From positions 1,316,501 through 1,380,500 of the forward strand of contig NZ_UHIO01000001.1 of assembly GCF_900460315.1 (NCBI RefSeq): 64,000 nt of DNA, read 5' to 3'. Of the stretch, positions 1-64,000 are shown piece after piece. Numbering within the stretch: the first letter of the stretch is position 1; the number at the start of each line of letters is the position of its first letter. The notes below the pieces were generated by a model. The model saw only the letters and a program-made list of their open reading frames with translations, was not told the origin of the DNA and searched no databases. The position numbers and the translations under genes are program-made. Origin of the DNA: Veillonella criceti. Lineage in GTDB: Bacteria > Bacillota > Negativicutes > Veillonellales > Veillonellaceae.

Positions 1-259
1 TAGTTCCAACAGCAACTAATGTCAATCTCACTGCTGAGCCTGCCTTGGTTGCCTTTTCTATCACACGAATATCCTTATGACGAACTCGATAAATCCATAA
101 ACCTAAAATAAATAAATACAAAAAGTTGATGCCACAGCCCCAAAGCCAACCTAGAATATATCTTTCTAAATCTAAAACTTCTAGTAACAACATAATACTG
201 ATTGTAGTAAAAAACAAATAGGCTGCCATACGCTTTAAAAATTCGACAAAATCCGCCAT
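1..259 (-). CDS. atpI: ATP synthase subunit I (AtpI), 3' part outside window
   Basis: The 86 codons visible begin MADFVEFLKRMAAYLFFTT and run off the left edge, so the C-terminus is missing. Two hydrophobic stretches (about residues 12-30 and 38-58) are followed by a basic segment, RVRHKDIRVIEKATKAG, which suits the small membrane protein AtpI (PF03899 type). AtpI is an accessory or assembly factor of the F0 rotor ring. The ATG follows a GAAAGGGG Shine-Dalgarno. It lies 13 bp downstream of the AtpZ-like gene, so the two are very likely the first genes of the F1F0-ATPase operon, which would continue to the left. The family call rests on topology plus context. Confidence 0.8.
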   Translation of the reverse strand, partial: MADFVEFLKRMAAYLFFTTISIMLLLEVLDLERYILGWLWGCGINFLYLFILGLWIYRVRHKDIRVIEKATKAGSAVRLTLVAVGT

Positions 260-272
260 GTTCAATCCCCTT

Positions 273-479
273 TCAGGAAACTACTCTCAAATATAAAGAG
301 TATAAGCCACCTAAACCTCCTACAATGCCTCCTATTAGAGTGCCCCACGGCGATACATCAAATAGATAATCTATGCCACGCCCCATTGCTATACACCCTA
401 AAATAGATACAAGCAAGGAAAACCCTGCTGATAATGCTACATTTAAAGCTTTTAAAGTAGTGGAATCCAGTCGTTTCAT
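273..479 (-). CDS. atpZ: AtpZ/AtpI-family small membrane protein, first gene of ATP synthase operon
   Basis: This 68-residue protein has two predicted membrane helices (about residues 10-31 and 44-64). The linker IDYLFDVSPWGT and a glycine-rich second helix (GGIVGGLGGLYSLYL) are typical of AtpZ-like 'putative F0F1-ATPase subunit' proteins. Members of this family precede atpI and the structural ATP synthase genes in many Firmicutes and are linked to ion handling or assembly of the F0 sector. An AGGTGATTCT ribosome-binding site precedes ATG 479. AtpI follows 13 bp downstream. No gene lies immediately upstream, so the operon promoter should be in the AT-rich stretch to the right. Confidence 0.82.
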   Translation of the reverse strand: MKRLDSTTLKALNVALSAGFSLLVSILGCIAMGRGIDYLFDVSPWGTLIGGIVGGLGGLYSLYLRVVS

Positions 480-908
480 AGAATCACCTACACTTTGTTA
501 ACTGCTAAGTTATTTACTCTATTATACTATCTATTTCAAGTATAAAATAGACAAATACAACATTCACTAAATTATAACATTTTGCCATAAGTTTATCCAA
601 TGCGCCTATTACAACTATATTTTTCTTATTTTTTGACTCATTATATATTTAAATAGAACGCCTCAAACAAAATCTATTTTTTTCTATATAAAGAAAAGTC
701 TACATAATGCTATTCTCACCAATGATAGCTGTCAAAAAATACTAAACAGACAACAAAAATATTAATATCTGTAATATATTTTTATAATCACATTACGCTA
801 TTTCAATCATGACTCACAAGAATAATAACGGCTTATTTTTCTTCATTTTGTATAAATTAATATAGCTGTTAAAGCAAGTAGCACGCACTTCTTAGAACTA
901 ACAAAGAA
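480..908. other. AT-rich gene-free region upstream of the ATP synthase operon
   Basis: No coding signal was seen on either strand. The stretch is very AT-rich with many T and A runs, and it presumably carries the leftward promoter of atpZ-atpI. No single -35/-10 pair stands out clearly enough to mark. Confidence 0.5.
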
Positions 909-938
909 CACTCTATTAGTAAGTCTACTAATAGAGTG
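909..938 (-). terminator. Hairpin after wecB, probable terminator
   Basis: A perfect 13-bp inverted repeat (CACTCTATTAGTA, 4-nt loop, TACTAATAGAGTG) lies 16 bp beyond the wecB stop codon. Read leftwards it is followed by a T-rich but interrupted tract (TTCTTTGTT). It is a plausible intrinsic terminator with a weak U-tract. Confidence 0.6.
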
Positions 939-954
939 CACTTTACTTAAACCA

Positions 955-2100
955 CTAATAACCAAACCGACTTGGTTTCTTGCCGCTCTGCAAGAATTCA
1001 TAACGTAATGCTTCTACAATACGTTGTGATGCAATCCCATCCCCATAAGGATTAACGGAATTAGCCATCACATCATAGGCTTCTTTGTCAGCTAACAAGC
1101 GATAAGCAGTTTCATATACTGTATTTTCATCAGTTCCTACTAAGCGAACCGTACCAGCTGTCACCGCTTCAGGCCGTTCCGTCGTATTACGCAATACAAG
1201 CACGGGTTTACCTAAAGCCGGCGCTTCTTCTTGAATCCCGCCCGAATCAGTCATCAACAAATAGGAGCGGGCCATTAAATTAGCAAACGGTTCATATTCT
1301 AAAGGATCAATTAAATGCACCCGTGCTACATCGCCTAATTCTTCCTTAACAATACTGCGTACTTTTGGGTTCTTATGGACAGGGAATACTACTTCAATAT
1401 CGGTAAAGGCATCTACTAAACGGCGGATTGCTTTATACACATGACGCATAGGTTCCCCTAAGTTTTCACGACGATGTGTCGTTACTAACACAATACGACG
1501 ATTTTTATAATCTAACGTATTCAATAACTCTTCTTCAAATTGATAGCCTTCTTTAACTGTCGTTTGTAAAGCATCAATAACAGTGTTACCTGTCACATAT
1601 AAATGGGCAGAACTAACATTTTCCTTCATCAAGTTCTTCTCGGCACTAGATGTAGGAGCAAAATGATAGGTAGCTAACGAGCCTGTTAATTTACGATTCA
1701 TTTCTTCTGGGAATGGCGAATAAATATTACCAGTTCGCAAACCAGCTTCTACATGACCTACTGGAATTTCTTGATAGAACGACGCCAAGGCCCCAGCAAA
1801 GGTTGTAGTCGTGTCACCATGCACTAATACTACATCTGGTTTCGCTTCTGTCAACACATCTTTAAGACCTTCTAAGGCACGAGTTGTCACATCATATAAA
1901 GTCTGACCTTGACTCATAATATTCAAATCATAGTCAGGAGTGATAACAAATAAATCTAATACCTGATCAAGCATTTCCCGATGTTGCGCGGTAACAGTTA
2001 CGATGGACTCCATGTCAGGAGCCGCCTCCAATGCTTTCACTACAGGTGCCATTTTAATCGCTTCTGGCCTTGTTCCAAAGACTGTCATTACTTTTAACAT
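955..2100 (-). CDS. wecB: UDP-N-acetylglucosamine 2-epimerase (non-hydrolysing)
   Basis: This cytosolic enzyme interconverts UDP-GlcNAc and UDP-ManNAc, supplying ManNAc for cell-surface polymers. At 381 residues it has the family length. It carries the GT-B-like epimerase motifs in order: GTRPEAIKMAPV (9-20), GDTTTT near 95, HVEAGLR near 116, PFPEEMNR near 129, THRREN near 209 and DSGGIQEEAP near 287. A GGGAGG Shine-Dalgarno precedes ATG 2100. The WecA-like transferase gene lies 87 bp upstream on the same strand, so both probably feed one lipid-linked aminosugar polymer. Which polymer it is (ECA-like, teichoic-acid-linkage-like or other) cannot be told from here, because no further glycosyltransferases are adjacent. 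Hairpin-forming sequence lies in the 87-bp gap. Confidence 0.93.
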   Translation of the reverse strand: MLKVMTVFGTRPEAIKMAPVVKALEAAPDMESIVTVTAQHREMLDQVLDLFVITPDYDLNIMSQGQTLYDVTTRALEGLKDVLTEAKPDVVLVHGDTTTTFAGALASFYQEIPVGHVEAGLRTGNIYSPFPEEMNRKLTGSLATYHFAPTSSAEKNLMKENVSSAHLYVTGNTVIDALQTTVKEGYQFEEELLNTLDYKNRRIVLVTTHRRENLGEPMRHVYKAIRRLVDAFTDIEVVFPVHKNPKVRSIVKEELGDVARVHLIDPLEYEPFANLMARSYLLMTDSGGIQEEAPALGKPVLVLRNTTERPEAVTAGTVRLVGTDENTVYETAYRLLADKEAYDVMANSVNPYGDGIASQRIVEALRYEFLQSGKKPSRFGY

Positions 2101-2187
2101 ACATTACCTCCCATAAATCGCTAGCCCACAGATATCATCCCTGTATGCTAGGAAGGCGCCTGTACAATCCGTACAAGCGCTCGTAGA

Positions 2188-3237
2188 TTACCGTCTATTT
2201 GTAACTGCTTTTTCCTTAGCTACTACTTCATCCTTAGCAATCATACCAAGTTTCGTAGCAATAAACACACAAATACACAAAATAGCTAACACTATGGCAA
2301 TGCCAACTAAAATATTTACTTTCGCTAATAAAATAGCTACGTAGCCTAGCAAAGCTGTCACGGCATACATCAACAATACAGCTTGTTTCTGTGATAAACC
2401 TAAGGCCAATAAACGATGATGCATATGACCTTTATCTGGTTTAAACACTGGCCGCCCATTAATTTTACGACGAATAATCGCAAAGGTCGTATCTAAAATA
2501 GGCAAGCCTAATACAATAACAGGAACTACCAAGGAAATAGTAGCCGCTGTTTTAACAGCCCCCATCACTGAAATAGTAGCCATCGTATAGCCTAACAGCA
2601 TACTGCCTGTATCGCCCATAAAAATCTTAGCAGGGTTAAAATTATAGCGCAAGAAACCACAAGCGGCACCGGCTAAAGCTAAGGCAATGCACGCCAAATC
2701 TACCTGTCCCATTTGCCATAGCACCGTAAAAATAGCCATGCAGGAAATTAACGAAATCCCTGCTGCCAGGCCATCTAACCCATCAATTAAATTAACAATA
2801 TTGGTAAACCCAACAATCCAAAAGATAGTCAAAGGAATCGAAAAGATGCCTAAATAAAAGACATGCCCCCAAGGATTAGTAATAAATTCTACTTGATTAC
2901 CAAAGGCCACGACTACAGCAGCCGCTAAAATTTGGCCTGTCAATTTTGTTTTAGGACCAATTTGTTTCACATCATCCCATATACCTACAGCAACTAAAAC
3001 GAGCGAGCCCACTAAGAGCCCCATTTCAGCGCTTAAATCATCTACGGAATAAATAACGGAAACCATATAGCCAATATAGATGGCTAAGCCACCTAAGCGA
3101 GGTATAGCTCCATGATGCACCTTACGCGCATCTGGTTTATCCATAGCCCCAATATTAATCGCCAACTTTTTAATCAGCGGTGTAATCGCATACGTAATGA
3201 CTAAAGCAATTATGAATGCCCACACGTACACCGTCAT
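2188..3237 (-). CDS. wecA: Undecaprenyl-phosphate GlcNAc-1-phosphate transferase (WecA/TagO/MraY family)
   Basis: This polytopic inner-membrane enzyme should move GlcNAc-1-phosphate (or a related sugar phosphate) from the UDP-sugar to undecaprenyl phosphate, the first step of lipid-linked polymer synthesis. The 349 residues form about ten or eleven membrane helices. Family motifs are present: DKPDARKVHHGAIPRLGG (about 33-50), DDVKQ near 88, NLIDGLDGLAAG near 150, GDTGSMLLGY near 208, and the C-terminal HMHHRLL near 271. The HMHHR histidine motif and lone position place it with WecA/TagO rather than MraY, which normally sits in the dcw cluster. The ribosome-binding site is GAGGAGG. It is probably co-transcribed with the PFL gene 24 bp upstream and wecB downstream. 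Confidence 0.88.
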   Translation of the reverse strand: MTVYVWAFIIALVITYAITPLIKKLAINIGAMDKPDARKVHHGAIPRLGGLAIYIGYMVSVIYSVDDLSAEMGLLVGSLVLVAVGIWDDVKQIGPKTKLTGQILAAAVVVAFGNQVEFITNPWGHVFYLGIFSIPLTIFWIVGFTNIVNLIDGLDGLAAGISLISCMAIFTVLWQMGQVDLACIALALAGAACGFLRYNFNPAKIFMGDTGSMLLGYTMATISVMGAVKTAATISLVVPVIVLGLPILDTTFAIIRRKINGRPVFKPDKGHMHHRLLALGLSQKQAVLLMYAVTALLGYVAILLAKVNILVGIAIVLAILCICVFIATKLGMIAKDEVVAKEKAVTNRR

Positions 3238-3261
3238 TACTGCACCTCCTCGTGCTTGTCC

Positions 3262-4620
3262 TTAGTTTGTAAGACTGCGAATAGGTGCTGGAATGCGTCC
3301 ACCTCGTTGGATGAACTCTTCTGCCCCAAACGGACTTACTTCAATAATTGGGCAATACCCCAATAAACCACCAAATTCAACCATATCCCCTACTGTTTTA
3401 CCAGGTACTGGAATAAGACGAACGGCAGTCGTTTTATTATTAATCATACCAATAGCTGCTTCATCGGCAATAATAGCAGAAATAGTAGCCGCTGATGTAT
3501 CTCCTGGCACAGCAATCATATCAAGCCCTACCGAACATACACAAGTCATCGCTTCTAACTTATCTAAACTCAAACTACCTACGGAAACAGCATCAATCAT
3601 GCCTTTATCTTCACTAACAGGAATAAAAGCACCACTTAAACCACCTACATGAGAAGAAGCCATGAGGCCTCCTTTTTTGACAGCATCATTGAGCAATGCT
3701 AAGGCTGCTGTTGTACCATGAGCCCCACAGGAGGTAATACCCATTTCCTCTAATACATGCGCTACGGAATCACCCACAGCAGGCGTAGGAGCTAGTGATA
3801 AATCAATAATCCCAAACTGCTTACCTAATCGCCGTGAGGCTTCCTGAGCCACTAATTGACCAACGCGTGTAATCTTGAAGGCCGTACGCTTAATCGTTTC
3901 GGCCACTTCATCAAAAGGTCGTCCACGCACAGCTTCTAAAGCATGCTTGACAACCCCTGGACCACTGACACCAACGCTAATCGTTGTATTACCTTCTGTG
4001 ACACCATGGAACGCTCCTGCCATGAAAGGATTATCTTCGACAGGATTACAAAAAATGACAAGCTTAGCACACCCAAATGCATCACGGTCTGCTGTTAGCT
4101 CTGCTGTCTGTTTTACAATTTGCCCCATTTCAGCAACAGCATCCATATTGATGCCTGCTTTAGTAGAGCCAATCCCTACCGAACTACACACTAAATCAGT
4201 CGTTGCCAACGCTTCTGGAATGGATGCAATCAAACGATGATCCCCTTCCGTATAGCCTTTGCTAACGAGAGCAGAAAAACCACCAATAAAGTTAACCCCT
4301 ACTGCTTTAGCCGCTTTATCAAGCGCTTCTGCTACTGGTACATAACTTTTTAAATCGCTGCCCGCTGCCACTAGAGAAATTGGCGTAACGGCCACCCGTT
4401 TATTAATGATAGGCACACCGTACTCCTGAGCAATGGCTTCGCCAGTAGCCACTAGATGTTCAGCTTCTTTAGTAATGTGATCATAAATGCGCGTGCAAAG
4501 AGTCTTGCCATCTGAAGCAGCACAGCCTAGAAGGCTAATCCCCATAGTAATGGTACGCACGTCCAATTTATTATCACGAATCATTTGGTTAGTTTCAATA
4601 ATATTCTCAATACTTAACAT
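3262..4620 (-). CDS. PFL family protein (UPF0210 / DUF711), function unknown
   Basis: This 452-residue soluble protein belongs to the PFL/UPF0210 family. Recognition rests on its N-terminus ([14 protein letters not shown], then [12 protein letters not shown]), the segment [15 protein letters not shown] near 220, the [14 protein letters not shown] region near 300 and the C-terminal [13 protein letters not shown]. The family is broadly conserved in Firmicutes and archaea. Its biochemical role is not established, and despite the name nothing here shows pyruvate-formate-lyase chemistry. It is almost always paired with a short ACT-domain protein, as here (8-bp gap upstream). This suggests that a small ligand, perhaps an amino acid, is sensed by the partner. 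ATG 4620 overlaps no other gene. Confidence 0.88.
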
Positions 4621-4628
4621 AATACCAC

Positions 4629-4898
4629 CTACCCTACGCGGTGCATGCTAAGAAATATATCCGCATGTTGTGCCTTAATTTGAACGCCTAACTGTTCCCC
4701 TTCGACAGTTAATGCTTCTTGTACCTTTTGGAGGGCCGTTGGTTCTTTCGTTTCACACATCATAATCATATTAAAGATACCATCTAAAATAGTCTGATTT
4801 ATGGATACAATATTTACATTATTTTCAGCTAGCACAGCAGCCACCCGAGCAATAATCCCCACTCGGTCTATCCCTACTACAGTTACAACTAATTTCAT
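4629..4898 (-). CDS. ACT domain-containing protein (UPF0237)
   Basis: An 89-residue stand-alone ACT domain begins [23 protein letters not shown]. The βαββαβ pattern and the ...[20 protein letters not shown] strand-helix-strand order are typical of UPF0237/GcvR-like ACT proteins, which bind small ligands such as amino acids. The ATG at 4898 was chosen because AAGGTGA lies five bases before it. An in-frame GTG at 4907 would lie inside that ribosome-binding site. The gene is followed after 8 bp by the PFL-family gene, its usual partner, so the two probably act together, but the ligand and target are unknown. Confidence 0.88.
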
Positions 4899-4985
4899 GT
4901 GATTCACCTTTTCCTTAATACCTAATTCAACGTTTCTCTCTGTATTTCAATAATGTTATATTATATCACACTTTATTTTACAATT

Positions 4986-6665
4986 CTACCGTGCAGTAAC
5001 CTCGTTTACAAGGTCTTGACCTGCTTTTAGCAAAGATTTTAAGGCGTCTTCGCCATTGAAACTTTCTGCATATACTTTGTATAAATCTTCCGTACCTGAC
5101 GGACGAGCTACTAAAAAGCTATTAGCCGTTGTAATGCGCAAGCCCCCCAAGGCATACTCACCATATAAAGAAGTTGTCCGAATAGACTCAATAGGCTCCC
5201 CTGCTAATTCCGTAGCCGTTACATCACTAGCCTTTAATTGACTTAACGCTTCCTTAGTCGCTTTAGTGCAAGGCGTGTCAATACGCGTGAAAACAGGCGT
5301 ACCATATCGCTGTGTTAATGCTTCATACAATTGATCTGGTGTACGCCCTGTAACTGACCACATTTCCATAGCAAGTAAAGCCATAATTATGCCATCTTTG
5401 TCAGTAGTCCAAACAGTGCCATCTTTTTTAAGGAACGATGCACCGGCGCTTTCTTCCCCACCAATGCCAATTGTCCCATCGAATAATAAAGAGGCAAAAT
5501 ATTTAAAACCTACGGGCACTTCATAGACAGTAATCTCATTATCGGCACAGAATTTATCCACCATACCCGTGACTACAGCGGTCTTACCAAAGCCCTTGCC
5601 AGACCACTGACGATTATAGAATAAGTACGCGCCAGCAGCTACTAAGAAATGATTAGGTGGCATAAGGCCCGCCTTTGTTACAATCCCATACCGATCATAA
5701 TCAGGGTCATTGCCTACAGCTAAGTCAAATTGGCCAATCTCTTTCACCACATCTGCCATTGCATAAGCGGAAGAGCAGTCCATGCGAACTACCCCATCAT
5801 GGTCATAAGGCATGAAACTAAATGTAGGATCATATTCATTATTAATAATTGTTAAATCCAACTGGTAGGTATCGCTAATGGCTTCCCAATACGCCATACC
5901 ACTGCCACCAAGAGCATTAACTAACACCTTTGGTTTTGCTTTGCGAATGACATCAAAATTAATAACATCTTCTAATTCAGCTACATAAAGACCTTTATAA
6001 TCATATTCCCATTGCAAGGCAGAATCTATTTCATCAATAGCCACGCGGCGAATTCCCTCACCACCGTTTTTAATATACTCATTCGCTTTGGTTTCAATCC
6101 ATTTCGTAAGGGTCGTATCAGCCGGCCCCCCATTAATAGGATTATACTTAATACCCCCTTGGTCTGGCGGATTATGAGATGGTGTAATGATAATACCATC
6201 AGCCTTACCTTGCCCCACTTTATCTTTTAAAAAGGCAGGCACAAAGTCTAAGGCTAATTGTTTATCAATAATCTCATTATAACGAATGATAGCCCGTGAA
6301 ACGCTAGGCGTTGGCACAAAACCATTTTCCCCATCTACAGCAGCCACTACGCCATTAGCGGCCAATACTTCTAACACCGTTTCAATGGCCGGTTCTGACA
6401 ATGCATGTGTATCATGACCAACAAAACAAACACCAGTAGCCCCAAATTCTTTACGGCCATCACAGATAGCTTGCGCAATAGCAGCCACATGCAACTCATT
6501 GAAACTACCAGCCAAAGATTTACCTCGATGACCTGAAGTTCCAAAGGAAATTCGTTGTTCTTTATTATCATACTGAGGCACTATTTGATAATACGCTTCA
6601 ATAATAGACTCTAAATCAATCAAATCTTCTGAACGCACCAAAGTGCCTGCTAATGCATGTGCCAT
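4986..6665 (-). CDS. pgm: Phosphoglucomutase, alpha-D-glucose phosphate-specific
   Basis: This cytosolic enzyme interconverts glucose-1-phosphate and glucose-6-phosphate, linking central carbon metabolism to nucleotide-sugar and envelope synthesis. It has the four α-D-phosphohexomutase motifs: the N-terminal GTSGHRGK (42-49), the active-serine loop TPSHNPPDQGG (161-171, phospho-Ser163), the Mg2+ loop DPDYDRYG near 320 with GGEESAGASF near 400, and the phosphate-binding RPSGTEDLYK near the C-terminus. The 559-residue length matches the Pgm type rather than shorter PgcA/ManB enzymes. ATG 6665 was chosen because GGAGG lies five bases before it. The further in-frame ATG at 6677 overlaps that Shine-Dalgarno. 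The gene appears monocistronic. Confidence 0.93.
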   Translation of the reverse strand: MAHALAGTLVRSEDLIDLESIIEAYYQIVPQYDNKEQRISFGTSGHRGKSLAGSFNELHVAAIAQAICDGRKEFGATGVCFVGHDTHALSEPAIETVLEVLAANGVVAAVDGENGFVPTPSVSRAIIRYNEIIDKQLALDFVPAFLKDKVGQGKADGIIITPSHNPPDQGGIKYNPINGGPADTTLTKWIETKANEYIKNGGEGIRRVAIDEIDSALQWEYDYKGLYVAELEDVINFDVIRKAKPKVLVNALGGSGMAYWEAISDTYQLDLTIINNEYDPTFSFMPYDHDGVVRMDCSSAYAMADVVKEIGQFDLAVGNDPDYDRYGIVTKAGLMPPNHFLVAAGAYLFYNRQWSGKGFGKTAVVTGMVDKFCADNEITVYEVPVGFKYFASLLFDGTIGIGGEESAGASFLKKDGTVWTTDKDGIIMALLAMEMWSVTGRTPDQLYEALTQRYGTPVFTRIDTPCTKATKEALSQLKASDVTATELAGEPIESIRTTSLYGEYALGGLRITTANSFLVARPSGTEDLYKVYAESFNGEDALKSLLKAGQDLVNEVTAR

Positions 6666-6699
6666 AAAAACCTCCATTATTTCATTTATATATCATCAA

Positions 6700-6770
6700 T
6701 TAGCTAGCATCTATTAATTAACTAACTAATAACTAACATCTATCATCTATCATCTAACTAAACTCTATCA
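6700..6770. repeat. Short ACTA/TATC-type simple repeats
   Basis: Between pgm and the YitT gene the sequence runs through imperfect repeats of AACTA and CATCTAT units (for example ATCTATCATCTATCATCT). It is non-coding and looks like slippage-prone low-complexity DNA. It lies about 35 bp upstream of the pgm start, so it could sit within the pgm leader. Confidence 0.6.
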
Positions 6771-6847
6771 ACGCCTAGTGTGTACGCTTTCACAATGACC
6801 TTTCACTAGACTAAGGCGTAAAAGTAAATGCAACCACGTATTACTTA

Positions 6848-7756
6848 CTAATCATTCATCTCTACCCGTGCTCGAATACGCTCAATAGCTTGCTGAGTTT
6901 CCGCTTTTGATGGCAAAGTAAAACCTCCGCCAATAACTTCAGCCACATCAGTTACCATTAAAAAAGCCGTCGGATCTTCTTCCTCTACTGCTTTTTTAAG
7001 TTTAGCAACCTGCATTAAGCTAACTACTACCAAAATCACCTGCTTATGCTGATGTGTATACGCCCCTTCCCCATTCAAAATAGTGGCGCCACGGCCAATT
7101 TGATTAATAATCAAATCACAAATTTTATAAGGTTTATAGGAAATAATAAACACGGCTTTACGTTGATCAAAGCCCACAATAACGCGATTAGTTAACATAG
7201 CTGAAATATACAAACTCACCAAAGTAACCGCAGCCGCTTCAATATTAACTACAAAGGCCGCTATCGTCAAAATCACCATATTAATGGCTAGTACAATACT
7301 ACCAATTTGTAAACCATAATATTTACGAATAATTAGCGCAATAGGATCAAGGCCTCCTGCATTACCGCCTGACCGATATACAGTACCTACCCCAATACCA
7401 CAAAACAGGCCCCCTAAAATGGCCCCTACCAATGGATCATGCGTCAAATCATAATCTGCTAAAAATCGTAACATATTAATAAACAGCGAGGACACAACTG
7501 TACCAAAAATAGTAATCATTACATGCCAACGACCTAGCCAACGGTAGGCTGCATATAAAACGGGAATGTTTAAAAGTAAATTCAATGTACCGACTTGAAT
7601 GCCCGTTAAATAATACAACATTAAGGCAACCCCACTAATGCCACCACTTACCAATTTATGTGGCACTACAAAGGCATTAATCCCTATGGCAAATAAAAAC
7701 GTACCCAACGTGACCATAGCCATTACATATAAAGTTGAACTCCACTTTTTAAACAT
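6848..7756 (-). CDS. YitT family membrane protein (DUF161 + DUF2179)
   Basis: This 302-residue protein has five or six membrane helices in the first two-thirds (YitT/DUF161; LFAIGINAFVVPHKLVSGGISG near 20-41, GGNAGGLDPIALIIRKYYG near 125). A soluble C-terminal DUF2179 domain follows (FIISYKPYKICDLII, then GAYTHQHKQVILVVV). The family is common in Firmicutes and its transport or signalling role is unproven. The start is supported by GGAGGCGAC. A close paralogue lies 43 bp upstream, and the two share long identical stretches (for example GRGATILNGEGAYTHQHKQV), so this is a tandem duplication. Both appear to be in one transcript. Confidence 0.87.
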   Translation of the reverse strand: MFKKWSSTLYVMAMVTLGTFLFAIGINAFVVPHKLVSGGISGVALMLYYLTGIQVGTLNLLLNIPVLYAAYRWLGRWHVMITIFGTVVSSLFINMLRFLADYDLTHDPLVGAILGGLFCGIGVGTVYRSGGNAGGLDPIALIIRKYYGLQIGSIVLAINMVILTIAAFVVNIEAAAVTLVSLYISAMLTNRVIVGFDQRKAVFIISYKPYKICDLIINQIGRGATILNGEGAYTHQHKQVILVVVSLMQVAKLKKAVEEEDPTAFLMVTDVAEVIGGGFTLPSKAETQQAIERIRARVEMND

Positions 7757-7799
7757 GTCGCCTCCTAATTCTCAATTCGTCTATTTTGCTAGTTTCCCA

Positions 7800-8762
7800 T
7801 TAATTTTTAGGGGTTTCTGCAATTGTCCCTTCCGGCGCATCTGGCAACGAATCCCCCATCGCCCCCGACTGCACGGACCGCTCAATAGCCGCATTCACCG
7901 ATTCAGGGGTAGCCAATGGAATGGTAAAACCTTGACCAATCACTTCCGCTGCATCAGAAATAATCATAAAGGCCGACGGGTCTTCTTTCTGCACCGCTTC
8001 TTTTAACTTAGCCACTTGCATTAACCCAACAACAACTAAAATGACCTGTTTATGCTGATGTGTATACGCCCCTTCCCCATTTAAAATGGTCGCCCCACGG
8101 CCTAACTGGTGAATAATTAAGTCGCAAATCTTATATGGTTTATAGGAAATAATATAAATAGCCTTCCGTTGATTAAAGCCTACTACTACCTTATTGGTAA
8201 CCATAGCTTGCACATAAATACTAATAAGCGTAATAGCCGCTGCTTCTACACTAATAACTAAGGCCGCTGCAAATAAAACTAATACGTTAATACCAAAAAT
8301 AATGCTCCCCATTTGTAAGCCATAATACTTACGGATAATCAGTGCAATAGGGTCCAATCCGCCCGTATTCCCACCAGCTCGATACACAATACCTAGGCCT
8401 AAACCGCACATAATACCACCCAGTAATGAACCTACCAACGGATCGGAGGTCAACTGGTATTGCTCCATAAATTCCATAGCATTAATTAAGAAAGATATAA
8501 CAGCTGTCCCAAATAGTGTTATCATTAAATGCCAACGACCCAGCCAACGATAAGCAGCATACAAAATAGGCACGTTTAATAGCAAGTTTAAGGTACCTAC
8601 TTGAACGCCCGTTAAATAATATAGCATTAGCGCAATCCCGCTTAAACTACCACTTACTAACTTGTGTGGTACAATAAAAGCATCAATACCAATGGCAAAC
8701 AATAATGAACCAATCGTTGTCATCACTAAAGCATTCGTTGTTCGGCCCCATTTCAACTGCAT
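7800..8762 (-). CDS. YitT family membrane protein (DUF161 + DUF2179), paralogue
   Basis: This 320-residue paralogue of the next gene has the same layout: N-terminal membrane domain (LFAIGIDAFIVPHKLVSGSLSG, GGNTGGLDPIALII) and C-terminal DUF2179 domain with the GAYTHQHKQVILVVV motif. It differs by an acidic, proline-containing tail of about 20 residues (GDSLPDAPEGTIAETPKN), which the second copy lacks. The start follows CCAGGAGGAACT. It is the promoter-proximal gene of the pair and is divergent from ispE. Its function is unknown, and the tail could give the two copies different partners or stability. Confidence 0.87.
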   Translation of the reverse strand: MQLKWGRTTNALVMTTIGSLLFAIGIDAFIVPHKLVSGSLSGIALMLYYLTGVQVGTLNLLLNVPILYAAYRWLGRWHLMITLFGTAVISFLINAMEFMEQYQLTSDPLVGSLLGGIMCGLGLGIVYRAGGNTGGLDPIALIIRKYYGLQMGSIIFGINVLVLFAAALVISVEAAAITLISIYVQAMVTNKVVVGFNQRKAIYIISYKPYKICDLIIHQLGRGATILNGEGAYTHQHKQVILVVVGLMQVAKLKEAVQKEDPSAFMIISDAAEVIGQGFTIPLATPESVNAAIERSVQSGAMGDSLPDAPEGTIAETPKN

Positions 8763-8777
8763 AGTTCCTCCTGGAAA

Positions 8778-8806
8778 TTGAAATTTCTCACTTAATAGCG
8801 TATAAT
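8778..8806 (+). promoter_or_regulatory. Sigma-70-type promoter for ispE-gntR
   Basis: TTGAAA (8778-8783), a 17-bp spacer and TATAAT (8801-8806) form a near-consensus vegetative promoter pointing at ispE. The expected 5' untranslated region is about 120 nt. It sits in the divergent intergenic region with the YitT pair. Confidence 0.75.
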
Positions 8807-8931
8807 AAATTGATTAAATATAAAAAATCATTAGGTTAATATTTCTATGTCCATCTTAACCTAACCACCTTATAATTTCAACTACTAAAGCAGTTTCATC
8901 TGTAAGTTCATCAGCAAAAAGGAGGCTCCCC

Positions 8932-9816
8932 ATGGAGCAATTAAGCTTCAGTAAAATTAATATTGGTTTGGCCATTCTCAATAAACGCGATGATGGCTAT
9001 CACAATATCGACACTATTTTTCAATCTATTTATTTAGGTGATTCCATTTACTTTGCCAAACACCACTCCGTAGTTTTTTCTGGCATGGCCCCTGAACTAC
9101 CTACCTATATGAACGATATGATTCCTTATGACGAATCAAACCTAGCGATGAAAGCCTTGCGAGCTATTCAAGCCTATACAGGTTGCACTACAGGTGGCGC
9201 CATCCATTTATTAAAACGAGTGCCTCCAGCAGCTGGTCTCGGTGGTGGTAGCTCCGATGCGGCGGCTATGCTACTGGGCTTAAATAAATTCTGGGATTTA
9301 CGCCTCACGGAGAAAGAACTCATGAAACTAGCCAACGACTTAGGCTCCGATGTGCCCTTTCTCATGAAAGGCGGCACAGCCCGTGGCACTGGTCGTGGAG
9401 AAATACTCAACTATTTACCAACCGACAAACCCCATTGGCTATTAATTGTAAAACCAGAACTATCTGTATCCACAGCCGCAGCCTATAATCGTTTCAACAA
9501 TCAATCCCAAGTAACGAGTGAAACTATCGATACCGTAGAAAATGCTATGCGTGAAGGAGCTGTCAAAAAAGCCATGCAGCATAGTGGCAATACCTTCGAA
9601 GAATTGCTATTCCCACTCCATCCAGAACTCATCACTTGTAAAGACTTTTTCACCAGTCGTGGCTATACAACCATCATGACAGGAAGCGGTCCAACTATGG
9701 TCGTCTATCTTGATACAGCCCTTGAAGCCTTAACATTACAAGAAGAAATCAAAAAGGCTGGACATACTTGGTTATCCTTAATTACTAAAACTCACGGTAA
9801 GGAGGCATTATCCTAA
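8932..9816 (+). CDS. ispE: 4-diphosphocytidyl-2-C-methyl-D-erythritol kinase
   Basis: IspE phosphorylates the 2-hydroxyl of CDP-methylerythritol with ATP in the non-mevalonate (MEP) isoprenoid pathway. The 294-residue GHMP kinase has an N-terminal substrate motif (SFSKINIGLAILNKRDDGYHNIDT), the glycine-rich ATP loop PPAAGLGGGSSDAAAML (98-114) and the C-terminal TGSGPTMVV motif near 252. A strong AAGGAGG precedes ATG 8932. The stop codon overlaps the next start by one base (TAATG), so the GntR gene is translationally coupled, an arrangement in which the regulator could be co-expressed with isoprenoid synthesis. Confidence 0.95.
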   Translation: MEQLSFSKINIGLAILNKRDDGYHNIDTIFQSIYLGDSIYFAKHHSVVFSGMAPELPTYMNDMIPYDESNLAMKALRAIQAYTGCTTGGAIHLLKRVPPAAGLGGGSSDAAAMLLGLNKFWDLRLTEKELMKLANDLGSDVPFLMKGGTARGTGRGEILNYLPTDKPHWLLIVKPELSVSTAAAYNRFNNQSQVTSETIDTVENAMREGAVKKAMQHSGNTFEELLFPLHPELITCKDFFTSRGYTTIMTGSGPTMVVYLDTALEALTLQEEIKKAGHTWLSLITKTHGKEALS

Positions 9817-10505
9817 TGAATAAAGATTTAGGGCGCTTACAGCCTATCGTATTAACATCTTACAAACCATTACGTGAAGTCGTATGTGAAACCTTGCGTC
9901 AAGCCATCCGTGATGGTATCTTCAAGCCTGGTGAACGCCTCATGGAAGTGCCTCTAGCCGAAGAATTAGGCGTGAGCCGTACGCCAGTCCGTGAAGCCAT
10001 TCGCAAACTAGAGCTAGAAGGCTTTGTTGTCATGATTCCTCATCGGGGAACTTATGTAGCCGATATTTCCCTCAAGGATATTACCCAAGTCTTTGAAATT
10101 CGCTCCGCCCTTGAAGAATTAGCCGCCCAGCTAGCAGCCGAACGAATTACCCCTGATGAAATTGAGTTCTTAGAACGCATGTTGGTAGAAATTGGCACCT
10201 TCATGGAACAAAAAAACATGGAAAAAGTAGTTGAAGCAGATATTAACTTCCATGAAGTATTATATAAAGCATCTCGCAATGAACGGTTAGTAGAAATTAT
10301 TCACAACTTACGAGAACAAACCTTGCGTTTCCGCACAATGTCAATGAATCAACCCGGTCGCTTAGTTAAAACTTGGGAAGAACACCGCATGTTAGTCGAA
10401 GCAATTGCTGAACGCAATCCAGCGCAAGCCCGTGAAATTGCACGACTCCATATGGAACACTCCGAACAAGCCTTATTAAAAGGCATGAATATTGACAAAC
10501 CTTAA
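9816..10505 (+). CDS. GntR family transcriptional regulator (FCD/FadR-like)
   Basis: This 229-residue regulator has an N-terminal winged helix-turn-helix (about 18-80, with VSRTPVREAIRKLELEGFVV as recognition region) and a C-terminal all-helical FCD ligand domain. Candidate metal/ligand residues lie in EADINFHEVLYKAS near 140, RTMSMNQPGR near 173 and ARLHMEHSEQ near 211. FCD-type GntR proteins usually sense organic acids or sugar acids. It overlaps ispE by one base, and an SLC13-type dicarboxylate/anion transporter follows after a terminator. Control of that transporter by this protein is possible but inferred only from proximity. Confidence 0.9.
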   Translation: MNKDLGRLQPIVLTSYKPLREVVCETLRQAIRDGIFKPGERLMEVPLAEELGVSRTPVREAIRKLELEGFVVMIPHRGTYVADISLKDITQVFEIRSALEELAAQLAAERITPDEIEFLERMLVEIGTFMEQKNMEKVVEADINFHEVLYKASRNERLVEIIHNLREQTLRFRTMSMNQPGRLVKTWEEHRMLVEAIAERNPAQAREIARLHMEHSEQALLKGMNIDKP

Positions 10506-10524
10506 TAACGTATAGCTCTTTAAC

Positions 10525-10588
10525 AAAAGGGACTGGAGCTTACATAATGAATAATTCTGTATTCATGCTGTAAGCAACAGTCCCTTTT
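10525..10588 (+). terminator. Intrinsic terminator of ispE-gntR
   Basis: An 11-bp outer stem (AAAAGGGACTG with CAGTCCCTTTT) encloses further complementary segments (GCTTACA/TGTAAGC, ATGAATA/TATTCAT) and ends in a T-run. It starts about 20 bp after the gntR stop. Confidence 0.88.
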
Positions 10589-10890
10589 TATGTTCAAATA
10601 CAAATTCATTTAAAATTCTAAATTTACTTGTTTATCCATCTCTCATGTATTTATATCGAATTTTATTGCTTTATTAACTATATATTTACTATAAACACTA
10701 AATAATATATATTTTTTCATTTCGTGTATTTTACTCTATTTTTTAATACTTTCTTAAAGGTAATATGATTTCTTTGTCGAAATCTTACACTATAACACTT
10801 TGATATAATTCGATATACTTATTAGCATATCGCTTAAAATCAATTTTATTATGTATTTAGTATAATCACAAGAAAGTGAGATGATTACAA
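10589..10890. other. AT-rich upstream region of the SLC13 transporter
   Basis: This is a non-coding stretch of about 300 bp. Several TATAAT-like hexamers lie at about 10,800-10,870, but no unambiguous -35 partner is present. It presumably holds the transporter promoter and operator. No inverted repeat clear enough to call a GntR site was found. Confidence 0.45.
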
Positions 10891-12390
10891 ATGACACAAC
10901 CCGCTTCACCCGCTCCGGTACCTGCTAAGACTCGTTCCCATAGCCAGAACATTGGCTTGATTCTTAGCTTCTTGGTCTTAATCGGTATTCTATGTATTCC
11001 TACACCAAGCGACTTATCTACAGCAGGACATCGCATGATTGGCCTTCTTTTCTTTGCTATCGTACTGTGGATAACAAGCGCCGTTTCCTACCCCGTTAGT
11101 GCTACCATGCTAACGGCCTTAACAGCCTTACTCTTAGGAACAGCACCCAACATTGATGCCCCTGATAAAATATTAGGCACCAGCAACGCATTAAAGTTAG
11201 CCATTTCAGGCTATTCGACACCAGCTTGGGCCCTTGTAGCTGCTGCTATGTTTATTTCCGTAGCCATGACTAAAACGGGGCTTGATCGGCGTATTGCCTT
11301 AAATGTATTATCTCGCATTGGCACTAAAACAAGTCATATCTATATCGGTGTTATCTTCACCGGGTTCATTCTTTCCTTCTTCGTGCCAAGTGCCACAGCC
11401 CGCCTAGCTTGCTTAGTCCCTATCATCATTGGTATTTTGGATAGTCTAGGTATTAATCGCCAAAGTAAATTAGCAGCCCTACTCGTAGTTGGCGCCACCC
11501 AAGCGGATACAGTTTGGAACATCATGGTACAGACTGCGGCGGCCCAAAACTTAGTAGCTGTCGGCTTTATTTCTTCACAGCTTAATACGTCTGTTTCTTG
11601 GCTAGATTGGTTACTAGCAGCCGCACCCTATTCATTAGTAATGATCGTCATCTACTACTTCTTATCCATGTGGCTTTTAAAACCAGATGAACATGATTTA
11701 GAAGGTTCACAACAAGAACTACAACGGCATCTAAAAGAACTAGGGCCTATGAGCTTTAATGAAAAGAAATTATTAGCCTTATCCCTTATTTTGCTTGGCT
11801 TCTGGGCTACTGGTGGTCATTTACACAAATATGACACCTCTACTACCACAATTGTAGCTATCGCTTTATTCTTAATGCCTGGCATTGGGATTATTGATTG
11901 GAAATATGCTCAAAGTCGTATTGATTGGGGTTCCATCGTTATGTTCGGCGCTGGCATCAGCTTAGGTACCGCACTTTTAAAAACCAAAGCCGCTACTTGG
12001 CTAGCGAACGCCTTTGTTCACATGTTTACCCTTGAAACCTTATCCGTATTCATGTTAATTGGCACGATTACCTTCTTCCTTATCGCGATTCACCTTGGCT
12101 TTGCTTCCGCTACGGCCCTAGCTTCTGCGATGATTCCTATTGTCATTTCTATTGTACAAGCCGTGCATATTCCTGGTATCAATCCAGTAGGCCTCACCAT
12201 GATTGCACAATTCTCCATCTGTTTTGGTTTTATTCTACCAGTTAACTCACCACAAGGTATGGTTGCTTACAGTACCGGTACCTTTGATGTTAAAACTTTC
12301 ATGAAAACAGGCATTCCTATTACCATCATTGGCTATGCTTTACTGGTAGTCTACGCCGCTACCTACTGGCATTGGATTGGTTTAGTTTAA
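10891..12390 (+). CDS. SLC13/DASS family anion (di/tricarboxylate) transporter
   Basis: A 499-residue polytopic inner-membrane protein with about 12 helices. A long soluble N-terminal tail rich in proline and alanine precedes the first helix at about residue 25. Diagnostic stretches include FFVPSATARLACLVPI near 172 (the SNT-like binding motif of DASS transporters) and the C-terminal repeat FILPVNSPQGMVAYSTGTF near 450. These proteins import or exchange citrate, succinate, fumarate, malate or sulfate, usually with Na+. A dicarboxylate role would suit succinate/malate metabolism in Veillonella, but the substrate cannot be read from sequence. The start follows AAAGTGAGATGA. It is monocistronic with a strong terminator. 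Confidence 0.88.
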   Translation: MTQPASPAPVPAKTRSHSQNIGLILSFLVLIGILCIPTPSDLSTAGHRMIGLLFFAIVLWITSAVSYPVSATMLTALTALLLGTAPNIDAPDKILGTSNALKLAISGYSTPAWALVAAAMFISVAMTKTGLDRRIALNVLSRIGTKTSHIYIGVIFTGFILSFFVPSATARLACLVPIIIGILDSLGINRQSKLAALLVVGATQADTVWNIMVQTAAAQNLVAVGFISSQLNTSVSWLDWLLAAAPYSLVMIVIYYFLSMWLLKPDEHDLEGSQQELQRHLKELGPMSFNEKKLLALSLILLGFWATGGHLHKYDTSTTTIVAIALFLMPGIGIIDWKYAQSRIDWGSIVMFGAGISLGTALLKTKAATWLANAFVHMFTLETLSVFMLIGTITFFLIAIHLGFASATALASAMIPIVISIVQAVHIPGINPVGLTMIAQFSICFGFILPVNSPQGMVAYSTGTFDVKTFMKTGIPITIIGYALLVVYAATYWHWIGLV

Positions 12391-12408
12391 TATTATCTTA
12401 TAATACAT

Positions 12409-12446
12409 AAAGCCCCCTCTACCGAACATTCGCTAGAGGGGGCTTT
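12409..12446. terminator. Bidirectional terminator between SLC13 gene and adhesin
   Basis: A perfect 13-bp GC-rich stem (AAAGCCCCCTCTA with TAGAGGGGGCTTT) is flanked by T-runs in both directions. It serves the rightward transporter gene and the leftward adhesin gene, whose stop is 52 bp away. Confidence 0.92.
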
Positions 12447-12498
12447 TATTATATTCAGTTATATTAAAACAGTCTCTAATTAAAACAACACACTCTAA

Positions 12499-14628
12499 TT
12501 ATTTTTGAAGAATTGTTTGCATAGCGGCCTTTAATTCATTAATTTCAGATTGCTGTGCTTGTAAACGCGCTTCTTGATCTGCTAAGCGATTGCGAAGTTC
12601 TTTATTTTCTTCACGAATATTAACGCTTGCATTAGGCGCGCTACCAACGGCCCAAGAAATACCTGCATTGATCATAGTATCATTGTTACCGCTATAAGCT
12701 AAGCCTGCACTAACACGAATATCTTCATTAACACGATGAGCTACGCCAAGCGCGATAGCTGATTCACCTTTATAATAACCAAGACCCGCATTAATAGCTG
12801 TTTTTTTGTAATCTAAATCATACGTACCATTAAGAGCCGCTAAGGCAGCACCCATAGCACCTGTTTTTTCAATTTTAGTATTTAATTTTGATTCCACTCG
12901 ACCAATTTCATTATGAGCATTTTGAAGGCCTGTCGTTAAATCATTGTTTATATCGGTTTTTAAATCCTTTAATTGACTCACATTAACTGCATCAGTAGGC
13001 TGCTCACCAGGTGCTACATGACTAATTACTTTATCACCTGCATTGATACCCTTATCTGTAATCTGCACGCCACCATTTGTAATAATGCCATTTTTATTAA
13101 TCGTTGTATTGCCAGCTTTTACACTACCATCAGCGCCAAGATTAATATCTTTATTCAAGCCAAGCGTTACTTGTTTTGCCTTCCCATCATTAATCGGTTT
13201 GTTACTCACAGATAAATTACTATCAGCGATGAATGTAACATCTTGAGGCCCCATATTATTTTCAATCTTCTGTTCAAGTGCTTTTAACTGCGCCACATTG
13301 ACTGCATCTGTGGCATCATAACCGCCGGCTACATTGATGATGCGGCGGGTGTTAGCCGTAATTTCAGTAACATCATCTCCAGAACCTACTTCATATTTTA
13401 CATTACCTACTGAAACGACACCTTGCTCTTTACTAAATACTTCTTCTGATAAATAAGCTGCCTTGGCATAACTCTCTGACGGTGCTGCCAAAGAATCTTT
13501 TCCTAAAGCTACTGAATTATTCATCAGAGAAAGTGCATGTGAACCTACGGCCACAGAATTAGATACTCCTTCTAACCGAGTATAATCACCTATAGCTGTA
13601 TTATTTGTCCCTCTAACCCGTGAATAATACCCTAAAGCAGTAGACTCCTGACCATGTGTTTCAGCATAGTGACCAATTGCTACAGCATTATCAAAAGCTG
13701 TACGAGATTGTTGGCCAATAGCCACCGAGTAATTACCTTTAGCAATGGAAGATACACCTAAAGCAACCGTATTAGAATCAAGGGCTTCTGAGGCTGCCCC
13801 TAAGGCTATAGTCTGAAACCCGAATGCTTTTGCCTTGAAACCTATGGCCATAGAATTTTCTGTAGCATTAACTGCTTCTGGTGCTTTTGTATCATCTACC
13901 CCAATCGGATGATATTTACCGCCAATTGTATAATCTACTGTATAATCTTGATCACGTGGCGGTTCTTCTGCAATTGTATTAGTTGGATTTTGCTCATTAA
14001 TTTCACCAACATAAGCTTGACTCCCAATAGCAATACTATTTCGTGATGTTGTTTCTAAACCTGCCTGACTCCCAAGTGCTACGCTTTGTCCCGCCTTATT
14101 ATTAGTGAAAGTGCCAATTGCTACCGTATCATTACCATCAGCTGTAGCTTGAGCTCCAATTGCAACCCCTTGACTTCCGTTACCTTTTGAATATACCCCT
14201 ATTGCAATTGCATTAGCAGCCTCTAATTTAGTAGATGAACTATATCCTAAAGCAAGCGAAGCCTCTCCTAGTGCTTTTGCATTAAATCCAACAGCTGTTG
14301 CTCCTTGTTTTTGTGCCAATGCTGTATTCCCAATAGCAGTTGTTTCTTTTAACCTTGCATTACTTTCCTTACCAATAGCAGTACTATCTACTGCATTGGC
14401 AACAGCAGAATTTCCTAGTGCAGTAGAACCACGAGGAGTTGCCTTTGCATTATTGCCTACAGCAGTACTCGTTGCATCATATGTAATCGATGTTTCCCCG
14501 ACAGCTAATCCAGCCCCACTACCTTTTAATACGGGGTCTGCTGCCCACACGTTACTCCCAGTCAGCGCTACCACAACAGCCAATGCCAAACAAACTTTAG
14601 ATTGTTTTGAAATTACCTTCTTGCTCAT
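12499..14628 (-). CDS. Trimeric autotransporter adhesin (YadA-like), 709 aa
   Basis: Outer-membrane adhesin. Residues 1-29 form an ordinary Sec signal peptide (cleavage likely after ...GSNVWA) with no extended signal region. Residues about 40-400 are a YadA-like head of many 14-residue left-handed β-roll repeats (AIGxxAxAxG and SxAxG patterns). A neck with DAVNVAQLKALEQKI near 445, a short stalk with a second DAVNVSQLKDLK, and the C-terminal YadA anchor (about 590-661, from GAMGAALAALNGTY) follow. Unusually, about 48 residues of predicted coiled coil (ENKELRNRLADQEARL...) come after the last β-strand. Start ATG 14628 has GGAG eight bases upstream. An in-frame GTG at 14637 overlaps that site. 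A C7 run (G7 on the coding strand) lies about 140 bp upstream. Confidence 0.93.
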   Translation of the reverse strand: MSKKVISKQSKVCLALAVVVALTGSNVWAADPVLKGSGAGLAVGETSITYDATSTAVGNNAKATPRGSTALGNSAVANAVDSTAIGKESNARLKETTAIGNTALAQKQGATAVGFNAKALGEASLALGYSSSTKLEAANAIAIGVYSKGNGSQGVAIGAQATADGNDTVAIGTFTNNKAGQSVALGSQAGLETTSRNSIAIGSQAYVGEINEQNPTNTIAEEPPRDQDYTVDYTIGGKYHPIGVDDTKAPEAVNATENSMAIGFKAKAFGFQTIALGAASEALDSNTVALGVSSIAKGNYSVAIGQQSRTAFDNAVAIGHYAETHGQESTALGYYSRVRGTNNTAIGDYTRLEGVSNSVAVGSHALSLMNNSVALGKDSLAAPSESYAKAAYLSEEVFSKEQGVVSVGNVKYEVGSGDDVTEITANTRRIINVAGGYDATDAVNVAQLKALEQKIENNMGPQDVTFIADSNLSVSNKPINDGKAKQVTLGLNKDINLGADGSVKAGNTTINKNGIITNGGVQITDKGINAGDKVISHVAPGEQPTDAVNVSQLKDLKTDINNDLTTGLQNAHNEIGRVESKLNTKIEKTGAMGAALAALNGTYDLDYKKTAINAGLGYYKGESAIALGVAHRVNEDIRVSAGLAYSGNNDTMINAGISWAVGSAPNASVNIREENKELRNRLADQEARLQAQQSEINELKAAMQTILQK

Positions 14629-15014
14629 GATACACACTCCTTCTAATATTTTATATAAAATAAATAAACAAACTCCCTAAGTCATGCATCTAACAAACAA
14701 TATATAATTAAAATTTACCTATTACATCTAAAATTTTCATCATTATTTAATACAAGAATAACACGTTTGCCCCCCCGACAAGACATTCCACTCTATTCCA
14801 AATTCAATCATATATACTAATTTTGAATTATAATTTTATTTCTGTTTATTTAATTTAAGTATTTTTCAAAATATCTATAATTCATATGATTACCGTAAAA
14901 GCTAAATATGCAATAATAACAATAATCCCAATAGTAATACTATGATATAGATTTATTATGCCTTTTTGTTATTTTATAATATATTATTCAAGAAGATTTA
15001 TGCCTTAATTAGCC
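14629..15014. other. AT-rich region upstream of the 709-aa adhesin, with a 7-base C run
   Basis: No coding signal. It should hold the leftward adhesin promoter. A homopolymer of seven C (14,770-14,776) stands out in otherwise AT-rich DNA. TTGTC lies directly beside it on the coding strand, so a variable-length tract close to a promoter is possible but not shown. Confidence 0.5.
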
Positions 15015-15071
15015 AAAAAAGACCTAATCTAAAGTAACCAGCTCATATTACTAGTCACTGCAGATTAAGCC
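15015..15071 (-). terminator. Intrinsic terminator of the DUF2827 gene
   Basis: Read leftwards, GGCTTAATCTGCAGTGAC pairs imperfectly with GTTACTTTAGATTAGGTC and is followed directly by six T. It lies about 95 bp past the stop codon of the DUF2827 gene. Confidence 0.75.
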
Positions 15072-15166
15072 TCTTCCTTTCACACTATATTAAATTTTAA
15101 ATTAACTATCCCACTACATTTAAAACTAACTATACCGCCACATTTAAAAATAACCGCAACGCTACA

Positions 15167-16303
15167 TTAGTCTTCAAATAATTTCTGCAATAACGATCGA
15201 TGCGACGCTACTACATCAGCATTATAAGGAGATAAGGTTTCAAGAAAAGCTTTATTCTTTGTCGCATGCGTTTCAAAAGATGCATCATAATGATTAATTA
15301 CATCGAGCAATACTTCGGCCCCTTTATAGGCATCAAAACCAGAATAATAAAAACCCACCCCTGCATCACGAAGCAGTTCAGAGTTATGCACTAATGGATA
15401 ATTGCCATATAAAGCTTCATAGTACGCATAATTTAGCCCCAGTTGCCATTGATAAGAAAGCACAATATCCGTATAACGGGATAAGAAATAAGGCATTAAA
15501 TGACGACTTTCTACAGTCATAACATTGTCTTTCACCAATCGAGTATACCCAATAAAGTTATGGAACCCACTCACATCTTTTAAATGATATGTATTACAGA
15601 GGTACACATGGGCTAACGCCTCTTTATCTTGTTTGTACACCGCTTCAGCAATCAGAACCGGAATATAGCAATTTTTTACCACCGATGAATTAGGCTCAAA
15701 TACGGAAACGCGTCGACCACGCTTAGTTTTATCCGGATTATATCCAAAGGTAAGCCCTTCCTGTAGTTGTGCTACTTGACGGTCAAAGAAAAAAGAATTC
15801 CAAATATGCGGCACTTCATATACCGTTGTCCCCGTCATAATGCTCAAATAATCTTTATTAGTTTCATATACTTGAGGAATGAGCCAAACTTGATCATAGG
15901 TAGAACCATTAAAAGCACGACCACCATCTTTACCTACAATGAATTTCTCCATATCCCAAATGAAATCATTCCCCATGCGATAGGTAACAATTTTTGCCCC
16001 ATGCTTTCTAAATTCTTTTTCATAGAAGGGTTCTAATGTTAGCGTGCCTTCAATAAGCACATCCGTTGTTTCCACAACCTCTTCATAGGGATATACAGCA
16101 ATCCTCATAGCATCTACTTCTAATTCTTTAGGTAATGTTTTTAAATCATTTCCCCAAAACACAAAATACACATCATCTACTTCAGGAATTTGCATCAACG
16201 TTTCACGAAGAAAATACATATTTTGCCCTGCTCCATTGGACCAGATATGCTTATAGGAAGGCCCCCAAAAGAAGGTAATCCCTATACGCAAACCAGATTT
16301 CAT
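15167..16303 (-). CDS. DUF2827 family protein, probably glycosyltransferase-like
   Basis: This 378-residue soluble protein begins MKSGLRIGITFFWG, then HIWSNGAGQNMYFLRETL. That pattern (IGIxxF...NGxGQNxxFL) resembles the DUF2827 family, which is found near surface-polysaccharide or adhesin genes and looks like a GT-B glycosyltransferase. Near the C-terminus, SYQWQLGLNYAYYEALYGNYPLVHNSELL resembles the nucleotide-sugar side of GT-B enzymes. ATG 16303 was chosen because AGAAAGG lies ten bases upstream. A TTG at 16312 would touch the ribosome-binding site. It lies between two adhesin genes on the same strand, which suggests a role in modifying surface proteins or glycans. The enzymatic activity is inferred, not visible. 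Confidence 0.75.
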   Translation of the reverse strand: MKSGLRIGITFFWGPSYKHIWSNGAGQNMYFLRETLMQIPEVDDVYFVFWGNDLKTLPKELEVDAMRIAVYPYEEVVETTDVLIEGTLTLEPFYEKEFRKHGAKIVTYRMGNDFIWDMEKFIVGKDGGRAFNGSTYDQVWLIPQVYETNKDYLSIMTGTTVYEVPHIWNSFFFDRQVAQLQEGLTFGYNPDKTKRGRRVSVFEPNSSVVKNCYIPVLIAEAVYKQDKEALAHVYLCNTYHLKDVSGFHNFIGYTRLVKDNVMTVESRHLMPYFLSRYTDIVLSYQWQLGLNYAYYEALYGNYPLVHNSELLRDAGVGFYYSGFDAYKGAEVLLDVINHYDASFETHATKNKAFLETLSPYNADVVASHRSLLQKLFED

Positions 16304-16444
16304 ACACTTCAACCTTTCTCGTTACTACTTAATGTATAAGATTTATGAATACTATATCATACTCTATATGATAGTTTTGTGAAACAACCTGTCTAATCGG
16401 CCCAAGATATACAATAAGCTGAAACAATATCCCCTATAGAAAAG

Positions 16445-16478
16445 GCGATTTAAAAGGAGGGGGTTCCTTTCAAATCGC
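16445..16478 (-). terminator. Terminator after the giant adhesin gene
   Basis: GCGATTT and AAATCGC (7 bp) plus an inner AAAGGA/TCCTTT helix close on a G-rich loop. T-runs flank both sides, and read leftwards the stem is followed by CTTTTC. It lies 115 bp past the adhesin stop. Confidence 0.7.
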
Positions 16479-16592
16479 ACTTTTCTAAGGCTAACAGCCT
16501 ATCTAATATGGGGTTGTCACTAATGATGAAACGATAGTAATACTACCATCTCATCATAAAGTTTCACGCAAACTACTATCAGTTGAGTCTAA

Positions 16593-19500
16593 TTATCGTT
16601 GTGCTAATTGTTGTACCAAAGCTTCTAATTTAGCGATACGATCATTTTGTGCATCAATCTGATTTTGTTTTGCCGACAATTCAGATTCAAATTGAGCTTT
16701 TTGAGCCTGATTTTGAGCTTCTAAGGTTTCTACTTTATTAGAAAGTGAAGCAACTGAACTTGTCGTTTTAGCAGCATCGCCTGCGCCAATGCGGAATGTG
16801 GCCCCTACATTAGCCATCGCTTTGCCACCTTGACCATAAGATAAACCTAAGGTGTATTGTTGATCATTATTAGGTGCATATGCATAACCTACTGCCAATG
16901 CTTGTTTGCCGCGATAAGTACCTACACCAGCCATCACTTGACCACGTTCACCTTCTACGTAAGGAAGTGGATTCAAGGCAGCTAAGGAAGCAGCCATAGC
17001 ATCGCCTTCAGCTGATTCATCGCGAACGTTTTGAATTTCAGAGGCTAACCCACGGATTGCTTGACCATGTGCATTTACTACTTCACCAAGAACGCCGATA
17101 GATGCTGTATTTGTTTCAACTTGCTGTTTAATTGGATATAATTGACCGCCAGTAATAGCTTGACGAGATCCTTCCGCAATATTGCCATCAGCAATATTAT
17201 TGGTTTCAATTAAGCCCGTTTCACTATTCTTCGTAGCGAATTCAACACCACCAATAGCTATGGATGTAGCGGTTAACTTAGTTTGATCACTCGTTGCATT
17301 CTTATCTGCCGCACCGCCACCAATTGTTAACGCATCGCCAGTTAAGGACGAACCATTTACATTAAGAGCTGTGCCTGTTAAGGAAGAACCATCAACAGTA
17401 AGGGCTTTATCTGTTAAAGAGGTAGTATTACCAATTTGTAAACCTTCTCGACCATACCTTGCATCAATTTCGCCCTCACTATTTCGGAAGGTTACATCGT
17501 TGCTACCATAATCGGCTCTTAAATTATCGTCAGTGGCATTAACCCAAACTTGTAAGCCATCAGTTTTCAAGCCAGCATTACCAACATAAAAACCGCCTTT
17601 ATCTTTATTCAATATAATCTTATTTGGCAATTTTACTCCACTAGTATTAGTTGGTTTTGTTGGGGCTCTAAATCTCGATTCTGTGCTACTATTCTTTCTC
17701 GAATCACTAGCAGTATCACGATCTCTACCGCCAATAATTTCACCCGGATTTTCAATAACAATTTCTTCATAAATCTTAGCATAAGTTGCATCATCAATTT
17801 CAACAACTGAGTATTTTTCACCAGTAGATTTATCAGTCATATCCGTTACTTTAATGCCCGTATCCCCAACTACGTGGAATGCTTTGCCAATGTTTTCTTT
17901 ACCTTCTTTTGTAAGATTAGATAAATCCTTATTGGCTGCATTTTCTGCATTAGCAAGGCTTTCTTTAGCACTGTCAGATAAATCAACCGTAACTTTATTG
18001 CCATCAACTGCGGTTACAATGTTTTGTTTACCAGCTTCATCAGTTTTACCAACGATGTCAACACGGTTCTTTTCTTTGGAAATGTTAACGCCATCAGCTT
18101 GGCCATTTTCATCAGCACCAATAGTTACACCTTGTAGAGCACTACCAGCTGTTTTTTCAACATTCGTAAGTCTATCGTCAAAACCATCTACTTTATCGCC
18201 TAGGTTCTTCACATTGTCATTTAAGCCCTTAACTTGATCACCCAAACCTTTAACGTCTTTATCAAGACCGTCAACGCGGTTATTTAAGCCATCAACTTTA
18301 TCACCTAAACCATCTACTTTAGAGCCTAAGTCTTTTACATCTTTGCCTAAACCATCAACCTTATCATTTAAGCCGTCTACTTTACCGCCTAAATCGCTAA
18401 GACCTTTGTCTAAGCCATCGACTCTGCCATTTAAGTCATCTACTTTGCCACCTAAATTACCTAAGCCTTTTTCAAGAGTATCGACTTTACCACCAATACC
18501 ATTAACCTTAGTATCTAAACTGTCAACGCGATTATTCACTTTATCAAGTTGACCTTTATTAACAGCATCGCCCGCATTTTGACCTTCTGCAATATTAGTA
18601 ATTACTTTACTACCTGCATCAATGCCACCTTTAGTGATGGATGGACCATCTTTAATAGTTAAACCATCATTTGCTACTGCTGTATCGCCTACAGTTACGC
18701 CACCATCAGTAACGCTAGTATTACCAGCAGTTGGGCTGCCTACCGTAATACCATTATCGCTAATGGTAGTACCACCAGTCTTAATGAAACCATCACTACC
18801 AAGATCTACATTCTTATCTAGGTTAACTGTAAATGTCTTAACATCATCCTTGGTGCTTGTATCAACAGTAATATTCTTACCACCCACTACATCAACCGCA
18901 TTTTGACTCACTTCTTTAATAACATCTTTACCTTTATCATCAAGGTTGGAAAGTTGTTTGTCTGCTGCATTGTTAATACGTTCTTTAGTAGCTGCCGTTA
19001 AATCAACTACTAAGTTCTGACCATCAACTTTGCTTTCTACCATGCCACCATTTGGATTGCCAATAATACCGAAGCTTGCATTGCCTTTGTTTACAGTGAC
19101 TACACCGCCATTGCCATCATTAATGGTAATGGATTGTAATGCGGAGCCAGCTGTAGCTGCACCACCTTCAGCAATATTTTTAACCTCTTGTAACTGGTTG
19201 TAAGTAACTACATCGCCATCTTGGGTACCATTAGATACATTAGTAATCTTAGTACTACCTGCATTAATGCCACCAAGACTAATAGATGGGCCATTTTCAA
19301 TAGTTAAACCACCATTTGAAATTGTTGTACCACCCACAGTAATAGTGCCTAAATCACCAACTGTAATACCACCATTGTTAATAGTAGTACCACCTACCGT
19401 TACACTACCACCATTGATTACAGTGTCACCTACTTTGAATTCACCTTGTGGCTGTAAAGTTACACCACCATTATTAATAGTTGTGCCACCTACTGTTACG

Positions 19501-22500
19501 TCACCAGATTTAACAACTGTATCACCAAGAATAATGGAGCCATCGTTACCAAGATCTACATTCTTATCTAGGTTAACAGTGAAAGTCTTAACGCCATCTT
19601 TAGTATCATTAGTGACATTGATATTTTCGCCACCAACTACATCAACAGCATCCTGACTGACTTCTTTAATAACGTCTTTACCTTTATCGTCAATGTTGGA
19701 TAAATCTTTATTAGCAGCATTATCGATTTTTTCTTTAGTGGCTGCATTAAGATCAACTACTAAATCGTTACCAACTACCTTGCTTTCTACAGCACCGTTT
19801 TCAGCACCTTTTACACCGAAACCAGCATTAGCTTTATTAACAGTGATTTCACCATTATCGCTAGCTACGGTTACGGATTGAAGGGCATTACCAGCTGTTT
19901 CTTTTACAGTTTCTAGATTGTTGTTGATTGTATCAACTTTATCCGTAATTGTATTTACTTTGCCGTCAACACCATCAATACGTTTGCCTAAATCGGTCGA
20001 TACATTATGTAATTGACCACCAGTTACCGCATCAGTGGATCCAGCTTCTACTTTTCCTTCACCAAGGTTAGAAACAACTTTACCACCAGCATTGATGCCG
20101 TCTTTTGTTACGGATGGACCTTCTTTAATTGTTAAGCCCTCAGTACCTAAACTTGCACCACCAACAGTTACACCATTAGCATCAACTTTAGTAGTATCAC
20201 CAACTGTAATGGCACCTGCTTCACTAACAGCAACGCCGCCATTGTTAACAGTCGTACCACCAGCTGTGATAGACCCAGTAGTGCCAAGGTCAATGTTGTT
20301 TTTCATATTAACTGTGAAAGTCTTAACGCCATCTTCCATAGCATTGGTTACTTCCACGTTGTTACCACCTTTAACGTCTACAGCACTTTGCGTTACTTCT
20401 TTAATAACGTCTTTGCCTTTGTCATCAAGGTTGGAAAGATCTTTATTAGCAGCATTATCGATTTTTTCTTTAGTTGCTGCCGTAAGATCAACTACTAAAT
20501 CATTACCTACTACTTTGCTTTCTACCGCGCCGTTTTCAGCACCTTTTACACCAAAGCCAGCATTGGCTTTATTAACAGTAATTTCACCATTATCGCCAGC
20601 TACTGTAACAGTTTGAAGGGCATTACCAGCTGTTTCTTTTACAGTTTCTAGATTATTGTTGATTGTATTAACTTTATCAGTAATTGTATTTACCTTGCCA
20701 TCAACACCATCAATACGACTACCTAATTCTGTGGAAACATTGTATAATTGACCACCTGTTACAGCATCAGTGGAACCGGCTTCTACTTTGCCTTCGCCAA
20801 GATTAGAAACAACTTTGCCACCTGCATTGATGCCATCTTTAGTTACGGATGGGCCTTCTTTAATTGTTAAGCCATCAGTACCCAAGCTTGCATCACCAGC
20901 AGTAACGGAGCCATTAGGGCCAAGGTCAAGATTATTCTTCACATTTACTGTGTATGTTTTAACGCCATCTTCAGTGGCATTAGTAACTTCTACATTATTG
21001 CCGCCTTTAACGTCTACAGCACTTTGTGTAACTTCTTTGATAACGTCTTTGCCTTTATCGTCAAGGTTGGATAAGTCTTTATTAACAGCATTGTCGATTT
21101 TTTCTTTAGTGGCTGCATTAAGATCAACTACTAAATCACTACCAACTACTTTGCTTTCTACAGCGCCATCTTTAGCACCTTTTACACCGAAACCAGCATT
21201 AGCTTTATTTACAGTAATTTTGCCATTGTCGCCAGATACTGTTACTGTTTGAAGGGCATTACCTGCTACTACAGTGCCATCTTCTACAGACTTTTTAAGT
21301 TCTTGTAATTGATTATAAGTAACAACATCGCCAGCTTTTGTACCATCCGCTACATTAGTAATCTGCGTATTATTAGCATTGATGCCGCCTTTAGTAATGG
21401 ATGGACCTTCATTAATAGTTAAGCCACCTTCATTAAGTGTAGTACCACCTACATTGATGTTACCGCCCTTAATTACAGTATCGCCTACTTTAAATTCACC
21501 TTGTGGCTGTAAAGTTACACCACCATTGTTAATGGTTGTGCCACCTACCGTTACATTCCCAGATTTAACAACTGTATCACCAAGCGTAATGGAACCATCA
21601 TTACCAAGATTTACGTTCTTATTGAGGTTAACTGTAAAGGTCTTAACTCCATCTTTGGTATCGTTAGCAACATTAATGTTATCGCCACCAACTACGTCAA
21701 CAGCATCTTGACTTACTTCTTTAATAACGTCTTTGCCTTTATCACCAAGGTTGGAAAGGTCTTTATTAGCTGCATTGTCGATTTTTTCTTTAGTTGTTGC
21801 ATTGAGGTCAACTACTAAATCATTGCCAACTACTTTACTTTCTACCGCGCCGTTTTCAGCACCTTTTACACCAAAACCAGCATTGGCTTTATTAACAGTA
21901 ATTTCACCATTGTTGCCAGATACTGTTACTGTTTGAAGAGCATTACCAGCTGTTTCTTTTACAGTTTCTAGATTATTGTTGATTGTATTAACTTTATCCG
22001 TAATTGTATTTACCTTACCATCAACACCATCAATACGTTTGCCTAAATCGGTAGATACATTATGTAATTGACCACCTGTTACAGCATCAGTGGAGCCAGC
22101 TTCTATTTTACCTTCGCCAAGGTTAGAAACAACTTTACCACCAGCATTGATACCATCTTTTGTTACAGATGGACCTTCTTTAATGGTTAAACCATTAGTA
22201 CCTAAGCTTGCATCACCAGTAGTTACACCATTAGCATCAACTTTAGTATCACCAGCGGTAATAGAACCATTAGCTCCAAGGTCAATGTTGTTTTTCATGT
22301 TAACTGTGAAAGTCTTAACGCCATCTTCCATAGCATTGGTTACTTCCACATTGTTACCACCTTTAACGTCTACAGCACTTTGCGTTACTTCTTTAATAAC
22401 GCCTTTGCCTTTATCGTCAAGGTTGGAAAGGTCTTTATTAGCAGCATTGTCGATTTTTTCTTTAGTTGCTGCATTGAGGTCAACTACTAAATCATTACCA

Positions 22501-25500
22501 ACTACTTTGCTTTCTACAGCGCCATCTTTAGCACCTTTTACACCGAAACCAGCATTTTCTTTGTCAACAGTAATTTCACCATTATCGCCTGCTACGGTTA
22601 CAGTTTGAAGGGCGCTACCTGCGGTGCCTTCTACACTAGTTACACGGTCAGTTAAATTATTAACTTCTGTCTTAACTGTGCCCACATCGTTCTTAACAGT
22701 AGTTACTTCTGTTTTTAATGTGCCAACATCATTTGTAACGGTTTCAAGATTGTTGTTGATTGTATTAACTTTATCAGTAATTGTATTTACCTTGCCATCA
22801 ACACCATCAATACGACTACTTAATTCTGTGGAAACATTATGTAATTGACCACCTGTTACAGCATCAGTGGAACCTGCTTCTACTTTGCCTTCACCAAGAT
22901 TAGAAACAACTTTGCCACCTGCATTGATACCGTCTTTAGTTACGGCTGGGCCTTCTTTAAGTGTTAAACCATCAGTACCCAAGCTTGCATCACCAGCAGT
23001 AACGGAGCCATTAGGGCCAAGGTCAAGATTATTCTTCACATTTACTGTGTATTTTTTAACGCCATCTTCAGTAGCATTAGTAACCTCAACATTGTTACCA
23101 CCTTTAACATCTACAGCACTTTGTGTAACTTCTTTAATAACATCTTTGCCTTTATCGTCAAGGTTAGAAAGGTCTTTGTTAACTGCATTGTCGATTTTTT
23201 CTTTAGTTGCTGCATTAAGATCAACAACTAAATCATTGCCTACCACTTTGCTTTCTACCGCGCCATTTTCAGCACCTTTTACGCCAAAACCAGCGTTAGC
23301 TTTATTTACAGTAATTTCGCCATTGTCGCCAGATACTGTTACTGTTTGAAGGGCATCACCTGCTACTACAGTGCCATCTTCTACAGACTTTTTAAGTTCT
23401 TGTAATTGATTATAAGTAACAACATCGCCAGCTTTTGTACCATCAGCTACATTAGTAATCTGCGTATTATTAGCATTGATGCCGCCTTTAGTAATGGATG
23501 GACCTTCGTTAATAGTTAAGCCACCTTCATTAAGTGTAGTACCACCTACATTGATGTTACCGCCCTTAATTACAGTATCGCCTACTTTAAATTCACCTTG
23601 TGGCTGTAAAGTTACACCACCATTATTAATAGTTGTGCCACCTACTGTTACGTCACCAGATTTAACAACTGTATCACCAAGAGTAATGGAGCCATCGTTA
23701 CCAAGATCTACATTCTTATCTAGGTTAACAGTGAAAGTCTTAACGCCATCTTTAGTATCATTAGTGACATTGATATTTTCGCCACCAACTACATCAACAG
23801 CATCCTGACTGACTTCTTTAATAACGTCTTTACCTTTATCGTCAATGTTGGATAAATCTTTATTAGCAGCATTATCGATTTTTTCTTTAGTCGCTGCCGT
23901 TAAGTCTACTACTAAATCGTTTCCTACTACTTTACTTTCTACAGCACCATTTTCAGCACCTTTTACGCCGAAACCAGCGTTAGCTTTATTTACAGTGATT
24001 TCACCATTGTCGCCAGCTACTGTTACTGTTTGAAGTGCGCTACCTGCTGTGCCTTCAACACTTGTTACACGGTCAGTTAAATTGTTAACTTCTGTCTTAA
24101 CTGTGCCTACGTCATTCTTAACCGTCGTTACTTCTGTTTTTAAAGTACCTACATCATTCTTTACAGTGGTTACTTCTGTTTTTAATGTTCCAACATCATT
24201 TGTAACCGTTTCAAGTTTATTATTGACAGTCTTAATGTTTTCAGTATTGGTATTTACTTTTTCTGTAAGCGTATTTACCTTACCGTCAACACCATCAATA
24301 CGTTTGCCTAAATTGGTAGATACATTATGTAATTGACCACCTGTTACCGCATCAGTGGAGCCAGCTTCTATTTTACCTTCGCCAAGGTTAGAAACAACTT
24401 TACCACCAGCATTGATACCATCTTTTGTTACGGATGGACCTGCTTTAATGGTTAAACCATTATCAGTTACAGATGTTACGCCTGTTTCTAAACCGGAATT
24501 GTTTAGTTTGGTATTGCCTACTGTAATAGAACCATTGGAACCAAGGTCAATGTTGTTTTTCATGTTAACTGTGAAAGTCTTAACGCCATCTGCTGTAACA
24601 TTGGTTACTTCCACATTATTACCACCTTTAACGTCTACAGCACTTTGCGTTACTTCTTTAATAACGTCTTTACCTTTATCGTCAAGGTTGGATAAGTCTT
24701 TATTAGCAGCATTATCGATTTTTGCTTTAGTCGCTGCCGTAAGATCAACTACTACATCGTTACCAACTACTTTGCTTTCTACGGCGCCGTCCTTAGCACC
24801 TTTCACACCGAAACCAGCATTTGCTTTATTAACAACAATCTCACCGGTATCACCTTTAACACTTACAGTCTGCAAGGCACTGCCAGCTGTTTTTTCAACA
24901 TCACTCACACGACCTGTTAAATTAGTTACATCGGATTTCACTTGTCCAAGATCTGTTTTAACGCCAGCTACATCAGTTTTTACACCAGCTACCTCAGTTT
25001 TCACACCGGCTACATCAGCTTTCACGCCAGCTACATCACTGGTCACTTTATATAATTGACCACCAGTCACAGCATCAGTAGAACCATCAAGTATAGCCCC
25101 TTCTGCTACATTTGTTACTTTTTGATTACCTGCATCAACGCCAGCTTTAGTTACTGATGGACCATTTTTAATTGTTAAACCATTATCTCCAAGCGCTGTA
25201 GCCCCCATAGTAACTTGAGCGCTATAATGCATGTCGATTCCTTTACCATTGATTGTCGTAAGACCAACTTTTAGACCATCATTATTCATAGAAACACTGC
25301 CCGTTTTTACAGAACCATCACGGCCAAGATCAAGTTGATTATTCACATTCACAGCAAACGTTTTAACACCATTATCTGTAGTAGTATTAACGGTTACATT
25401 GCTACCGCCAGTTACATTAACAGCATTTTGAGAGGTTTCCTTAATTACATTTTTCCCCGCCTCTGAAACATTGGATAAATCTTTATCAGCTGCATTATTA

Positions 25501-26624
25501 ATTTTTGCTTTAGTCGCAGCCGTTAAATCAAGAGCTACATTTTGCCCAGAAACATTACTTTCAACCATGCCACCCTTAGCACCTACGATACCAAATGCAG
25601 CATTTCCTTTATTAACAGTTACCGTTTTACCTGTATCATCTTTTACAGTAACGGACTGAAGCGCAGAATCAGCTGTTGTTTTAATTGTATTAACATTACG
25701 TTCTACCGTTGTTACACGGCCATCAATACCATCAACACGCTTACCTAAATTATCTACACTTGTTTTAACGCCGTATAATTGACCACCCGTTACGGCATCT
25801 TTAGAATTAGCCGCTAACGCACCATCTGCAATATTGCTTACTTTTTTACCAGCTCCATCAATGCCCGCTTTAGTCACAGATGGACCACCAGCAACAGCCA
25901 AGCCATTTTTATCCAACGTATTGCCGCCCGCTTTAATGCTACCATTAGTCCCTAAATCCACACTAGGCGCTAAATCAACAGTATATGTTTTACTACCATT
26001 AGCATTCGTAGCTTCTGAAACGGTTACGTTCTTACTGCCTTTAATATCTGTTCCTTTTACATTCTTAACTAAATCGTTAAGTTTCTTTTCCCCTGCATCA
26101 GATAAATTACTTAAATCACGATTAGCGGCATTCTTAGATTCATCAAGTGCCGTTTTAGAATTACTATTCGCATCATTAATTTTCTTTAATGTCGCATCAT
26201 CAAGGCCAATGGAAAGCACTTGGTAACGACTTTCATATCGTTCATTAACAGCAGGTTTATTTCTACCTGGACGAACTGTTTCTTGTGAGCCATTCAAGAA
26301 GGACCCCATCTTAACTGTTACACCACGATTAGCAGCGCCTTCTACTAATAGTTTATACTGTACCCCATTACCAGCATCCCAACCTACACCATTGTAGCCT
26401 TGATTGGTTTTATTGGCATCCATGAACATCTGACTGCGATCTGTTGTAATCAAACTGGCATCCGCCGTTCCAAAAGCCCCTAACAATACAGCGCCTACTA
26501 AACCAGAAAGAACGACGCCTTTAACGCGTTTAGATGTGCCATTCTGATGACTTTTAGCCAGTTCAGACACAACCACATACATTCCTTTAGTTTTACTCCA
26601 CACAACCTTAAATACCTTATTCAT
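16593..26624 (-). CDS. Giant trimeric autotransporter adhesin, 3,343 aa, mosaic stalk repeats
   Basis: Very long outer-membrane adhesin. Residues 1-30 (MNKVFKVVWSKTKGMYVVVS) are an extended signal peptide region (ESPR), followed by a hydrophobic signal core ending ...FGTADA. A short unique head (about 58-150) precedes more than 3,000 residues of stalk. About ten copies of a module containing NKANAGFGVKGA, VVDLTAATKEKIDNA and KDLSNLDDKGKDVIKE alternate with GGTTINNGG-type β-segments, DAVTGGQL necks and coiled coils. The YadA anchor lies at about 3,207-3,281, followed by an extra coiled-coil tail of about 60 residues. ATG 26624 has AAAGGAG upstream, and the frame stays open to 26,666 without a better start. 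Long open frames on the opposite strand are compositional shadows. Confidence 0.95.
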   Translation of the reverse strand: MNKVFKVVWSKTKGMYVVVSELAKSHQNGTSKRVKGVVLSGLVGAVLLGAFGTADASLITTDRSQMFMDANKTNQGYNGVGWDAGNGVQYKLLVEGAANRGVTVKMGSFLNGSQETVRPGRNKPAVNERYESRYQVLSIGLDDATLKKINDANSNSKTALDESKNAANRDLSNLSDAGEKKLNDLVKNVKGTDIKGSKNVTVSEATNANGSKTYTVDLAPSVDLGTNGSIKAGGNTLDKNGLAVAGGPSVTKAGIDGAGKKVSNIADGALAANSKDAVTGGQLYGVKTSVDNLGKRVDGIDGRVTTVERNVNTIKTTADSALQSVTVKDDTGKTVTVNKGNAAFGIVGAKGGMVESNVSGQNVALDLTAATKAKINNAADKDLSNVSEAGKNVIKETSQNAVNVTGGSNVTVNTTTDNGVKTFAVNVNNQLDLGRDGSVKTGSVSMNNDGLKVGLTTINGKGIDMHYSAQVTMGATALGDNGLTIKNGPSVTKAGVDAGNQKVTNVAEGAILDGSTDAVTGGQLYKVTSDVAGVKADVAGVKTEVAGVKTDVAGVKTDLGQVKSDVTNLTGRVSDVEKTAGSALQTVSVKGDTGEIVVNKANAGFGVKGAKDGAVESKVVGNDVVVDLTAATKAKIDNAANKDLSNLDDKGKDVIKEVTQSAVDVKGGNNVEVTNVTADGVKTFTVNMKNNIDLGSNGSITVGNTKLNNSGLETGVTSVTDNGLTIKAGPSVTKDGINAGGKVVSNLGEGKIEAGSTDAVTGGQLHNVSTNLGKRIDGVDGKVNTLTEKVNTNTENIKTVNNKLETVTNDVGTLKTEVTTVKNDVGTLKTEVTTVKNDVGTVKTEVNNLTDRVTSVEGTAGSALQTVTVAGDNGEITVNKANAGFGVKGAENGAVESKVVGNDLVVDLTAATKEKIDNAANKDLSNIDDKGKDVIKEVSQDAVDVVGGENINVTNDTKDGVKTFTVNLDKNVDLGNDGSITLGDTVVKSGDVTVGGTTINNGGVTLQPQGEFKVGDTVIKGGNINVGGTTLNEGGLTINEGPSITKGGINANNTQITNVADGTKAGDVVTYNQLQELKKSVEDGTVVAGDALQTVTVSGDNGEITVNKANAGFGVKGAENGAVESKVVGNDLVVDLNAATKEKIDNAVNKDLSNLDDKGKDVIKEVTQSAVDVKGGNNVEVTNATEDGVKKYTVNVKNNLDLGPNGSVTAGDASLGTDGLTLKEGPAVTKDGINAGGKVVSNLGEGKVEAGSTDAVTGGQLHNVSTELSSRIDGVDGKVNTITDKVNTINNNLETVTNDVGTLKTEVTTVKNDVGTVKTEVNNLTDRVTSVEGTAGSALQTVTVAGDNGEITVDKENAGFGVKGAKDGAVESKVVGNDLVVDLNAATKEKIDNAANKDLSNLDDKGKGVIKEVTQSAVDVKGGNNVEVTNAMEDGVKTFTVNMKNNIDLGANGSITAGDTKVDANGVTTGDASLGTNGLTIKEGPSVTKDGINAGGKVVSNLGEGKIEAGSTDAVTGGQLHNVSTDLGKRIDGVDGKVNTITDKVNTINNNLETVKETAGNALQTVTVSGNNGEITVNKANAGFGVKGAENGAVESKVVGNDLVVDLNATTKEKIDNAANKDLSNLGDKGKDVIKEVSQDAVDVVGGDNINVANDTKDGVKTFTVNLNKNVNLGNDGSITLGDTVVKSGNVTVGGTTINNGGVTLQPQGEFKVGDTVIKGGNINVGGTTLNEGGLTINEGPSITKGGINANNTQITNVADGTKAGDVVTYNQLQELKKSVEDGTVVAGNALQTVTVSGDNGKITVNKANAGFGVKGAKDGAVESKVVGSDLVVDLNAATKEKIDNAVNKDLSNLDDKGKDVIKEVTQSAVDVKGGNNVEVTNATEDGVKTYTVNVKNNLDLGPNGSVTAGDASLGTDGLTIKEGPSVTKDGINAGGKVVSNLGEGKVEAGSTDAVTGGQLYNVSTELGSRIDGVDGKVNTITDKVNTINNNLETVKETAGNALQTVTVAGDNGEITVNKANAGFGVKGAENGAVESKVVGNDLVVDLTAATKEKIDNAANKDLSNLDDKGKDVIKEVTQSAVDVKGGNNVEVTNAMEDGVKTFTVNMKNNIDLGTTGSITAGGTTVNNGGVAVSEAGAITVGDTTKVDANGVTVGGASLGTEGLTIKEGPSVTKDGINAGGKVVSNLGEGKVEAGSTDAVTGGQLHNVSTDLGKRIDGVDGKVNTITDKVDTINNNLETVKETAGNALQSVTVASDNGEITVNKANAGFGVKGAENGAVESKVVGNDLVVDLNAATKEKIDNAANKDLSNIDDKGKDVIKEVSQDAVDVVGGENINVTNDTKDGVKTFTVNLDKNVDLGNDGSIILGDTVVKSGDVTVGGTTINNGGVTLQPQGEFKVGDTVINGGSVTVGGTTINNGGITVGDLGTITVGGTTISNGGLTIENGPSISLGGINAGSTKITNVSNGTQDGDVVTYNQLQEVKNIAEGGAATAGSALQSITINDGNGGVVTVNKGNASFGIIGNPNGGMVESKVDGQNLVVDLTAATKERINNAADKQLSNLDDKGKDVIKEVSQNAVDVVGGKNITVDTSTKDDVKTFTVNLDKNVDLGSDGFIKTGGTTISDNGITVGSPTAGNTSVTDGGVTVGDTAVANDGLTIKDGPSITKGGIDAGSKVITNIAEGQNAGDAVNKGQLDKVNNRVDSLDTKVNGIGGKVDTLEKGLGNLGGKVDDLNGRVDGLDKGLSDLGGKVDGLNDKVDGLGKDVKDLGSKVDGLGDKVDGLNNRVDGLDKDVKGLGDQVKGLNDNVKNLGDKVDGFDDRLTNVEKTAGSALQGVTIGADENGQADGVNISKEKNRVDIVGKTDEAGKQNIVTAVDGNKVTVDLSDSAKESLANAENAANKDLSNLTKEGKENIGKAFHVVGDTGIKVTDMTDKSTGEKYSVVEIDDATYAKIYEEIVIENPGEIIGGRDRDTASDSRKNSSTESRFRAPTKPTNTSGVKLPNKIILNKDKGGFYVGNAGLKTDGLQVWVNATDDNLRADYGSNDVTFRNSEGEIDARYGREGLQIGNTTSLTDKALTVDGSSLTGTALNVNGSSLTGDALTIGGGAADKNATSDQTKLTATSIAIGGVEFATKNSETGLIETNNIADGNIAEGSRQAITGGQLYPIKQQVETNTASIGVLGEVVNAHGQAIRGLASEIQNVRDESAEGDAMAASLAALNPLPYVEGERGQVMAGVGTYRGKQALAVGYAYAPNNDQQYTLGLSYGQGGKAMANVGATFRIGAGDAAKTTSSVASLSNKVETLEAQNQAQKAQFESELSAKQNQIDAQNDRIAKLEALVQQLAQR
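18170..18540. repeat. 21-bp-period heptad repeats in the giant adhesin (C-terminal stalk)
   Basis: About 17 imperfect 21-bp units encode heptads of the type LGDKVDG / LNNRVDG / LDKDVKG, a long canonical coiled coil shortly before the last module and anchor. Confidence 0.85.
19443..19738. repeat. ~300-bp segment nearly identical to 23,595-23,890
   Basis: The part of the adhesin gene encoding GGVTLQPQ...NIDDKGKDVIKE reads almost base-for-base the same as the segment 4,152 bp to the right. Only isolated differences were found by eye (for example AGAATAATGG against AGAGTAATGG). Neighbouring modules are more diverged, so this looks like a recent copy or gene-conversion tract. Confidence 0.75.
20644..21945. 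repeat. 1.3-kb block of the adhesin gene, copy A (copy B at 22,741-24,042)
   Basis: The block recurs at a constant offset of 2,097 bp (699 codons) with high identity: for example ATCTGCGTATTATTAGC occurs at 21,361 and 23,458. It spans one full module with its GGVTLQPQ β-segments. Similarity drops on both sides. Confidence 0.82.
22741..24042. repeat. 1.3-kb block of the adhesin gene, copy B
   Basis: This is the partner of 20,644-21,945, in frame at an offset of 2,097 bp. To its right the sequence changes to the 42-bp repeat tract, which is absent after copy A. Confidence 0.82.
24085..24200. repeat. 42-bp tandem repeats in the giant adhesin
   Basis: Units starting at 24,112 and 24,154, with partial units on both sides, encode NDVGTLKTEVTTVK (two heptads). 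A shorter version of the same array is at about 22,655-22,740 and none is found at the equivalent place near 20,640. The copy number therefore differs between modules of the same gene. Confidence 0.85.
24961..25044. repeat. Four 21-bp tandem repeats in the giant adhesin
   Basis: Units begin at 24,961, 24,982, 25,003 and 25,024 and encode VAGVK(T/A)(D/E)-type heptads of a coiled coil near the N-terminal end of the stalk. Confidence 0.88.
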
Positions 26625-27626
26625 GTTATATTGCTCCTTTACTTTCCCAATAACAACCCTAAGCAAATAACTATTTGTACATACTGCTTATCACACTATG
26701 ACATCACACATAAATTTATACCAACACACATTACTTATTACAAATCCAATCAAAACATCTACGACTTTCAATATTTAAAGTATAAAAATAATTTTATAAT
26801 CACAATATCGTAAATTATTTTTTGATTTTCTTATTTCTAAAGCCTACCAACATTGTATAAATAAACAAATCGTGTAATTATCACTCCTCTTCCATGAATA
26901 GCTCTATGCTTTGATCAACATATTCTCCCTCAACGCCCCTTTTCTCATTACTAAATAAACTCAACTATAATATTCTACGATATATAGTCACAGGTTCTTA
27001 AAAGAGCACATTTATTGTCAGGCATACAGCTCATTTATTTATCACTTCATTTAATTCTTTATTCATATTATCACCTTTTATTTATATGTGCAACTACACT
27101 AGACTAAATTATTTCACAAAAAACTCATTGATGTATTATTTATATATAATACTGTTTATAAAATCAATAAAATCAAGGTTTATAAGCTTATAATATAATA
27201 TTTTTATGTTAAACGATAAACTAACAGCTCATTTCCCTGGATCGATAAGTCCATTCACAAGATACACGTAATGTGTTCGATAAATATTTTATGAATATTT
27301 TTTAATTCGAATTTATTCAATTCACAATTTCCCCATAATCTTTTATTATCAACACTACTTGTTAATGACAATAATTAATACGATATCTCTTCTCACTAAA
27401 CTTTACGCCCTTTTTGTGTTACATCAAGTGTACACCTGTCTATTTTTACTCTTTTATAATCTCTACAAATTTTATCATTAATTCACAGCATGAATTTTTA
27501 TTTACTTTTATGTATTTTTAATCCACTAAGCAAAAACAACAACACAAAAAGCAAAACACTAATTAACCAGAAAACCTCTTAAATTTTATTAATAATAACT
27601 TTATTGCCATATCGTTTTTTAACAAT
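26625..27626. other. ~1-kb AT-rich gene-free region upstream of the giant adhesin
   Basis: No credible reading frame on either strand. It is strongly AT-rich with many TATAAT-like words. A weak leftward promoter can be proposed at 26,779-26,805 (TTGTGA, a 15-bp spacer, TATACT), about 155 bp before the adhesin ATG. The rest holds nothing recognisable. The unusual length suggests a long regulatory region or a decayed gene. Confidence 0.5.
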
Positions 27627-27679
27627 AAAAAAAGGCCATAACTAAATACGGAATCATTCCGTCTCTAGTTACAGCCTTT
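27627..27679 (-). terminator. Terminator of the dapF-ptsI-ptsH-flavoprotein cluster
   Basis: Read leftwards, an interrupted stem (AAAGGC/GCCTTT, TAGTT/AACTA, ACGGAA/TTCCGT) with a 3-nt loop is followed by seven T, about 20 bp past the stop of the flavin-binding protein. Confidence 0.9.
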
Positions 27680-27698
27680 GGCCTTTATATTCACTCAG

Positions 27699-28169
27699 TT
27701 AATTATGTTCTTTACAAGTCATTGATTCGCAAACAAGTTTCAATACTGCTGTATTCTTCACAGCTGCTAGGGGCAACTCCCAATCAGTGGTATGCGTATA
27801 GTGCTTCATAATCATTTGCAACGCTTTTATTTTCTCTGCGTCCTCTTCGACAAATGAAACTTGACCTTCACCAATAACACTATAGAAAGTGGAAGAATAA
27901 CCACAAGCAACTGCCGCTGGTATTATCTCATAGCCACCATCCAACTCGAAGCCTACATAACCATTCGTTTTTAGTAGATTAATTTTTTTACCTTCTGAGG
28001 CACCATGACAATAGAAGACATAGCCTCCATCGTCCCGTTCATAACCAAAATGAAGAGGTACAATATAAATTCGCTCCTCATCATGAATACCTAAACGAAT
28101 AATTTGACACGCCTCTATAATTTCTTCGATGCGCTGCTCTGAGGTAACCTCTCTATCACTACGTCGCAT
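27699..28169 (-). CDS. Pyridoxamine 5'-phosphate oxidase-like flavin-binding protein (NimA-type)
   Basis: This 156-residue single-domain split-barrel protein starts MRRSDREVTSEQRIEEIIEACQIIRLG, the usual N-terminus of NimA/5-nitroimidazole-reductase-like flavoproteins. It continues with YIVPLHFGYE and YFYCHGA-like strands (YVFYCHGASEGKKINLLK). Such proteins bind FMN or another flavin, and most have unknown substrates; some reduce nitroimidazoles. Nothing here proves resistance activity. It follows ptsH by 8 bp with no clear Shine-Dalgarno of its own, so translation is probably coupled to ptsH. It is the last gene before the terminator. Confidence 0.85.
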   Translation of the reverse strand: MRRSDREVTSEQRIEEIIEACQIIRLGIHDEERIYIVPLHFGYERDDGGYVFYCHGASEGKKINLLKTNGYVGFELDGGYEIIPAAVACGYSSTFYSVIGEGQVSFVEEDAEKIKALQMIMKHYTHTTDWELPLAAVKNTAVLKLVCESMTCKEHN

Positions 28170-28177
28170 TTTAACAC

Positions 28178-28438
28178 TTAGTCTTGATGAGAAGTTAAAA
28201 ACTCTGCTAATTTTTCAACAGCTTCTGCTTCATCAGGACCATCAGCAGTCAATACGACTTCAGAACCTTTAGTAGCACCTAATGTTAATACGGTTAAAAT
28301 TGATTTAGCATCTGCTTTCTTTTCACCTACGGCAATAGTAATCTTGGATGCAAATTTAGCAGCTAACTGCGTAAAAAGTGTAGCAGGGCGAGCATGTAAG
28401 CCAGATTCATTTGTAATTACTACTGTTTTTTCAGTCAT
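28178..28438 (-). CDS. ptsH: PTS phosphocarrier protein HPr
   Basis: This 86-residue HPr transfers phosphate from enzyme I to EIIA proteins. The active-site motif ESGLHARPAT holds His15. The regulatory motif DAKSILTVLTLG holds Ser46, the site phosphorylated by HPr kinase in Firmicutes, so it may also serve carbon catabolite control. It sits between ptsI (upstream) and the flavin-binding gene. A 151-bp gap after ptsI leaves room for a separate promoter. No sugar-specific EII genes are in this window. Confidence 0.95.
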   Translation of the reverse strand: MTEKTVVITNESGLHARPATLFTQLAAKFASKITIAVGEKKADAKSILTVLTLGATKGSEVVLTADGPDEAEAVEKLAEFLTSHQD

Positions 28439-28589
28439 AATGGATACCTTCCTTTATAAAATGCATTATAATGCCATTAACACAAGTATAAAACAGAAAC
28501 TAGTCCCAATTTAGGTACTACTCTACTTTATATCTTATAAAACTTTTACTATTATAGCAAGTATGGGTATAAAGTTCAGCTACTAAACT

Positions 28590-30329
28590 TCATATAGCCA
28601 AGCCTTTTTCAGCTAACACCGCTTTGGCATACGCTACAATGTCACCCGCCGCGCTCATAGTCAAGACCTTTTGTGCCATTGCTTCGCATTCTGCCACGGT
28701 GACAGAGCGAATGATATTTTTAACTACAGGAATAGCCGAAGCACTCATACTAAATTCGTCAAGGCCAAGACCAATAAGAATCATTGTGGCTACTGGATCA
28801 CCAGCTAATTCACCACACATACCAGTAATTTTTTTAACATCATGGCTGGCTTCAATAGTATGCTTTACTAAACGTAACACCGCTGGATGTAATGGTTGAT
28901 ATAAATGACCAATTGCTTCATTCATTCGATCCACGGCCAAGGTGTATTGACATAAATCATTGGTGCCAATACTAAAGAAGTCTACATGAGGTGCAAATAA
29001 ATCGGCCGCTACAGCAACGGCAGGAATTTCTACCATAATGCCGACTTGAATATCTTTATTAAACGCAATGCCTTCAGCACGGAGCTCATCTTTAGCGGTT
29101 GCCAGAACAGCATTAGCTGCCTTAACTTCTTCAACCGATGCAATCATAGGATACATAATTTGAATGCCCCCAAACACACTAGCTCGCAAAATAGCACGTA
29201 ATTGCGTTTTAAAAATATCAGTCCGATCTAAACTGATGCGAATAGCTCGGAAGCCTAAAAATGGATTCATCTCTTTAGGCAATTGCAAACATTTCAATTC
29301 TTTATCGCCACCAATATCCATGGTTCGAATAATGACTGGATTACCTTGCAGCGCCTCCGCTGCTGCTTTATAAGCTTCAAATTGGTCCTCTTCCGTAGGC
29401 AGCTCATCATGTTTCATATATAAAAACTCCGTGCGGAATAAACCAATCCCGGCCGCCCCCATCTGGCACGCATGGGCCGCATCTTCAGCTTTGCCTACAT
29501 TACCAAATAATAAGATTTCTTTGCCATCTTGAGTCACTGCTGGTAACGAGGCTGATTCTTTTAAAATCTGCAATTGTTCTCGATAAGCTACCGCTTCTTT
29601 TTCATAGGCAACAAAATCCACCGCACTAAGCTGACGCAATACTTCCCCTTCTGTGCCTTTTACAACAACCTTTTCACCATCTTGAAATGAGGAAATATCG
29701 CCTAAGCCCATAACTGCAGGAATTTCTAATGTCCGTGCCATAATCGCTGCATGGCTTGTAGGACCACCACAAGCTGTTACTAGCCCTTTTACAACAGTCT
29801 TATCTAACGATGCTGTATCAGATGGCGTTAAATCTTCAGCCACTAAAATAACAGCCCCTGTTAAATGAGCTAACCCTCTAGGATTCATCCCCAATAAATT
29901 GCGCAATAAACGATCCCCAATATCTTTAATATCAGCACCACGCTCACGCATATAAGGATCATCCATGGCTAAAAACATATCGGCAAAGGTATTAATCGAT
30001 TGTTCAGTGGCGGCTGCCGCTGACTGCAAACCATCAGTAATAAGAGCTTTAATGCCATCGGATAAGGACGGATCTTGCACAATTAATGTATGGGCTTCAA
30101 AAATAGCGGCTTCATCGTCCCCCATCGTTTCACGGGCCCGCTCTTTAATTGCTTGCAACTGCGCTACCGTTTTGTCCAAAGCGGTTTCAAAAGTGGCTAA
30201 TTCTGTAGCGACTTCCTCCTCTGTAATAATTCGTTTAGGAATAACAATCGCCTCTTGTTTATATACATATACCGTACCAGTCCCTACGCCACGCGCCCCT
30301 GAAATTCCTTTAAGTATTACCTGCTCCAT
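28590..30329 (-). CDS. ptsI: Phosphoenolpyruvate-protein phosphotransferase (PTS enzyme I)
   Basis: Cytosolic enzyme I autophosphorylates from phosphoenolpyruvate and phosphorylates HPr. The 579 residues show the N-terminal HPr-binding/phosphohistidine domain with GGPTSHAAIMAR (active His near 191), then the PEP-binding TIM barrel with LFRTEFLYM near 300, MVEIPAVAV, SIGTNDLCQYTLAVDR near 450 and the catalytic-cysteine motif GMCGELAGDP near 500. The start is backed by TGGAGGAACG. It sits 39 bp after dapF and precedes ptsH, the reverse of the common ptsH-ptsI order. Confidence 0.96.
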   Translation of the reverse strand: MEQVILKGISGARGVGTGTVYVYKQEAIVIPKRIITEEEVATELATFETALDKTVAQLQAIKERARETMGDDEAAIFEAHTLIVQDPSLSDGIKALITDGLQSAAAATEQSINTFADMFLAMDDPYMRERGADIKDIGDRLLRNLLGMNPRGLAHLTGAVILVAEDLTPSDTASLDKTVVKGLVTACGGPTSHAAIMARTLEIPAVMGLGDISSFQDGEKVVVKGTEGEVLRQLSAVDFVAYEKEAVAYREQLQILKESASLPAVTQDGKEILLFGNVGKAEDAAHACQMGAAGIGLFRTEFLYMKHDELPTEEDQFEAYKAAAEALQGNPVIIRTMDIGGDKELKCLQLPKEMNPFLGFRAIRISLDRTDIFKTQLRAILRASVFGGIQIMYPMIASVEEVKAANAVLATAKDELRAEGIAFNKDIQVGIMVEIPAVAVAADLFAPHVDFFSIGTNDLCQYTLAVDRMNEAIGHLYQPLHPAVLRLVKHTIEASHDVKKITGMCGELAGDPVATMILIGLGLDEFSMSASAIPVVKNIIRSVTVAECEAMAQKVLTMSAAGDIVAYAKAVLAEKGLAI

Positions 30330-30368
30330 ATCGTTCCTCCAGCGTACTACGAGCCCTTATATATTACC

Positions 30369-31199
30369 TTAAATTGCTAACTCCGTTTCAAATACTTCTG
30401 CAGCAGGGCCAGTCATAAATACGGTACCATCTTCTGCATAACGAATATGTAAAGTTCCTAAATAAACGGCCACATCAACGTCACGGCCGGTAAAACCATT
30501 TTCATGGGCCATAACAACACTACTGCAACAGCCTGTACCACAGGCTAAAGTCGCTCCAGCCCCACGTTCCCAAGTACGCACTTTAATATGCGTAGCATCT
30601 ACGACTTCTACAAAATTCACATTTGTGCCTTGCGGAAATAGAGGATGACGCTCCAAAGCAGGCCCTAAGGTAGTCAATGGCACTTTAGTCACATCCTCTA
30701 CAAACACTTCGGTATGAGGTACGCCTAACAACACCGAACTCACTTCGTACGTCTGCCCGGCTACCTCCACAGGAAAGTGTTTAACCATCGGTACATCCGC
30801 CTTCATAGGAATATCCTTAGCTGCAAAATGAGGTTTGCCCATGTTAACCGTCACTTGTTCTACTTTGCCATTATTAATATGAAGCGTTGGCTCCATAATA
30901 CCGGCCAAAGTTTCAATCGTAAAGGTTTCTTTCGCAACCAACCCTCGCTCATATACATATTTAGCAAAACAGCGAATACCATTACCACACATTTCAGCTT
31001 CACTACCATCTGCATTAATAATACGCATTCGTGTATCAGCTACTTCAGAAGGTACCACCACGATAAGACCATCAGCCCCTATACCTGTTTGGCGGTGGCA
31101 TAAACGTTGTGCCAATTCCGTATAGTCCTTAGTAGCACCTGCTTCATCGGTGAAAAACACGAAGTCATTCCCCAAACCATGCATCTTTGTCAATTTCAT
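30369..31199 (-). CDS. dapF: Diaminopimelate epimerase
   Basis: PLP-independent racemase converting LL- to meso-diaminopimelate for lysine and peptidoglycan synthesis. Both catalytic cysteines are visible: MCGNGIRCFAKY (Cys71) and ACGTGCCSS near 219. Both halves of the pseudo-symmetric fold are complete at 276 residues. ATG 31199 was chosen because AGGAG lies seven bases upstream. An in-frame TTG at 31205 abuts that site. It appears to be the first gene of a run with ptsI and ptsH, an association without obvious functional meaning. Confidence 0.96.
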   Translation of the reverse strand: MKLTKMHGLGNDFVFFTDEAGATKDYTELAQRLCHRQTGIGADGLIVVVPSEVADTRMRIINADGSEAEMCGNGIRCFAKYVYERGLVAKETFTIETLAGIMEPTLHINNGKVEQVTVNMGKPHFAAKDIPMKADVPMVKHFPVEVAGQTYEVSSVLLGVPHTEVFVEDVTKVPLTTLGPALERHPLFPQGTNVNFVEVVDATHIKVRTWERGAGATLACGTGCCSSVVMAHENGFTGRDVDVAVYLGTLHIRYAEDGTVFMTGPAAEVFETELAI

Positions 31200-31464
31200 A
31201 TACAATCTCCTATATAACTATAAATCTCTATATTAATATCATCTCTATAGAAACGAGCAAACTCCAACCTATTATGTATTATGCTTATTATATCACATTT
31301 TCAACCATACCAATTATGCAAAACGCTCATAAAAAATCATTTTCATGCAAATTCAATCACATAAAAATCAATTATGATAGTTACTCAAAATTTTGAAAAG
31401 TCCCTTTGTAATACTCTTTTGGTATTCTTGTGCACACGTTATAACTAATCTGAATAGCGTAGTA

Positions 31465-31493
31465 TTCCAATTCTTTGATTTCTATGCTATACT
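31465..31493 (+). promoter_or_regulatory. Possible promoter of the lactate permease transcript
   Basis: TATACT at 31,488-31,493 with a weak -35 (TTCCAA, 31,465-31,470) at 17 bp spacing would start transcription near 31,500, just before the structured leader. The -35 match is poor. Confidence 0.4.
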
Positions 31494-31524
31494 GACAGTA
31501 TCCTAATCTGACAAAGTTTCTATA

Positions 31525-31642
31525 GAGTGTATACAATTCGGAGGAAATGGCCTTAGCTAGTCCCCAGCTATTAATAAAGGAGTACTTTATTATATTTCTA
31601 AAAGTACGCTTTATTATAGGCCCCTTAGAGTTGTTTATACTC
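31525..31642 (+). ncRNA. Structured leader RNA (three-way junction) upstream of lactate permease
   Basis: Fourteen of 15 positions of 31,525-31,539 pair with 31,628-31,642 (one U-U mismatch, two G-U pairs). The helix continues as GGAGG with CCTTA (partly) and GGCCT (31,549-31,553) with AGGCC (31,618-31,622). It encloses two further hairpins: TAGCT/AGCTA (31,554-31,570), and a 15-bp interrupted stem, 31,572-31,588 with 31,601-31,616 (GTACTTT/AAAGTAC plus TAATAAAG/CTTTATTA). No known riboswitch consensus was recognised. It could be a riboswitch, a protein-bound leader or an independent small RNA. Confidence 0.6.
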
Positions 31643-31654
31643 TTTATCTTTTAA
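31547..31654 (+). CDS. Possible 35-codon hydrophobic small ORF inside the leader RNA
   Basis: ATG 31547 lies two bases after GGAGG, and the frame runs 35 codons to TAA at 31,652-31,654. The product starts MALASPQLLIKEYFIIFLKV and ends in a phenylalanine/isoleucine-rich stretch, so it would be a small membrane peptide. The Shine-Dalgarno spacing is too short for efficient initiation, and the frame coincides almost exactly with the three-way-junction RNA. It may be chance, a leader peptide coupling translation to RNA folding, or a small membrane protein. No family was recognised. Confidence 0.25.
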   Translation: MALASPQLLIKEYFIIFLKVRFIIGPLELFILFIF

Positions 31655-31661
31655 TGTACAA

Positions 31662-31780
31662 AGGAGGTCCGCGCAGTTCTAGTAGTATCACAAAATCATA
31701 AAATAATTTTATGTAGGCTATAACGGCCTCCTCCCCTCAAAGGTGTTTGTATCATAAGCACCTTGCTCAATTATTTTTTT
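31662..31780 (+). promoter_or_regulatory. Second leader section with paired SD-like element and terminator-like hairpin
   Basis: AGGAGGTC (31,662-31,669), an anti-Shine-Dalgarno-complementary element with no start codon after it, pairs with GGCCTCCT (31,725-31,732) around a small CATAAA/TTTATG hairpin. AAGGTG/CACCTT (31,740-31,764) then forms a hairpin followed, nine bases later, by seven T (31,774-31,780). The layout resembles an attenuator before lactate permease, but the spacer between stem and T-run is long. Confidence 0.5.
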
Positions 31781-31944
31781 ACCATTCGTCATTATTTAAA
31801 TTTGTAGATACAGTAGCATTTAGGATTATATTTCATGAATGCAAAATTCGAAAACCATGTATCTATTTATCCAATTGTAAAGAAGTTATTGTAAAGAACT
31901 TGAAGTAAGTTTGTATTGTGTATCGTGAGAGGATGATTTCACAA

Positions 31945-33567
31945 ATGTTGACTACATTTTTAGCATTATTGCCAATTCTTTGGCTCATTGTAGCCTTGGC
32001 CATTCTTAAAATGCCAGCTTGGAAAGCTTGTTCCATTGCTGCTATCGGCTCTTTCATCATTGCCATTACGCACTTTGAAAAAGCGGCTGGCATCATGTTC
32101 TCTGGTGCCTTAGAAGGGGTTGCCCTTGCTGTATGGCCTATTTTACTTGTTATTACAGCTGCTATTTTTACGTATAATTTGGTAGTCCATACAAAAGCTA
32201 TGGACACTATCAAAATGATGTTATCTTCCGTAACCTCTGATATGCGTATCTTAGCCTTACTCTTAGCTTGGGGCTTTGGTGCTTTCATGGAAGGTATGGC
32301 TGGCTTTGGTACAGCAGTAGCTATCCCAGCCGCTATGATGGTAGCCGTAGGTTTTGATCCTTTAAAATCTATCCTAGCTTGTTTAGTAGCTAACTCGGTA
32401 CCAACTACCTTTGGTTCCATCGCTATTCCAACAACTACATTAGCATCATTAACAAACCTTGACCCAATTCATCTTGGCACCTTCATTTCTTCTCAATTAT
32501 TTATTTTAAACGTTATTGCACCATTCTTCGTAGTAGGTATCATTGGTGGCGGATTCAAAGCCTTGAAAGGTGTATTTACCATTACCTTATTATCAGGCCT
32601 AGCTTTAGCAGTACCTGAATTACTTATCAACGTAGCTGCTGGTCCAGAATTATCTGTAATGGCCTCCTCCGTAATCATCATGGGGGTTATTATCTTAGGG
32701 GCTAAATTCTTGCCAACTAATGACCCTCAATACCAATTCGAAGCAACTACTCATAAAGTAACTGGCAAAGAAGGCTTTATCGCAGCTTTACCATTTATCT
32801 TAATTGTTATTTTATTAATCTTAACATCTAAATTAGTACCAGCTATCAACACGCCACTTGCGAGCATTAAGACAGCCGTACCTATCTATCAAGGCGAAGG
32901 TGCTAAACCGTATACTTTCGTTTGGGTAGCTACCCCTGGTATTATGATTTTCATTGCCGCCTTCATTGGTGGTGCTGTTCAAAAATCTGGCTTTGGTGAA
33001 ATGCTTAGTGTATTAGGTAAAACAATTTCTAACTTAAAATTCACTTACCTCACCATCATTACAGTTGTTGTAACAGCTAAATTGATGACATACTCTGGTA
33101 TGACGGCTGACATTGCTAGTGCCTTGGTATCGGCTACTGGTTCTTTATATCCAGCCTTTGCTCCATTAGTTGGCGCTCTCGGGGCCTTCTTAACTGGTTC
33201 TGGTACCAATGCGAACGTATTGTTTGGACCATTACAATTAGCAGCTGCGCATGACTTAAATCCTAACTATGCAGATCTTCCATTGTGGTTGGCTGCTATT
33301 AACTCTGGCGCTGCTGGTATTGGTAAAATGTTCTCCCCTCAAAGTATCGCCATCGCTATTGGCGCCGTAGCACCTGCGTTGGACGCTTACATTGAAAGCA
33401 ACAAAGTAGATAGTGCCAAAGCTAACCAATTACGTGAAAGCATTAAAGCTAACGTAATCATGGTATCCGTATTGAAATACTTCTTAATCTTTATTATTGC
33501 CAATGGTGTTATTTCCTACTTTGGCCATAACTTCATTGAACACATCCAGCTTTTATTATTTAAATAA
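31945..33567 (+). CDS. lctP: L-lactate permease (LctP family)
   Basis: This inner-membrane lactate/glycolate:H+ symporter should import lactate, the main carbon source of Veillonella. The 540 residues form 12-14 helices with LctP-family signatures such as ALLLAWGFGAFMEGMAGFGTAVAIPAAMMVA near 100-130, GSGTNANVLFGPLQ near 425 and FSPQSIAIAIGAV near 470. ATG 31945 is preferred: GAGAGGATGA lies upstream, and the protein then begins MLTTFLALLPILW. ATG 31933 abuts the AGAGG and is the alternative. A leader of about 440 nt with complex folding precedes it. A terminator follows after a short tandem-repeat tract. Confidence 0.93.
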   Translation: MLTTFLALLPILWLIVALAILKMPAWKACSIAAIGSFIIAITHFEKAAGIMFSGALEGVALAVWPILLVITAAIFTYNLVVHTKAMDTIKMMLSSVTSDMRILALLLAWGFGAFMEGMAGFGTAVAIPAAMMVAVGFDPLKSILACLVANSVPTTFGSIAIPTTTLASLTNLDPIHLGTFISSQLFILNVIAPFFVVGIIGGGFKALKGVFTITLLSGLALAVPELLINVAAGPELSVMASSVIIMGVIILGAKFLPTNDPQYQFEATTHKVTGKEGFIAALPFILIVILLILTSKLVPAINTPLASIKTAVPIYQGEGAKPYTFVWVATPGIMIFIAAFIGGAVQKSGFGEMLSVLGKTISNLKFTYLTIITVVVTAKLMTYSGMTADIASALVSATGSLYPAFAPLVGALGAFLTGSGTNANVLFGPLQLAAAHDLNPNYADLPLWLAAINSGAAGIGKMFSPQSIAIAIGAVAPALDAYIESNKVDSAKANQLRESIKANVIMVSVLKYFLIFIIANGVISYFGHNFIEHIQLLLFK

Positions 33568-33570
33568 AAA

Positions 33571-33654
33571 TTGATGTAAATAACTTGATATATATGAATT
33601 GATATAAACAGCTTAGTATATAAAAGTTGATATAAACAGTTTGATATATTTGAG
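33571..33654. repeat. Three 28-bp tandem repeats downstream of lctP
   Basis: Units start at 33,571, 33,599 and 33,627, each beginning TTGAT(A/G)TAAA and ending near a TATAT element. They lie between the lctP stop and its terminator and are non-coding. Confidence 0.8.
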
Positions 33655-33661
33655 TATGCAA

Positions 33662-33689
33662 AAAGCCCCCGCGCAAACGGGGGCTTTTA
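33662..33689. terminator. Bidirectional terminator between lctP and DUF523 gene
   Basis: An 11-bp stem, AAAAGCCCCCG with CGGGGGCTTTT, around a 6-nt loop, with T-runs on both strands. Confidence 0.93.
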
Positions 33690-33699
33690 TGATGCACTT

Positions 33700-34323
33700 T
33701 TAAACAATTAAATCTTCTACATCAATTACTTCAATTCCATGGTCTTTTAATAGGGATGCAAATATACCAGATCCAGCAATGCGCGTGCCGGAAAAGGTAC
33801 CATCATAAATTTCCTTCACCCCACAAGAAGGGCTACGGGATTGTAAGATTGCTACATCCACCTGTTTCTCCCTAGCAATCTTTAAAGCTTGCCAAGCTCC
33901 TTGACGAAATTCTCGATCTACAGACTGACCATCACGGGTACGAACTTCACCATCTACAATTTCTGCTGGTATACGTGGCGTAGGCAAACCGCCTAGCACC
34001 TCGGGGCAAACGGGAATAATTTCCACAACGCTCTCTCTATCCCCAGTCACCAGTTCTATAGGTTCCATAATTGTTTTACCAAGTCCCATAGCTGTTTTAC
34101 TAGGTTCCATAAATCCCATAGTTTTAGACTCCATAGGCTTCATAGGTTTCATAGCGCCCTTAAGTTTACTAGAATTTGCTCTATTTACAAATTGGTCCTC
34201 AGTCTGAGGCTTAGCCATTAAGCTTACTTGCTCAATAAAGCGAGCTAAAGCCTCACTATAATTATTACCACCATTGTATTTGCAATTTTCTCCTAACAAA
34301 CAAGCACTACACAATATTTTCAT
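33700..34323 (-). CDS. DUF523 domain-containing protein with a methionine-rich repeat insertion
   Basis: The 207-residue protein begins MKILCSACLLGENCKYNGGNN and ends with PVCPEVLGGLPTPR, SRSPSCGVKEIYDG and GIFASLLKDHGI, all typical of DUF523. Conserved cysteines are consistent with metal or sulfur chemistry, but the family role is unknown. DUF523 proteins are usually about 145-160 residues. Here about 50 extra residues (roughly 44-94) of low complexity, with recurring (K/F)MEP, KTMG and KTAM words, split the domain. They arise from short in-frame DNA repeats (TTCCATA/CCCATAG words, 34,060-34,160). Whether the inserted form is functional is unclear. Confidence 0.85.
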   Translation of the reverse strand: MKILCSACLLGENCKYNGGNNYSEALARFIEQVSLMAKPQTEDQFVNRANSSKLKGAMKPMKPMESKTMGFMEPSKTAMGLGKTIMEPIELVTGDRESVVEIIPVCPEVLGGLPTPRIPAEIVDGEVRTRDGQSVDREFRQGAWQALKIAREKQVDVAILQSRSPSCGVKEIYDGTFSGTRIAGSGIFASLLKDHGIEVIDVEDLIV

Positions 34324-34387
34324 GGCCTATCTCCCTACGTCCCAGTCATCAGTATAAAAAGACTTAAGCAATTAAACAGTCTACAAA

Positions 34388-35296
34388 CTATAAGAAACGC
34401 TTTGCAAATACATGACCAAAATTAGTAATCATTAAGCCTATAATAATAATCCCCCCTCCCATCCATTGAATAAGAGCTAACCTTTCCCCTAATATAAATT
34501 GAGCGGTCAGCATGCCTACGACGGGCACTAATAACGATAATGGCACAATCTTATGGGCCGAATACTTTGCTAACAGCATGCTCCATAAACCATAGCCCAT
34601 AATGGTTGCCAGAAAAGCTAAATAAAATACAGAAAAAATAGCCGACCCTGAAATACTATCAAACGAAAGAAGTGCTAACTGCGCTTTCTCTAAATACAAC
34701 GAGGCTAATAACATAGGGATAGGTGGAATTAAACTAGACCATACAACCAAACTTAACATATTTAACGGCTTATTTTCTGCCGCTGCTATGAGTGAAATTT
34801 TACGTACTACAATATTGGACAAGCCCCAAAAAGCAGCACCCAACAAAGTCAATAGAAAGGCCCCTAAAGGAATACTGGCACTATTAGCAGCGCCTATAGC
34901 ACCGCTTATAAACACAAGCCCCATAGCGGCTACTACTAAGCCCAATAACTGATTCAATTTTATATGTTCCTTAAATATAAGAGCTGTAAATAGTATCGTA
35001 AAAAAGGCTTGCGCCTGCAAAACTACAGAGGCTACACCAGCAGGCATACCTATATGAATCGCATAAAACAAACAGGAAAATTGCCCCACACCTACCGTTA
35101 GGCCGTATGCTAAAATCCAGGATAATTTAACCTGAGGTCGTTTCACAAATAAGATGGCTGGAAACGCAGCCAAACAATAGCGCAACGCCACTAATAATAA
35201 AGGAGGTAACTCACTGACACCCCATTTTATAACTGCAAAATTTAGTCCCCATACAACAATCACAGACAAGGCCAATACTATATCTCGTAACTTCAT
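34388..35296 (-). CDS. EamA/DMT family transporter
   Basis: This inner-membrane protein of about 302 residues has ten predicted helices in two EamA repeats, starting MKLRDIVLALSVIVVWGLNF, a standard opening for this family. The family exports amino acids and other small metabolites; the substrate cannot be inferred. The ATG at 35296 gives the usual N-terminus. A GTG at 35305 with AAGGGA five bases upstream is a real alternative. It is transcribed alone, downstream neighbour DUF523 being 64 bp away on the same strand and possibly co-transcribed. Confidence 0.85.
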   Translation of the reverse strand: MKLRDIVLALSVIVVWGLNFAVIKWGVSELPPLLLVALRYCLAAFPAILFVKRPQVKLSWILAYGLTVGVGQFSCLFYAIHIGMPAGVASVVLQAQAFFTILFTALIFKEHIKLNQLLGLVVAAMGLVFISGAIGAANSASIPLGAFLLTLLGAAFWGLSNIVVRKISLIAAAENKPLNMLSLVVWSSLIPPIPMLLASLYLEKAQLALLSFDSISGSAIFSVFYLAFLATIMGYGLWSMLLAKYSAHKIVPLSLLVPVVGMLTAQFILGERLALIQWMGGGIIIIGLMITNFGHVFAKRFL

Positions 35297-35434
35297 TATA
35301 TACACTCAAGTCCCTTCTTAACAAGCTATATAACACTATCTCTGATACCAAGTGGCATATAGCCATTTATAATAAAATCAATTATACTAATTATAACATA
35401 ACTAATAAATTCAACTATTATAAGGCGGTGTATA

Positions 35435-35944
35435 ATGATTATTCGACAAGAAAAGCCCTCTGACTATGAAACAGTCTATCAGCTTATCATTGAGGCTTTC
35501 AAAGAAGCAGAACACAGCGATGGTAACGAACAAAATTTAGTAGTTGCATTACGTCAAAGTCAATCCTTTGATCCTAAACTATCTTTAGTTGCTGAAATCA
35601 ACAATATAATTGTCGGCCATATTCTATTTACTAAAGTGCAAGTCGGGAAAAAAGTAGCGCTTGCCCTTGCGCCATTATCCATATTACCTGACTATCAAAA
35701 GCGAGGAATTGGCTTAGCCCTAATAAAAGAAGGCCATACGATTGCCAAACAACTGGGCTATACCTACATCATTGTCTTAGGCCATCCCCAATATTATCCC
35801 AAAGCAGGCTATCAACTTGCTAAAAACTATAATCTCAAAGCACCTTTCGAAATCCCAGACGAATACTTTATGGCTATTAAGCTTGATTCACAAGCAGAAC
35901 CTATAGAAGGAATTGTAACATACGATCCTGTATTCAATATTTAA
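35435..35944 (+). CDS. GNAT family N-acetyltransferase
   Basis: This 169-residue acetyltransferase opens MIIRQEKPSDYETVYQLI and has acetyl-CoA-binding motif A in LALAPLSILPDYQKRGIGLALIKEG (near 80-104, RGIGLALI), followed by YIIVLGHPQYYPKAGYQLA. The sequence YYPKAGY resembles the YhbS/COG3153 subfamily. The acceptor substrate is unknown. AAGGCGGTG precedes the ATG. It is convergent with guaA, separated by 402 bp that carry the hairpin repeats. Confidence 0.9.
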   Translation: MIIRQEKPSDYETVYQLIIEAFKEAEHSDGNEQNLVVALRQSQSFDPKLSLVAEINNIIVGHILFTKVQVGKKVALALAPLSILPDYQKRGIGLALIKEGHTIAKQLGYTYIIVLGHPQYYPKAGYQLAKNYNLKAPFEIPDEYFMAIKLDSQAEPIEGIVTYDPVFNI

Positions 35945-36027
35945 AATCAAAAACAATAATATATCCTCTATAGAAACATTCTTCTACACACTTAGTGCCA
36001 AAAGAAGACCTTACATCTTTCATAGTG

Positions 36028-36056
36028 ACCATTGTTGCGTAGCAACTCAGGGAGCC
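36028..36056. repeat. Hairpin-repeat core, copy 1 (29 bp)
   Basis: A 29-bp core starting GACCATTGTTGCG and ending CTCAGGGAGC. It is identical to copy 3. The left flank (ACATCTTTC, then TAGT) matches copy 2, but no matching right arm was found, so this copy looks like half an element. Confidence 0.85.
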
Positions 36057-36083
36057 ATTTTCCTCTCCCCTCTTACATACAGA

Positions 36084-36159
36084 AAAAAGGCAAGACATCT
36101 TTCGTAGTGACCATTGTTGCGTAGCAACGCAGGGAACGAGGAAGATGTATTGCCTTTTT
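36084..36159. terminator. Hairpin-repeat copy 2, terminator-like
   Basis: Outer arms AAAAAGGCAA/TTGCCTTTTT and ACATCTT/AAGATGT enclose the core at 36,109-36,137, which differs from copies 1 and 3 at two positions. T-runs on both strands make it a plausible bidirectional terminator with an unusually elaborate loop. Confidence 0.75.
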
Positions 36160-36233
36160 ATTCCTTCCCACTCTCCTTAAAGTAAAATGTCGATAGATTT
36201 TTCAATGTATGTTTTTATGATAAAAGTATGATA

Positions 36234-36307
36234 AAAAGCCTGTATGACTTCTGTCGCGACCATTGTTGCGTAGCAACTCAGGGAGCAAAGGAGTCATACA
36301 GGCTTTT
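36234..36307. terminator. Hairpin-repeat copy 3, terminator of guaA
   Basis: A perfect 16-bp outer stem (AAAAGCCTGTATGACT with its complement at 36,292-36,307) encloses the conserved core (36,258-36,286). Within the core, GTTGC-GTA-GCAAC forms an apical hairpin. T-runs lie on both sides. It lies 40 bp past the guaA stop. Confidence 0.8.
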
Positions 36308-36346
36308 ATTCATAAAATATACCGAAAATCTATCGACTTTTACTTT

Positions 36347-37882
36347 CTATTCCCACTCAATCGTAGCTGGTGGTTTAGAAGTAATATCATACACGATACG
36401 GTTAATATGTTGTACTTCATTTACAATACGAACCGAGATTTTATCAAGCACATCATATGGAATGCGTGCCCAATCAGCTGTCATAAAGTCAGTTGTTGTC
36501 ACACCACGAAGCGCCAAGGTGTAATCATATGTACGGAAGTCACCCATAACACCAACTGTGCGAGTGCTAGTAAGCACCGCAAAGTACTGATTAATGGAGC
36601 GATCGAGTTTTGCATTAGCAATTTCTTCACGGAAAATAGCATCCGCATCACGAAGAATATCTAATTTTTCACGAGTAATTTCACCCATTACGCGAATCGC
36701 CAAACCAGGACCTGGGAATGGTTGACGCCATACAAGATAATCAGCCAAACCAAGTTCAGCCCCTAATTCACGAACTTCGTCTTTAAATAAGTTACGAAGT
36801 GGTTCAATTAAGCCTTTAAAATCAACAACTGCTGGCAAACCACCAACATTATGATGACTCTTAATCACCGCTGCATCACCGGCACCCGATTCAATAACGT
36901 CTGGATAAATCGTACCTTGTGCTAAGAAATCAACGGAACCAATTTTACGGCCTTCATCTTCAAATACACGAATGAATTCTTCACCAATAATTTTACGTTT
37001 TTGTTCTGGTTCTTCAACGCCAGCCAAACGACCTAAGAAACGATCAGCCGCATCTACACGAATAAAGTGCATACCAGAATCTTTAAAAGCAGCTTCTACT
37101 TCGTCACCTTCGTTTTTACGCATTAAACCATGGTCAACGAAGATACAAGTTAATTGTTCACCTACCGCTTTAGAAATAAGAGCTGCTGCTACCGAACTAT
37201 CAACACCACCAGATAAAGCCAATAACACTTTACCATTACCTACTTTGTTACGAATTTCTTCAATAGCTACTTTTGCATAATTAGCCATTGTCCATTCACC
37301 ATGGCAACCACATACTTCAAATAAGAAGTTATGAATCATTTCTTTACCATGTTCACTATGAAGAACTTCTGGATGATATTGCATAGCATACAATTTACGC
37401 TCTGTATTCTGCATAGCAGCTACAGGACAGTTAGCCGTATGACCGACAATTTCAAATCCTTCAGGAACAGCGGCTACATAGTCCACATGGCTCATCCACA
37501 CAATTTCATTTTCACTAAGACCTTTGAAAAGAGGCGAATCCGTTTTTACCGTTACAGGGGTTTTACCAAATTCGCGAGCTTCAGCGGATTTAACTTCGCC
37601 CCCTAATGTATGCGCCATCAATTGCATACCATAGCAAAGACCAAGCACAGGAATTCCCAATTCAAATACTTCTTTTTCAATGCGTGGCGAATTATCTTCG
37701 TACACACTATTAGGACCACCTGTAAAAATAACGCCCATTGGATTCAATTCTTTAATTTTAGCTACCGCTTTATCATACGGATACACTTCGCAGTATACGT
37801 GATTTTCACGAACACGACGGGCAATCAGCTGATTATACTGGCCGCCAAAATCAACAACAATGACAAGCTCTTTTTGGTTCAT
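36347..37882 (-). CDS. guaA: GMP synthase (glutamine-hydrolysing)
   Basis: GuaA aminates XMP to GMP using glutamine and ATP. The 511 residues hold a class-I glutamine amidotransferase domain ([14 protein letters not shown] at the N-terminus, nucleophile Cys83 in [13 protein letters not shown] near 170), then the ATP pyrophosphatase domain with the PP-loop [14 protein letters not shown] near 224, and the dimerisation domain ending [12 protein letters not shown] 37882 follows GGAGGGTATA. An in-frame start further up (37,894) overlaps the Shine-Dalgarno. It is monocistronic. No purine riboswitch consensus was recognised in the upstream 400 bp. Confidence 0.97.
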
Positions 37883-38295
37883 TATACCCTCCATTAATGC
37901 AACAGTAATATATTACGTTCCTTTTTAATTGCCTATTGAAATACAATTCACACCTAAATCTAATAACCTAGCTATGAAAAGACCGTTTCTGAAACAACAA
38001 CTAAAAAGTTCTATTACATATTTTTACATTCTATTATACCATAGAAAACTTGCACATGCGAAAGAAAAAACAATATATCCTTATAACTTACATATATAAT
38101 GTAAATCACAACCCAATACTTTATAAAAAGACTTTACTATAAGCATTACGACGCTTCATATCACTGATAGTCGTATTTCAGACGACAAGTTTCTATACTG
38201 AAATAAAGAACGAGCAACATTTAAATTCTCTAAACACAAAGAGAATATCCTGCTTATTATTTATAGAACTTAGTACATAAAATTAAGGAGCTTCT
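37883..38295. other. Divergent intergenic region guaA / acetyltransferase
   Basis: AT-rich and non-coding. Small inverted repeats occur at about 38,168-38,184 (GTCGT/ACGAC) and 38,224-38,246 (ATTCTCT/AGAGAAT). They could be operators or leader hairpins for the rightward acetyltransferase gene. No known riboswitch was recognised. Confidence 0.45.
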
Positions 38296-38889
38296 ATGAC
38301 CGAACTTGAAAAATGCTTAGCTGGTGAAAATTATAATTGTCATGACCCCATATTTCTCGAATTTAAGCGCCACGCCCGTCAATTATTAAAAGAATATCAC
38401 TGTCTATCTTATGAACAAAAATCTGAGAAAAATACTATCCTACAACAATTATTCGGCCATATTGGTCATAACGTATCGGTAGGCCAACCATTTATTTGTG
38501 ATTACGGTCGCAATATTTATATTGGTAATAATGTATCCATCAATATGAATTGTACCTTTGTTGATTGTAATACTATTACGATTGGCAACAATGTATTAAT
38601 TGCCTCAAATGTCCAACTTTATACAGCCACACATCCGATTGAATTATCAGAACGATTAACGCCCAATTGGTCAAACGATTCTAATGAATATTTCTGCCAA
38701 ACCTATGCACAACCTATCACGATTGGCGATGGTTGCTGGTTAGGTGGTGGTGTTATCGTTTTACCTGGTATTACTATTGGCAAAGGCTCTGTTATCGGGG
38801 CCGGTAGTGTCGTAACTAAAGATATTCCTGAAAATTCAGTCGCTGTCGGTAATCCTTGCCAAGTCATTCGAACTATAAACAAACCATAG
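38296..38889 (+). CDS. Sugar O-acetyltransferase (maltose/galactoside acetyltransferase family)
   Basis: A 197-residue left-handed β-helix acetyltransferase of the Maa/LacA type. It has an N-terminal helical Mac domain (MTELEKCLAGENYNCHDPIF), hexapeptide repeats (GRNIYIGNNVSINMNCT, ITIGNNVLIASNV), the catalytic-histidine loop YTATHPIE near 117, and the C-terminal GVIVLPGITIGKGSVIGAGSVV. It would transfer acetyl from acetyl-CoA to a sugar hydroxyl, and the natural acceptor is uncertain. The ribosome-binding site is AAGGAGC. It stands alone and converges with thiC (15-bp gap). Confidence 0.92.
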   Translation: MTELEKCLAGENYNCHDPIFLEFKRHARQLLKEYHCLSYEQKSEKNTILQQLFGHIGHNVSVGQPFICDYGRNIYIGNNVSINMNCTFVDCNTITIGNNVLIASNVQLYTATHPIELSERLTPNWSNDSNEYFCQTYAQPITIGDGCWLGGGVIVLPGITIGKGSVIGAGSVVTKDIPENSVAVGNPCQVIRTINKP

Positions 38890-38904
38890 ATTGTAAAATA
38901 AGCC

Positions 38905-40254
38905 TTATCGAATCGACACATCTTCACCTGCTAAAATATGTTTCATAGTCCTTGCAGGGCACATTTTACCACACATGGTGCAAGTGCCTTCACATTCTGG
39001 TTTGCTCGATTCATAGTAACGTCGTGCTTTTTCAGGGTCAATAGCCAATGAAATCATCGTATCAAAATCAACCTCAGCACGGGCTTTACTCATCGCATCA
39101 TCCCAAGCCTGAGCTCCCGGAATCCCTTTTGCTAAATCTGCTGCATGAGCCGCAATACGGGTTGCTATAATCCCTTCTTTTACATCATCCACCGTTGGTA
39201 AGCGCAAGTGTTCTGCCGGTGTTACATAACACAAAAAGTCAGCCCCACAAGAACCTGCTATAGCGCCACCAATAGCACTCGTAATATGATCATACCCTGG
39301 TGCAATATCTGTAACTAATGGGCCTAATACATAAAATGGCGCGCCATGACAAAGGCGTTTCTCAAGTTTCATATTTGCTGCAATTTCATTGAGCACCATA
39401 TGTCCAGGCCCTTCTATCATAACCTGCACATTATGGGTCCACGCCCGCTTCGTTAATTCCCCCAGTGTAATCAACTCTTCAATTTGAGCCGCATCAGTAG
39501 CATCGTGCGTACATCCTGGACGACAAGCATCGCCTAAACTTAACGTAACATCATAGGTTTCACAAATGTCTAACAAGCGATCATAATATTCATAAAAAGG
39601 ATTTTCCTGATTATTCATTTCCATCCAAGCAAATAGTAACGAACCACCACGAGACACAATATTGGTTAAACGAGGATTATCTTTAATCCGTTGGGCTGTT
39701 TTACGATTCATGCCACAATGAATGGTCATAAAGTCCACGCCATCCTTGGCATGTTGTTCCACCACGGAGAAAAATTCATCCACTGTAATATCCTTCAGAT
39801 CTTTATCCAACATGCCAACTGCATCATACATAGGCACGGTACCAATCATAGCCGTAGATATATCAATGAGTTTTCGGCGAAATTCCTGCGTTTTTCCAAA
39901 ATTCGACAAATCCATTATGGCTTCAGCCTTCATAGCAATAGCGTTACGCACTTTTTCTAATTCTTCTTCTATATTATTATGTTCTGGTGAAACGCCTAAA
40001 TTTACATTGATTTTAGTACGACAATGTTCACCAACCGCTTCGGGGGACAAACTTATATGATGTTTGTTAGCGGGAATAACTACTTTACCAGTTGCTACTA
40101 GCGCCATTAAATCATCAATTCGCATCTGCTCTTTTTCTGCTACAACCTTCATCTGTGGTGTTACAATCCCCTTGCGAGCCGCATCCATTTGAGTCGTATA
40201 CTCTGCTTGCTTTGTTGCTACCGTGTTTTGTAATTGAGTGTCTTGTGGTTTCAT
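38905..40254 (-). CDS. thiC: Phosphomethylpyrimidine synthase ThiC
   Basis: This radical-SAM enzyme rearranges aminoimidazole ribotide to HMP-phosphate, the thiamine pyrimidine. The 449 residues have the family core ([42 protein letters not shown]) and the C-terminal [4Fe-4S] motif C-x2-C-x4-C in [16 protein letters not shown] 40254 was chosen because GGGAGG lies seven bases upstream. Frames extending to 40,287 ignore this site. A TPP riboswitch and terminator precede it, so expression should fall when thiamine pyrophosphate is plentiful. No other thi genes are adjacent. Confidence 0.96.
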
Positions 40255-40332
40255 TAAAAGGCCTCCCATATAGGTCCAAATATACAAGTAACTACTTTGT
40301 AGTTTTCATAAAACACGCAAAAAAGCAAAATA

Positions 40333-40360
40333 AAAAGCTCATCCACGTGGATGAGCTTTT
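40333..40360 (-). terminator. Riboswitch-controlled terminator before thiC
   Basis: A perfect 14-bp palindrome, AAAAGCTCATCCAC and complement. Read towards thiC it is followed by TTTTTATTTT. It sits between the TPP aptamer and the thiC start and is the probable expression platform. Confidence 0.9.
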
Positions 40361-40365
40361 AAACG

Positions 40366-40458
40366 TCCTGTATAGCTTTCCTACGTCGGCATTATCCGAA
40401 TCAGGTCAAGGGTCAAGTGTTCGAGCACTTTTCTCAGCCTACAGGCTCCCCTAGCTTT
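40366..40458 (-). promoter_or_regulatory. TPP riboswitch (THI element)
   Basis: Read leftwards, the aptamer shows the conserved words GGGGAGCC, GGCTGAGA, ACCCTTGACCTGAT, CGGATAATGCCG and ACGTAGG in the standard order and spacing of the thiamine pyrophosphate riboswitch. It regulates thiC. Confidence 0.96.
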
Positions 40459-40603
40459 TTTGTGTATTTTCTTTATTATAGTACAGGCTTGTTACTAATA
40501 CAATGTCATTTTAAAATATATAAATTTTATATCACATCATAAACTACTTTTTACTTAAAACTTTAAAGTACTAGTAACATCACAGAATAATTTTTACTAT
40601 ATT

Positions 40604-41347
40604 TTAACTGCCAAATTCAATTCTTGCTTCTGAAACAACAGGTTCTCCATCAACAGTTTTAGGGCGGTAGGCACTATTTCTAGCTTGTTGCAAAGCCCAA
40701 CGATCCAGCGAGCCATTACCACTACTGCTAATAATATCAACTTCCACAGCACGACCAGCTTCATTAATCATTACATAAACAACCACGTTACCACTACCTG
40801 GCAAGGTTCGAGGGCCTAAATATTCAGCCCCAATGACCACTGGTTCATGAACTGATGCTGCGTTTTCTCCTTCATCTTGACCACCCTGACCATAACCAGA
40901 ACCAGAGCCACCGTCCTCATTACTACCGCTATAACTACCACCAACGGCCCCTGTATTTTGGGTCGTATTCGTAGTTGTAGTGGCTACTTGTGCCGAAGGA
41001 CTCACCTGCGGTTTCACATCTTGTTTAATCACTTGTTCCACAGGCACACCATTTTTAATATCTGCTACTTGTTGCTCAGTCAATGGTGCAGGCGGTTGTA
41101 CTGTTGACTTTTGCGGCGCCGCTACTTGAGGTCCACCAGCTGAAACGCCTGTATCATTCACTATATTAATAGAAACTGGCGTTCTATCAGGTACTAAGTC
41201 AGGTTTTTGTAAAAAAGACCATACCATACCACTAACAAGAGCTAGATTGATAATTACGGAGGATGTTATAGCCATGCGCCATCGATTCTTATAAATATGA
41301 GCAAATGGCGAGGTCTGCTTCACCATATCTTGCGAGGTTTCACCCAT
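40604..41347 (-). CDS. tonB: TonB-family energy transducer
   Basis: A 247-residue protein with a cytoplasmic N-terminus, one membrane anchor (WRMAITSSVIINLALVSGMVWSFL, about 29-52) and a periplasmic linker. The linker is rich first in Pro/Gln/Val, then in Gly/Ser (GGSYSGSNEDGGSGSGYG). The C-terminal TonB domain contains VVVYVMINEAGRAVEVDIISSSGNGSLDRWALQQARNSAYRP. It couples proton-motive force from ExbBD to the outer-membrane receptor. ATG 41347 follows AGGTGA by five bases. A GTG at 41,356 overlaps that site. It is the last gene of the seven-gene uptake operon. Confidence 0.92.
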   Translation of the reverse strand: MGETSQDMVKQTSPFAHIYKNRWRMAITSSVIINLALVSGMVWSFLQKPDLVPDRTPVSINIVNDTGVSAGGPQVAAPQKSTVQPPAPLTEQQVADIKNGVPVEQVIKQDVKPQVSPSAQVATTTTNTTQNTGAVGGSYSGSNEDGGSGSGYGQGGQDEGENAASVHEPVVIGAEYLGPRTLPGSGNVVVYVMINEAGRAVEVDIISSSGNGSLDRWALQQARNSAYRPKTVDGEPVVSEARIEFGS

Positions 41348-41356
41348 AACTATCAC

Positions 41357-41764
41357 CTACTTACTCTCAGTAGCCACAGCAATTTTATTTAGATTCATAT
41401 TTTTTAACGTATCTAATACTTGCACAAATGTACCATATTGTGCTTTTTGGTCTGCGCGTAAAATAATCGTTAAATCGCCACCCTTAGCTTTTTCTGCTTC
41501 TAACCGTTGTGCCATACCTTCTAAATTAGCATACGAATCCTGTTCTACATAAATTTGACCATCGGCGGTAATTGTAATTGGAATTTTGCGTTGCAAATCC
41601 ACAGAACTCGCTGTAGCTACCGGTAAATTAACAGGCATTGATTTTTGGACAACCATGGAAAGCATACTCATCATGAAAAACACTAACAGGAAGAATATAA
41701 TGTCAATCATCGGAATAATCATGAGTTTCGGTTTATTGGTTGTACGAAGGCTTCTAATTTGCAT
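41357..41764 (-). CDS. exbD: ExbD/TolR family biopolymer transport protein
   Basis: A 135-residue protein with one N-terminal membrane helix (PMIDIIFFLLVFFMMSML, about 18-36, carrying the conserved Asp of PMIDI) and a periplasmic domain (ITITADGQIYVEQD...IILRADQKAQYGTFVQVLDTL). With ExbB it forms the proton channel that energises TonB. Its start overlaps the end of exbB by 11 bp, and tonB begins 9 bp after its stop, so the three are translationally linked. Confidence 0.94.
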   Translation of the reverse strand: MQIRSLRTTNKPKLMIIPMIDIIFFLLVFFMMSMLSMVVQKSMPVNLPVATASSVDLQRKIPITITADGQIYVEQDSYANLEGMAQRLEAEKAKGGDLTIILRADQKAQYGTFVQVLDTLKNMNLNKIAVATESK

Positions 41765-42383
41765 TAGCCATACCTTCTTCCGCGGTTACACCTACAGCAG
41801 CATTCATATACACATTACCGATTTCTTCCATATCCGTAATGAGTCCATCTTGCTTATGTACTAAATAGGAATGAATAACGAGTGCCACAATCGCTACGCA
41901 AAGACCCGTGGCTGTTGCAATCAAGGCTTCGCCAACACCACCAGTAATAGCAAATGGCTGACCATCAGATACAGACAATACACTAAAGGAACTAATCATA
42001 CCCGTTACAGTTCCAAGCAACCCAAGTAATGGTGCCAACGTAACGATAGTTTCCAAATAACTTAAACGAGAACGAAGACGGCCAGCAATGGCACCAGCAG
42101 CCCCTTGTAAGGCTGCATTTTTAGATTTAACAGTTTGGCGACGAATCGCTGCATTTAACATTTCAGCCGCTACACCACCATCTTCAGCACATAACTCTTC
42201 TAATCCTTTTTCATTATTAGCAGCCGCTAATACTGGCACTTCCTCACGTAAACGCTCCATATTAGATTTAGCCGCACTATAGGTGCGTACACGTTCCACT
42301 AAAATAGCAATCGCAATGATTGAACAAAGCAAGAGTGGATACATTACGAGTCCACCTTGATGAAATAATTCTAATAATTCCAT
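41754..42383 (-). CDS. exbB: ExbB/TolQ/MotA family proton channel protein
   Basis: A 209-residue inner-membrane protein with three helices: MYPLLLCSIIAIAILVERV near 14-32, LAPLLGLLGTVTGMISSF near 117-134, and EALIATATGLCVAIVALVIHSYLV near 150-175. The LGLLGTVTGMI and GI/EALIATA motifs are those of the ExbB proton path. It partners with ExbD and TonB downstream. AAAGGAGATTG precedes the ATG. It lies 29 bp after the receptor gene. Confidence 0.94.
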   Translation of the reverse strand: MELLELFHQGGLVMYPLLLCSIIAIAILVERVRTYSAAKSNMERLREEVPVLAAANNEKGLEELCAEDGGVAAEMLNAAIRRQTVKSKNAALQGAAGAIAGRLRSRLSYLETIVTLAPLLGLLGTVTGMISSFSVLSVSDGQPFAITGGVGEALIATATGLCVAIVALVIHSYLVHKQDGLITDMEEIGNVYMNAAVGVTAEEGMANAN

Positions 42384-42412
42384 ATCAATCTCCTTTTTCT
42401 ATATAAAACTAA

Positions 42413-44377
42413 TTAAAAGGTATGTTCTACACCAACAACATAATGACGGCCTGGCATAGCAAAGGTTCCAATAGGATACATGTTATAACCTTTATAAGTA
42501 CCCGGTGCTTCTACTTCATAGGACTGATTCGTTAAATTCAATCCTTGTGCATATATCTTAGTGGAATCATTAATTTTATAATTTACATTAATATTCCAAA
42601 GAAGATATGAAGAGTCTGTATAACGAGTTTCAGCACGTCCAGTTACATAGGTAAAGTTATTATTTACTAACCAACGATTTTTTTCATAAGTAACATCTAA
42701 ACTATATGTATTTGGCTGTCTATTATAAAAAGCCGATAATGAACCAGTTGTATCATTACTATTAACATATAAGTAGCGATAACCTGCCTTTACACGCCAT
42801 GCAGGATTTACTTGATATGTTGCACTCAAATTTAAACCTCTACGTTTTTCTAACCCAGAATTTGTATAATAGCCTGCTACATAGTCATCAGGAGTTTTTA
42901 TATAATCATTATCAGGATCATAGCCAGGTATCCATACTAATGCATCTTTTATACGACTAGTAAATACGCTTGCCGACACAGATAGTTTATCTGTTACCTC
43001 ACTATCTACACCTAACGTAACAGTATATGATTTTTCTTGTTTTAAATCCGGATCACCTTTCCACCATTTAGTATTAGAGTACAGCATCTTCATAGTCGGA
43101 TTGTTAACGGCTTGCCCCCAGGAAACATATGCATGTGTTTTATCATTGATTTTTTTATTTAAACCTACATGCGAAGCAAAATCTCCGCCAAAATTATTAT
43201 GATGCTCATACCGAGTCCCTAAATTAGCAATCCAGCCTCTACCAAGATCCCATTTATCTTCCAAATAAACAGCTTTACTATTAGCATCTTTACCAAATGG
43301 AGTTCCATCATTAACCTCATCAATAGTTTCACGATTATACGTTACCCCACCAATTAAAGTATGATTTCCTAACTTCCACATCTTTTGACCTTCTAGACCA
43401 AACATAGTTAAGTCATGCTCGTAAGGAACGCCTGCAAAAGGTGTATTGGCTTTTTCTGTATTTCGATATGCTCTAACAAATGTACCTTCATCCATACCAA
43501 AATTATAAGTTACACCATAACTCATATCCGTAGTTTTAGATTTCATACCTTTGCCATAAATTATGCCTTGTAATGGATCTGTTAAATTAATCCCAAAGCC
43601 ATCATTACGACGACTATATGAAAAATCTAAAGACAATTTATCTTCAGCATAATAATGATCAAAGCGAGCCGTTATATTATCGTGATTAATTTCACTGTCA
43701 GGGAATCTATGAGAATTACCATTAGCATCTTTATAATGATAATCATCTTGACGTTCTTTGCTATATGATACAAAATATCCATTTTTTTCATCCCCACCTT
43801 GAGTAGTGATTCCGGTTTTCCAGTACCCCCAACTACCTACTTCTGCTTTAGCTGTTGTCTTTTGGCCCATAGTGCCTTCTTTAGTAATGATATTAATAAC
43901 ACCGGCCATGGCTCTCTCACCATACAAAGCAGAGTTAGGACCTTTTACTACTTCAATTCGTTCAATATTTTCAATAGGAAATTGATCAATATCAATCGAG
44001 TTTTCTGAACCAGATACTACTAAATGATCCCAATTCATTTTGCGACCATTCACCATTACAAGTACACGAGTATCACCGTTTAACTCTGGATAAGAGGCAA
44101 ATCCTTTTTGAACAACAGTGACATTATTAGCTTTTAAGGCGTTAGACACACTGTTAAAATTCCCTTTTTCAATATCCTTCGCCGTAATTACTGTTGTATC
44201 AGCTGGTACATCTACTTTTTCTTCTGACAAACGACTGGCCGTTACTAATACAACTTTACCTAAATCTTGTAAATTTGCTTCATCGTAATCAGCCGCCCAC
44301 ACACTACCACTGATAGCACTTACAACTAAGGCAGTTAATACTGCTTTACTTACTGCACTAGGATGAGTTAATTTCAT
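42413..44377 (-). CDS. TonB-dependent outer-membrane receptor
   Basis: A 654-residue β-barrel receptor. A signal peptide (1-28, ...SGSVWA) is followed by a TonB-box-like KVVLVTASRL and the plug domain (DTTVITAKDIEKGNF, VLVMVNGRKMN, ENIERIEVVKGPNSALYGERAMAGVINIITKEG). A 22-strand-type barrel then ends in the aromatic terminus VVGVEHTF. It imports a scarce ligand, in this family haem, ferric siderophores or cobamides. No clear FRAP/NPNL haem-receptor pair was found. It overlaps the binding-protein gene by four bases (ATGA), tying outer- and inner-membrane steps to one ligand. The ribosome-binding site is GAGGAGG. Confidence 0.93.
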   Translation of the reverse strand: MKLTHPSAVSKAVLTALVVSAISGSVWAADYDEANLQDLGKVVLVTASRLSEEKVDVPADTTVITAKDIEKGNFNSVSNALKANNVTVVQKGFASYPELNGDTRVLVMVNGRKMNWDHLVVSGSENSIDIDQFPIENIERIEVVKGPNSALYGERAMAGVINIITKEGTMGQKTTAKAEVGSWGYWKTGITTQGGDEKNGYFVSYSKERQDDYHYKDANGNSHRFPDSEINHDNITARFDHYYAEDKLSLDFSYSRRNDGFGINLTDPLQGIIYGKGMKSKTTDMSYGVTYNFGMDEGTFVRAYRNTEKANTPFAGVPYEHDLTMFGLEGQKMWKLGNHTLIGGVTYNRETIDEVNDGTPFGKDANSKAVYLEDKWDLGRGWIANLGTRYEHHNNFGGDFASHVGLNKKINDKTHAYVSWGQAVNNPTMKMLYSNTKWWKGDPDLKQEKSYTVTLGVDSEVTDKLSVSASVFTSRIKDALVWIPGYDPDNDYIKTPDDYVAGYYTNSGLEKRRGLNLSATYQVNPAWRVKAGYRYLYVNSNDTTGSLSAFYNRQPNTYSLDVTYEKNRWLVNNNFTYVTGRAETRYTDSSYLLWNINVNYKINDSTKIYAQGLNLTNQSYEVEAPGTYKGYNMYPIGTFAMPGRHYVVGVEHTF

Positions 44378-45405
44378 TTATTTTGTTCCTCCTCAAAACC
44401 TTGAGCTATTTTCTCTAAGGCATCCACCACACGACCATTGCCATTATTTACATCCGCAAAAGGCACTGCTATAATTCTCCCTTCTTGAATGGCCCGCATA
44501 TTGCGTAAATTAGGATCAGCTTTTAATTCAGCGATTGCTTCCGCTTCACGCAACGTGCGATTACTTTGGCTCACAGTCACATACACAATTACATCAGGAT
44601 CAAAGGCCAACACACGTTCAGGCCCAACCATTGAAATCTGTCGGTTTGTCAAATTTTGACCACCCGCTTTTTTCACGATGTCATCAACAAGATACACAGG
44701 CCCATACAAGCTATAAGTGCTATGTCCATGAGCTTGTAAAATAATAACCTTCGGCTTATAGGTCCAACGATTTACTCGATTTGTCACCGTTTGCACTCGC
44801 TGTTCTAACTCTGACTTATAAGCACTGGCCTTATCAGGGATTTGAAATAATCGTCCCATATCATCAATAAAAGGATAAATTGCACTCTCCAATGTCGGCT
44901 GATTCTTGCGAATTGTAGCGGGTACAATATATACACCAATATCTCTTTCATACCACTGTCTAACATCACCTAACGCCGCTGGCGTGAAATGATGCGACCA
45001 CCCCATTAGCACATTAGGCTGCATGGCTAATACTTGTTCCCTACTTGGCACATAGCTATTCGTAATTAAAGGCAACTGACTATATATGTCACGATACCGC
45101 TCTGGCTCTTCACCATAAGGCGCCACCGTTCCTACAATACGATCTGAAAGGCCTAAATCAATCAATAACTCCGTAGCACCAGGATAGGTAACAATAACAC
45201 GCTTAGGTGGCTCGCCATAGGTGAAACGCATAGGATTGCCATCACTATCTACATTTTGTAATGTAATACCCGTTACACTTTCATTGCTAGCCCCTACAAC
45301 ACGCCAATGCCCATTTGTATAAGCTAGCCAAACTATGAAGATCATTATTGCGGATAAAACGGCCCCTATACAGCGCCGACTCCATCGTTCCCAAGTACTT
45401 GTCAT
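44374..45405 (-). CDS. ABC transporter substrate-binding protein (FecB/BtuF-like)
   Basis: A 343-residue periplasmic binding protein of the helical-backbone class III type. After a basic start and one hydrophobic segment (CIGAVLSAIMIFIVWLAYTNG, about 11-31) come PKRVIVTYPGATELLIDLGLSDRIVG, the typical FecB/BtuF opening, and a second lobe (KPKVIILQAHGHSTYSLYGPVYLVDDIVKKAGGQNL). There is no lipobox cysteine after the hydrophobic stretch, so it is either an uncleaved membrane-anchored protein or released after cleavage. It overlaps the ATPase gene upstream and the receptor gene downstream by four bases each, arguing for strict co-expression. The ligand is not determined. Confidence 0.9.
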   Translation of the reverse strand: MTSTWERWSRRCIGAVLSAIMIFIVWLAYTNGHWRVVGASNESVTGITLQNVDSDGNPMRFTYGEPPKRVIVTYPGATELLIDLGLSDRIVGTVAPYGEEPERYRDIYSQLPLITNSYVPSREQVLAMQPNVLMGWSHHFTPAALGDVRQWYERDIGVYIVPATIRKNQPTLESAIYPFIDDMGRLFQIPDKASAYKSELEQRVQTVTNRVNRWTYKPKVIILQAHGHSTYSLYGPVYLVDDIVKKAGGQNLTNRQISMVGPERVLAFDPDVIVYVTVSQSNRTLREAEAIAELKADPNLRNMRAIQEGRIIAVPFADVNNGNGRVVDALEKIAQGFEEEQNK

Positions 45406-46241
45406 ACACCATCACCTGCACGGCTTGCCCCTTGGCTAACTGCCTCACTTGAGTGAAATGCACCACTATGCCGCAAAGGCTGTCTCTCATAAGTAACAAT
45501 GGGAACCCCATCTTCATGGTAAGATACTACACTCGCCACTTCATATACTTCGCGAATCAACGTTTCACGCACAATCTCACGTGGCGTCCCTTGAACTACT
45601 AACTGACCTTGTTTCATAATAAATAATTCATCACAAAATAAAGAAGCCAAATTCAAATCATGAAGGGCCGCAATCACACCAACACCCAACCCTTTTATGA
45701 CTTCCAACAACTCTAGCTGATAGGTAATATCTAGATGGTTAGTTGGTTCATCCAAAATCAAGTATTCTGGCTCTTGGCAAAGAACACGCGCTAACATAAC
45801 TCGCTGTTGTTCACCTCCTGATAAGGACGCAAAACTCCGATACGCTCTATCCCACATGCCCACTTTACGAAGGGCTTCCATGGCTAAGGTCATATCGTCT
45901 TCAGTATCCTCATCAAAGCCTTTCTTATATGGCGTGCGCCCCATCATCACAATTTGCCACACTGTAAAATCAAAATTAATACTGTGAAACTGCCCCATCA
46001 CACCAATTCGCTTAGCCGCTTCTCGTAGAGGGATCTGCCCTAAGGGCGTTTCATCAAAATAAATTTCTCCCTGTTGCACAGGAATCACTCGATATAAATG
46101 TTTCAGCAAGGTCGATTTACCACAACCATTAGGCCCCATAAGACCTACGAACTTATTGGCTGGAATCGTAAGGGATAATTGATTTAAAATCTGCGCATCG
46201 CCAACACGATAAGTTAGGTTCGACACTGTGATTTGTTTCAT
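45402..46241 (-). CDS. ABC transporter ATP-binding protein (FepC/BtuD/HmuV-like)
   Basis: This 279-residue ATPase energises the FecCD-type permease encoded 9 bp upstream. It has Walker A GPNGCGKST (36-44), a Q-loop in MGQFHSIN, signature LSGGEQQRV near 140, Walker B YLILDEPTNHLD near 160 and the switch histidine in ALHDLNLAS. The C-terminal tail beyond about residue 245 is variable. The family handles ferric siderophores, haem or cobalamin. Confidence 0.94.
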   Translation of the reverse strand: MKQITVSNLTYRVGDAQILNQLSLTIPANKFVGLMGPNGCGKSTLLKHLYRVIPVQQGEIYFDETPLGQIPLREAAKRIGVMGQFHSINFDFTVWQIVMMGRTPYKKGFDEDTEDDMTLAMEALRKVGMWDRAYRSFASLSGGEQQRVMLARVLCQEPEYLILDEPTNHLDITYQLELLEVIKGLGVGVIAALHDLNLASLFCDELFIMKQGQLVVQGTPREIVRETLIREVYEVASVVSYHEDGVPIVTYERQPLRHSGAFHSSEAVSQGASRAGDGV

Positions 46242-46250
46242 AGGTACCTC

Positions 46251-47354
46251 CTAACCACCGAAATTACGACTTGAACCAAAAAGAAGCTTCATAAAAAGAG
46301 GCGCTCCCATGAGGGCCGTCAAAATACCAATAGGCAAATCACCAGCTGGCAATAACACACGGGATAACAAATCAGCTAATACTAAAAATATAGCGCCACC
46401 TAATGCTACTACGGGCAATAAACGTTTATGCCCAACGCCAACCAAAGCCCGTGACATATGAGGAATGACAAGTCCTACAAAGCCAATAATGCCACATTGT
46501 GAAACAAGTACACCCGTAAGTAAGGCCATACAAGCCATATAAATGTACCGTTTACGAGTGGCATTAATGCCTAAAGTCGTCGCCATCTCTTCACCTAACA
46601 AGAGCGCATCCAATGCCCTTACTTGCGATAAAAAATAAACGGTCATGCCACCTACGACAATAGACGGCCAAAATAACATTGACCACTTAGCATCAGCTAA
46701 GGACCCCATTGTCCAAAATGCCGCACTTTGCATGCCTTCTGCATCACCGGCCATATAAATAATAAAATTAGATAATGCTGTACATAATGCGCTTACTACG
46801 GCCCCTGCTAACACTAATTTTACGGTAGAAATACGGCGCCCCATACCAGCCAGCGCCATTACAGCTAGCGTGGCTATGATAGCACCACCAAAGGCCCAAA
46901 CAGGGACGCCCACATTAGCAGCCCCTAATAAAAACCCTAGTAAAATGGCCATAACTGCACCCACTGAAGCGCCTGAAGCAATCCCCAAAATAAAAGGTTC
47001 CGCCAACGGGTTTTGTACAGCCGCTTGCATAACAGCGCCTGATAAGGCAAGGCCTGCACCGACTAATGCGGCTAATAGGACACGCGGTATACGAATATCC
47101 CATACAATATCAATCATCGCCGGACTCACGGTTTCAGGAATTGGCATATTCATTACTTTTCCACTAAGTATCGTCAACACATGGCCTGCCGATATAGTTA
47201 CACTCCCTAATGCGATGGCTGCTATAATTGCGCATACTAAAAGGGCAGTCAGAACCGGTACGGCCCAACTGCCCCATATTTCAGAACGGTGCTTCGTAGC
47301 GGTCTGTAACTCTTGCAGGTGTTGTTGACGAGTTATGATTTCCACATCATTCAT
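46251..47354 (-). CDS. FecCD-family ABC transporter permease
   Basis: A 367-residue BtuC/FecC-type permease with ten predicted helices. Signatures are RIPRVLLAALVGAGLALSGAVMQAAVQNPLAEPFILGIASGASVGAV near 90-135 and GIIGFVGLVIPHMSRALVGVGHKRLLPV near 290-317 (the cytoplasmic EAA-like loop). It is the first gene of the uptake operon. ATG 47354 follows GAGGG. A TTG three bases upstream is less likely. A cytoplasmic N-terminal extension of about 30 residues precedes the first helix. Confidence 0.94.
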   Translation of the reverse strand: MNDVEIITRQQHLQELQTATKHRSEIWGSWAVPVLTALLVCAIIAAIALGSVTISAGHVLTILSGKVMNMPIPETVSPAMIDIVWDIRIPRVLLAALVGAGLALSGAVMQAAVQNPLAEPFILGIASGASVGAVMAILLGFLLGAANVGVPVWAFGGAIIATLAVMALAGMGRRISTVKLVLAGAVVSALCTALSNFIIYMAGDAEGMQSAAFWTMGSLADAKWSMLFWPSIVVGGMTVYFLSQVRALDALLLGEEMATTLGINATRKRYIYMACMALLTGVLVSQCGIIGFVGLVIPHMSRALVGVGHKRLLPVVALGGAIFLVLADLLSRVLLPAGDLPIGILTALMGAPLFMKLLFGSSRNFGG

Positions 47355-47987
47355 CAAATACCCTCATTTCGCTTATGACATAAAAACAGGTCAACAGTAT
47401 ACGCCTTTGATTTCATACGGCACATATTTTGGCTTACTATTAGAGCTTACTCAAGCTCTACTGAAATCATCACGCAGTGCTAACCTTATCGAAAGAGGCC
47501 AAATTCTTGGCTACAAATATTACATTGTCCTATGCTACTTAGCATACTTATATTTATATATTAGTAATTTAAAAATTGAGAAGTTTTTCTTCTATTTCCT
47601 AAAACATTTTATAGTAAATAATATTCACTGTCAATAAAACTCTAAAATTAAATCCTCTCTTAACAGTATATATTATCACATTTTTCAAGTTCTCCCTCTT
47701 ATTTTATAGGATTTTTATATTCTATTTCCCAGTTTATATACAAGTTATATGAATTTTTATAAAAACTTTAAATATCTAACAATACTTATTTTACAACTTT
47801 TAAAAATATAATCCATTAAGACGCCAGTAGATCTAGCAACTTGCAATAGTATATTTTAACTATACAACTGACTGCTTACCAACTTTTACCAAACTGTATA
47901 GTATAGATATACAATTTAAAGTATTATTCCTATATACCCCTATTGTATTGATATAAAATATCAAAAGTAGCTAGTAGTTATTGATAA
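47355..47987 (-). promoter_or_regulatory. Upstream region of the TonB/ABC uptake operon with possible structured leader
   Basis: No gene is supported here. Within 47,408-47,511, complementary segments could fold the leftward leader RNA: TGATTTCA (47,408-47,415) with TGAAATCA (47,462-47,469), enclosing TAGAGCTT/AAGCTCTA (47,441-47,460, 4-nt loop), and a separate GCCAA/TTGGC hairpin (47,498-47,511). The B12-box of cobalamin riboswitches was not recognised, and no good Fur box was found. The rest is AT-rich and presumably holds the promoter. Confidence 0.45.
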
Positions 47988-48005
47988 TTATTTATCATCT
48001 ACTAG
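47971..48005 (-). terminator. Hairpin overlapping the ferredoxin stop codon, possible terminator
   Basis: CTAGTAG/CTACTAG and TGATAA/TTATCA form a stem across the stop codon of the ferredoxin gene. A T-rich tract (TTTTGATATTTT) follows on the minus strand. The TGATAA half-sites also resemble a Fur-type palindrome, but the position favours termination. Confidence 0.5.
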
Positions 48006-48182
48006 TTGCTTTTTAATAGCCCCGACAGGACAAATCTCGTAACAATCACCACAGCCAATACAGCCTTCACCGATAAAAAATTGCTGTGGTTGTTCACAAA
48101 TAATTTGCTCGGGACAGTCCATAGCACAAGCGCCACATTTTACGCAGCGCTTGCCATCAATAACAAATGTTACTATGCCCAT
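47988..48182 (-). CDS. 2[4Fe-4S] ferredoxin-type protein
   Basis: A 64-residue protein with two complete cluster motifs, CVKCGACAMDCP (Cys13, 16, 19, 23) and CIGCGDCYEICP (Cys41, 44, 47, 51). It is a small electron carrier, probably serving anaerobic oxidoreductases. A strong GGGGGG-containing ribosome-binding site precedes the ATG. It lies 23 bp downstream of the HAD phosphatase gene and is likely co-transcribed with it, without an evident functional link. Confidence 0.93.
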   Translation of the reverse strand: MGIVTFVIDGKRCVKCGACAMDCPEQIICEQPQQFFIGEGCIGCGDCYEICPVGAIKKQLVDDK

Positions 48183-48205
48183 ATTTCTGAAGCCCCCCTA
48201 ATATA

Positions 48206-49162
48206 TTATAAGGCCTTCGTTGCTTCTAAAACCAACCGAATCATTTGAGCTACACCATCTTCATCATTAGTAGGTGCTAAAAATTTAGCCGTCGCTTTAG
48301 CTGTCGTTTCACCATTCATCATAGCAAACGATGTACCAGCATACGCAAGCATAGTTAAATCATTATTACTCTCCCCAATGGTCATTACTTCATCAGCAGT
48401 ATATCCCAAAGACTCCGCTAAAGCAGCTACCGCACGGCCCTTACTAATTCCTGGTTGAACAAACTCTAGATTACCTTCGCTAGATTGAATGATTACAAAT
48501 CGATTATCCGCTTTAAAATGATCTAAAATAGCCTTCTTCTTAGCTTCCGTACCATAAAATAACTGAATCTTTTCTAAATCCATACCCGTTTCTACAATAT
48601 GGTCTCGTAAATTAGGAACCATGACGCGACTTTCTTTCATAAGTGGTACTAAATGTGGTGGTAGCGTGCTTGCAAATTCTAACATGCCTTCCGTTTCACC
48701 GTAAATATCTTTACCACTATACGCTTCAATATACACATCAAAAGGAGTTAACGCATCCAATAATCGTAAGCCCTCAGCATTACTGAATGACTCATGGAAT
48801 ACGGTTGTCGTTTCACCGCCATGCTGTTCTAAGACAAGAGCGCCATTACTGCAAATATAATGATGAATCTCAGGGATACGGTGAATCACTTCGCCCATTT
48901 CACCCCACGCACGGCCACTTGCTACAGCTACTGTCACACCAGCCACCATAGCTGCCTTTACAGCCGCCACCGTTTCATCACTAACATGCTTATGTATATC
49001 TACCAAGGTGCCATCTACATCGGATACCATCAACTTAATCGGCTTTTTTAATTGTAAATCACCTACTGTAGTGGGTAAACTTGCTTCTTTGCCTCGTTGC
49101 TCCGCCGCTTTAAACATAGCGGCTTGATCATCTATATTTACGGAATTTATTTTATCTGTCAT
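48206..49162 (-). CDS. Cof-type HAD-IIB hydrolase
   Basis: A 318-residue haloacid dehalogenase-type phosphatase of the Cof/YidA subfamily. Motif I is MVSDVDGTLVD (the first Asp is the nucleophile), motif II VAVASGRAWGEM, then a C2B cap, motif III lysine in GISKGRAVAAL, and motif IV IGESNNDLTMLAYAG. An N-terminal extension of about 40 residues precedes motif I. Substrates in this family are sugar phosphates or phospho-cofactors. ATG 49162 follows GGAG by six bases, and the ATGs at 49,168 and 49,174 overlap the ribosome-binding site. Confidence 0.92.
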   Translation of the reverse strand: MTDKINSVNIDDQAAMFKAAEQRGKEASLPTTVGDLQLKKPIKLMVSDVDGTLVDIHKHVSDETVAAVKAAMVAGVTVAVASGRAWGEMGEVIHRIPEIHHYICSNGALVLEQHGGETTTVFHESFSNAEGLRLLDALTPFDVYIEAYSGKDIYGETEGMLEFASTLPPHLVPLMKESRVMVPNLRDHIVETGMDLEKIQLFYGTEAKKKAILDHFKADNRFVIIQSSEGNLEFVQPGISKGRAVAALAESLGYTADEVMTIGESNNDLTMLAYAGTSFAMMNGETTAKATAKFLAPTNDEDGVAQMIRLVLEATKAL

Positions 49163-49273
49163 AGTCATCTCCATTACTATATAAATACTATAAATACTTA
49201 AGGTACGCTATCACTATACGAATTTCCATCAAATCAACGAAATATGTCAATATAATTATTATATCATACAAAA

Positions 49274-49334
49274 AGGCTCCTCTTCCTGCAACATTTCTAA
49301 ATCTTTGATCTAGATTTGAGCAAAAGAGGAGCCT
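49274..49334 (-). terminator. Terminator of ileS
   Basis: An 11-bp stem (AGGCTCCTCTT/AAGAGGAGCCT) encloses a second small hairpin (AAATCT/AGATTT). Read leftwards it is followed by TTTTTG. It begins about 57 bp after the ileS stop. Confidence 0.88.
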
Positions 49335-49390
49335 AAAAAGGCTTCTTACTATCAACGCCTTTTCAGTAAGAAAAATCGTTTACAAGAATT

Positions 49391-52222
49391 TTATTTACCT
49401 AACACATCGGCACAACGATGACATAAGGTAGGATGTTCAGCATCTTGACCGACTGTATCACGATGAATCCAGCAGCGTTCACATTTTTCAAATTCACTTG
49501 GTTTTACAACTACACTCAAGTGACCTTCTTCTGTCGCCACAGCTTCAGCCGGTGCATTATTACGACCTTCTACAAGGTACGCTTCACTCACAATAAGAAG
49601 GGCTGCCAAGTCTTTCACTTGTGCTAACATTTCATAAGCAGCGCCATCAGCATAAACAGTGATAGCAGCATCTAACGAATGGCCGATAACTTTATCTTGA
49701 CGAGCTGTTTCAAGCGCTTTAGTTAATTCACCACGAAGAGCTAACACTTGACTCCATTTTTCAGCTAAGGCAGCATCATAATGTGCTTCATTACCGATAG
49801 GCCAATCTTCAAGCATTACACTTTCACGCATACCGTCTTCTTTAGGCATATATTGCCATACTTCTTCAGCTGTAAAGGAAAGCACTGGTGCTACCATGCG
49901 AACTAAGGTAGTTACAATTTCATACATAGCGGTCTGCGCACTACGACGTGCTACAGAAGTTGCTTCTTCTGCATACATCGTATCTTTCAATACATCTAAG
50001 TAGAAAGAACTTAAATCAACAGTGCAGAAGTTATGAATTGTATGATATAAAATATGGAATTCATAGTTTTCATAGGCTTCCGTTACTTTACGACGAACTT
50101 CTTCTAAGCGAAGGAGCGCCCATTTATCAATTTCAGATAATTGATCATAGGAAACTTTGTCAGTATTTGGATTGAAGTCATCCAAATTACCAAGCAAGAA
50201 ACGGAATGTGTTGCGAATCTTACGATAGACTTCAGATAACTGTTTTACGATATCTTTAGACAAACGTACATCGCCTTGATAATCAGCAGAGGATACCCAA
50301 AGGCGCATTACGTCAGCCCCATATACATCAATGATATCGGAAGGTGCCACTGTATTCCCTACGGATTTAGACATTTTACGCCCTTCACCATCTACTACGA
50401 AACCATGTGTTAATACTGAATTATAAGGGGCTTTACCTGTCGTTGCTACGCCAGTTAACAAGGATGAGTTAAACCAACCACGATGTTGGTCAGACCCTTC
50501 AAGATACATAGCACATGGCACATCAAGTCCTTCATTTTCAAGTACGCCAGACCAAGAAGAACCACTATCAAACCAAACGTCCATAATATCTGTTTCTTTA
50601 CGGAATTCATCATGACCACAATGAGGGCATGTGAAACCATCTGGCAATAATTCTTTTTCCGTATGATTCCACCAAGCATCAGAGCCTTCTTTAGCTACCC
50701 ATGCTTGCACAGATTTAATGGTATCATCATTGATAACATAATCACCACAAGATTTACAGTAGAATACAGGAATTGGCACACCCCAAACACGTTGACGAGA
50801 TACACACCAATCACCACGGTCAGCAATCATATTATAGATACGATCATGGCCCCATTTAGGAATCCACTGTACTTGATTATCAATAACGTCGAGGGCTTCT
50901 TTACGATAGCCATCTACTGAAGAAAACCACTGTTCTGTAGCACGGTAGATAACAGGATTTTTACAACGCCAGCAATGTGCATATTGGTGGCGCAAGCTAC
51001 CTTTATGAAGTAACGCACCATTATGCGCTACAATTTTTAAAATAGGCACTTCTGCATCATGAATTTCTTTGCCAGCCAAAGCTTCTTCCGTATCGCCATA
51101 GCGACCATTATCGACCGCACTTACATACGTACCAGTGGGATCCACAAAAGAAGTGATTTCAAAATCAACTTTGCCTGCTTTTTTATATGTCTGATATACA
51201 CCAAAGTCTTCTTCACCATGAGCCGGTGCCGTATGAACACAACCTGTACCAGCTTCCAAAGTTACATGATCACCTAAGAATACAGGCACTTCACGTTCAA
51301 TAAATGGATGTTTAAAGGTAGCCAATTCTAAATCAGCCCCAGAGAAGGTATTAAGAACTGTATATTCAGCCACTTGAGCATCTTTAAACGCATTCGCTAC
51401 CAAATCAGTGGCCATCAAATAGTATTCATCACCCACTTGTACCCAAGAATATTCTAATTCTGGATTAACAGAAATCGCTTGTGATGCTGGTAATGTCCAA
51501 GGCGTTGTTGTCCAAATAACAGCATACGCTTTCTTTGTATCTACATCAGCTGGCAAAGTACGTTTTAACTCATTTACATAGGCGTACTTCACATAAATGG
51601 AGAAGGATTTCTTTTCTTTATATTCGATTTCAGCTTCTGCCAAGGCCGTTTCACAATGAGTACACCAATATACTGTTTTTAAACCTTTGTAAATATGGCC
51701 TCGTTTCGCCATTTCACCAAAGATACCAAGCTGTTTCACTTCAAATGCAGGTTTCAACGTCAAATACGGATCTTCAAAACGACCAAGTACCCCAAAACGA
51801 ACAAAGTCTTTCTTTTGATCTTCTACACATTGTAATGCGTAATCTTTACATTTAGCACGTAAATCTAGCGGACTCATTTCATGACGATTAAGGCCTGTAT
51901 TCTTGATAACAGCATGTTCAATTGGCAAACCATGTGTATCCCAACCAGGGATGTACGGTGTGTAATAGCCCTGCATCGTTTTATATTTCATAATAATATC
52001 TTTTAATGTTTTATTGAGGGCATGACCAATATGGAGTTTGCCGTTGGCATACGGAGGGCCATCATGTAACACAAATGGCTTGTTCCCTTTGCGCAACTCT
52101 AAGCGTTTTTCATAAATTTTGTTTTCTTCCCAATATTTTAAATATTCTGGTTCTCGTTTTGGTAAGTTGCCGCGCATTGGAAATTCTGTAGCAGGCAAAT
52201 GTAATGTTTTACCGTAATCCAT
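49391..52222 (-). CDS. ileS: Isoleucyl-tRNA synthetase
   Basis: This class I synthetase charges tRNA-Ile and edits valine. The 943 residues show the HIGH motif in PPYANGKLHIGHALN (HIGH at 64-67), the CP1 editing domain (TTPWTLPASQA, GTGCVHTAPAHGEEDFGVY), KMSKS near 600 (EGRKMSKSVGN), an anticodon-binding domain and a C-terminal zinc-binding region (CERCWIHRDT...LCHRC). It is the bacterial type 1 enzyme. ATG 52222 follows GAGAGGAGAG by six bases. A TTG at 52,240 overlaps the site. It is regulated by a T-box leader. Confidence 0.97.
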   Translation of the reverse strand: MDYGKTLHLPATEFPMRGNLPKREPEYLKYWEENKIYEKRLELRKGNKPFVLHDGPPYANGKLHIGHALNKTLKDIIMKYKTMQGYYTPYIPGWDTHGLPIEHAVIKNTGLNRHEMSPLDLRAKCKDYALQCVEDQKKDFVRFGVLGRFEDPYLTLKPAFEVKQLGIFGEMAKRGHIYKGLKTVYWCTHCETALAEAEIEYKEKKSFSIYVKYAYVNELKRTLPADVDTKKAYAVIWTTTPWTLPASQAISVNPELEYSWVQVGDEYYLMATDLVANAFKDAQVAEYTVLNTFSGADLELATFKHPFIEREVPVFLGDHVTLEAGTGCVHTAPAHGEEDFGVYQTYKKAGKVDFEITSFVDPTGTYVSAVDNGRYGDTEEALAGKEIHDAEVPILKIVAHNGALLHKGSLRHQYAHCWRCKNPVIYRATEQWFSSVDGYRKEALDVIDNQVQWIPKWGHDRIYNMIADRGDWCVSRQRVWGVPIPVFYCKSCGDYVINDDTIKSVQAWVAKEGSDAWWNHTEKELLPDGFTCPHCGHDEFRKETDIMDVWFDSGSSWSGVLENEGLDVPCAMYLEGSDQHRGWFNSSLLTGVATTGKAPYNSVLTHGFVVDGEGRKMSKSVGNTVAPSDIIDVYGADVMRLWVSSADYQGDVRLSKDIVKQLSEVYRKIRNTFRFLLGNLDDFNPNTDKVSYDQLSEIDKWALLRLEEVRRKVTEAYENYEFHILYHTIHNFCTVDLSSFYLDVLKDTMYAEEATSVARRSAQTAMYEIVTTLVRMVAPVLSFTAEEVWQYMPKEDGMRESVMLEDWPIGNEAHYDAALAEKWSQVLALRGELTKALETARQDKVIGHSLDAAITVYADGAAYEMLAQVKDLAALLIVSEAYLVEGRNNAPAEAVATEEGHLSVVVKPSEFEKCERCWIHRDTVGQDAEHPTLCHRCADVLGK

Positions 52223-52251
52223 AATAAACTCTCCTCTCAACTAATAAAAAA

Positions 52252-52279
52252 AGCGTTCATCCCCGAAGGGACGAACGCT
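52252..52279 (-). terminator. T-box terminator hairpin of ileS
   Basis: AGCGTTC/GAACGCT with an inner TCCC/GGGA helix and a GAA loop. Read leftwards it is followed by a run of seven T. It is the off-state terminator of the T-box switch. Confidence 0.93.
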
Positions 52280-52530
52280 ATAAGTCCGTGGTACCACCCT
52301 ACTGACTCTATAATAGAGCCACTCACGCATATAACGGTGCTCACCGATAAATGTAACATTTATATGCTCCCAAGTGATTCGTCATCTCTTCATTCGCTGA
52401 ACTCACACCATACATCAGCTCGCTGAGAACTACCCGAAATGACCGTCTTCGTCATCGCATTTCATATACAGTTATAGAAATAAGTCTTACTGTCATGGAC
52501 AGTTGACCAACTCATAGTAACGTTTGTTAT
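52280..52530 (-). promoter_or_regulatory. T-box leader of ileS
   Basis: The T-box sequence AGGGTGGTACCACGG is present (read leftwards, 52,286-52,300), followed by the terminator. The upstream 230 nt can form the Stem I and Stem II/III hairpins (for example GAGTGGCTC...TAGAGTC). It should sense uncharged tRNA-Ile. The specifier codon was not assigned with certainty by eye. Confidence 0.93.
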
Positions 52531-52536
52531 AGATAG

Positions 52537-52565
52537 AGTATAGAGAAGGGATTTCGTTTTGTCAA
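52537..52565 (-). promoter_or_regulatory. Promoter of the ileS T-box transcript
   Basis: Read leftwards, consensus TTGACA (52,560-52,565), exactly 17 bp, then TATACT (52,537-52,542). This gives a transcript start near 52,530, at the edge of the T-box leader. Confidence 0.88.
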
Positions 52566-52706
52566 GTAACTTTATGATTATTAATACCATAAAGTCTTCT
52601 CTTTATTTGAATCCTGCATATTTTGTTAAAAAAGAGTATAATAAAATCATATTTTACGTTATGAATTATCTCTAAGACTTGCCATCAATCATAAAGGAGG
52701 ACGCCT

Positions 52707-53888
52707 ATGCCCGCCTGGTTACGCACGGACTATATTTGTTTCTTCGGTGCTTTTCTATCGGCCCTTGGCATGAGCCAATTAGCACCACTCTTACCACTTT
52801 ATTTGCATGATATGGGCGTAACTGCCACCAACGAAGTCGCCTATTGGTCAGGCCTGGCTATGGGTGTGACCTATCTTATCGTAGCCTTTGTTTCCCCTTT
52901 TTGGGGGCGTCTCGCCGATCGACGGGGCCGTAAAATTTTATTATTGCGCTCTAGTTTTGGCATGATGCTATGTAATTTGTTAATCTGCTTTGTCCAAACA
53001 CCAGAACAGCTTGTATTGATTCGATTTGTCCAAGGTCTCGTATCAGGCTTTTTCTCCGCGTCCGTTACACTCGTTGCTTCTGAAACGCCAGAAAACAAAA
53101 CAGGCTGGGCGTTATCCGTTTTGGCGTCAGCTAACTTAGCTGGCTCACTCTTAGGGCCTCTGATTGGTGGTTATTTAGCCAGTACCTTCGGTATCCGCAC
53201 TAGCTTTTTTGTCATTGCCTGTTTCTTAGGGGCGGCCTTTCTCCTCATTTTCTTTCTTGTTCACGAAACCTTTGAGCCACAACCTGATACGGTTCCTCAT
53301 AGTTTCAAAGAATTACAGAATCAACTACCCCATCTCCATGAACTATTTATTATTGCTGCCTCTACCTTTATTTACGCTCTTTCTATGATGTCATTACAAC
53401 CAATTATCACCGTATACTTAGATGAAATTATGCCTCCCCATACACCACACCTTGCGCTCATTGCCGGTGCTGTCTTTGCAGCTACGGGCTTTGCGCAAAT
53501 GCTCAGCAGCTCCTATATGGGCAAATGGATTGACCGCATTGGTCCTCGTCGCATTCTTATTGGCTCACTGATTTATACAGCCGTCATGACCATTCCACAA
53601 GCCTATGTAACAACATCCTGGCAACTAGGCGTCTTACGATTTCTCACAGGACTAGGTCTTGCTGGTTTATTACCATCCCTAAATACCTATATTTCAACCC
53701 ATTCACCTAAACATCTATCTGGGCAAGTCTTTTCCTATAACCAAACTACTCAATTTTTAGGTTATTTTATGGGATCTGTCGGCGGAGCCCTCTTTATGGG
53801 ACAATTTGGTTTTACCGCCTTATTCTGGGGCACTGGTTTACTATTCTTATTTAACGCCATATGGGTATACACAAAATTAAAAGCCTAA
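52707..53888 (+). CDS. MFS transporter, multidrug-efflux type
   Basis: A 393-residue major facilitator with 12 predicted helices. The motif A loop WGRLADRRGRKILLLRSSFGM follows helix 2 (near 68-88), and an antiporter-type motif C-like region NLAGSLLGPLIGGYLAS lies near 142. It resembles the DHA1 family of proton-driven drug or metabolite exporters. The substrate is unknown. AAAGGAGGACG precedes ATG 52707. It is divergent from the ileS leader and convergent with an ArsR-type regulator, sharing a terminator with it. Confidence 0.9.
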   Translation: MPAWLRTDYICFFGAFLSALGMSQLAPLLPLYLHDMGVTATNEVAYWSGLAMGVTYLIVAFVSPFWGRLADRRGRKILLLRSSFGMMLCNLLICFVQTPEQLVLIRFVQGLVSGFFSASVTLVASETPENKTGWALSVLASANLAGSLLGPLIGGYLASTFGIRTSFFVIACFLGAAFLLIFFLVHETFEPQPDTVPHSFKELQNQLPHLHELFIIAASTFIYALSMMSLQPIITVYLDEIMPPHTPHLALIAGAVFAATGFAQMLSSSYMGKWIDRIGPRRILIGSLIYTAVMTIPQAYVTTSWQLGVLRFLTGLGLAGLLPSLNTYISTHSPKHLSGQVFSYNQTTQFLGYFMGSVGGALFMGQFGFTALFWGTGLLFLFNAIWVYTKLKA

Positions 53889-53916
53889 ATACTTCTCTAA
53901 TTTTTAAAATTAGACT

Positions 53917-53942
53917 AAAAAACAGCCCTAGGGCTGTTTTTT
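53917..53942. terminator. Bidirectional terminator MFS / ArsR
   Basis: A perfect palindrome, AAAAAACAGCCCT and complement, with T-runs in both directions. It lies between the convergent MFS and ArsR genes. Confidence 0.93.
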
Positions 53943-53945
53943 TGC

Positions 53946-54269
53946 TTATAATTCTGTTCCAACATACGCCGCGAATGCCTCTATCGTTGCATTATTACGA
54001 CGATAATACGTCCATTTACCATAACGAGCCGACTCCAATAATCCTGCTCGCTGCATCAAATCTAAATAATGTGATACTGCGGATTGTGAAATGCCTAACT
54101 TATCTTGAATACTCCCCACACAGACTCCTCCTTTAAATGAGTCGTCCTCAAGAACGTGAAGTCCTTGGGGTGGAAAATGTTTCGTTGGTTCTTTGAGCCA
54201 TTGCAAGATTTTTAAGCGACTTTCATTAGATAAGACTTTAAAAATATCAAGTAATTGTTTATCATTCAT
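53946..54269 (-). CDS. ArsR-type winged-helix transcriptional regulator
   Basis: A 107-residue DNA-binding protein. It begins MNDKQLLDIFKVLSNESRLKILQWLKEP (ArsR-type helix 1-2), with the recognition helix in GISQSAVSHYLDLMQRAGLLESARYGKW and a wing/dimerisation end YYRRNNATIEAFAAYV. The metal-binding ELCVCDL motif of metal sensors is absent. One cysteine lies in GGVCVGSIQDKLGIS, so the signal could be redox or a small ligand, but this is speculative. There is no strong Shine-Dalgarno. Its target could be the neighbouring MFS gene. Confidence 0.88.
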   Translation of the reverse strand: MNDKQLLDIFKVLSNESRLKILQWLKEPTKHFPPQGLHVLEDDSFKGGVCVGSIQDKLGISQSAVSHYLDLMQRAGLLESARYGKWTYYRRNNATIEAFAAYVGTEL

Positions 54270-54343
54270 AATTTTATTATATCTTTTTTTCTAGATATGT
54301 CAATCTATTTTATCGAAATTAATCAATATATTTTACCAAAACA

Positions 54344-54377
54344 AAACCCATCAAGTCATTCATGAACTGATGGGTTT
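54344..54377 (-). terminator. Terminator of the EamA gene
   Basis: A 10-bp stem, AAACCCATCA with TGATGGGTTT, followed leftwards by TTGTTTTGG. It lies about 20 bp after the stop of the EamA gene. Confidence 0.8.
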
Positions 54378-54395
54378 AACCTATTTGCCCCTATT

Positions 54396-55292
54396 TTAAT
54401 GATTGTGTTTCTCTCTTGCCAAGATAAATATAGTCGACAAAATCAACATAAAGCCAATAATATCACTGGTCATAAAGGCACTTCCTAAGACTAACCAGCT
54501 CAATACAGCCGCCGAAATGGGTTCAATAGAAGATAGTACAGACCCTTTTACCGCTCCAATACGACGAACACCTTCCAGATATGCATTAAAGGAAACAATA
54601 GTACCTAATACAACCACATTAAAAACGCCCACATAGGTCCACATATCCCAAACGCCAGGAATATCAAAAGGAGATGCTATCATCGCTGTCACCAGACCTG
54701 ACAACAACATGGCAAAGCCAACTACAGGTCCCGTCCCATATCGTCGCAACAGTGATACCGGCTGCACGCTATAAATCGCTACAGCCACTGCTGATAAAAG
54801 ACCCCAAAATAATACTCTTTCGTCAATGCCCGCCAATTCAAAATTTCCATGAAAGGCAATCAAAGCCGTCCCCAGCATGGCCAATATAACACTAATCCCT
54901 TCACCCCACGTTGGTAACGTAAAGTAACGAACCGCCATATACACTACAATCATAGCCGGCGCTAAATATTGTAATACCGTAGCAATCCCTGCGCCAGCAT
55001 AATAAATAGAGCGAAAATACGCATACTGACAAAGGGCCATACCTAATAAACCAAATACAAATAAACCGACTACATGACTCGGTGTCTTAAAAATTGTAAA
55101 AATATGCACTCGTCCTTGATAAAAAGCGGCTAACACGGTCACAATTCCCGCTATCAGCAAGCGTACTGTCAGTAACCACTCAGGACTAATAGCTCGTTGT
55201 TGCTGCAAAAACTGAGCCGATATGCCCGATAACCCCCATAAAATACCACCAAATAAAGTAAGGGCAATCCCTACTGCTTTATCCCTATCCAT
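54396..55292 (-). CDS. EamA family transporter (DMT superfamily)
   Basis: A 298-residue, ten-helix inner-membrane protein with two EamA repeats (GIALTLFGGILWGLSGISAQFL, then GLLSAVAVAIYSVQPVSLL). The pattern resembles YicL/PecM-like exporters. The substrate is unknown. ATG 55292 is chosen because AGGAGGG lies four bases upstream. A directly preceding ATG (55,295) is only one base from that site. It is a second, distant EamA protein besides the one at 34.4 kb. Confidence 0.88.
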   Translation of the reverse strand: MDRDKAVGIALTLFGGILWGLSGISAQFLQQQRAISPEWLLTVRLLIAGIVTVLAAFYQGRVHIFTIFKTPSHVVGLFVFGLLGMALCQYAYFRSIYYAGAGIATVLQYLAPAMIVVYMAVRYFTLPTWGEGISVILAMLGTALIAFHGNFELAGIDERVLFWGLLSAVAVAIYSVQPVSLLRRYGTGPVVGFAMLLSGLVTAMIASPFDIPGVWDMWTYVGVFNVVVLGTIVSFNAYLEGVRRIGAVKGSVLSSIEPISAAVLSWLVLGSAFMTSDIIGFMLILSTIFILAREKHNH

Positions 55293-55341
55293 CATGCCCT
55301 CCTTTATTAATAGCATTTATTTACCTAATGAATTTATAAAG

Positions 55342-55363
55342 ACGACCAGCAAGCACTGGTCGC
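55342..55363 (-). terminator. Weak terminator-like hairpin after yhcH
   Basis: CGACCAG and CTGGTCG form a short stem 25 bp past the YhcH-family stop. Only a broken T-tract (TCTTTATAAATT) follows. Confidence 0.45.
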
Positions 55364-55388
55364 CTTTAACTATACTTTTATTATACCA

Positions 55389-55862
55389 TTAGTCAACTAA
55401 TTTCATAGCGACTTTTACTACTACTTTTAACACCTTACTTGGCTCATCATTGACTGCGCAACAAGGGCGATGAATATCTTCAGGGAAGAAAATAGCATAG
55501 GAACCAGATTGAGCAATAATATAGCCTTCATCAGGTAAGTCCTGTTTGTAGAAATACAAATCCTTGTCATCATGTGCTTCTACCACTGGTTCAGTTTGGC
55601 GATCTGGTAAAAAGCCCATTTTTTCCTTGCCATCAATAACAAACTGCACATCTAAGTACTGCTTATGTGCTTCAGGGCGAGTTTCTGCAAACTTCTTAGT
55701 GATTACTTCTTGTACTAAAGCAAAGATATTATCTCCCTCAATATCATGACGACCAATTGCTAAACTTTTTAAATCAGTGTCTTTTAACCAATCGAGGACG
55801 CGTTCTAATACAGGTGCATAACCTAACCCTTTGTAATTCACATTCACACTACCAAATATCAT
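55389..55862 (-). CDS. YhcH/YjgK/YiaL family protein (DUF386)
   Basis: A 157-residue cupin-like β-barrel protein. Family signatures are HKQYLDVQFVIDGKEKMGF near 66-84, the FYKQDLPDEGYIIAQSG stretch, and FFPEDIHRPCCAVNDEPSKVLKVVVKV near the C-terminus. The His and Glu/Asp residues probably bind a metal. Relatives act on N-acetylneuraminate or other sugar derivatives or are β-galactosidase accessory subunits. No sialic-acid genes are adjacent, so the substrate here is open. AAAGGAGATAA precedes the ATG. It is monocistronic. Confidence 0.88.
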   Translation of the reverse strand: MIFGSVNVNYKGLGYAPVLERVLDWLKDTDLKSLAIGRHDIEGDNIFALVQEVITKKFAETRPEAHKQYLDVQFVIDGKEKMGFLPDRQTEPVVEAHDDKDLYFYKQDLPDEGYIIAQSGSYAIFFPEDIHRPCCAVNDEPSKVLKVVVKVAMKLVD

Positions 55863-55985
55863 ATATATTATCTCCTTTGGCCCGCTTGGGGCTATTTATT
55901 TTTAACTCTACTTAGATGAGCCACATCTTCAAGCCAAGGTAAACTATACTGAAACGTCCCGCCAAACTACTGTTTCAAGTACTAG

Positions 55986-58058
55986 CTATTCATCATCACC
56001 AGTCCCGTCAAACTTAGCAATAATGCCTTCCGCTGTTTTATGCGGCACTTCTTCATAGGAGCTAAATTCCATATTAAACACGCCTTGACCTTGTGTCATA
56101 CTGCGCAATACGGTTACATAATCAAGCATTTCGGCAAATGGCACTTGCGCTTTAACAACGGTAATTCCTTCCCGTTCACCTTGTTCCATGCCCAATACAC
56201 GACCACGACGACTGTTTAAGTCACCCATAATATCGCCCATGAAATTATCAGGTGCAAATACATTGACATTATAAACAGGTTCTAATAAAACTGGTTTGGC
56301 TTGAGGCACTCCTTTTTTAAGAGCCTGAGCAGCCGCTACTTTAAAGGCCAACTCGGAAGAGTCTACCGCATGATATGACCCATCTAATAAGGTCACTTTT
56401 ACACCAATCATTGGATAACCTGCTAACAAGCCTTTATCTAGTGTTTCTTTTGCCCCTTTTTCAACAGCTGGAATATATTGTTTTGGTACAGCACCACCGA
56501 AGATTTTATCTACAAATTCAAAATCTCCTTCATAGGAAGGTTCAATGGCTAATTTAACATGACCATATTGACCATGGCCACCACTTTGTTTTTTATGTTT
56601 CCCTTCCACTTCTATTTTACCACGAACTGTTTCACGATATGGAATATATGGTTTTTCTAATTTCGCTTTAACACCATATTTGCGTTCCATCTTCGTAAGA
56701 ATATGTTCTAAATGCACTTCGCCCATACAACGCACTTGCATCTGACGACCTTCCACATCTTTGACTACTACGCAAGTTGGATCTTCTTCAGAAATACGCT
56801 GTAACGCACTTGCTAATTTTTCTTCTTCCCCTTTCTTTTCAGGGACCATTGCTACTGTATGTAATGGTTGTGGGAAGCGAATTTGACGATATTTTACTTT
56901 AAAACCTGGCGTTGCAAAGGTATCGCCAGTCTTAGTCGCTGTAAGTTTAGGAATAACTACAATATCCCCAGCCCCCGCTTCTGTAACAGGCACTTGTTGC
57001 TTACCAATTAGAGTATACATTTTACCCCATTTTTCTTCAATCCCTTGCGTTACATTAAGCAGTTTATCGCCTTCTTTAAGTTCTCCTGAGAATACTCTAA
57101 CAAAGCTTTGCTTCCCTGCAAATGGATCTAAGATAGTCTTAAATACAAAGCCTGTAAATGGTTTATCTACATGAACAATCCGTTCTTCACCAGTATCTAC
57201 ATCTTCGGCGGTCATCACCCGTTTAGACGCATCAGGCATGTAGCGAATCATACGATCTAATACTTGGTCCATGCCAATATTATTAATGGCACTACCGCAC
57301 ATAACAGCACAAACACGGCCAGTCAACATACCTTCGCGCAAACCTTGACGGATTTCTTCTAAGGTTAATTCTTGACCATCTAAGTATTTTTCAAGTAATT
57401 CATCATTACCTTCAGCCGCCGCTTCTACTGTCATTTCACGAATTTCTTCTACTTTAGCTTCTAATTCAGCAGGAACAGCTACTTCAGTCATCTTACCATT
57501 TTCATAAATATAAGCTGTGCGTTTCGCTACGTCTACAACGCCTTTAAAGTCAGGCCCTTCTCCAATTGGAATCTGCAATGGCATGATAGCTTTACCAAAT
57601 AGAGCATGCATTTTTTCAAGGGTCCCAAAGAAATCGGCTCCTTCTACATCCATCTTGTTGATAAATGCCATGCGTGGCATCTGCAATTCTACCCCATAAT
57701 CCCAAGCACGAATGGTATCTACTTCAACGCCAGAGGTTGCCGATAATACCATAAGCATACCATCGGCTGCACGCAAAGCTGCTCGTACTTCTCCATGGAA
57801 TTCAGAATAACCAGGGGTATCAATGAAATTAATTTTATAATTTTTCCATTCACAAGGTGCCATACCTAATTGAATTGTTACATTACGTTTAATTTCTTCA
57901 GGCTCAAAGTCCATAATGTGTTTATTATCTTGACCTTTACCTACGGATGCTACGGCACCGCAAGCCAATAGTAAAGATTCCACTAATGCTGTTTTACCAG
58001 CTCCATCGTGAGATACAATTGCCACATTACGAATCAAATCACTAGCATATTCTTTCAT
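55986..58058 (-). CDS. Elongation factor G-like GTPase (FusA2-type paralogue)
   Basis: A 690-residue five-domain translational GTPase. G1 is SHDGAGKTAL, G3 DTPGYSEFHGEV, G4 NKMD, followed by domains II-V (HLEHILTKMERKYGV, GGHGQYGHVKLAIEP, GRVLGMEQGEREG). The G1 and switch regions differ from canonical EF-G (which has AHIDAGKTT and RGITI; here KRNVTIQ), marking it as the EF-G-like paralogue rather than the str-operon fusA. Its role is not defined, with ribosome recycling or stress translation as possibilities. ATG 58058 has AAAGGAGG upstream. An upstream in-frame start (58,091) precedes this site. Confidence 0.9.
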   Translation of the reverse strand: MKEYASDLIRNVAIVSHDGAGKTALVESLLLACGAVASVGKGQDNKHIMDFEPEEIKRNVTIQLGMAPCEWKNYKINFIDTPGYSEFHGEVRAALRAADGMLMVLSATSGVEVDTIRAWDYGVELQMPRMAFINKMDVEGADFFGTLEKMHALFGKAIMPLQIPIGEGPDFKGVVDVAKRTAYIYENGKMTEVAVPAELEAKVEEIREMTVEAAAEGNDELLEKYLDGQELTLEEIRQGLREGMLTGRVCAVMCGSAINNIGMDQVLDRMIRYMPDASKRVMTAEDVDTGEERIVHVDKPFTGFVFKTILDPFAGKQSFVRVFSGELKEGDKLLNVTQGIEEKWGKMYTLIGKQQVPVTEAGAGDIVVIPKLTATKTGDTFATPGFKVKYRQIRFPQPLHTVAMVPEKKGEEEKLASALQRISEEDPTCVVVKDVEGRQMQVRCMGEVHLEHILTKMERKYGVKAKLEKPYIPYRETVRGKIEVEGKHKKQSGGHGQYGHVKLAIEPSYEGDFEFVDKIFGGAVPKQYIPAVEKGAKETLDKGLLAGYPMIGVKVTLLDGSYHAVDSSELAFKVAAAQALKKGVPQAKPVLLEPVYNVNVFAPDNFMGDIMGDLNSRRGRVLGMEQGEREGITVVKAQVPFAEMLDYVTVLRSMTQGQGVFNMEFSSYEEVPHKTAEGIIAKFDGTGDDE

Positions 58059-58320
58059 ATGAACCGCCTCCTTTAAAGCGCAGAAACGCAATTTACTGTA
58101 CTTATTCGCTACTCATGTATGAATCTCCTTTATTCTTGTTATACATTTTTCGAAAGTATGCTAATTTTTTACAAATTGTCCTGTTAAATTATACAAATAG
58201 CTTGCCAAAACCGACTATTTACCGTAACATTAAAGAATATATATAGGTTTGGCCACCCAAAATTCAAGTAATATAGTAGTTTAGTAGAGTCGAATGGCCA
58301 AACACGAAGGGGGATTTTTT

Positions 58321-59691
58321 ATGAGTGAACATGAAACACAAGACAAGCATCATATGAAGCGTGGTCTGAAAAATCGTCACATGCAGATGATTGCCTTAGG
58401 TGCATCGGTGGGGACAGGCTTATTCTATGGCTCAGCACCAACCATTAAATTAGTTGGCCCTGGGATTATTGCCTCGTATGCCTTAGCGGGTCTCTTTATT
58501 TTCTTTGTTATGCGCATGCTCGGTGAAATGGCGGTCCGTGAACCAGTATCTGGTTCATTCAGTCATTTTGCTAATAAATATTGGAATGGCTTCATGGGAT
58601 ATCTAGCCGGTTGGAATTATTGGACTTTATTTATGCTGGCTGGCATGGCTGAATTAGCCGCCATTGCCGTCTATCTAGCTTACTGGTTCCCAGATATACC
58701 GCACTGGCTCACCACCCTCATATGTCTGGTTATTATTACGGCTATTAACTTAATCAATGTTAAAGCCTATGGTGAAGTAGAATTCTGGGCCTCCTTTATT
58801 AAAATTGGGGCCATCGTCAGTATGATACTCTTTGGTTTCTATCTTATTTTCACAACTATGGGTTCTTTCCCTAATAACTTCCATAATTTATGGGATAACG
58901 GGGGCTTCTTCCCTAATGGTTCATGGGGTTTCCTTTGCTCATTAGCGGTTGTTATGTTCTCCTTTGGAGGCGTGGATCTTATCGGTATTACCGCTGGTGA
59001 AGCTGAAAATCCTGAAAAGAGTTTGCCAACAGCGATTAATGAATTATTACTTCGTATCTTAATTTTCTACATCGGCACTATGGTTGTACTTATGTCCCTC
59101 GCACCATGGGATAAAGTAGGCCTTGAAGCTAGTCCATTTGTACAAATCTTTGAAGAAATTGGCATTCCCGCTGCTTCTAATATTTTAAACTTAGTCGTAT
59201 TAGTGGCTGCACTTTCTGTTTTCAACAGTATTTTGTACAGTAATTCACGTATGCTTTACGGTCTGGCGAAAGCAGGGAATGCCCCTAAAATTTTTGGCTA
59301 TTTAACAGTAAGTGGTGTGCCTTTAGCCAGTACCTTATTTTCAGCAGGTCTTGCCTTAATCATCGTATTAACAACTTACCTCTACCCACAGGCAGGCGAA
59401 GTTTTCATGCATCTGCTAGCCCTTGTGGTAGCGGGCCTTGTTATTAGTTGGTTCGTCATCATTGCGACACATATTAAATTCCGCAATACGTTCATTCGTG
59501 AGAATCGCTTAGATGAACTAAAATTCAAATCGCCAATGTATCCTTTCATCAACTACTTGTGTATCCTATTCCTACTTGTAGTTGTAGGTGTAATGTGGCA
59601 AATGGATAGTTTCAAACCATCCGTTATTGCAATTCCATTCTGGATTTTGTTCTTATATGTAACCTATAAGTTAAAACGAACAAAGAAATAA
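58321..59691 (+). CDS. Amino-acid permease, CycA-like (APC superfamily)
   Basis: A 456-residue, 12-helix transporter of the AAT family. HHMKRGLKNRHMQMIALGASVGTGLFYGSAPTIKLVGPG is the standard opening. LGEMAVREPVSGSFSHFANKYWN and GVDLIGITAGEAENPEKSLPTAIN continue the pattern of D-serine/D-alanine/glycine (CycA) and related aromatic or GABA permeases. The substrate was not fixed by sequence. ATG 58321 follows GAAGGGGGA. An upstream in-frame ATG (58,294) precedes this Shine-Dalgarno. It is monocistronic with a strong terminator. Confidence 0.9.
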   Translation: MSEHETQDKHHMKRGLKNRHMQMIALGASVGTGLFYGSAPTIKLVGPGIIASYALAGLFIFFVMRMLGEMAVREPVSGSFSHFANKYWNGFMGYLAGWNYWTLFMLAGMAELAAIAVYLAYWFPDIPHWLTTLICLVIITAINLINVKAYGEVEFWASFIKIGAIVSMILFGFYLIFTTMGSFPNNFHNLWDNGGFFPNGSWGFLCSLAVVMFSFGGVDLIGITAGEAENPEKSLPTAINELLLRILIFYIGTMVVLMSLAPWDKVGLEASPFVQIFEEIGIPAASNILNLVVLVAALSVFNSILYSNSRMLYGLAKAGNAPKIFGYLTVSGVPLASTLFSAGLALIIVLTTYLYPQAGEVFMHLLALVVAGLVISWFVIIATHIKFRNTFIRENRLDELKFKSPMYPFINYLCILFLLVVVGVMWQMDSFKPSVIAIPFWILFLYVTYKLKRTKK

Positions 59692-59704
59692 TGTAACACA
59701 ACAT

Positions 59705-59751
59705 AAAACGCCTGTAAGCACTTTATACTCTATAGTGCTTACAGGCGTTTT
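59705..59751 (+). terminator. Terminator of the CycA-like gene
   Basis: A perfect 18-bp stem (AAAACGCCTGTAAGCACT with its complement) around an 11-nt loop, followed by T-rich sequence. It starts 14 bp past the stop. Confidence 0.93.
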
Positions 59752-59930
59752 TAGTTACGCTCTCTTCTCACTCAATATAAGGTCAATCCATCTTTATAAC
59801 AATAACTTGACTACCTTAAACCCCAACGTAACTCTCTCTTTTTCCCTCAATCTCCCTAGTCAATACCACTAACCCCTTGACTGGAATTTATTATACGTGC
59901 TTTTTTACTTCATGACTAATATATACAAAA

Positions 59931-59967
59931 AATGGTTAGTTATAGTCTAATCCTATAACTAACCATT
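59931..59967 (-). terminator. Terminator of the LysR gene
   Basis: A 15-bp stem (AATGGTTAGTTATAG/CTATAACTAACCATT) with a 7-nt loop. Read leftwards it is followed by TTTTTGTATATA. It lies about 28 bp after the LysR stop. Confidence 0.87.
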
Positions 59968-59994
59968 TTCATATTAATGTAGCTAATCAACCGA

Positions 59995-60900
59995 TTACAC
60001 ACTTTGCGTATTTTTCTTTAATGCTTCAATGTACTGTTGACAATACTTACCTGCTGCTACTTTATTATGCAATATGTAGCCAATTTCAATTTTTTCATCC
60101 ACATCAAGAGGAATAGCTAAAATATTAGGACCATTCAATTTTTCACTAATAATCCCTGAACAAATGGTATACCCATCAAGACCAATTAACAAATTAAACA
60201 AAGTCGCTCGATCACACACTACAATATCTTTAGCACTTTCACAAGTACTTAGAATCTCTTCCGAAAAGTAAAACGAATTATGTTCACCTTGCTCATAGGA
60301 AAGTCTTGGAAATGGCGCTAAGTCCTCTAGGGTTACAATATCCTTGGTTGCTAAAGGACTAAAAGAACTGACAAATACATGAGGACGCGCTGTAAACAAT
60401 GGATGAAACGTTAAATCATGGCGTTTAAATTCCTTACGCAAAATTGTTTCATTAAATTCATTTAAATACAAAATCCCAATTTCACTGCGCAAACGAGCTA
60501 CATCTTCAATAATTTCATAGGTCTGCGTTTCACGAATACGGAAGTCATATTCATTACCACCATAAGCCTTTAACACATCCACAAAAGCTTCTACTGCAAA
60601 CGAATAATGTTGAGTAGACACACAAAACTCATGTTTCACAGCCGTCTGCCCAAAATATTTTTCTTCAATTAAATTGGTTTGCTCAATCACCTGACGAGCA
60701 TAGCCTAGAAACTCATCCCCTTCAGGCGATACGATAACCCCTTTATTTGTCCGTGAAAAAATGGTAATGCCTAATTCTTGTTCTAATTCTTTAATAGCCG
60801 CAGTTAAACTCGGTTGCGCAATAAAAAGTTCTTTAGCTGCTTTATTAATCGATCCTTGCTTAGCTACGGTTACAATATATTTTAACTGTAATAATGTCAT
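59995..60900 (-). CDS. LysR family transcriptional regulator
   Basis: A 301-residue LysR regulator. The N-terminal winged helix (MTLLQLKYIVTVAKQGSINKAAKELFIAQPSLTAAIKELEQELGITIFSR) is of the CysB/CbbR-like class, followed by a two-lobe effector domain. AAGAGGGTATGT precedes the ATG. It lies downstream of the PotE-like gene on the same strand but is separated by a terminator. A TCTAA-N6-TTAGA palindrome upstream of that gene is a candidate binding site. The effector is unknown, and control of the antiporter is inferred from position. Confidence 0.92.
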   Translation of the reverse strand: MTLLQLKYIVTVAKQGSINKAAKELFIAQPSLTAAIKELEQELGITIFSRTNKGVIVSPEGDEFLGYARQVIEQTNLIEEKYFGQTAVKHEFCVSTQHYSFAVEAFVDVLKAYGGNEYDFRIRETQTYEIIEDVARLRSEIGILYLNEFNETILRKEFKRHDLTFHPLFTARPHVFVSSFSPLATKDIVTLEDLAPFPRLSYEQGEHNSFYFSEEILSTCESAKDIVVCDRATLFNLLIGLDGYTICSGIISEKLNGPNILAIPLDVDEKIEIGYILHNKVAAGKYCQQYIEALKKNTQSV

Positions 60901-60963
60901 ACATACCCTCTTTTAATCTCTTAGCCTCAAAATACTATATTTAAATTGTAATAGAAAACAAAA

Positions 60964-60997
60964 AGGACTGCAAGCCCACTAAGAGCCTTACAGTCCT
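60964..60997 (-). terminator. Terminator of the PotE-like gene
   Basis: AGGACTG/CAGTCCT with inner AAG/CTT pairs, followed leftwards by TTTTTG. It begins 11 bp after the antiporter stop and separates it from the LysR gene. Confidence 0.85.
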
Positions 60998-61007
60998 CAA
61001 TATATTA

Positions 61008-62336
61008 TTAGATGATGCTACGTTTGGAACGAACCGCACGAGGTACAATATTGAAAGCTAATTGATAGATAATATATCCTACGATGATGGCAATCGTACC
61101 ACCTACGATTGGTCCTTCACCGCTCGCATAGATTGCATATACCGAGTAAGCAAAGGCAACTACGCTCAAACCATACATGCTACGACGAGTAAATAAGGAA
61201 GCTCCTTCAGTTTTCAATAATTTATTAACAGCAATACAGCAAAGAAGATAAGGGAATACATTCGTTACAACTGCTAAATTAACTAAATTTTCAAACTGAC
61301 GGCTTAAAGAATCATTCATTGTCATGAACGCTAAGGCAGATTGAACAGCTAATAAAATTAACAAACCACGAACTGGTGCATCTGCTTTATTAACACGGCT
61401 GAATACTTTAGGGAATAAACCTGCATCAGCAGAACTTTTGAATACACGAGATAAAGTAAACTGCCAGCAAAGAATAGCCCCACAACAAGAAATTACCATG
61501 GCTGCCATCACAATTTTACCAACGGTATCATTAAACATCTGAGCAAATACCATACCGAATGGTGCTGTGGAATTCAACAAATCCACATTAGGCACGATTC
61601 CTGCCATTATATTAGTAGACAATACATAAATCACCGCTACTGCTAATGTGCCGAAGAACGTTGCAATTGGTACGTTTTTCTTTGGATTTTCAACAGCATC
61701 CATGTTAGCTGCTGCGGATTCAAAACCTAAGAATCCCCAAAGAGTTAAAGCGATGGAAGAACTCACTGCATCAAAGAAGGGCAGTTGATTTGGATTCCAT
61801 ACAGCTGAATACAAACTTGGGTCAAACCAGAACCAGCCAAATACACTGATGAAAAGAACTGGTAGGATAGCCCCCCAAACCGTAATATTACTTATACGAC
61901 CAGTTTTAGCATTGCCACCAAAATTTAATACAGCCGCAAGCCATAACAACACAATCGTTGCTAAACTCATTTGTACTGGCGATAAGGTTAAATCAAATAA
62001 GACAGCTGCGTAGCCCACTGCGGAAATCGCAATCGCTACGTTTGCAATTACAAGCGAAATGGCATAAGCATAATTTGCCATAAAATGTCCGGTTTTGCCA
62101 AAACTATACTCTGCATAGCCCCCCATGCCACCACTTTTAGTTGTGAACATACCACACTGTGCAAAGATATGGGCCAATACTAAAGACCCTACGGCTGTAA
62201 TCAGCCAAGACAAAACGGAAATGGTTCCTACTTCTGCAAGTTTAGTAGGTAACATAATAATCCCAGCACCCATCATATTCGCTGCAACGAGCGTGGTCAA
62301 CTGGAATACAGACATTTTTTTAGCGGTGGTTTTCAT
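61008..62336 (-). CDS. potE: PotE-like APC antiporter (putrescine/ornithine type)
   Basis: A 442-residue, 12-helix transporter. The opening KKMSVFQLTTLVAANMMGAGIIMLPTKLAEVG and the segments FGKTGHFMANYAYAISLVIANVAIAISAVGYAA and LTLWGFLGFESAAANMDAVENPKKNVPIATFFGTLAVAVIYVLSTNIMAGIVPN match the PotE putrescine:ornithine antiporter type. Veillonella is known to need polyamines or make them via ornithine/lysine decarboxylation, so this role would fit. No decarboxylase gene is adjacent, and related cadaverine/lysine exchange is possible. GAAAGGGGATTG precedes the ATG. An unusual leader with interleaved complementary segments lies just upstream. Confidence 0.87.
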   Translation of the reverse strand: MKTTAKKMSVFQLTTLVAANMMGAGIIMLPTKLAEVGTISVLSWLITAVGSLVLAHIFAQCGMFTTKSGGMGGYAEYSFGKTGHFMANYAYAISLVIANVAIAISAVGYAAVLFDLTLSPVQMSLATIVLLWLAAVLNFGGNAKTGRISNITVWGAILPVLFISVFGWFWFDPSLYSAVWNPNQLPFFDAVSSSIALTLWGFLGFESAAANMDAVENPKKNVPIATFFGTLAVAVIYVLSTNIMAGIVPNVDLLNSTAPFGMVFAQMFNDTVGKIVMAAMVISCCGAILCWQFTLSRVFKSSADAGLFPKVFSRVNKADAPVRGLLILLAVQSALAFMTMNDSLSRQFENLVNLAVVTNVFPYLLCCIAVNKLLKTEGASLFTRRSMYGLSVVAFAYSVYAIYASGEGPIVGGTIAIIVGYIIYQLAFNIVPRAVRSKRSII

Positions 62337-62385
62337 GTATCAATCCCCTTTCTATGTAGCTCAACATCTACAACTTAACTAAGTG

Positions 62386-62433
62386 AACCGCTATCGATAT
62401 CAGTCCTTGCGGTTGTGCGTGGATGTGATATCG
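62386..62433 (-). promoter_or_regulatory. Interleaved complementary segments in the PotE-like leader (pseudoknot or switch candidate)
   Basis: In the leftward RNA the order is CGATATCA (62,433-62,426), 11 nt, AACCGC (62,414-62,409), 6 nt, TGATATCG (62,402-62,395), 3 nt, GCGGTT (62,391-62,386). The first pairs with the third, and the second with the fourth. This gives either an H-type pseudoknot or two mutually exclusive hairpins. GATATC is itself palindromic, so part of the pairing could be coincidental or a DNA operator. Confidence 0.45.
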
Positions 62434-62470
62434 CATGTAACGTATTTCTATTTTTTATTGACGACTTATT

Positions 62471-62486
62471 CTAACATCTATTAGAA
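62471..62486. promoter_or_regulatory. Candidate LysR-type operator
   Basis: A TCTAA-CATCTA-TTAGA dyad fits the T-N11-A pattern of LysR-family sites. It lies about 135 bp upstream of the PotE-like start, whose neighbour is a LysR gene. Confidence 0.4.
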
Positions 62487-62890
62487 AATAATAAAAGTCT
62501 TTTTTTCAATATAAAAAGTCCAACAAAGCTAGACGCCGTCTAATTCGGCACCTGTTTTTCTGAACTGAATTCTCAAAGTAGGCATTAACACTACTTTTTT
62601 AGTTTTTTCATAGTCTATTTCTACCATTGGCGGACACAAAATTGTTACACGAATTGAATAATTCTTTATAAACCAACTATTTAAAACGAGGAGAACTCAT
62701 TTTATCCATAATAAGTTTTAATTTTAGTCTATTTTTTCCTATGCCAATTAGGTATTTTCAAGGCCTATTACGAAATAATTATGACTTTTTTCGAAGCAAC
62801 AGTGTCTATATCCACTCCAAAAGTACACAAAATTCAATGAATTTTATAAGAAATTTCTATTGGCTTATAATTTCACAGTTTGTTAACTAA
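62487..62890. other. Non-coding AT-rich region
   Basis: No supported gene. There is a small TAGACG/CGTCTA palindrome at about 62,531-62,543. The rest is AT-rich with no recognised element. Confidence 0.45.
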
Positions 62891-62897
62891 AAAAGAG

Positions 62898-62931
62898 AGA
62901 GTCATTGATTAATATATTCCTCAATGACTCT
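62898..62931 (-). terminator. Terminator of the argH-HD cluster
   Basis: An 11-bp stem (AGAGTCATTGA/TCAATGACTCT) with T-rich tracts on both strands. It lies 22 bp after the stop of the HD-domain gene. Confidence 0.88.
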
Positions 62932-62953
62932 TTCTTTTTATGCTAAACCGACC

Positions 62954-63547
62954 TCAACCAACTTGTTGATTATATTCAGTTATAATATGATCTTCCATCG
63001 CTTGCATAGCCGCTAATGTTTTACTCAATAATTCATCTAACTCCCAGCCCAATCGATCTGCCCCCGCTTTAATTACATCACGAGAGCAACCAGCTGCGAA
63101 TTTTTTATCTTTGAATTTTTTCTTTAAACTCTTAAGTTCCATATCCTTAGTCGATTTAGAAGGACGCATCAAGGCGGCCGCCCCAATAAGACCGGTTAAT
63201 TCATCAGCTGCAAACAAGACATTTTCCATCAATTCTTTTGGTTCCCAATCGATGCAAATACCATAACCATGGCAACAAATTGAATATACCATATCATCAG
63301 CTACGCCAGCTTGTTTTAACAACGCTTGTGCTTTCACACAATGTTCTTCAGGATACATTTCAAAATCTAAATCATGTAATAAGCCAACTTGTGCCCAATA
63401 ATCAGCCTCTTCAGTAAAACCTAGTTGTTCCGCATACCAACGCATAACCGCTTCTACGGTTAAGGCATGTTGAATATGAAATGGCTCTTTATTATATGTT
63501 TTTAACAATTCTAAGGCCGTTTCACGACTTAACGATGGTGTATGCAT
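62954..63547 (-). CDS. HD domain-containing protein (predicted phosphohydrolase)
   Basis: A 197-residue HD-superfamily protein. The metal-binding signature is spread over HIQHALTVEAVMRWYAEQLG near 22-41, LLHDLDFEMYPEEH near 55-68 (the HD pair) and ICCHGYGICIDWEPKELMENVLFAADELTGLIGAA near 87-120. Such proteins are often small-molecule phosphohydrolases. The substrate here is unknown. ATG 63547 follows GGGGAGGG. The open frame continues upstream into argH, but that part overlaps argH in another frame. Only one base separates the argH stop from this ATG, so translation is coupled. Confidence 0.9.
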   Translation of the reverse strand: MHTPSLSRETALELLKTYNKEPFHIQHALTVEAVMRWYAEQLGFTEEADYWAQVGLLHDLDFEMYPEEHCVKAQALLKQAGVADDMVYSICCHGYGICIDWEPKELMENVLFAADELTGLIGAAALMRPSKSTKDMELKSLKKKFKDKKFAAGCSRDVIKAGADRLGWELDELLSKTLAAMQAMEDHIITEYNQQVG

Positions 63548-63548
63548 A

Positions 63549-64000
63549 TTAAACCCTCCCCAGTTGATCAGCCCATGTTGCCAATTGTGCTTCTTCTTCC
63601 TCGATTTGAGCTGCTCCCACTTGCCGTTGACGCGCCACACATTCAGGCGCCGTACCACTGTAATTTTTACGGCCAGCTACGCAAGCTTCAATCGTAATAG
63701 CTTCTAATATATCCGCTTCAAATACAGGGGAAATCTTTTTAAAATCCTCTACTGTCAAATCAAGCAATACACAATGATTTTGAATACAATGTTGCACCGC
63801 TTCCCCCACAATTGCATGTGCTTCGCGGAAAGGAACCCCTTTTTTGGCTAAATAATCCGCCATATCCGTAGCATTGGAGAAATCATTAGCTAATACTGCA
63901 TAAGTACGTTCTCCATTTACTTTCATCTGGCGCAACATATCTGCCATAATGGATAAGGCAAAATGTAAAGTATCAACCGCATCAAAGATACCTTCTTTAT
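63549..64000 (-). CDS. argH: Argininosuccinate lyase, C-terminal part (5' end outside window)
   Basis: The visible C-terminal 150 codons run in from the right edge in frame: KEGIFDAVDTLHFALSIMADMLRQM, then NDFSNATDMADYLAKKGVPFREAHAIVGEAV and the C-terminal helix ending ATWADQLGRV. These are the C-terminal domain features of argininosuccinate lyase, which splits argininosuccinate into arginine and fumarate. The YLAKKGVPFREAH helix (allosteric/tetramer region) is well conserved. The active-site loops are outside the window. It is followed one base later by the HD-domain gene. Confidence 0.94.
   Translation of the reverse strand, partial: KEGIFDAVDTLHFALSIMADMLRQMKVNGERTYAVLANDFSNATDMADYLAKKGVPFREAHAIVGEAVQHCIQNHCVLLDLTVEDFKKISPVFEADILEAITIEACVAGRKNYSGTAPECVARQRQVGAAQIEEEEAQLATWADQLGRV

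Follow-up and report, generated by a model that had tools for sequence, protein, structure and literature searches.

The window, the whole 64,000-nt stretch of Veillonella criceti DNA analysed here, contains three copies of a hairpin repeat between a GNAT acetyltransferase gene and guaA. Its features at this locus are listed below in window coordinates. P2 is the hairpin stem and P1 an outer helix; bit scores are those of R3, a covariance model described further on, and modules were delimited from the conserved columns of alignment A10.

35435 to 35944, plus strand: GNAT acetyltransferase gene (Pfam Acetyltransf_1), converging on the array
36000 to 36053, plus strand: copy 1, left arm and core, its right half lost with fic as read from alignment to genome G001
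36054 to 36067, plus strand: junction of the fic deletion, the gap between two alignment blocks
36084 to 36159, plus strand: copy 2, intact 76-nt hairpin (P2) with A-tract and T-tract ends and a type A stem (83.3 bits)
36104 to 36139, plus strand: conserved module of copy 2, GTA-GT-GA-CC ... GG-GA-AC-GA
36185 to 36201, plus strand: left arm of P1 around copy 3, AAATGTCGATAGATTTT (inverted-repeat score 14; null 99th percentile 10)
36233 to 36308, plus strand: copy 3, intact 76-nt hairpin (P2) with a type B stem, just 3' of guaA (83.1 bits)
36253 to 36288, plus strand: conserved module of copy 3, GTC-GC-GA-CC ... GG-GA-GC-AA
36325 to 36341, plus strand: right arm of P1 around copy 3, AAAATCTATCGACTTTT, ending 5 nt from the guaA stop codon
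36347 to 37894, minus strand: guaA, GMP synthase (Pfam GATase, GMP_synt_C), converging on the array and the closest gene to copy 3

The 26-nt core ACCATTGTTGCGTAGCAACNCAGGGA matches exactly at 36028, 36110 and 36259, its only three occurrences in the window, where shuffled sequence is expected to give none. The 13-nt centre of the core has three exact matches in the whole genome, all at the guaA-GNAT site. Counted as 29 nt from GACC, copy 1 matches copy 3 at every base and copy 2 departs from both at two (27 of 29), which bears out the three copies of a 29-nt core described in the initial annotation. The positions given there also place the three copies, except that the GACC of copy 1 begins at 36027, one base before the 36028 assigned to it. 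The outer stems of copies 2 and 3 had been described as different in sequence yet fully paired; they are unrelated in sequence, and the pairing is complete in copy 3, whereas in copy 2 it is broken by a G/A mismatch and includes a U-G pair. The window copies carry AAAAAG at the start and CTTTT(T) at the end. Relative to shuffled sequences, the fold z-scores are -7.0 for copy 2 and -8.8 for copy 3. Copy 1 was correctly seen as reduced to its left arm and core, and it folds no better than its shuffles (z -0.1).

The origin of copy 1 can be read from related genomes. In G001 and G006, a fic gene (Pfam Fic) lies at the guaA-GNAT site between intact hairpins of the same type. Window positions 35801-36053 align to G001 at 96%, and positions 36068-36162 align 745 bp further on; the 745-bp stretch of G001 that is absent from the window comprises fic and the right half of a hairpin. 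Copy 1 is therefore a deletion remnant, half of a fic-side hairpin. Tandem truncated left halves also lie beside full copies at the valS-side site of G003 (L073:1200-3050). These half copies comprise a P1 arm, a linker, and part of P2 with the core, which stands at the end and is followed by a pyrimidine-rich stretch, the same pattern as in copy 1. The unit containing copy 3 is present in the window and in G006 and absent from G001. It is flanked by a possible degenerate direct repeat, GAGTGGGAATA, and its junctions are not clean; they do not prove the unit to be an insertion relative to G001.

Near relatives carry differing accessory genes at the guaA-GNAT and fah-gnd sites, with copies of the hairpin on each side. 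The genes bounded in this way encode Fic, an AbiEi/AbiEii pair and a Schlafen AlbA_2 protein, and the stretches are L013:5758-6644, L014:5889-6922, L100:2630-5056 and L102:2254-4597. The window's own genome has no Fic, AbiEi/AbiEii or Schlafen AlbA_2 gene at either site.

Searching for the core and for a covariance model across Veillonella and other Negativicutes, the course favoured in the initial annotation, uncovers a dispersed family. Models were built from seven copies (R1) and from 27 (R2) and 70 (R3) forward-strand members; the first stage of the searches was filtered, so that all copy counts are lower bounds. One 76-nt design is found in 20 of 28 genomes of the taxonomic family, usually in at least 2 to 16 copies each. 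With the refined models, six of the seven genomes of the window's genus have at least 8 to 16 copies, and six genomes of genus g3 have no member, the weak g3 matches of R1 having disappeared. Thirteen of 14 genomes of genus g4, which is probably Veillonella in the narrow sense, have at least 2 to 16 copies per genome, and G007 has at least six. One genome in each carrier genus (G002 and G020) has no member at the search threshold, and these two are apparently viable without the family. Seven copies in the window's genome score above 50 bits, the two intact ones described here and five elsewhere, and a shortened variant near a queT-type gene scores 37 bits. R3 gives the window copies 83 bits on one strand and 28-30 on the other, whereas the scores of plain hairpins are about 20-30 bits and differ little between the strands.

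Beyond the taxonomic family, 250 genomes of the class yielded only three weak matches, all in one genus, with long stems and a core that is not the same. In genus g23 of this class, hairpins at L123, L130 and L133 have near-perfect stems of 22-23 bp, two of them topped by a GTA/GA-like 3x2 loop; they are possibly distant relatives or a case of convergence. An exact scan of species genomes for the core gave a match in Veillonella sp. R32 only. A fixed-sequence pattern for the diverged core proved too strict, with ten matches, some lacking a stem. In viral contigs, a loose core pattern matched 11 times, none scoring with R3 and the one inspected being no hairpin, and the genus g4 core had no match; plasmids gave no match. 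Rfam, at gathering and relaxed thresholds, has no family for the window elements or for 20 related loci. No Veillonella terminator or repeat family was found in the literature searched, which excludes most subscription journals, and within that literature the hairpin family appears to be undescribed.

Members share the consensus 5'-AAAAg-(20-bp stem P2)-GNA-GC-GA-CY-(W)UU-inner hairpin-(R)GG-GA-GC-RA-(P2')-cUUUU-3'. From the outside in, the design thus has an A-tract and a T-tract at the two ends of a 20-bp stem, then a 3x2 internal loop (GNA/RA), a second internal loop (GA/GA) and finally an inner hairpin. The A-tract and T-tract columns are conserved across 69 members. So is the module, with counts out of 69, in order, of G 56, N, A 59, G 64, C 58, G 61, A 63 and C 63 on the 5' side, and G 56, A 57, G 59, C 61, R and A 61 on the 3' side; its columns keep 81-93% identity between loci with completely diverged stems. 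The tandem G-A pairs that the initial annotation proposed between GACC and GGGA fit the two internal loops conserved across the family. The sequence of P2 itself varies, and its pairs are almost all Watson-Crick. At one site, three near relatives have unrelated stems around a persisting core; at another, several stem pairs have changed on both sides; and in close relatives a given site can have stems that differ, with every change compensated, while the core is the same. Copies at one site are clear duplicates of each other.

All 30 modelled pairs covary, with a score of 0.843 against 0.098-0.178 when partners are slid by one to three columns and 0 of 500 shuffles reaching it, and 95% of cells are paired against 40-48% in the slid controls; this evidence is somewhat overstated, since the alignment was fitted to the model and many of its rows are orthologues. 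Together with the conserved tip, the covariation supports the earlier suggestion that selection acts on a shape. Wobble pairs differ along the stem. Outer pairs 2-16 contain 14 G-U and 11 A-C in 1028 cells and so have no strand preference, as if both strands mattered or the arms were copied from each other. The loop-proximal pairs 17-20 contain 30 U-G against 1 C-A (p 3e-8), so it is on the plus strand that the module folds.

No open reading frame of 100 aa or more contains any of the 81 mapped copies. Flanking genes are convergent in 40 of 81 cases, compared with 16 of 98 baseline pairs (Fisher p 2e-6), codirectional in 39 and divergent in two, although these counts are not independent, many mapped copies being orthologues and the reading frames having been called mechanically. 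The nearest gene points toward the element in 66 of 80 cases; relative to that gene, the strand carrying the module is antisense in 56 of the 66 and sense in 10. The module is therefore not simply part of that gene's 3'UTR. The neighbouring genes are functionally mixed.

The window also holds four plain A/T-tract hairpins with near-perfect stems of 16-20 bp (12409-12446, 59705-59751, 59929-59969 and 62890-62939), three of them between convergent genes. They are likely ordinary bidirectional terminators of the lineage, which P2 accordingly resembles. The features that the family shares with bidirectional intrinsic terminators are a stable GC-containing stem, A-tract and T-tract ends and a position mostly between convergent genes; the tip module with its 3x2 and GA/GA loops, and the helix P1, set it apart from the plain ones.

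P1 is formed by the flanks of the 76-nt hairpin, which can pair over 12-20 bp in 46 of the 81 mapped copies (score 11 or more, a value that about 1% of mismatched flank pairs reach). The gaps to the hairpin are mostly 16-33 nt on the left and 14-31 nt on the right. No P1 was found around 14 plain long-stem hairpins of the same genomes (p 4e-5). In the window, P1 encloses copy 3. In about eleven cases, the right arm overlaps the final codons of the gene next to it. At L101 (hairpin at 13132), the two arms, 13091-13112 and 13224-13245, each fall within the 3' end of a coding sequence; the two sequences converge, and their ends therefore share a nearly identical 22-nt stretch. In genus g4 (for example L095-L097), the base of P1, ATGGGAC ... 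GGGGCCCCAT, is conserved around many hairpins, and P1 there is more conserved in sequence than in the window's genus. A pyrimidine tract is modestly enriched ahead of P1, with CTCC in 12 of 46 left flanks against 2-4 on the right.

We favour, with roughly even confidence, the explanation that these repeats are lineage-specific bidirectional terminator stems that carry a conserved, strand-specific module and whose arms are kept complementary. On this explanation, the repeats would be copies of a vertically persisting intergenic element. P2, with its A-tract and T-tract sides, would act as an intrinsic terminator in both directions, mostly between convergent genes. The module, 5' GNAGCGAC ... 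GGAGCRA 3' with its 3x2 and GA/GA loops, folds on the plus strand at the tip of P2 and would most likely be bound by a protein, and P1 often joins the end of the adjacent gene to sequence on the other side of the hairpin. Arms that drift and yet stay complementary would reflect selection and probably also template switching between arms during replication, a mechanism already described for paired changes of this kind (PMC8794818), which would also yield duplicated and half copies. The initial annotation was thus largely right in proposing a Veillonella terminator family, as far as the lineage, the terminator-like stems, the conserved tip and the covariation of the stems are concerned, with termination in both directions predicted from sequence; it had missed P1, the strand specificity of the module, the position at gene 3' ends and the fic scar.

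If this explanation is correct, a structured module that is absent from RNA databases is shared by many gene ends in a genus common in the mouth and gut, and it offers a definite starting point in the search for its reading factor. The family would also be well suited to studying how long hairpin stems turn over in sequence and stay paired, with wobbles that are symmetric in the arms and asymmetric by the loop, and with complete stem turnover at orthologous sites.

Against the favoured explanation stand the two genomes that lack the family, G002 and G020, and a conflict between the helices: an efficient terminator at P2 would keep P1 from forming in ordinary transcripts, and P1 would then belong to DNA or to read-through RNA. 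Together with the antisense orientation of the module, this conflict keeps alive an explanation at the level of DNA, in which the plus strand folds as single-stranded DNA and is a substrate for a recombinase, transposase or repair enzyme, as REP or attC sequences are, with termination as a by-product. We consider this unlikely, but it is the alternative we take most seriously. It would account for nested P1 and P2 arms without an excess of G-U over A-C, for a strand-specific module and for P1 arms that reach coding 3' ends, at L101 those of both convergent genes. The fic, AbiEi/AbiEii and Schlafen AlbA_2 genes between copies at the guaA and gnd sites and the tandem half copies are suggestive in the same direction. 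However, the sites are conserved between species, the arms differ between loci in a way that recent transposition would not produce, and no clean empty site with a target duplication was shown. Moreover, the Y1/RAYT-type transposase domain PF01797 is absent from G000, G001, G003, G004 and G006, five of the six carriers in the window's genus, and has one match in G005; genus g4 has it often, in many near-identical copies that resemble IS200.

The same absence counts against the earlier idea of a REP-like element mobilised by a transposase. REP elements fall into GTAG and CGTC superfamilies with RAYT transposases, and are defined as short palindromes with stems of 5-13 bp, a GTAG or CGTC end tag and a sequence conserved within the genome; the survey that describes them names no Veillonella, Negativicutes or Firmicutes (PMC3733652). 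Our family shares with them intergenic palindromes at gene 3' ends, clusters and inverted pairs, and a GNAG before an imperfect inner hairpin, but here the inner hairpin sits inside a 20-bp stem of non-conserved sequence. We rejected a REP/RAYT identity because most carriers in the window's genus lack the transposase; stems are also unrelated between loci, and the core occurs three times in the genome. MITE-type repeats such as bcr1 of Bacillus cereus and Correia/NEMIS are likewise about 100-200 bp, intergenic, hairpin-forming and present in tens of copies or fewer per genome, but they conserve their terminal repeats in sequence; in our family the P1 and P2 arms vary at every locus and pairing alone is kept. 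Integron attC sites are strand-specific, imperfect folded hairpins that can flank accessory genes, as ours can. In attC, however, the outer R'' and R' boxes are conserved, whereas the outer arms of this family are variable.

A new class of nested DNA/RNA element is a speculative and rather improbable proposal, in which the module on a two-way terminator would be clasped by a helix reaching into the last codons and read by a dedicated factor, so that gene ends in this lineage would share a recognised tag; the tag would also mark sites at which accessory genes (toxin-antitoxin and defence) are exchanged.

Alternatively, the hairpins could be regulated terminators or antiterminators whose module senses a protein or ligand, with read-through RNA forming P1 and coupling convergent or neighbouring genes. 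Terminator stems seldom have a conserved tip, and known precedents are ligand-sensing terminators, the HMP-PP and guanidine-IV riboswitches among them (PMC8632094); P1 could form only in read-through RNA. Those riboswitches lie in leaders before the gene that they regulate, whereas these hairpins lie 3' of functionally mixed genes, mostly antisense to the nearest one and rarely in a leader position (the two divergent cases). This position does not match a tip-conserved terminator riboswitch, whose place is upstream of one gene class, and we regard regulated termination as decidedly unlikely.

It is more doubtful still that these are ordinary long-stem terminators with tips related by an old duplication, a functionless module and arms kept paired by template switching alone. 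Plain long-stem terminators do exist alongside, and the copies at one site clearly derive from each other, but neither the identity of the module columns despite diverged stems, nor the U-G over C-A asymmetry by the loop, nor the restriction of P1 to module-bearing copies would be expected. A simple local duplication without a wider family, to which the initial annotation would have turned had the core occurred nowhere else in the genome, is refuted: the literal core is indeed confined to its three positions, but covariance models place diverged members of the design at further sites in this genome and also in relatives.

Two further structured RNAs in the window, both on the minus strand, are ordinary: a TPP riboswitch (Rfam RF00059, 40361-40462) ahead of a thiC-like gene, and a T-box leader (Rfam RF00230, 52264-52464).
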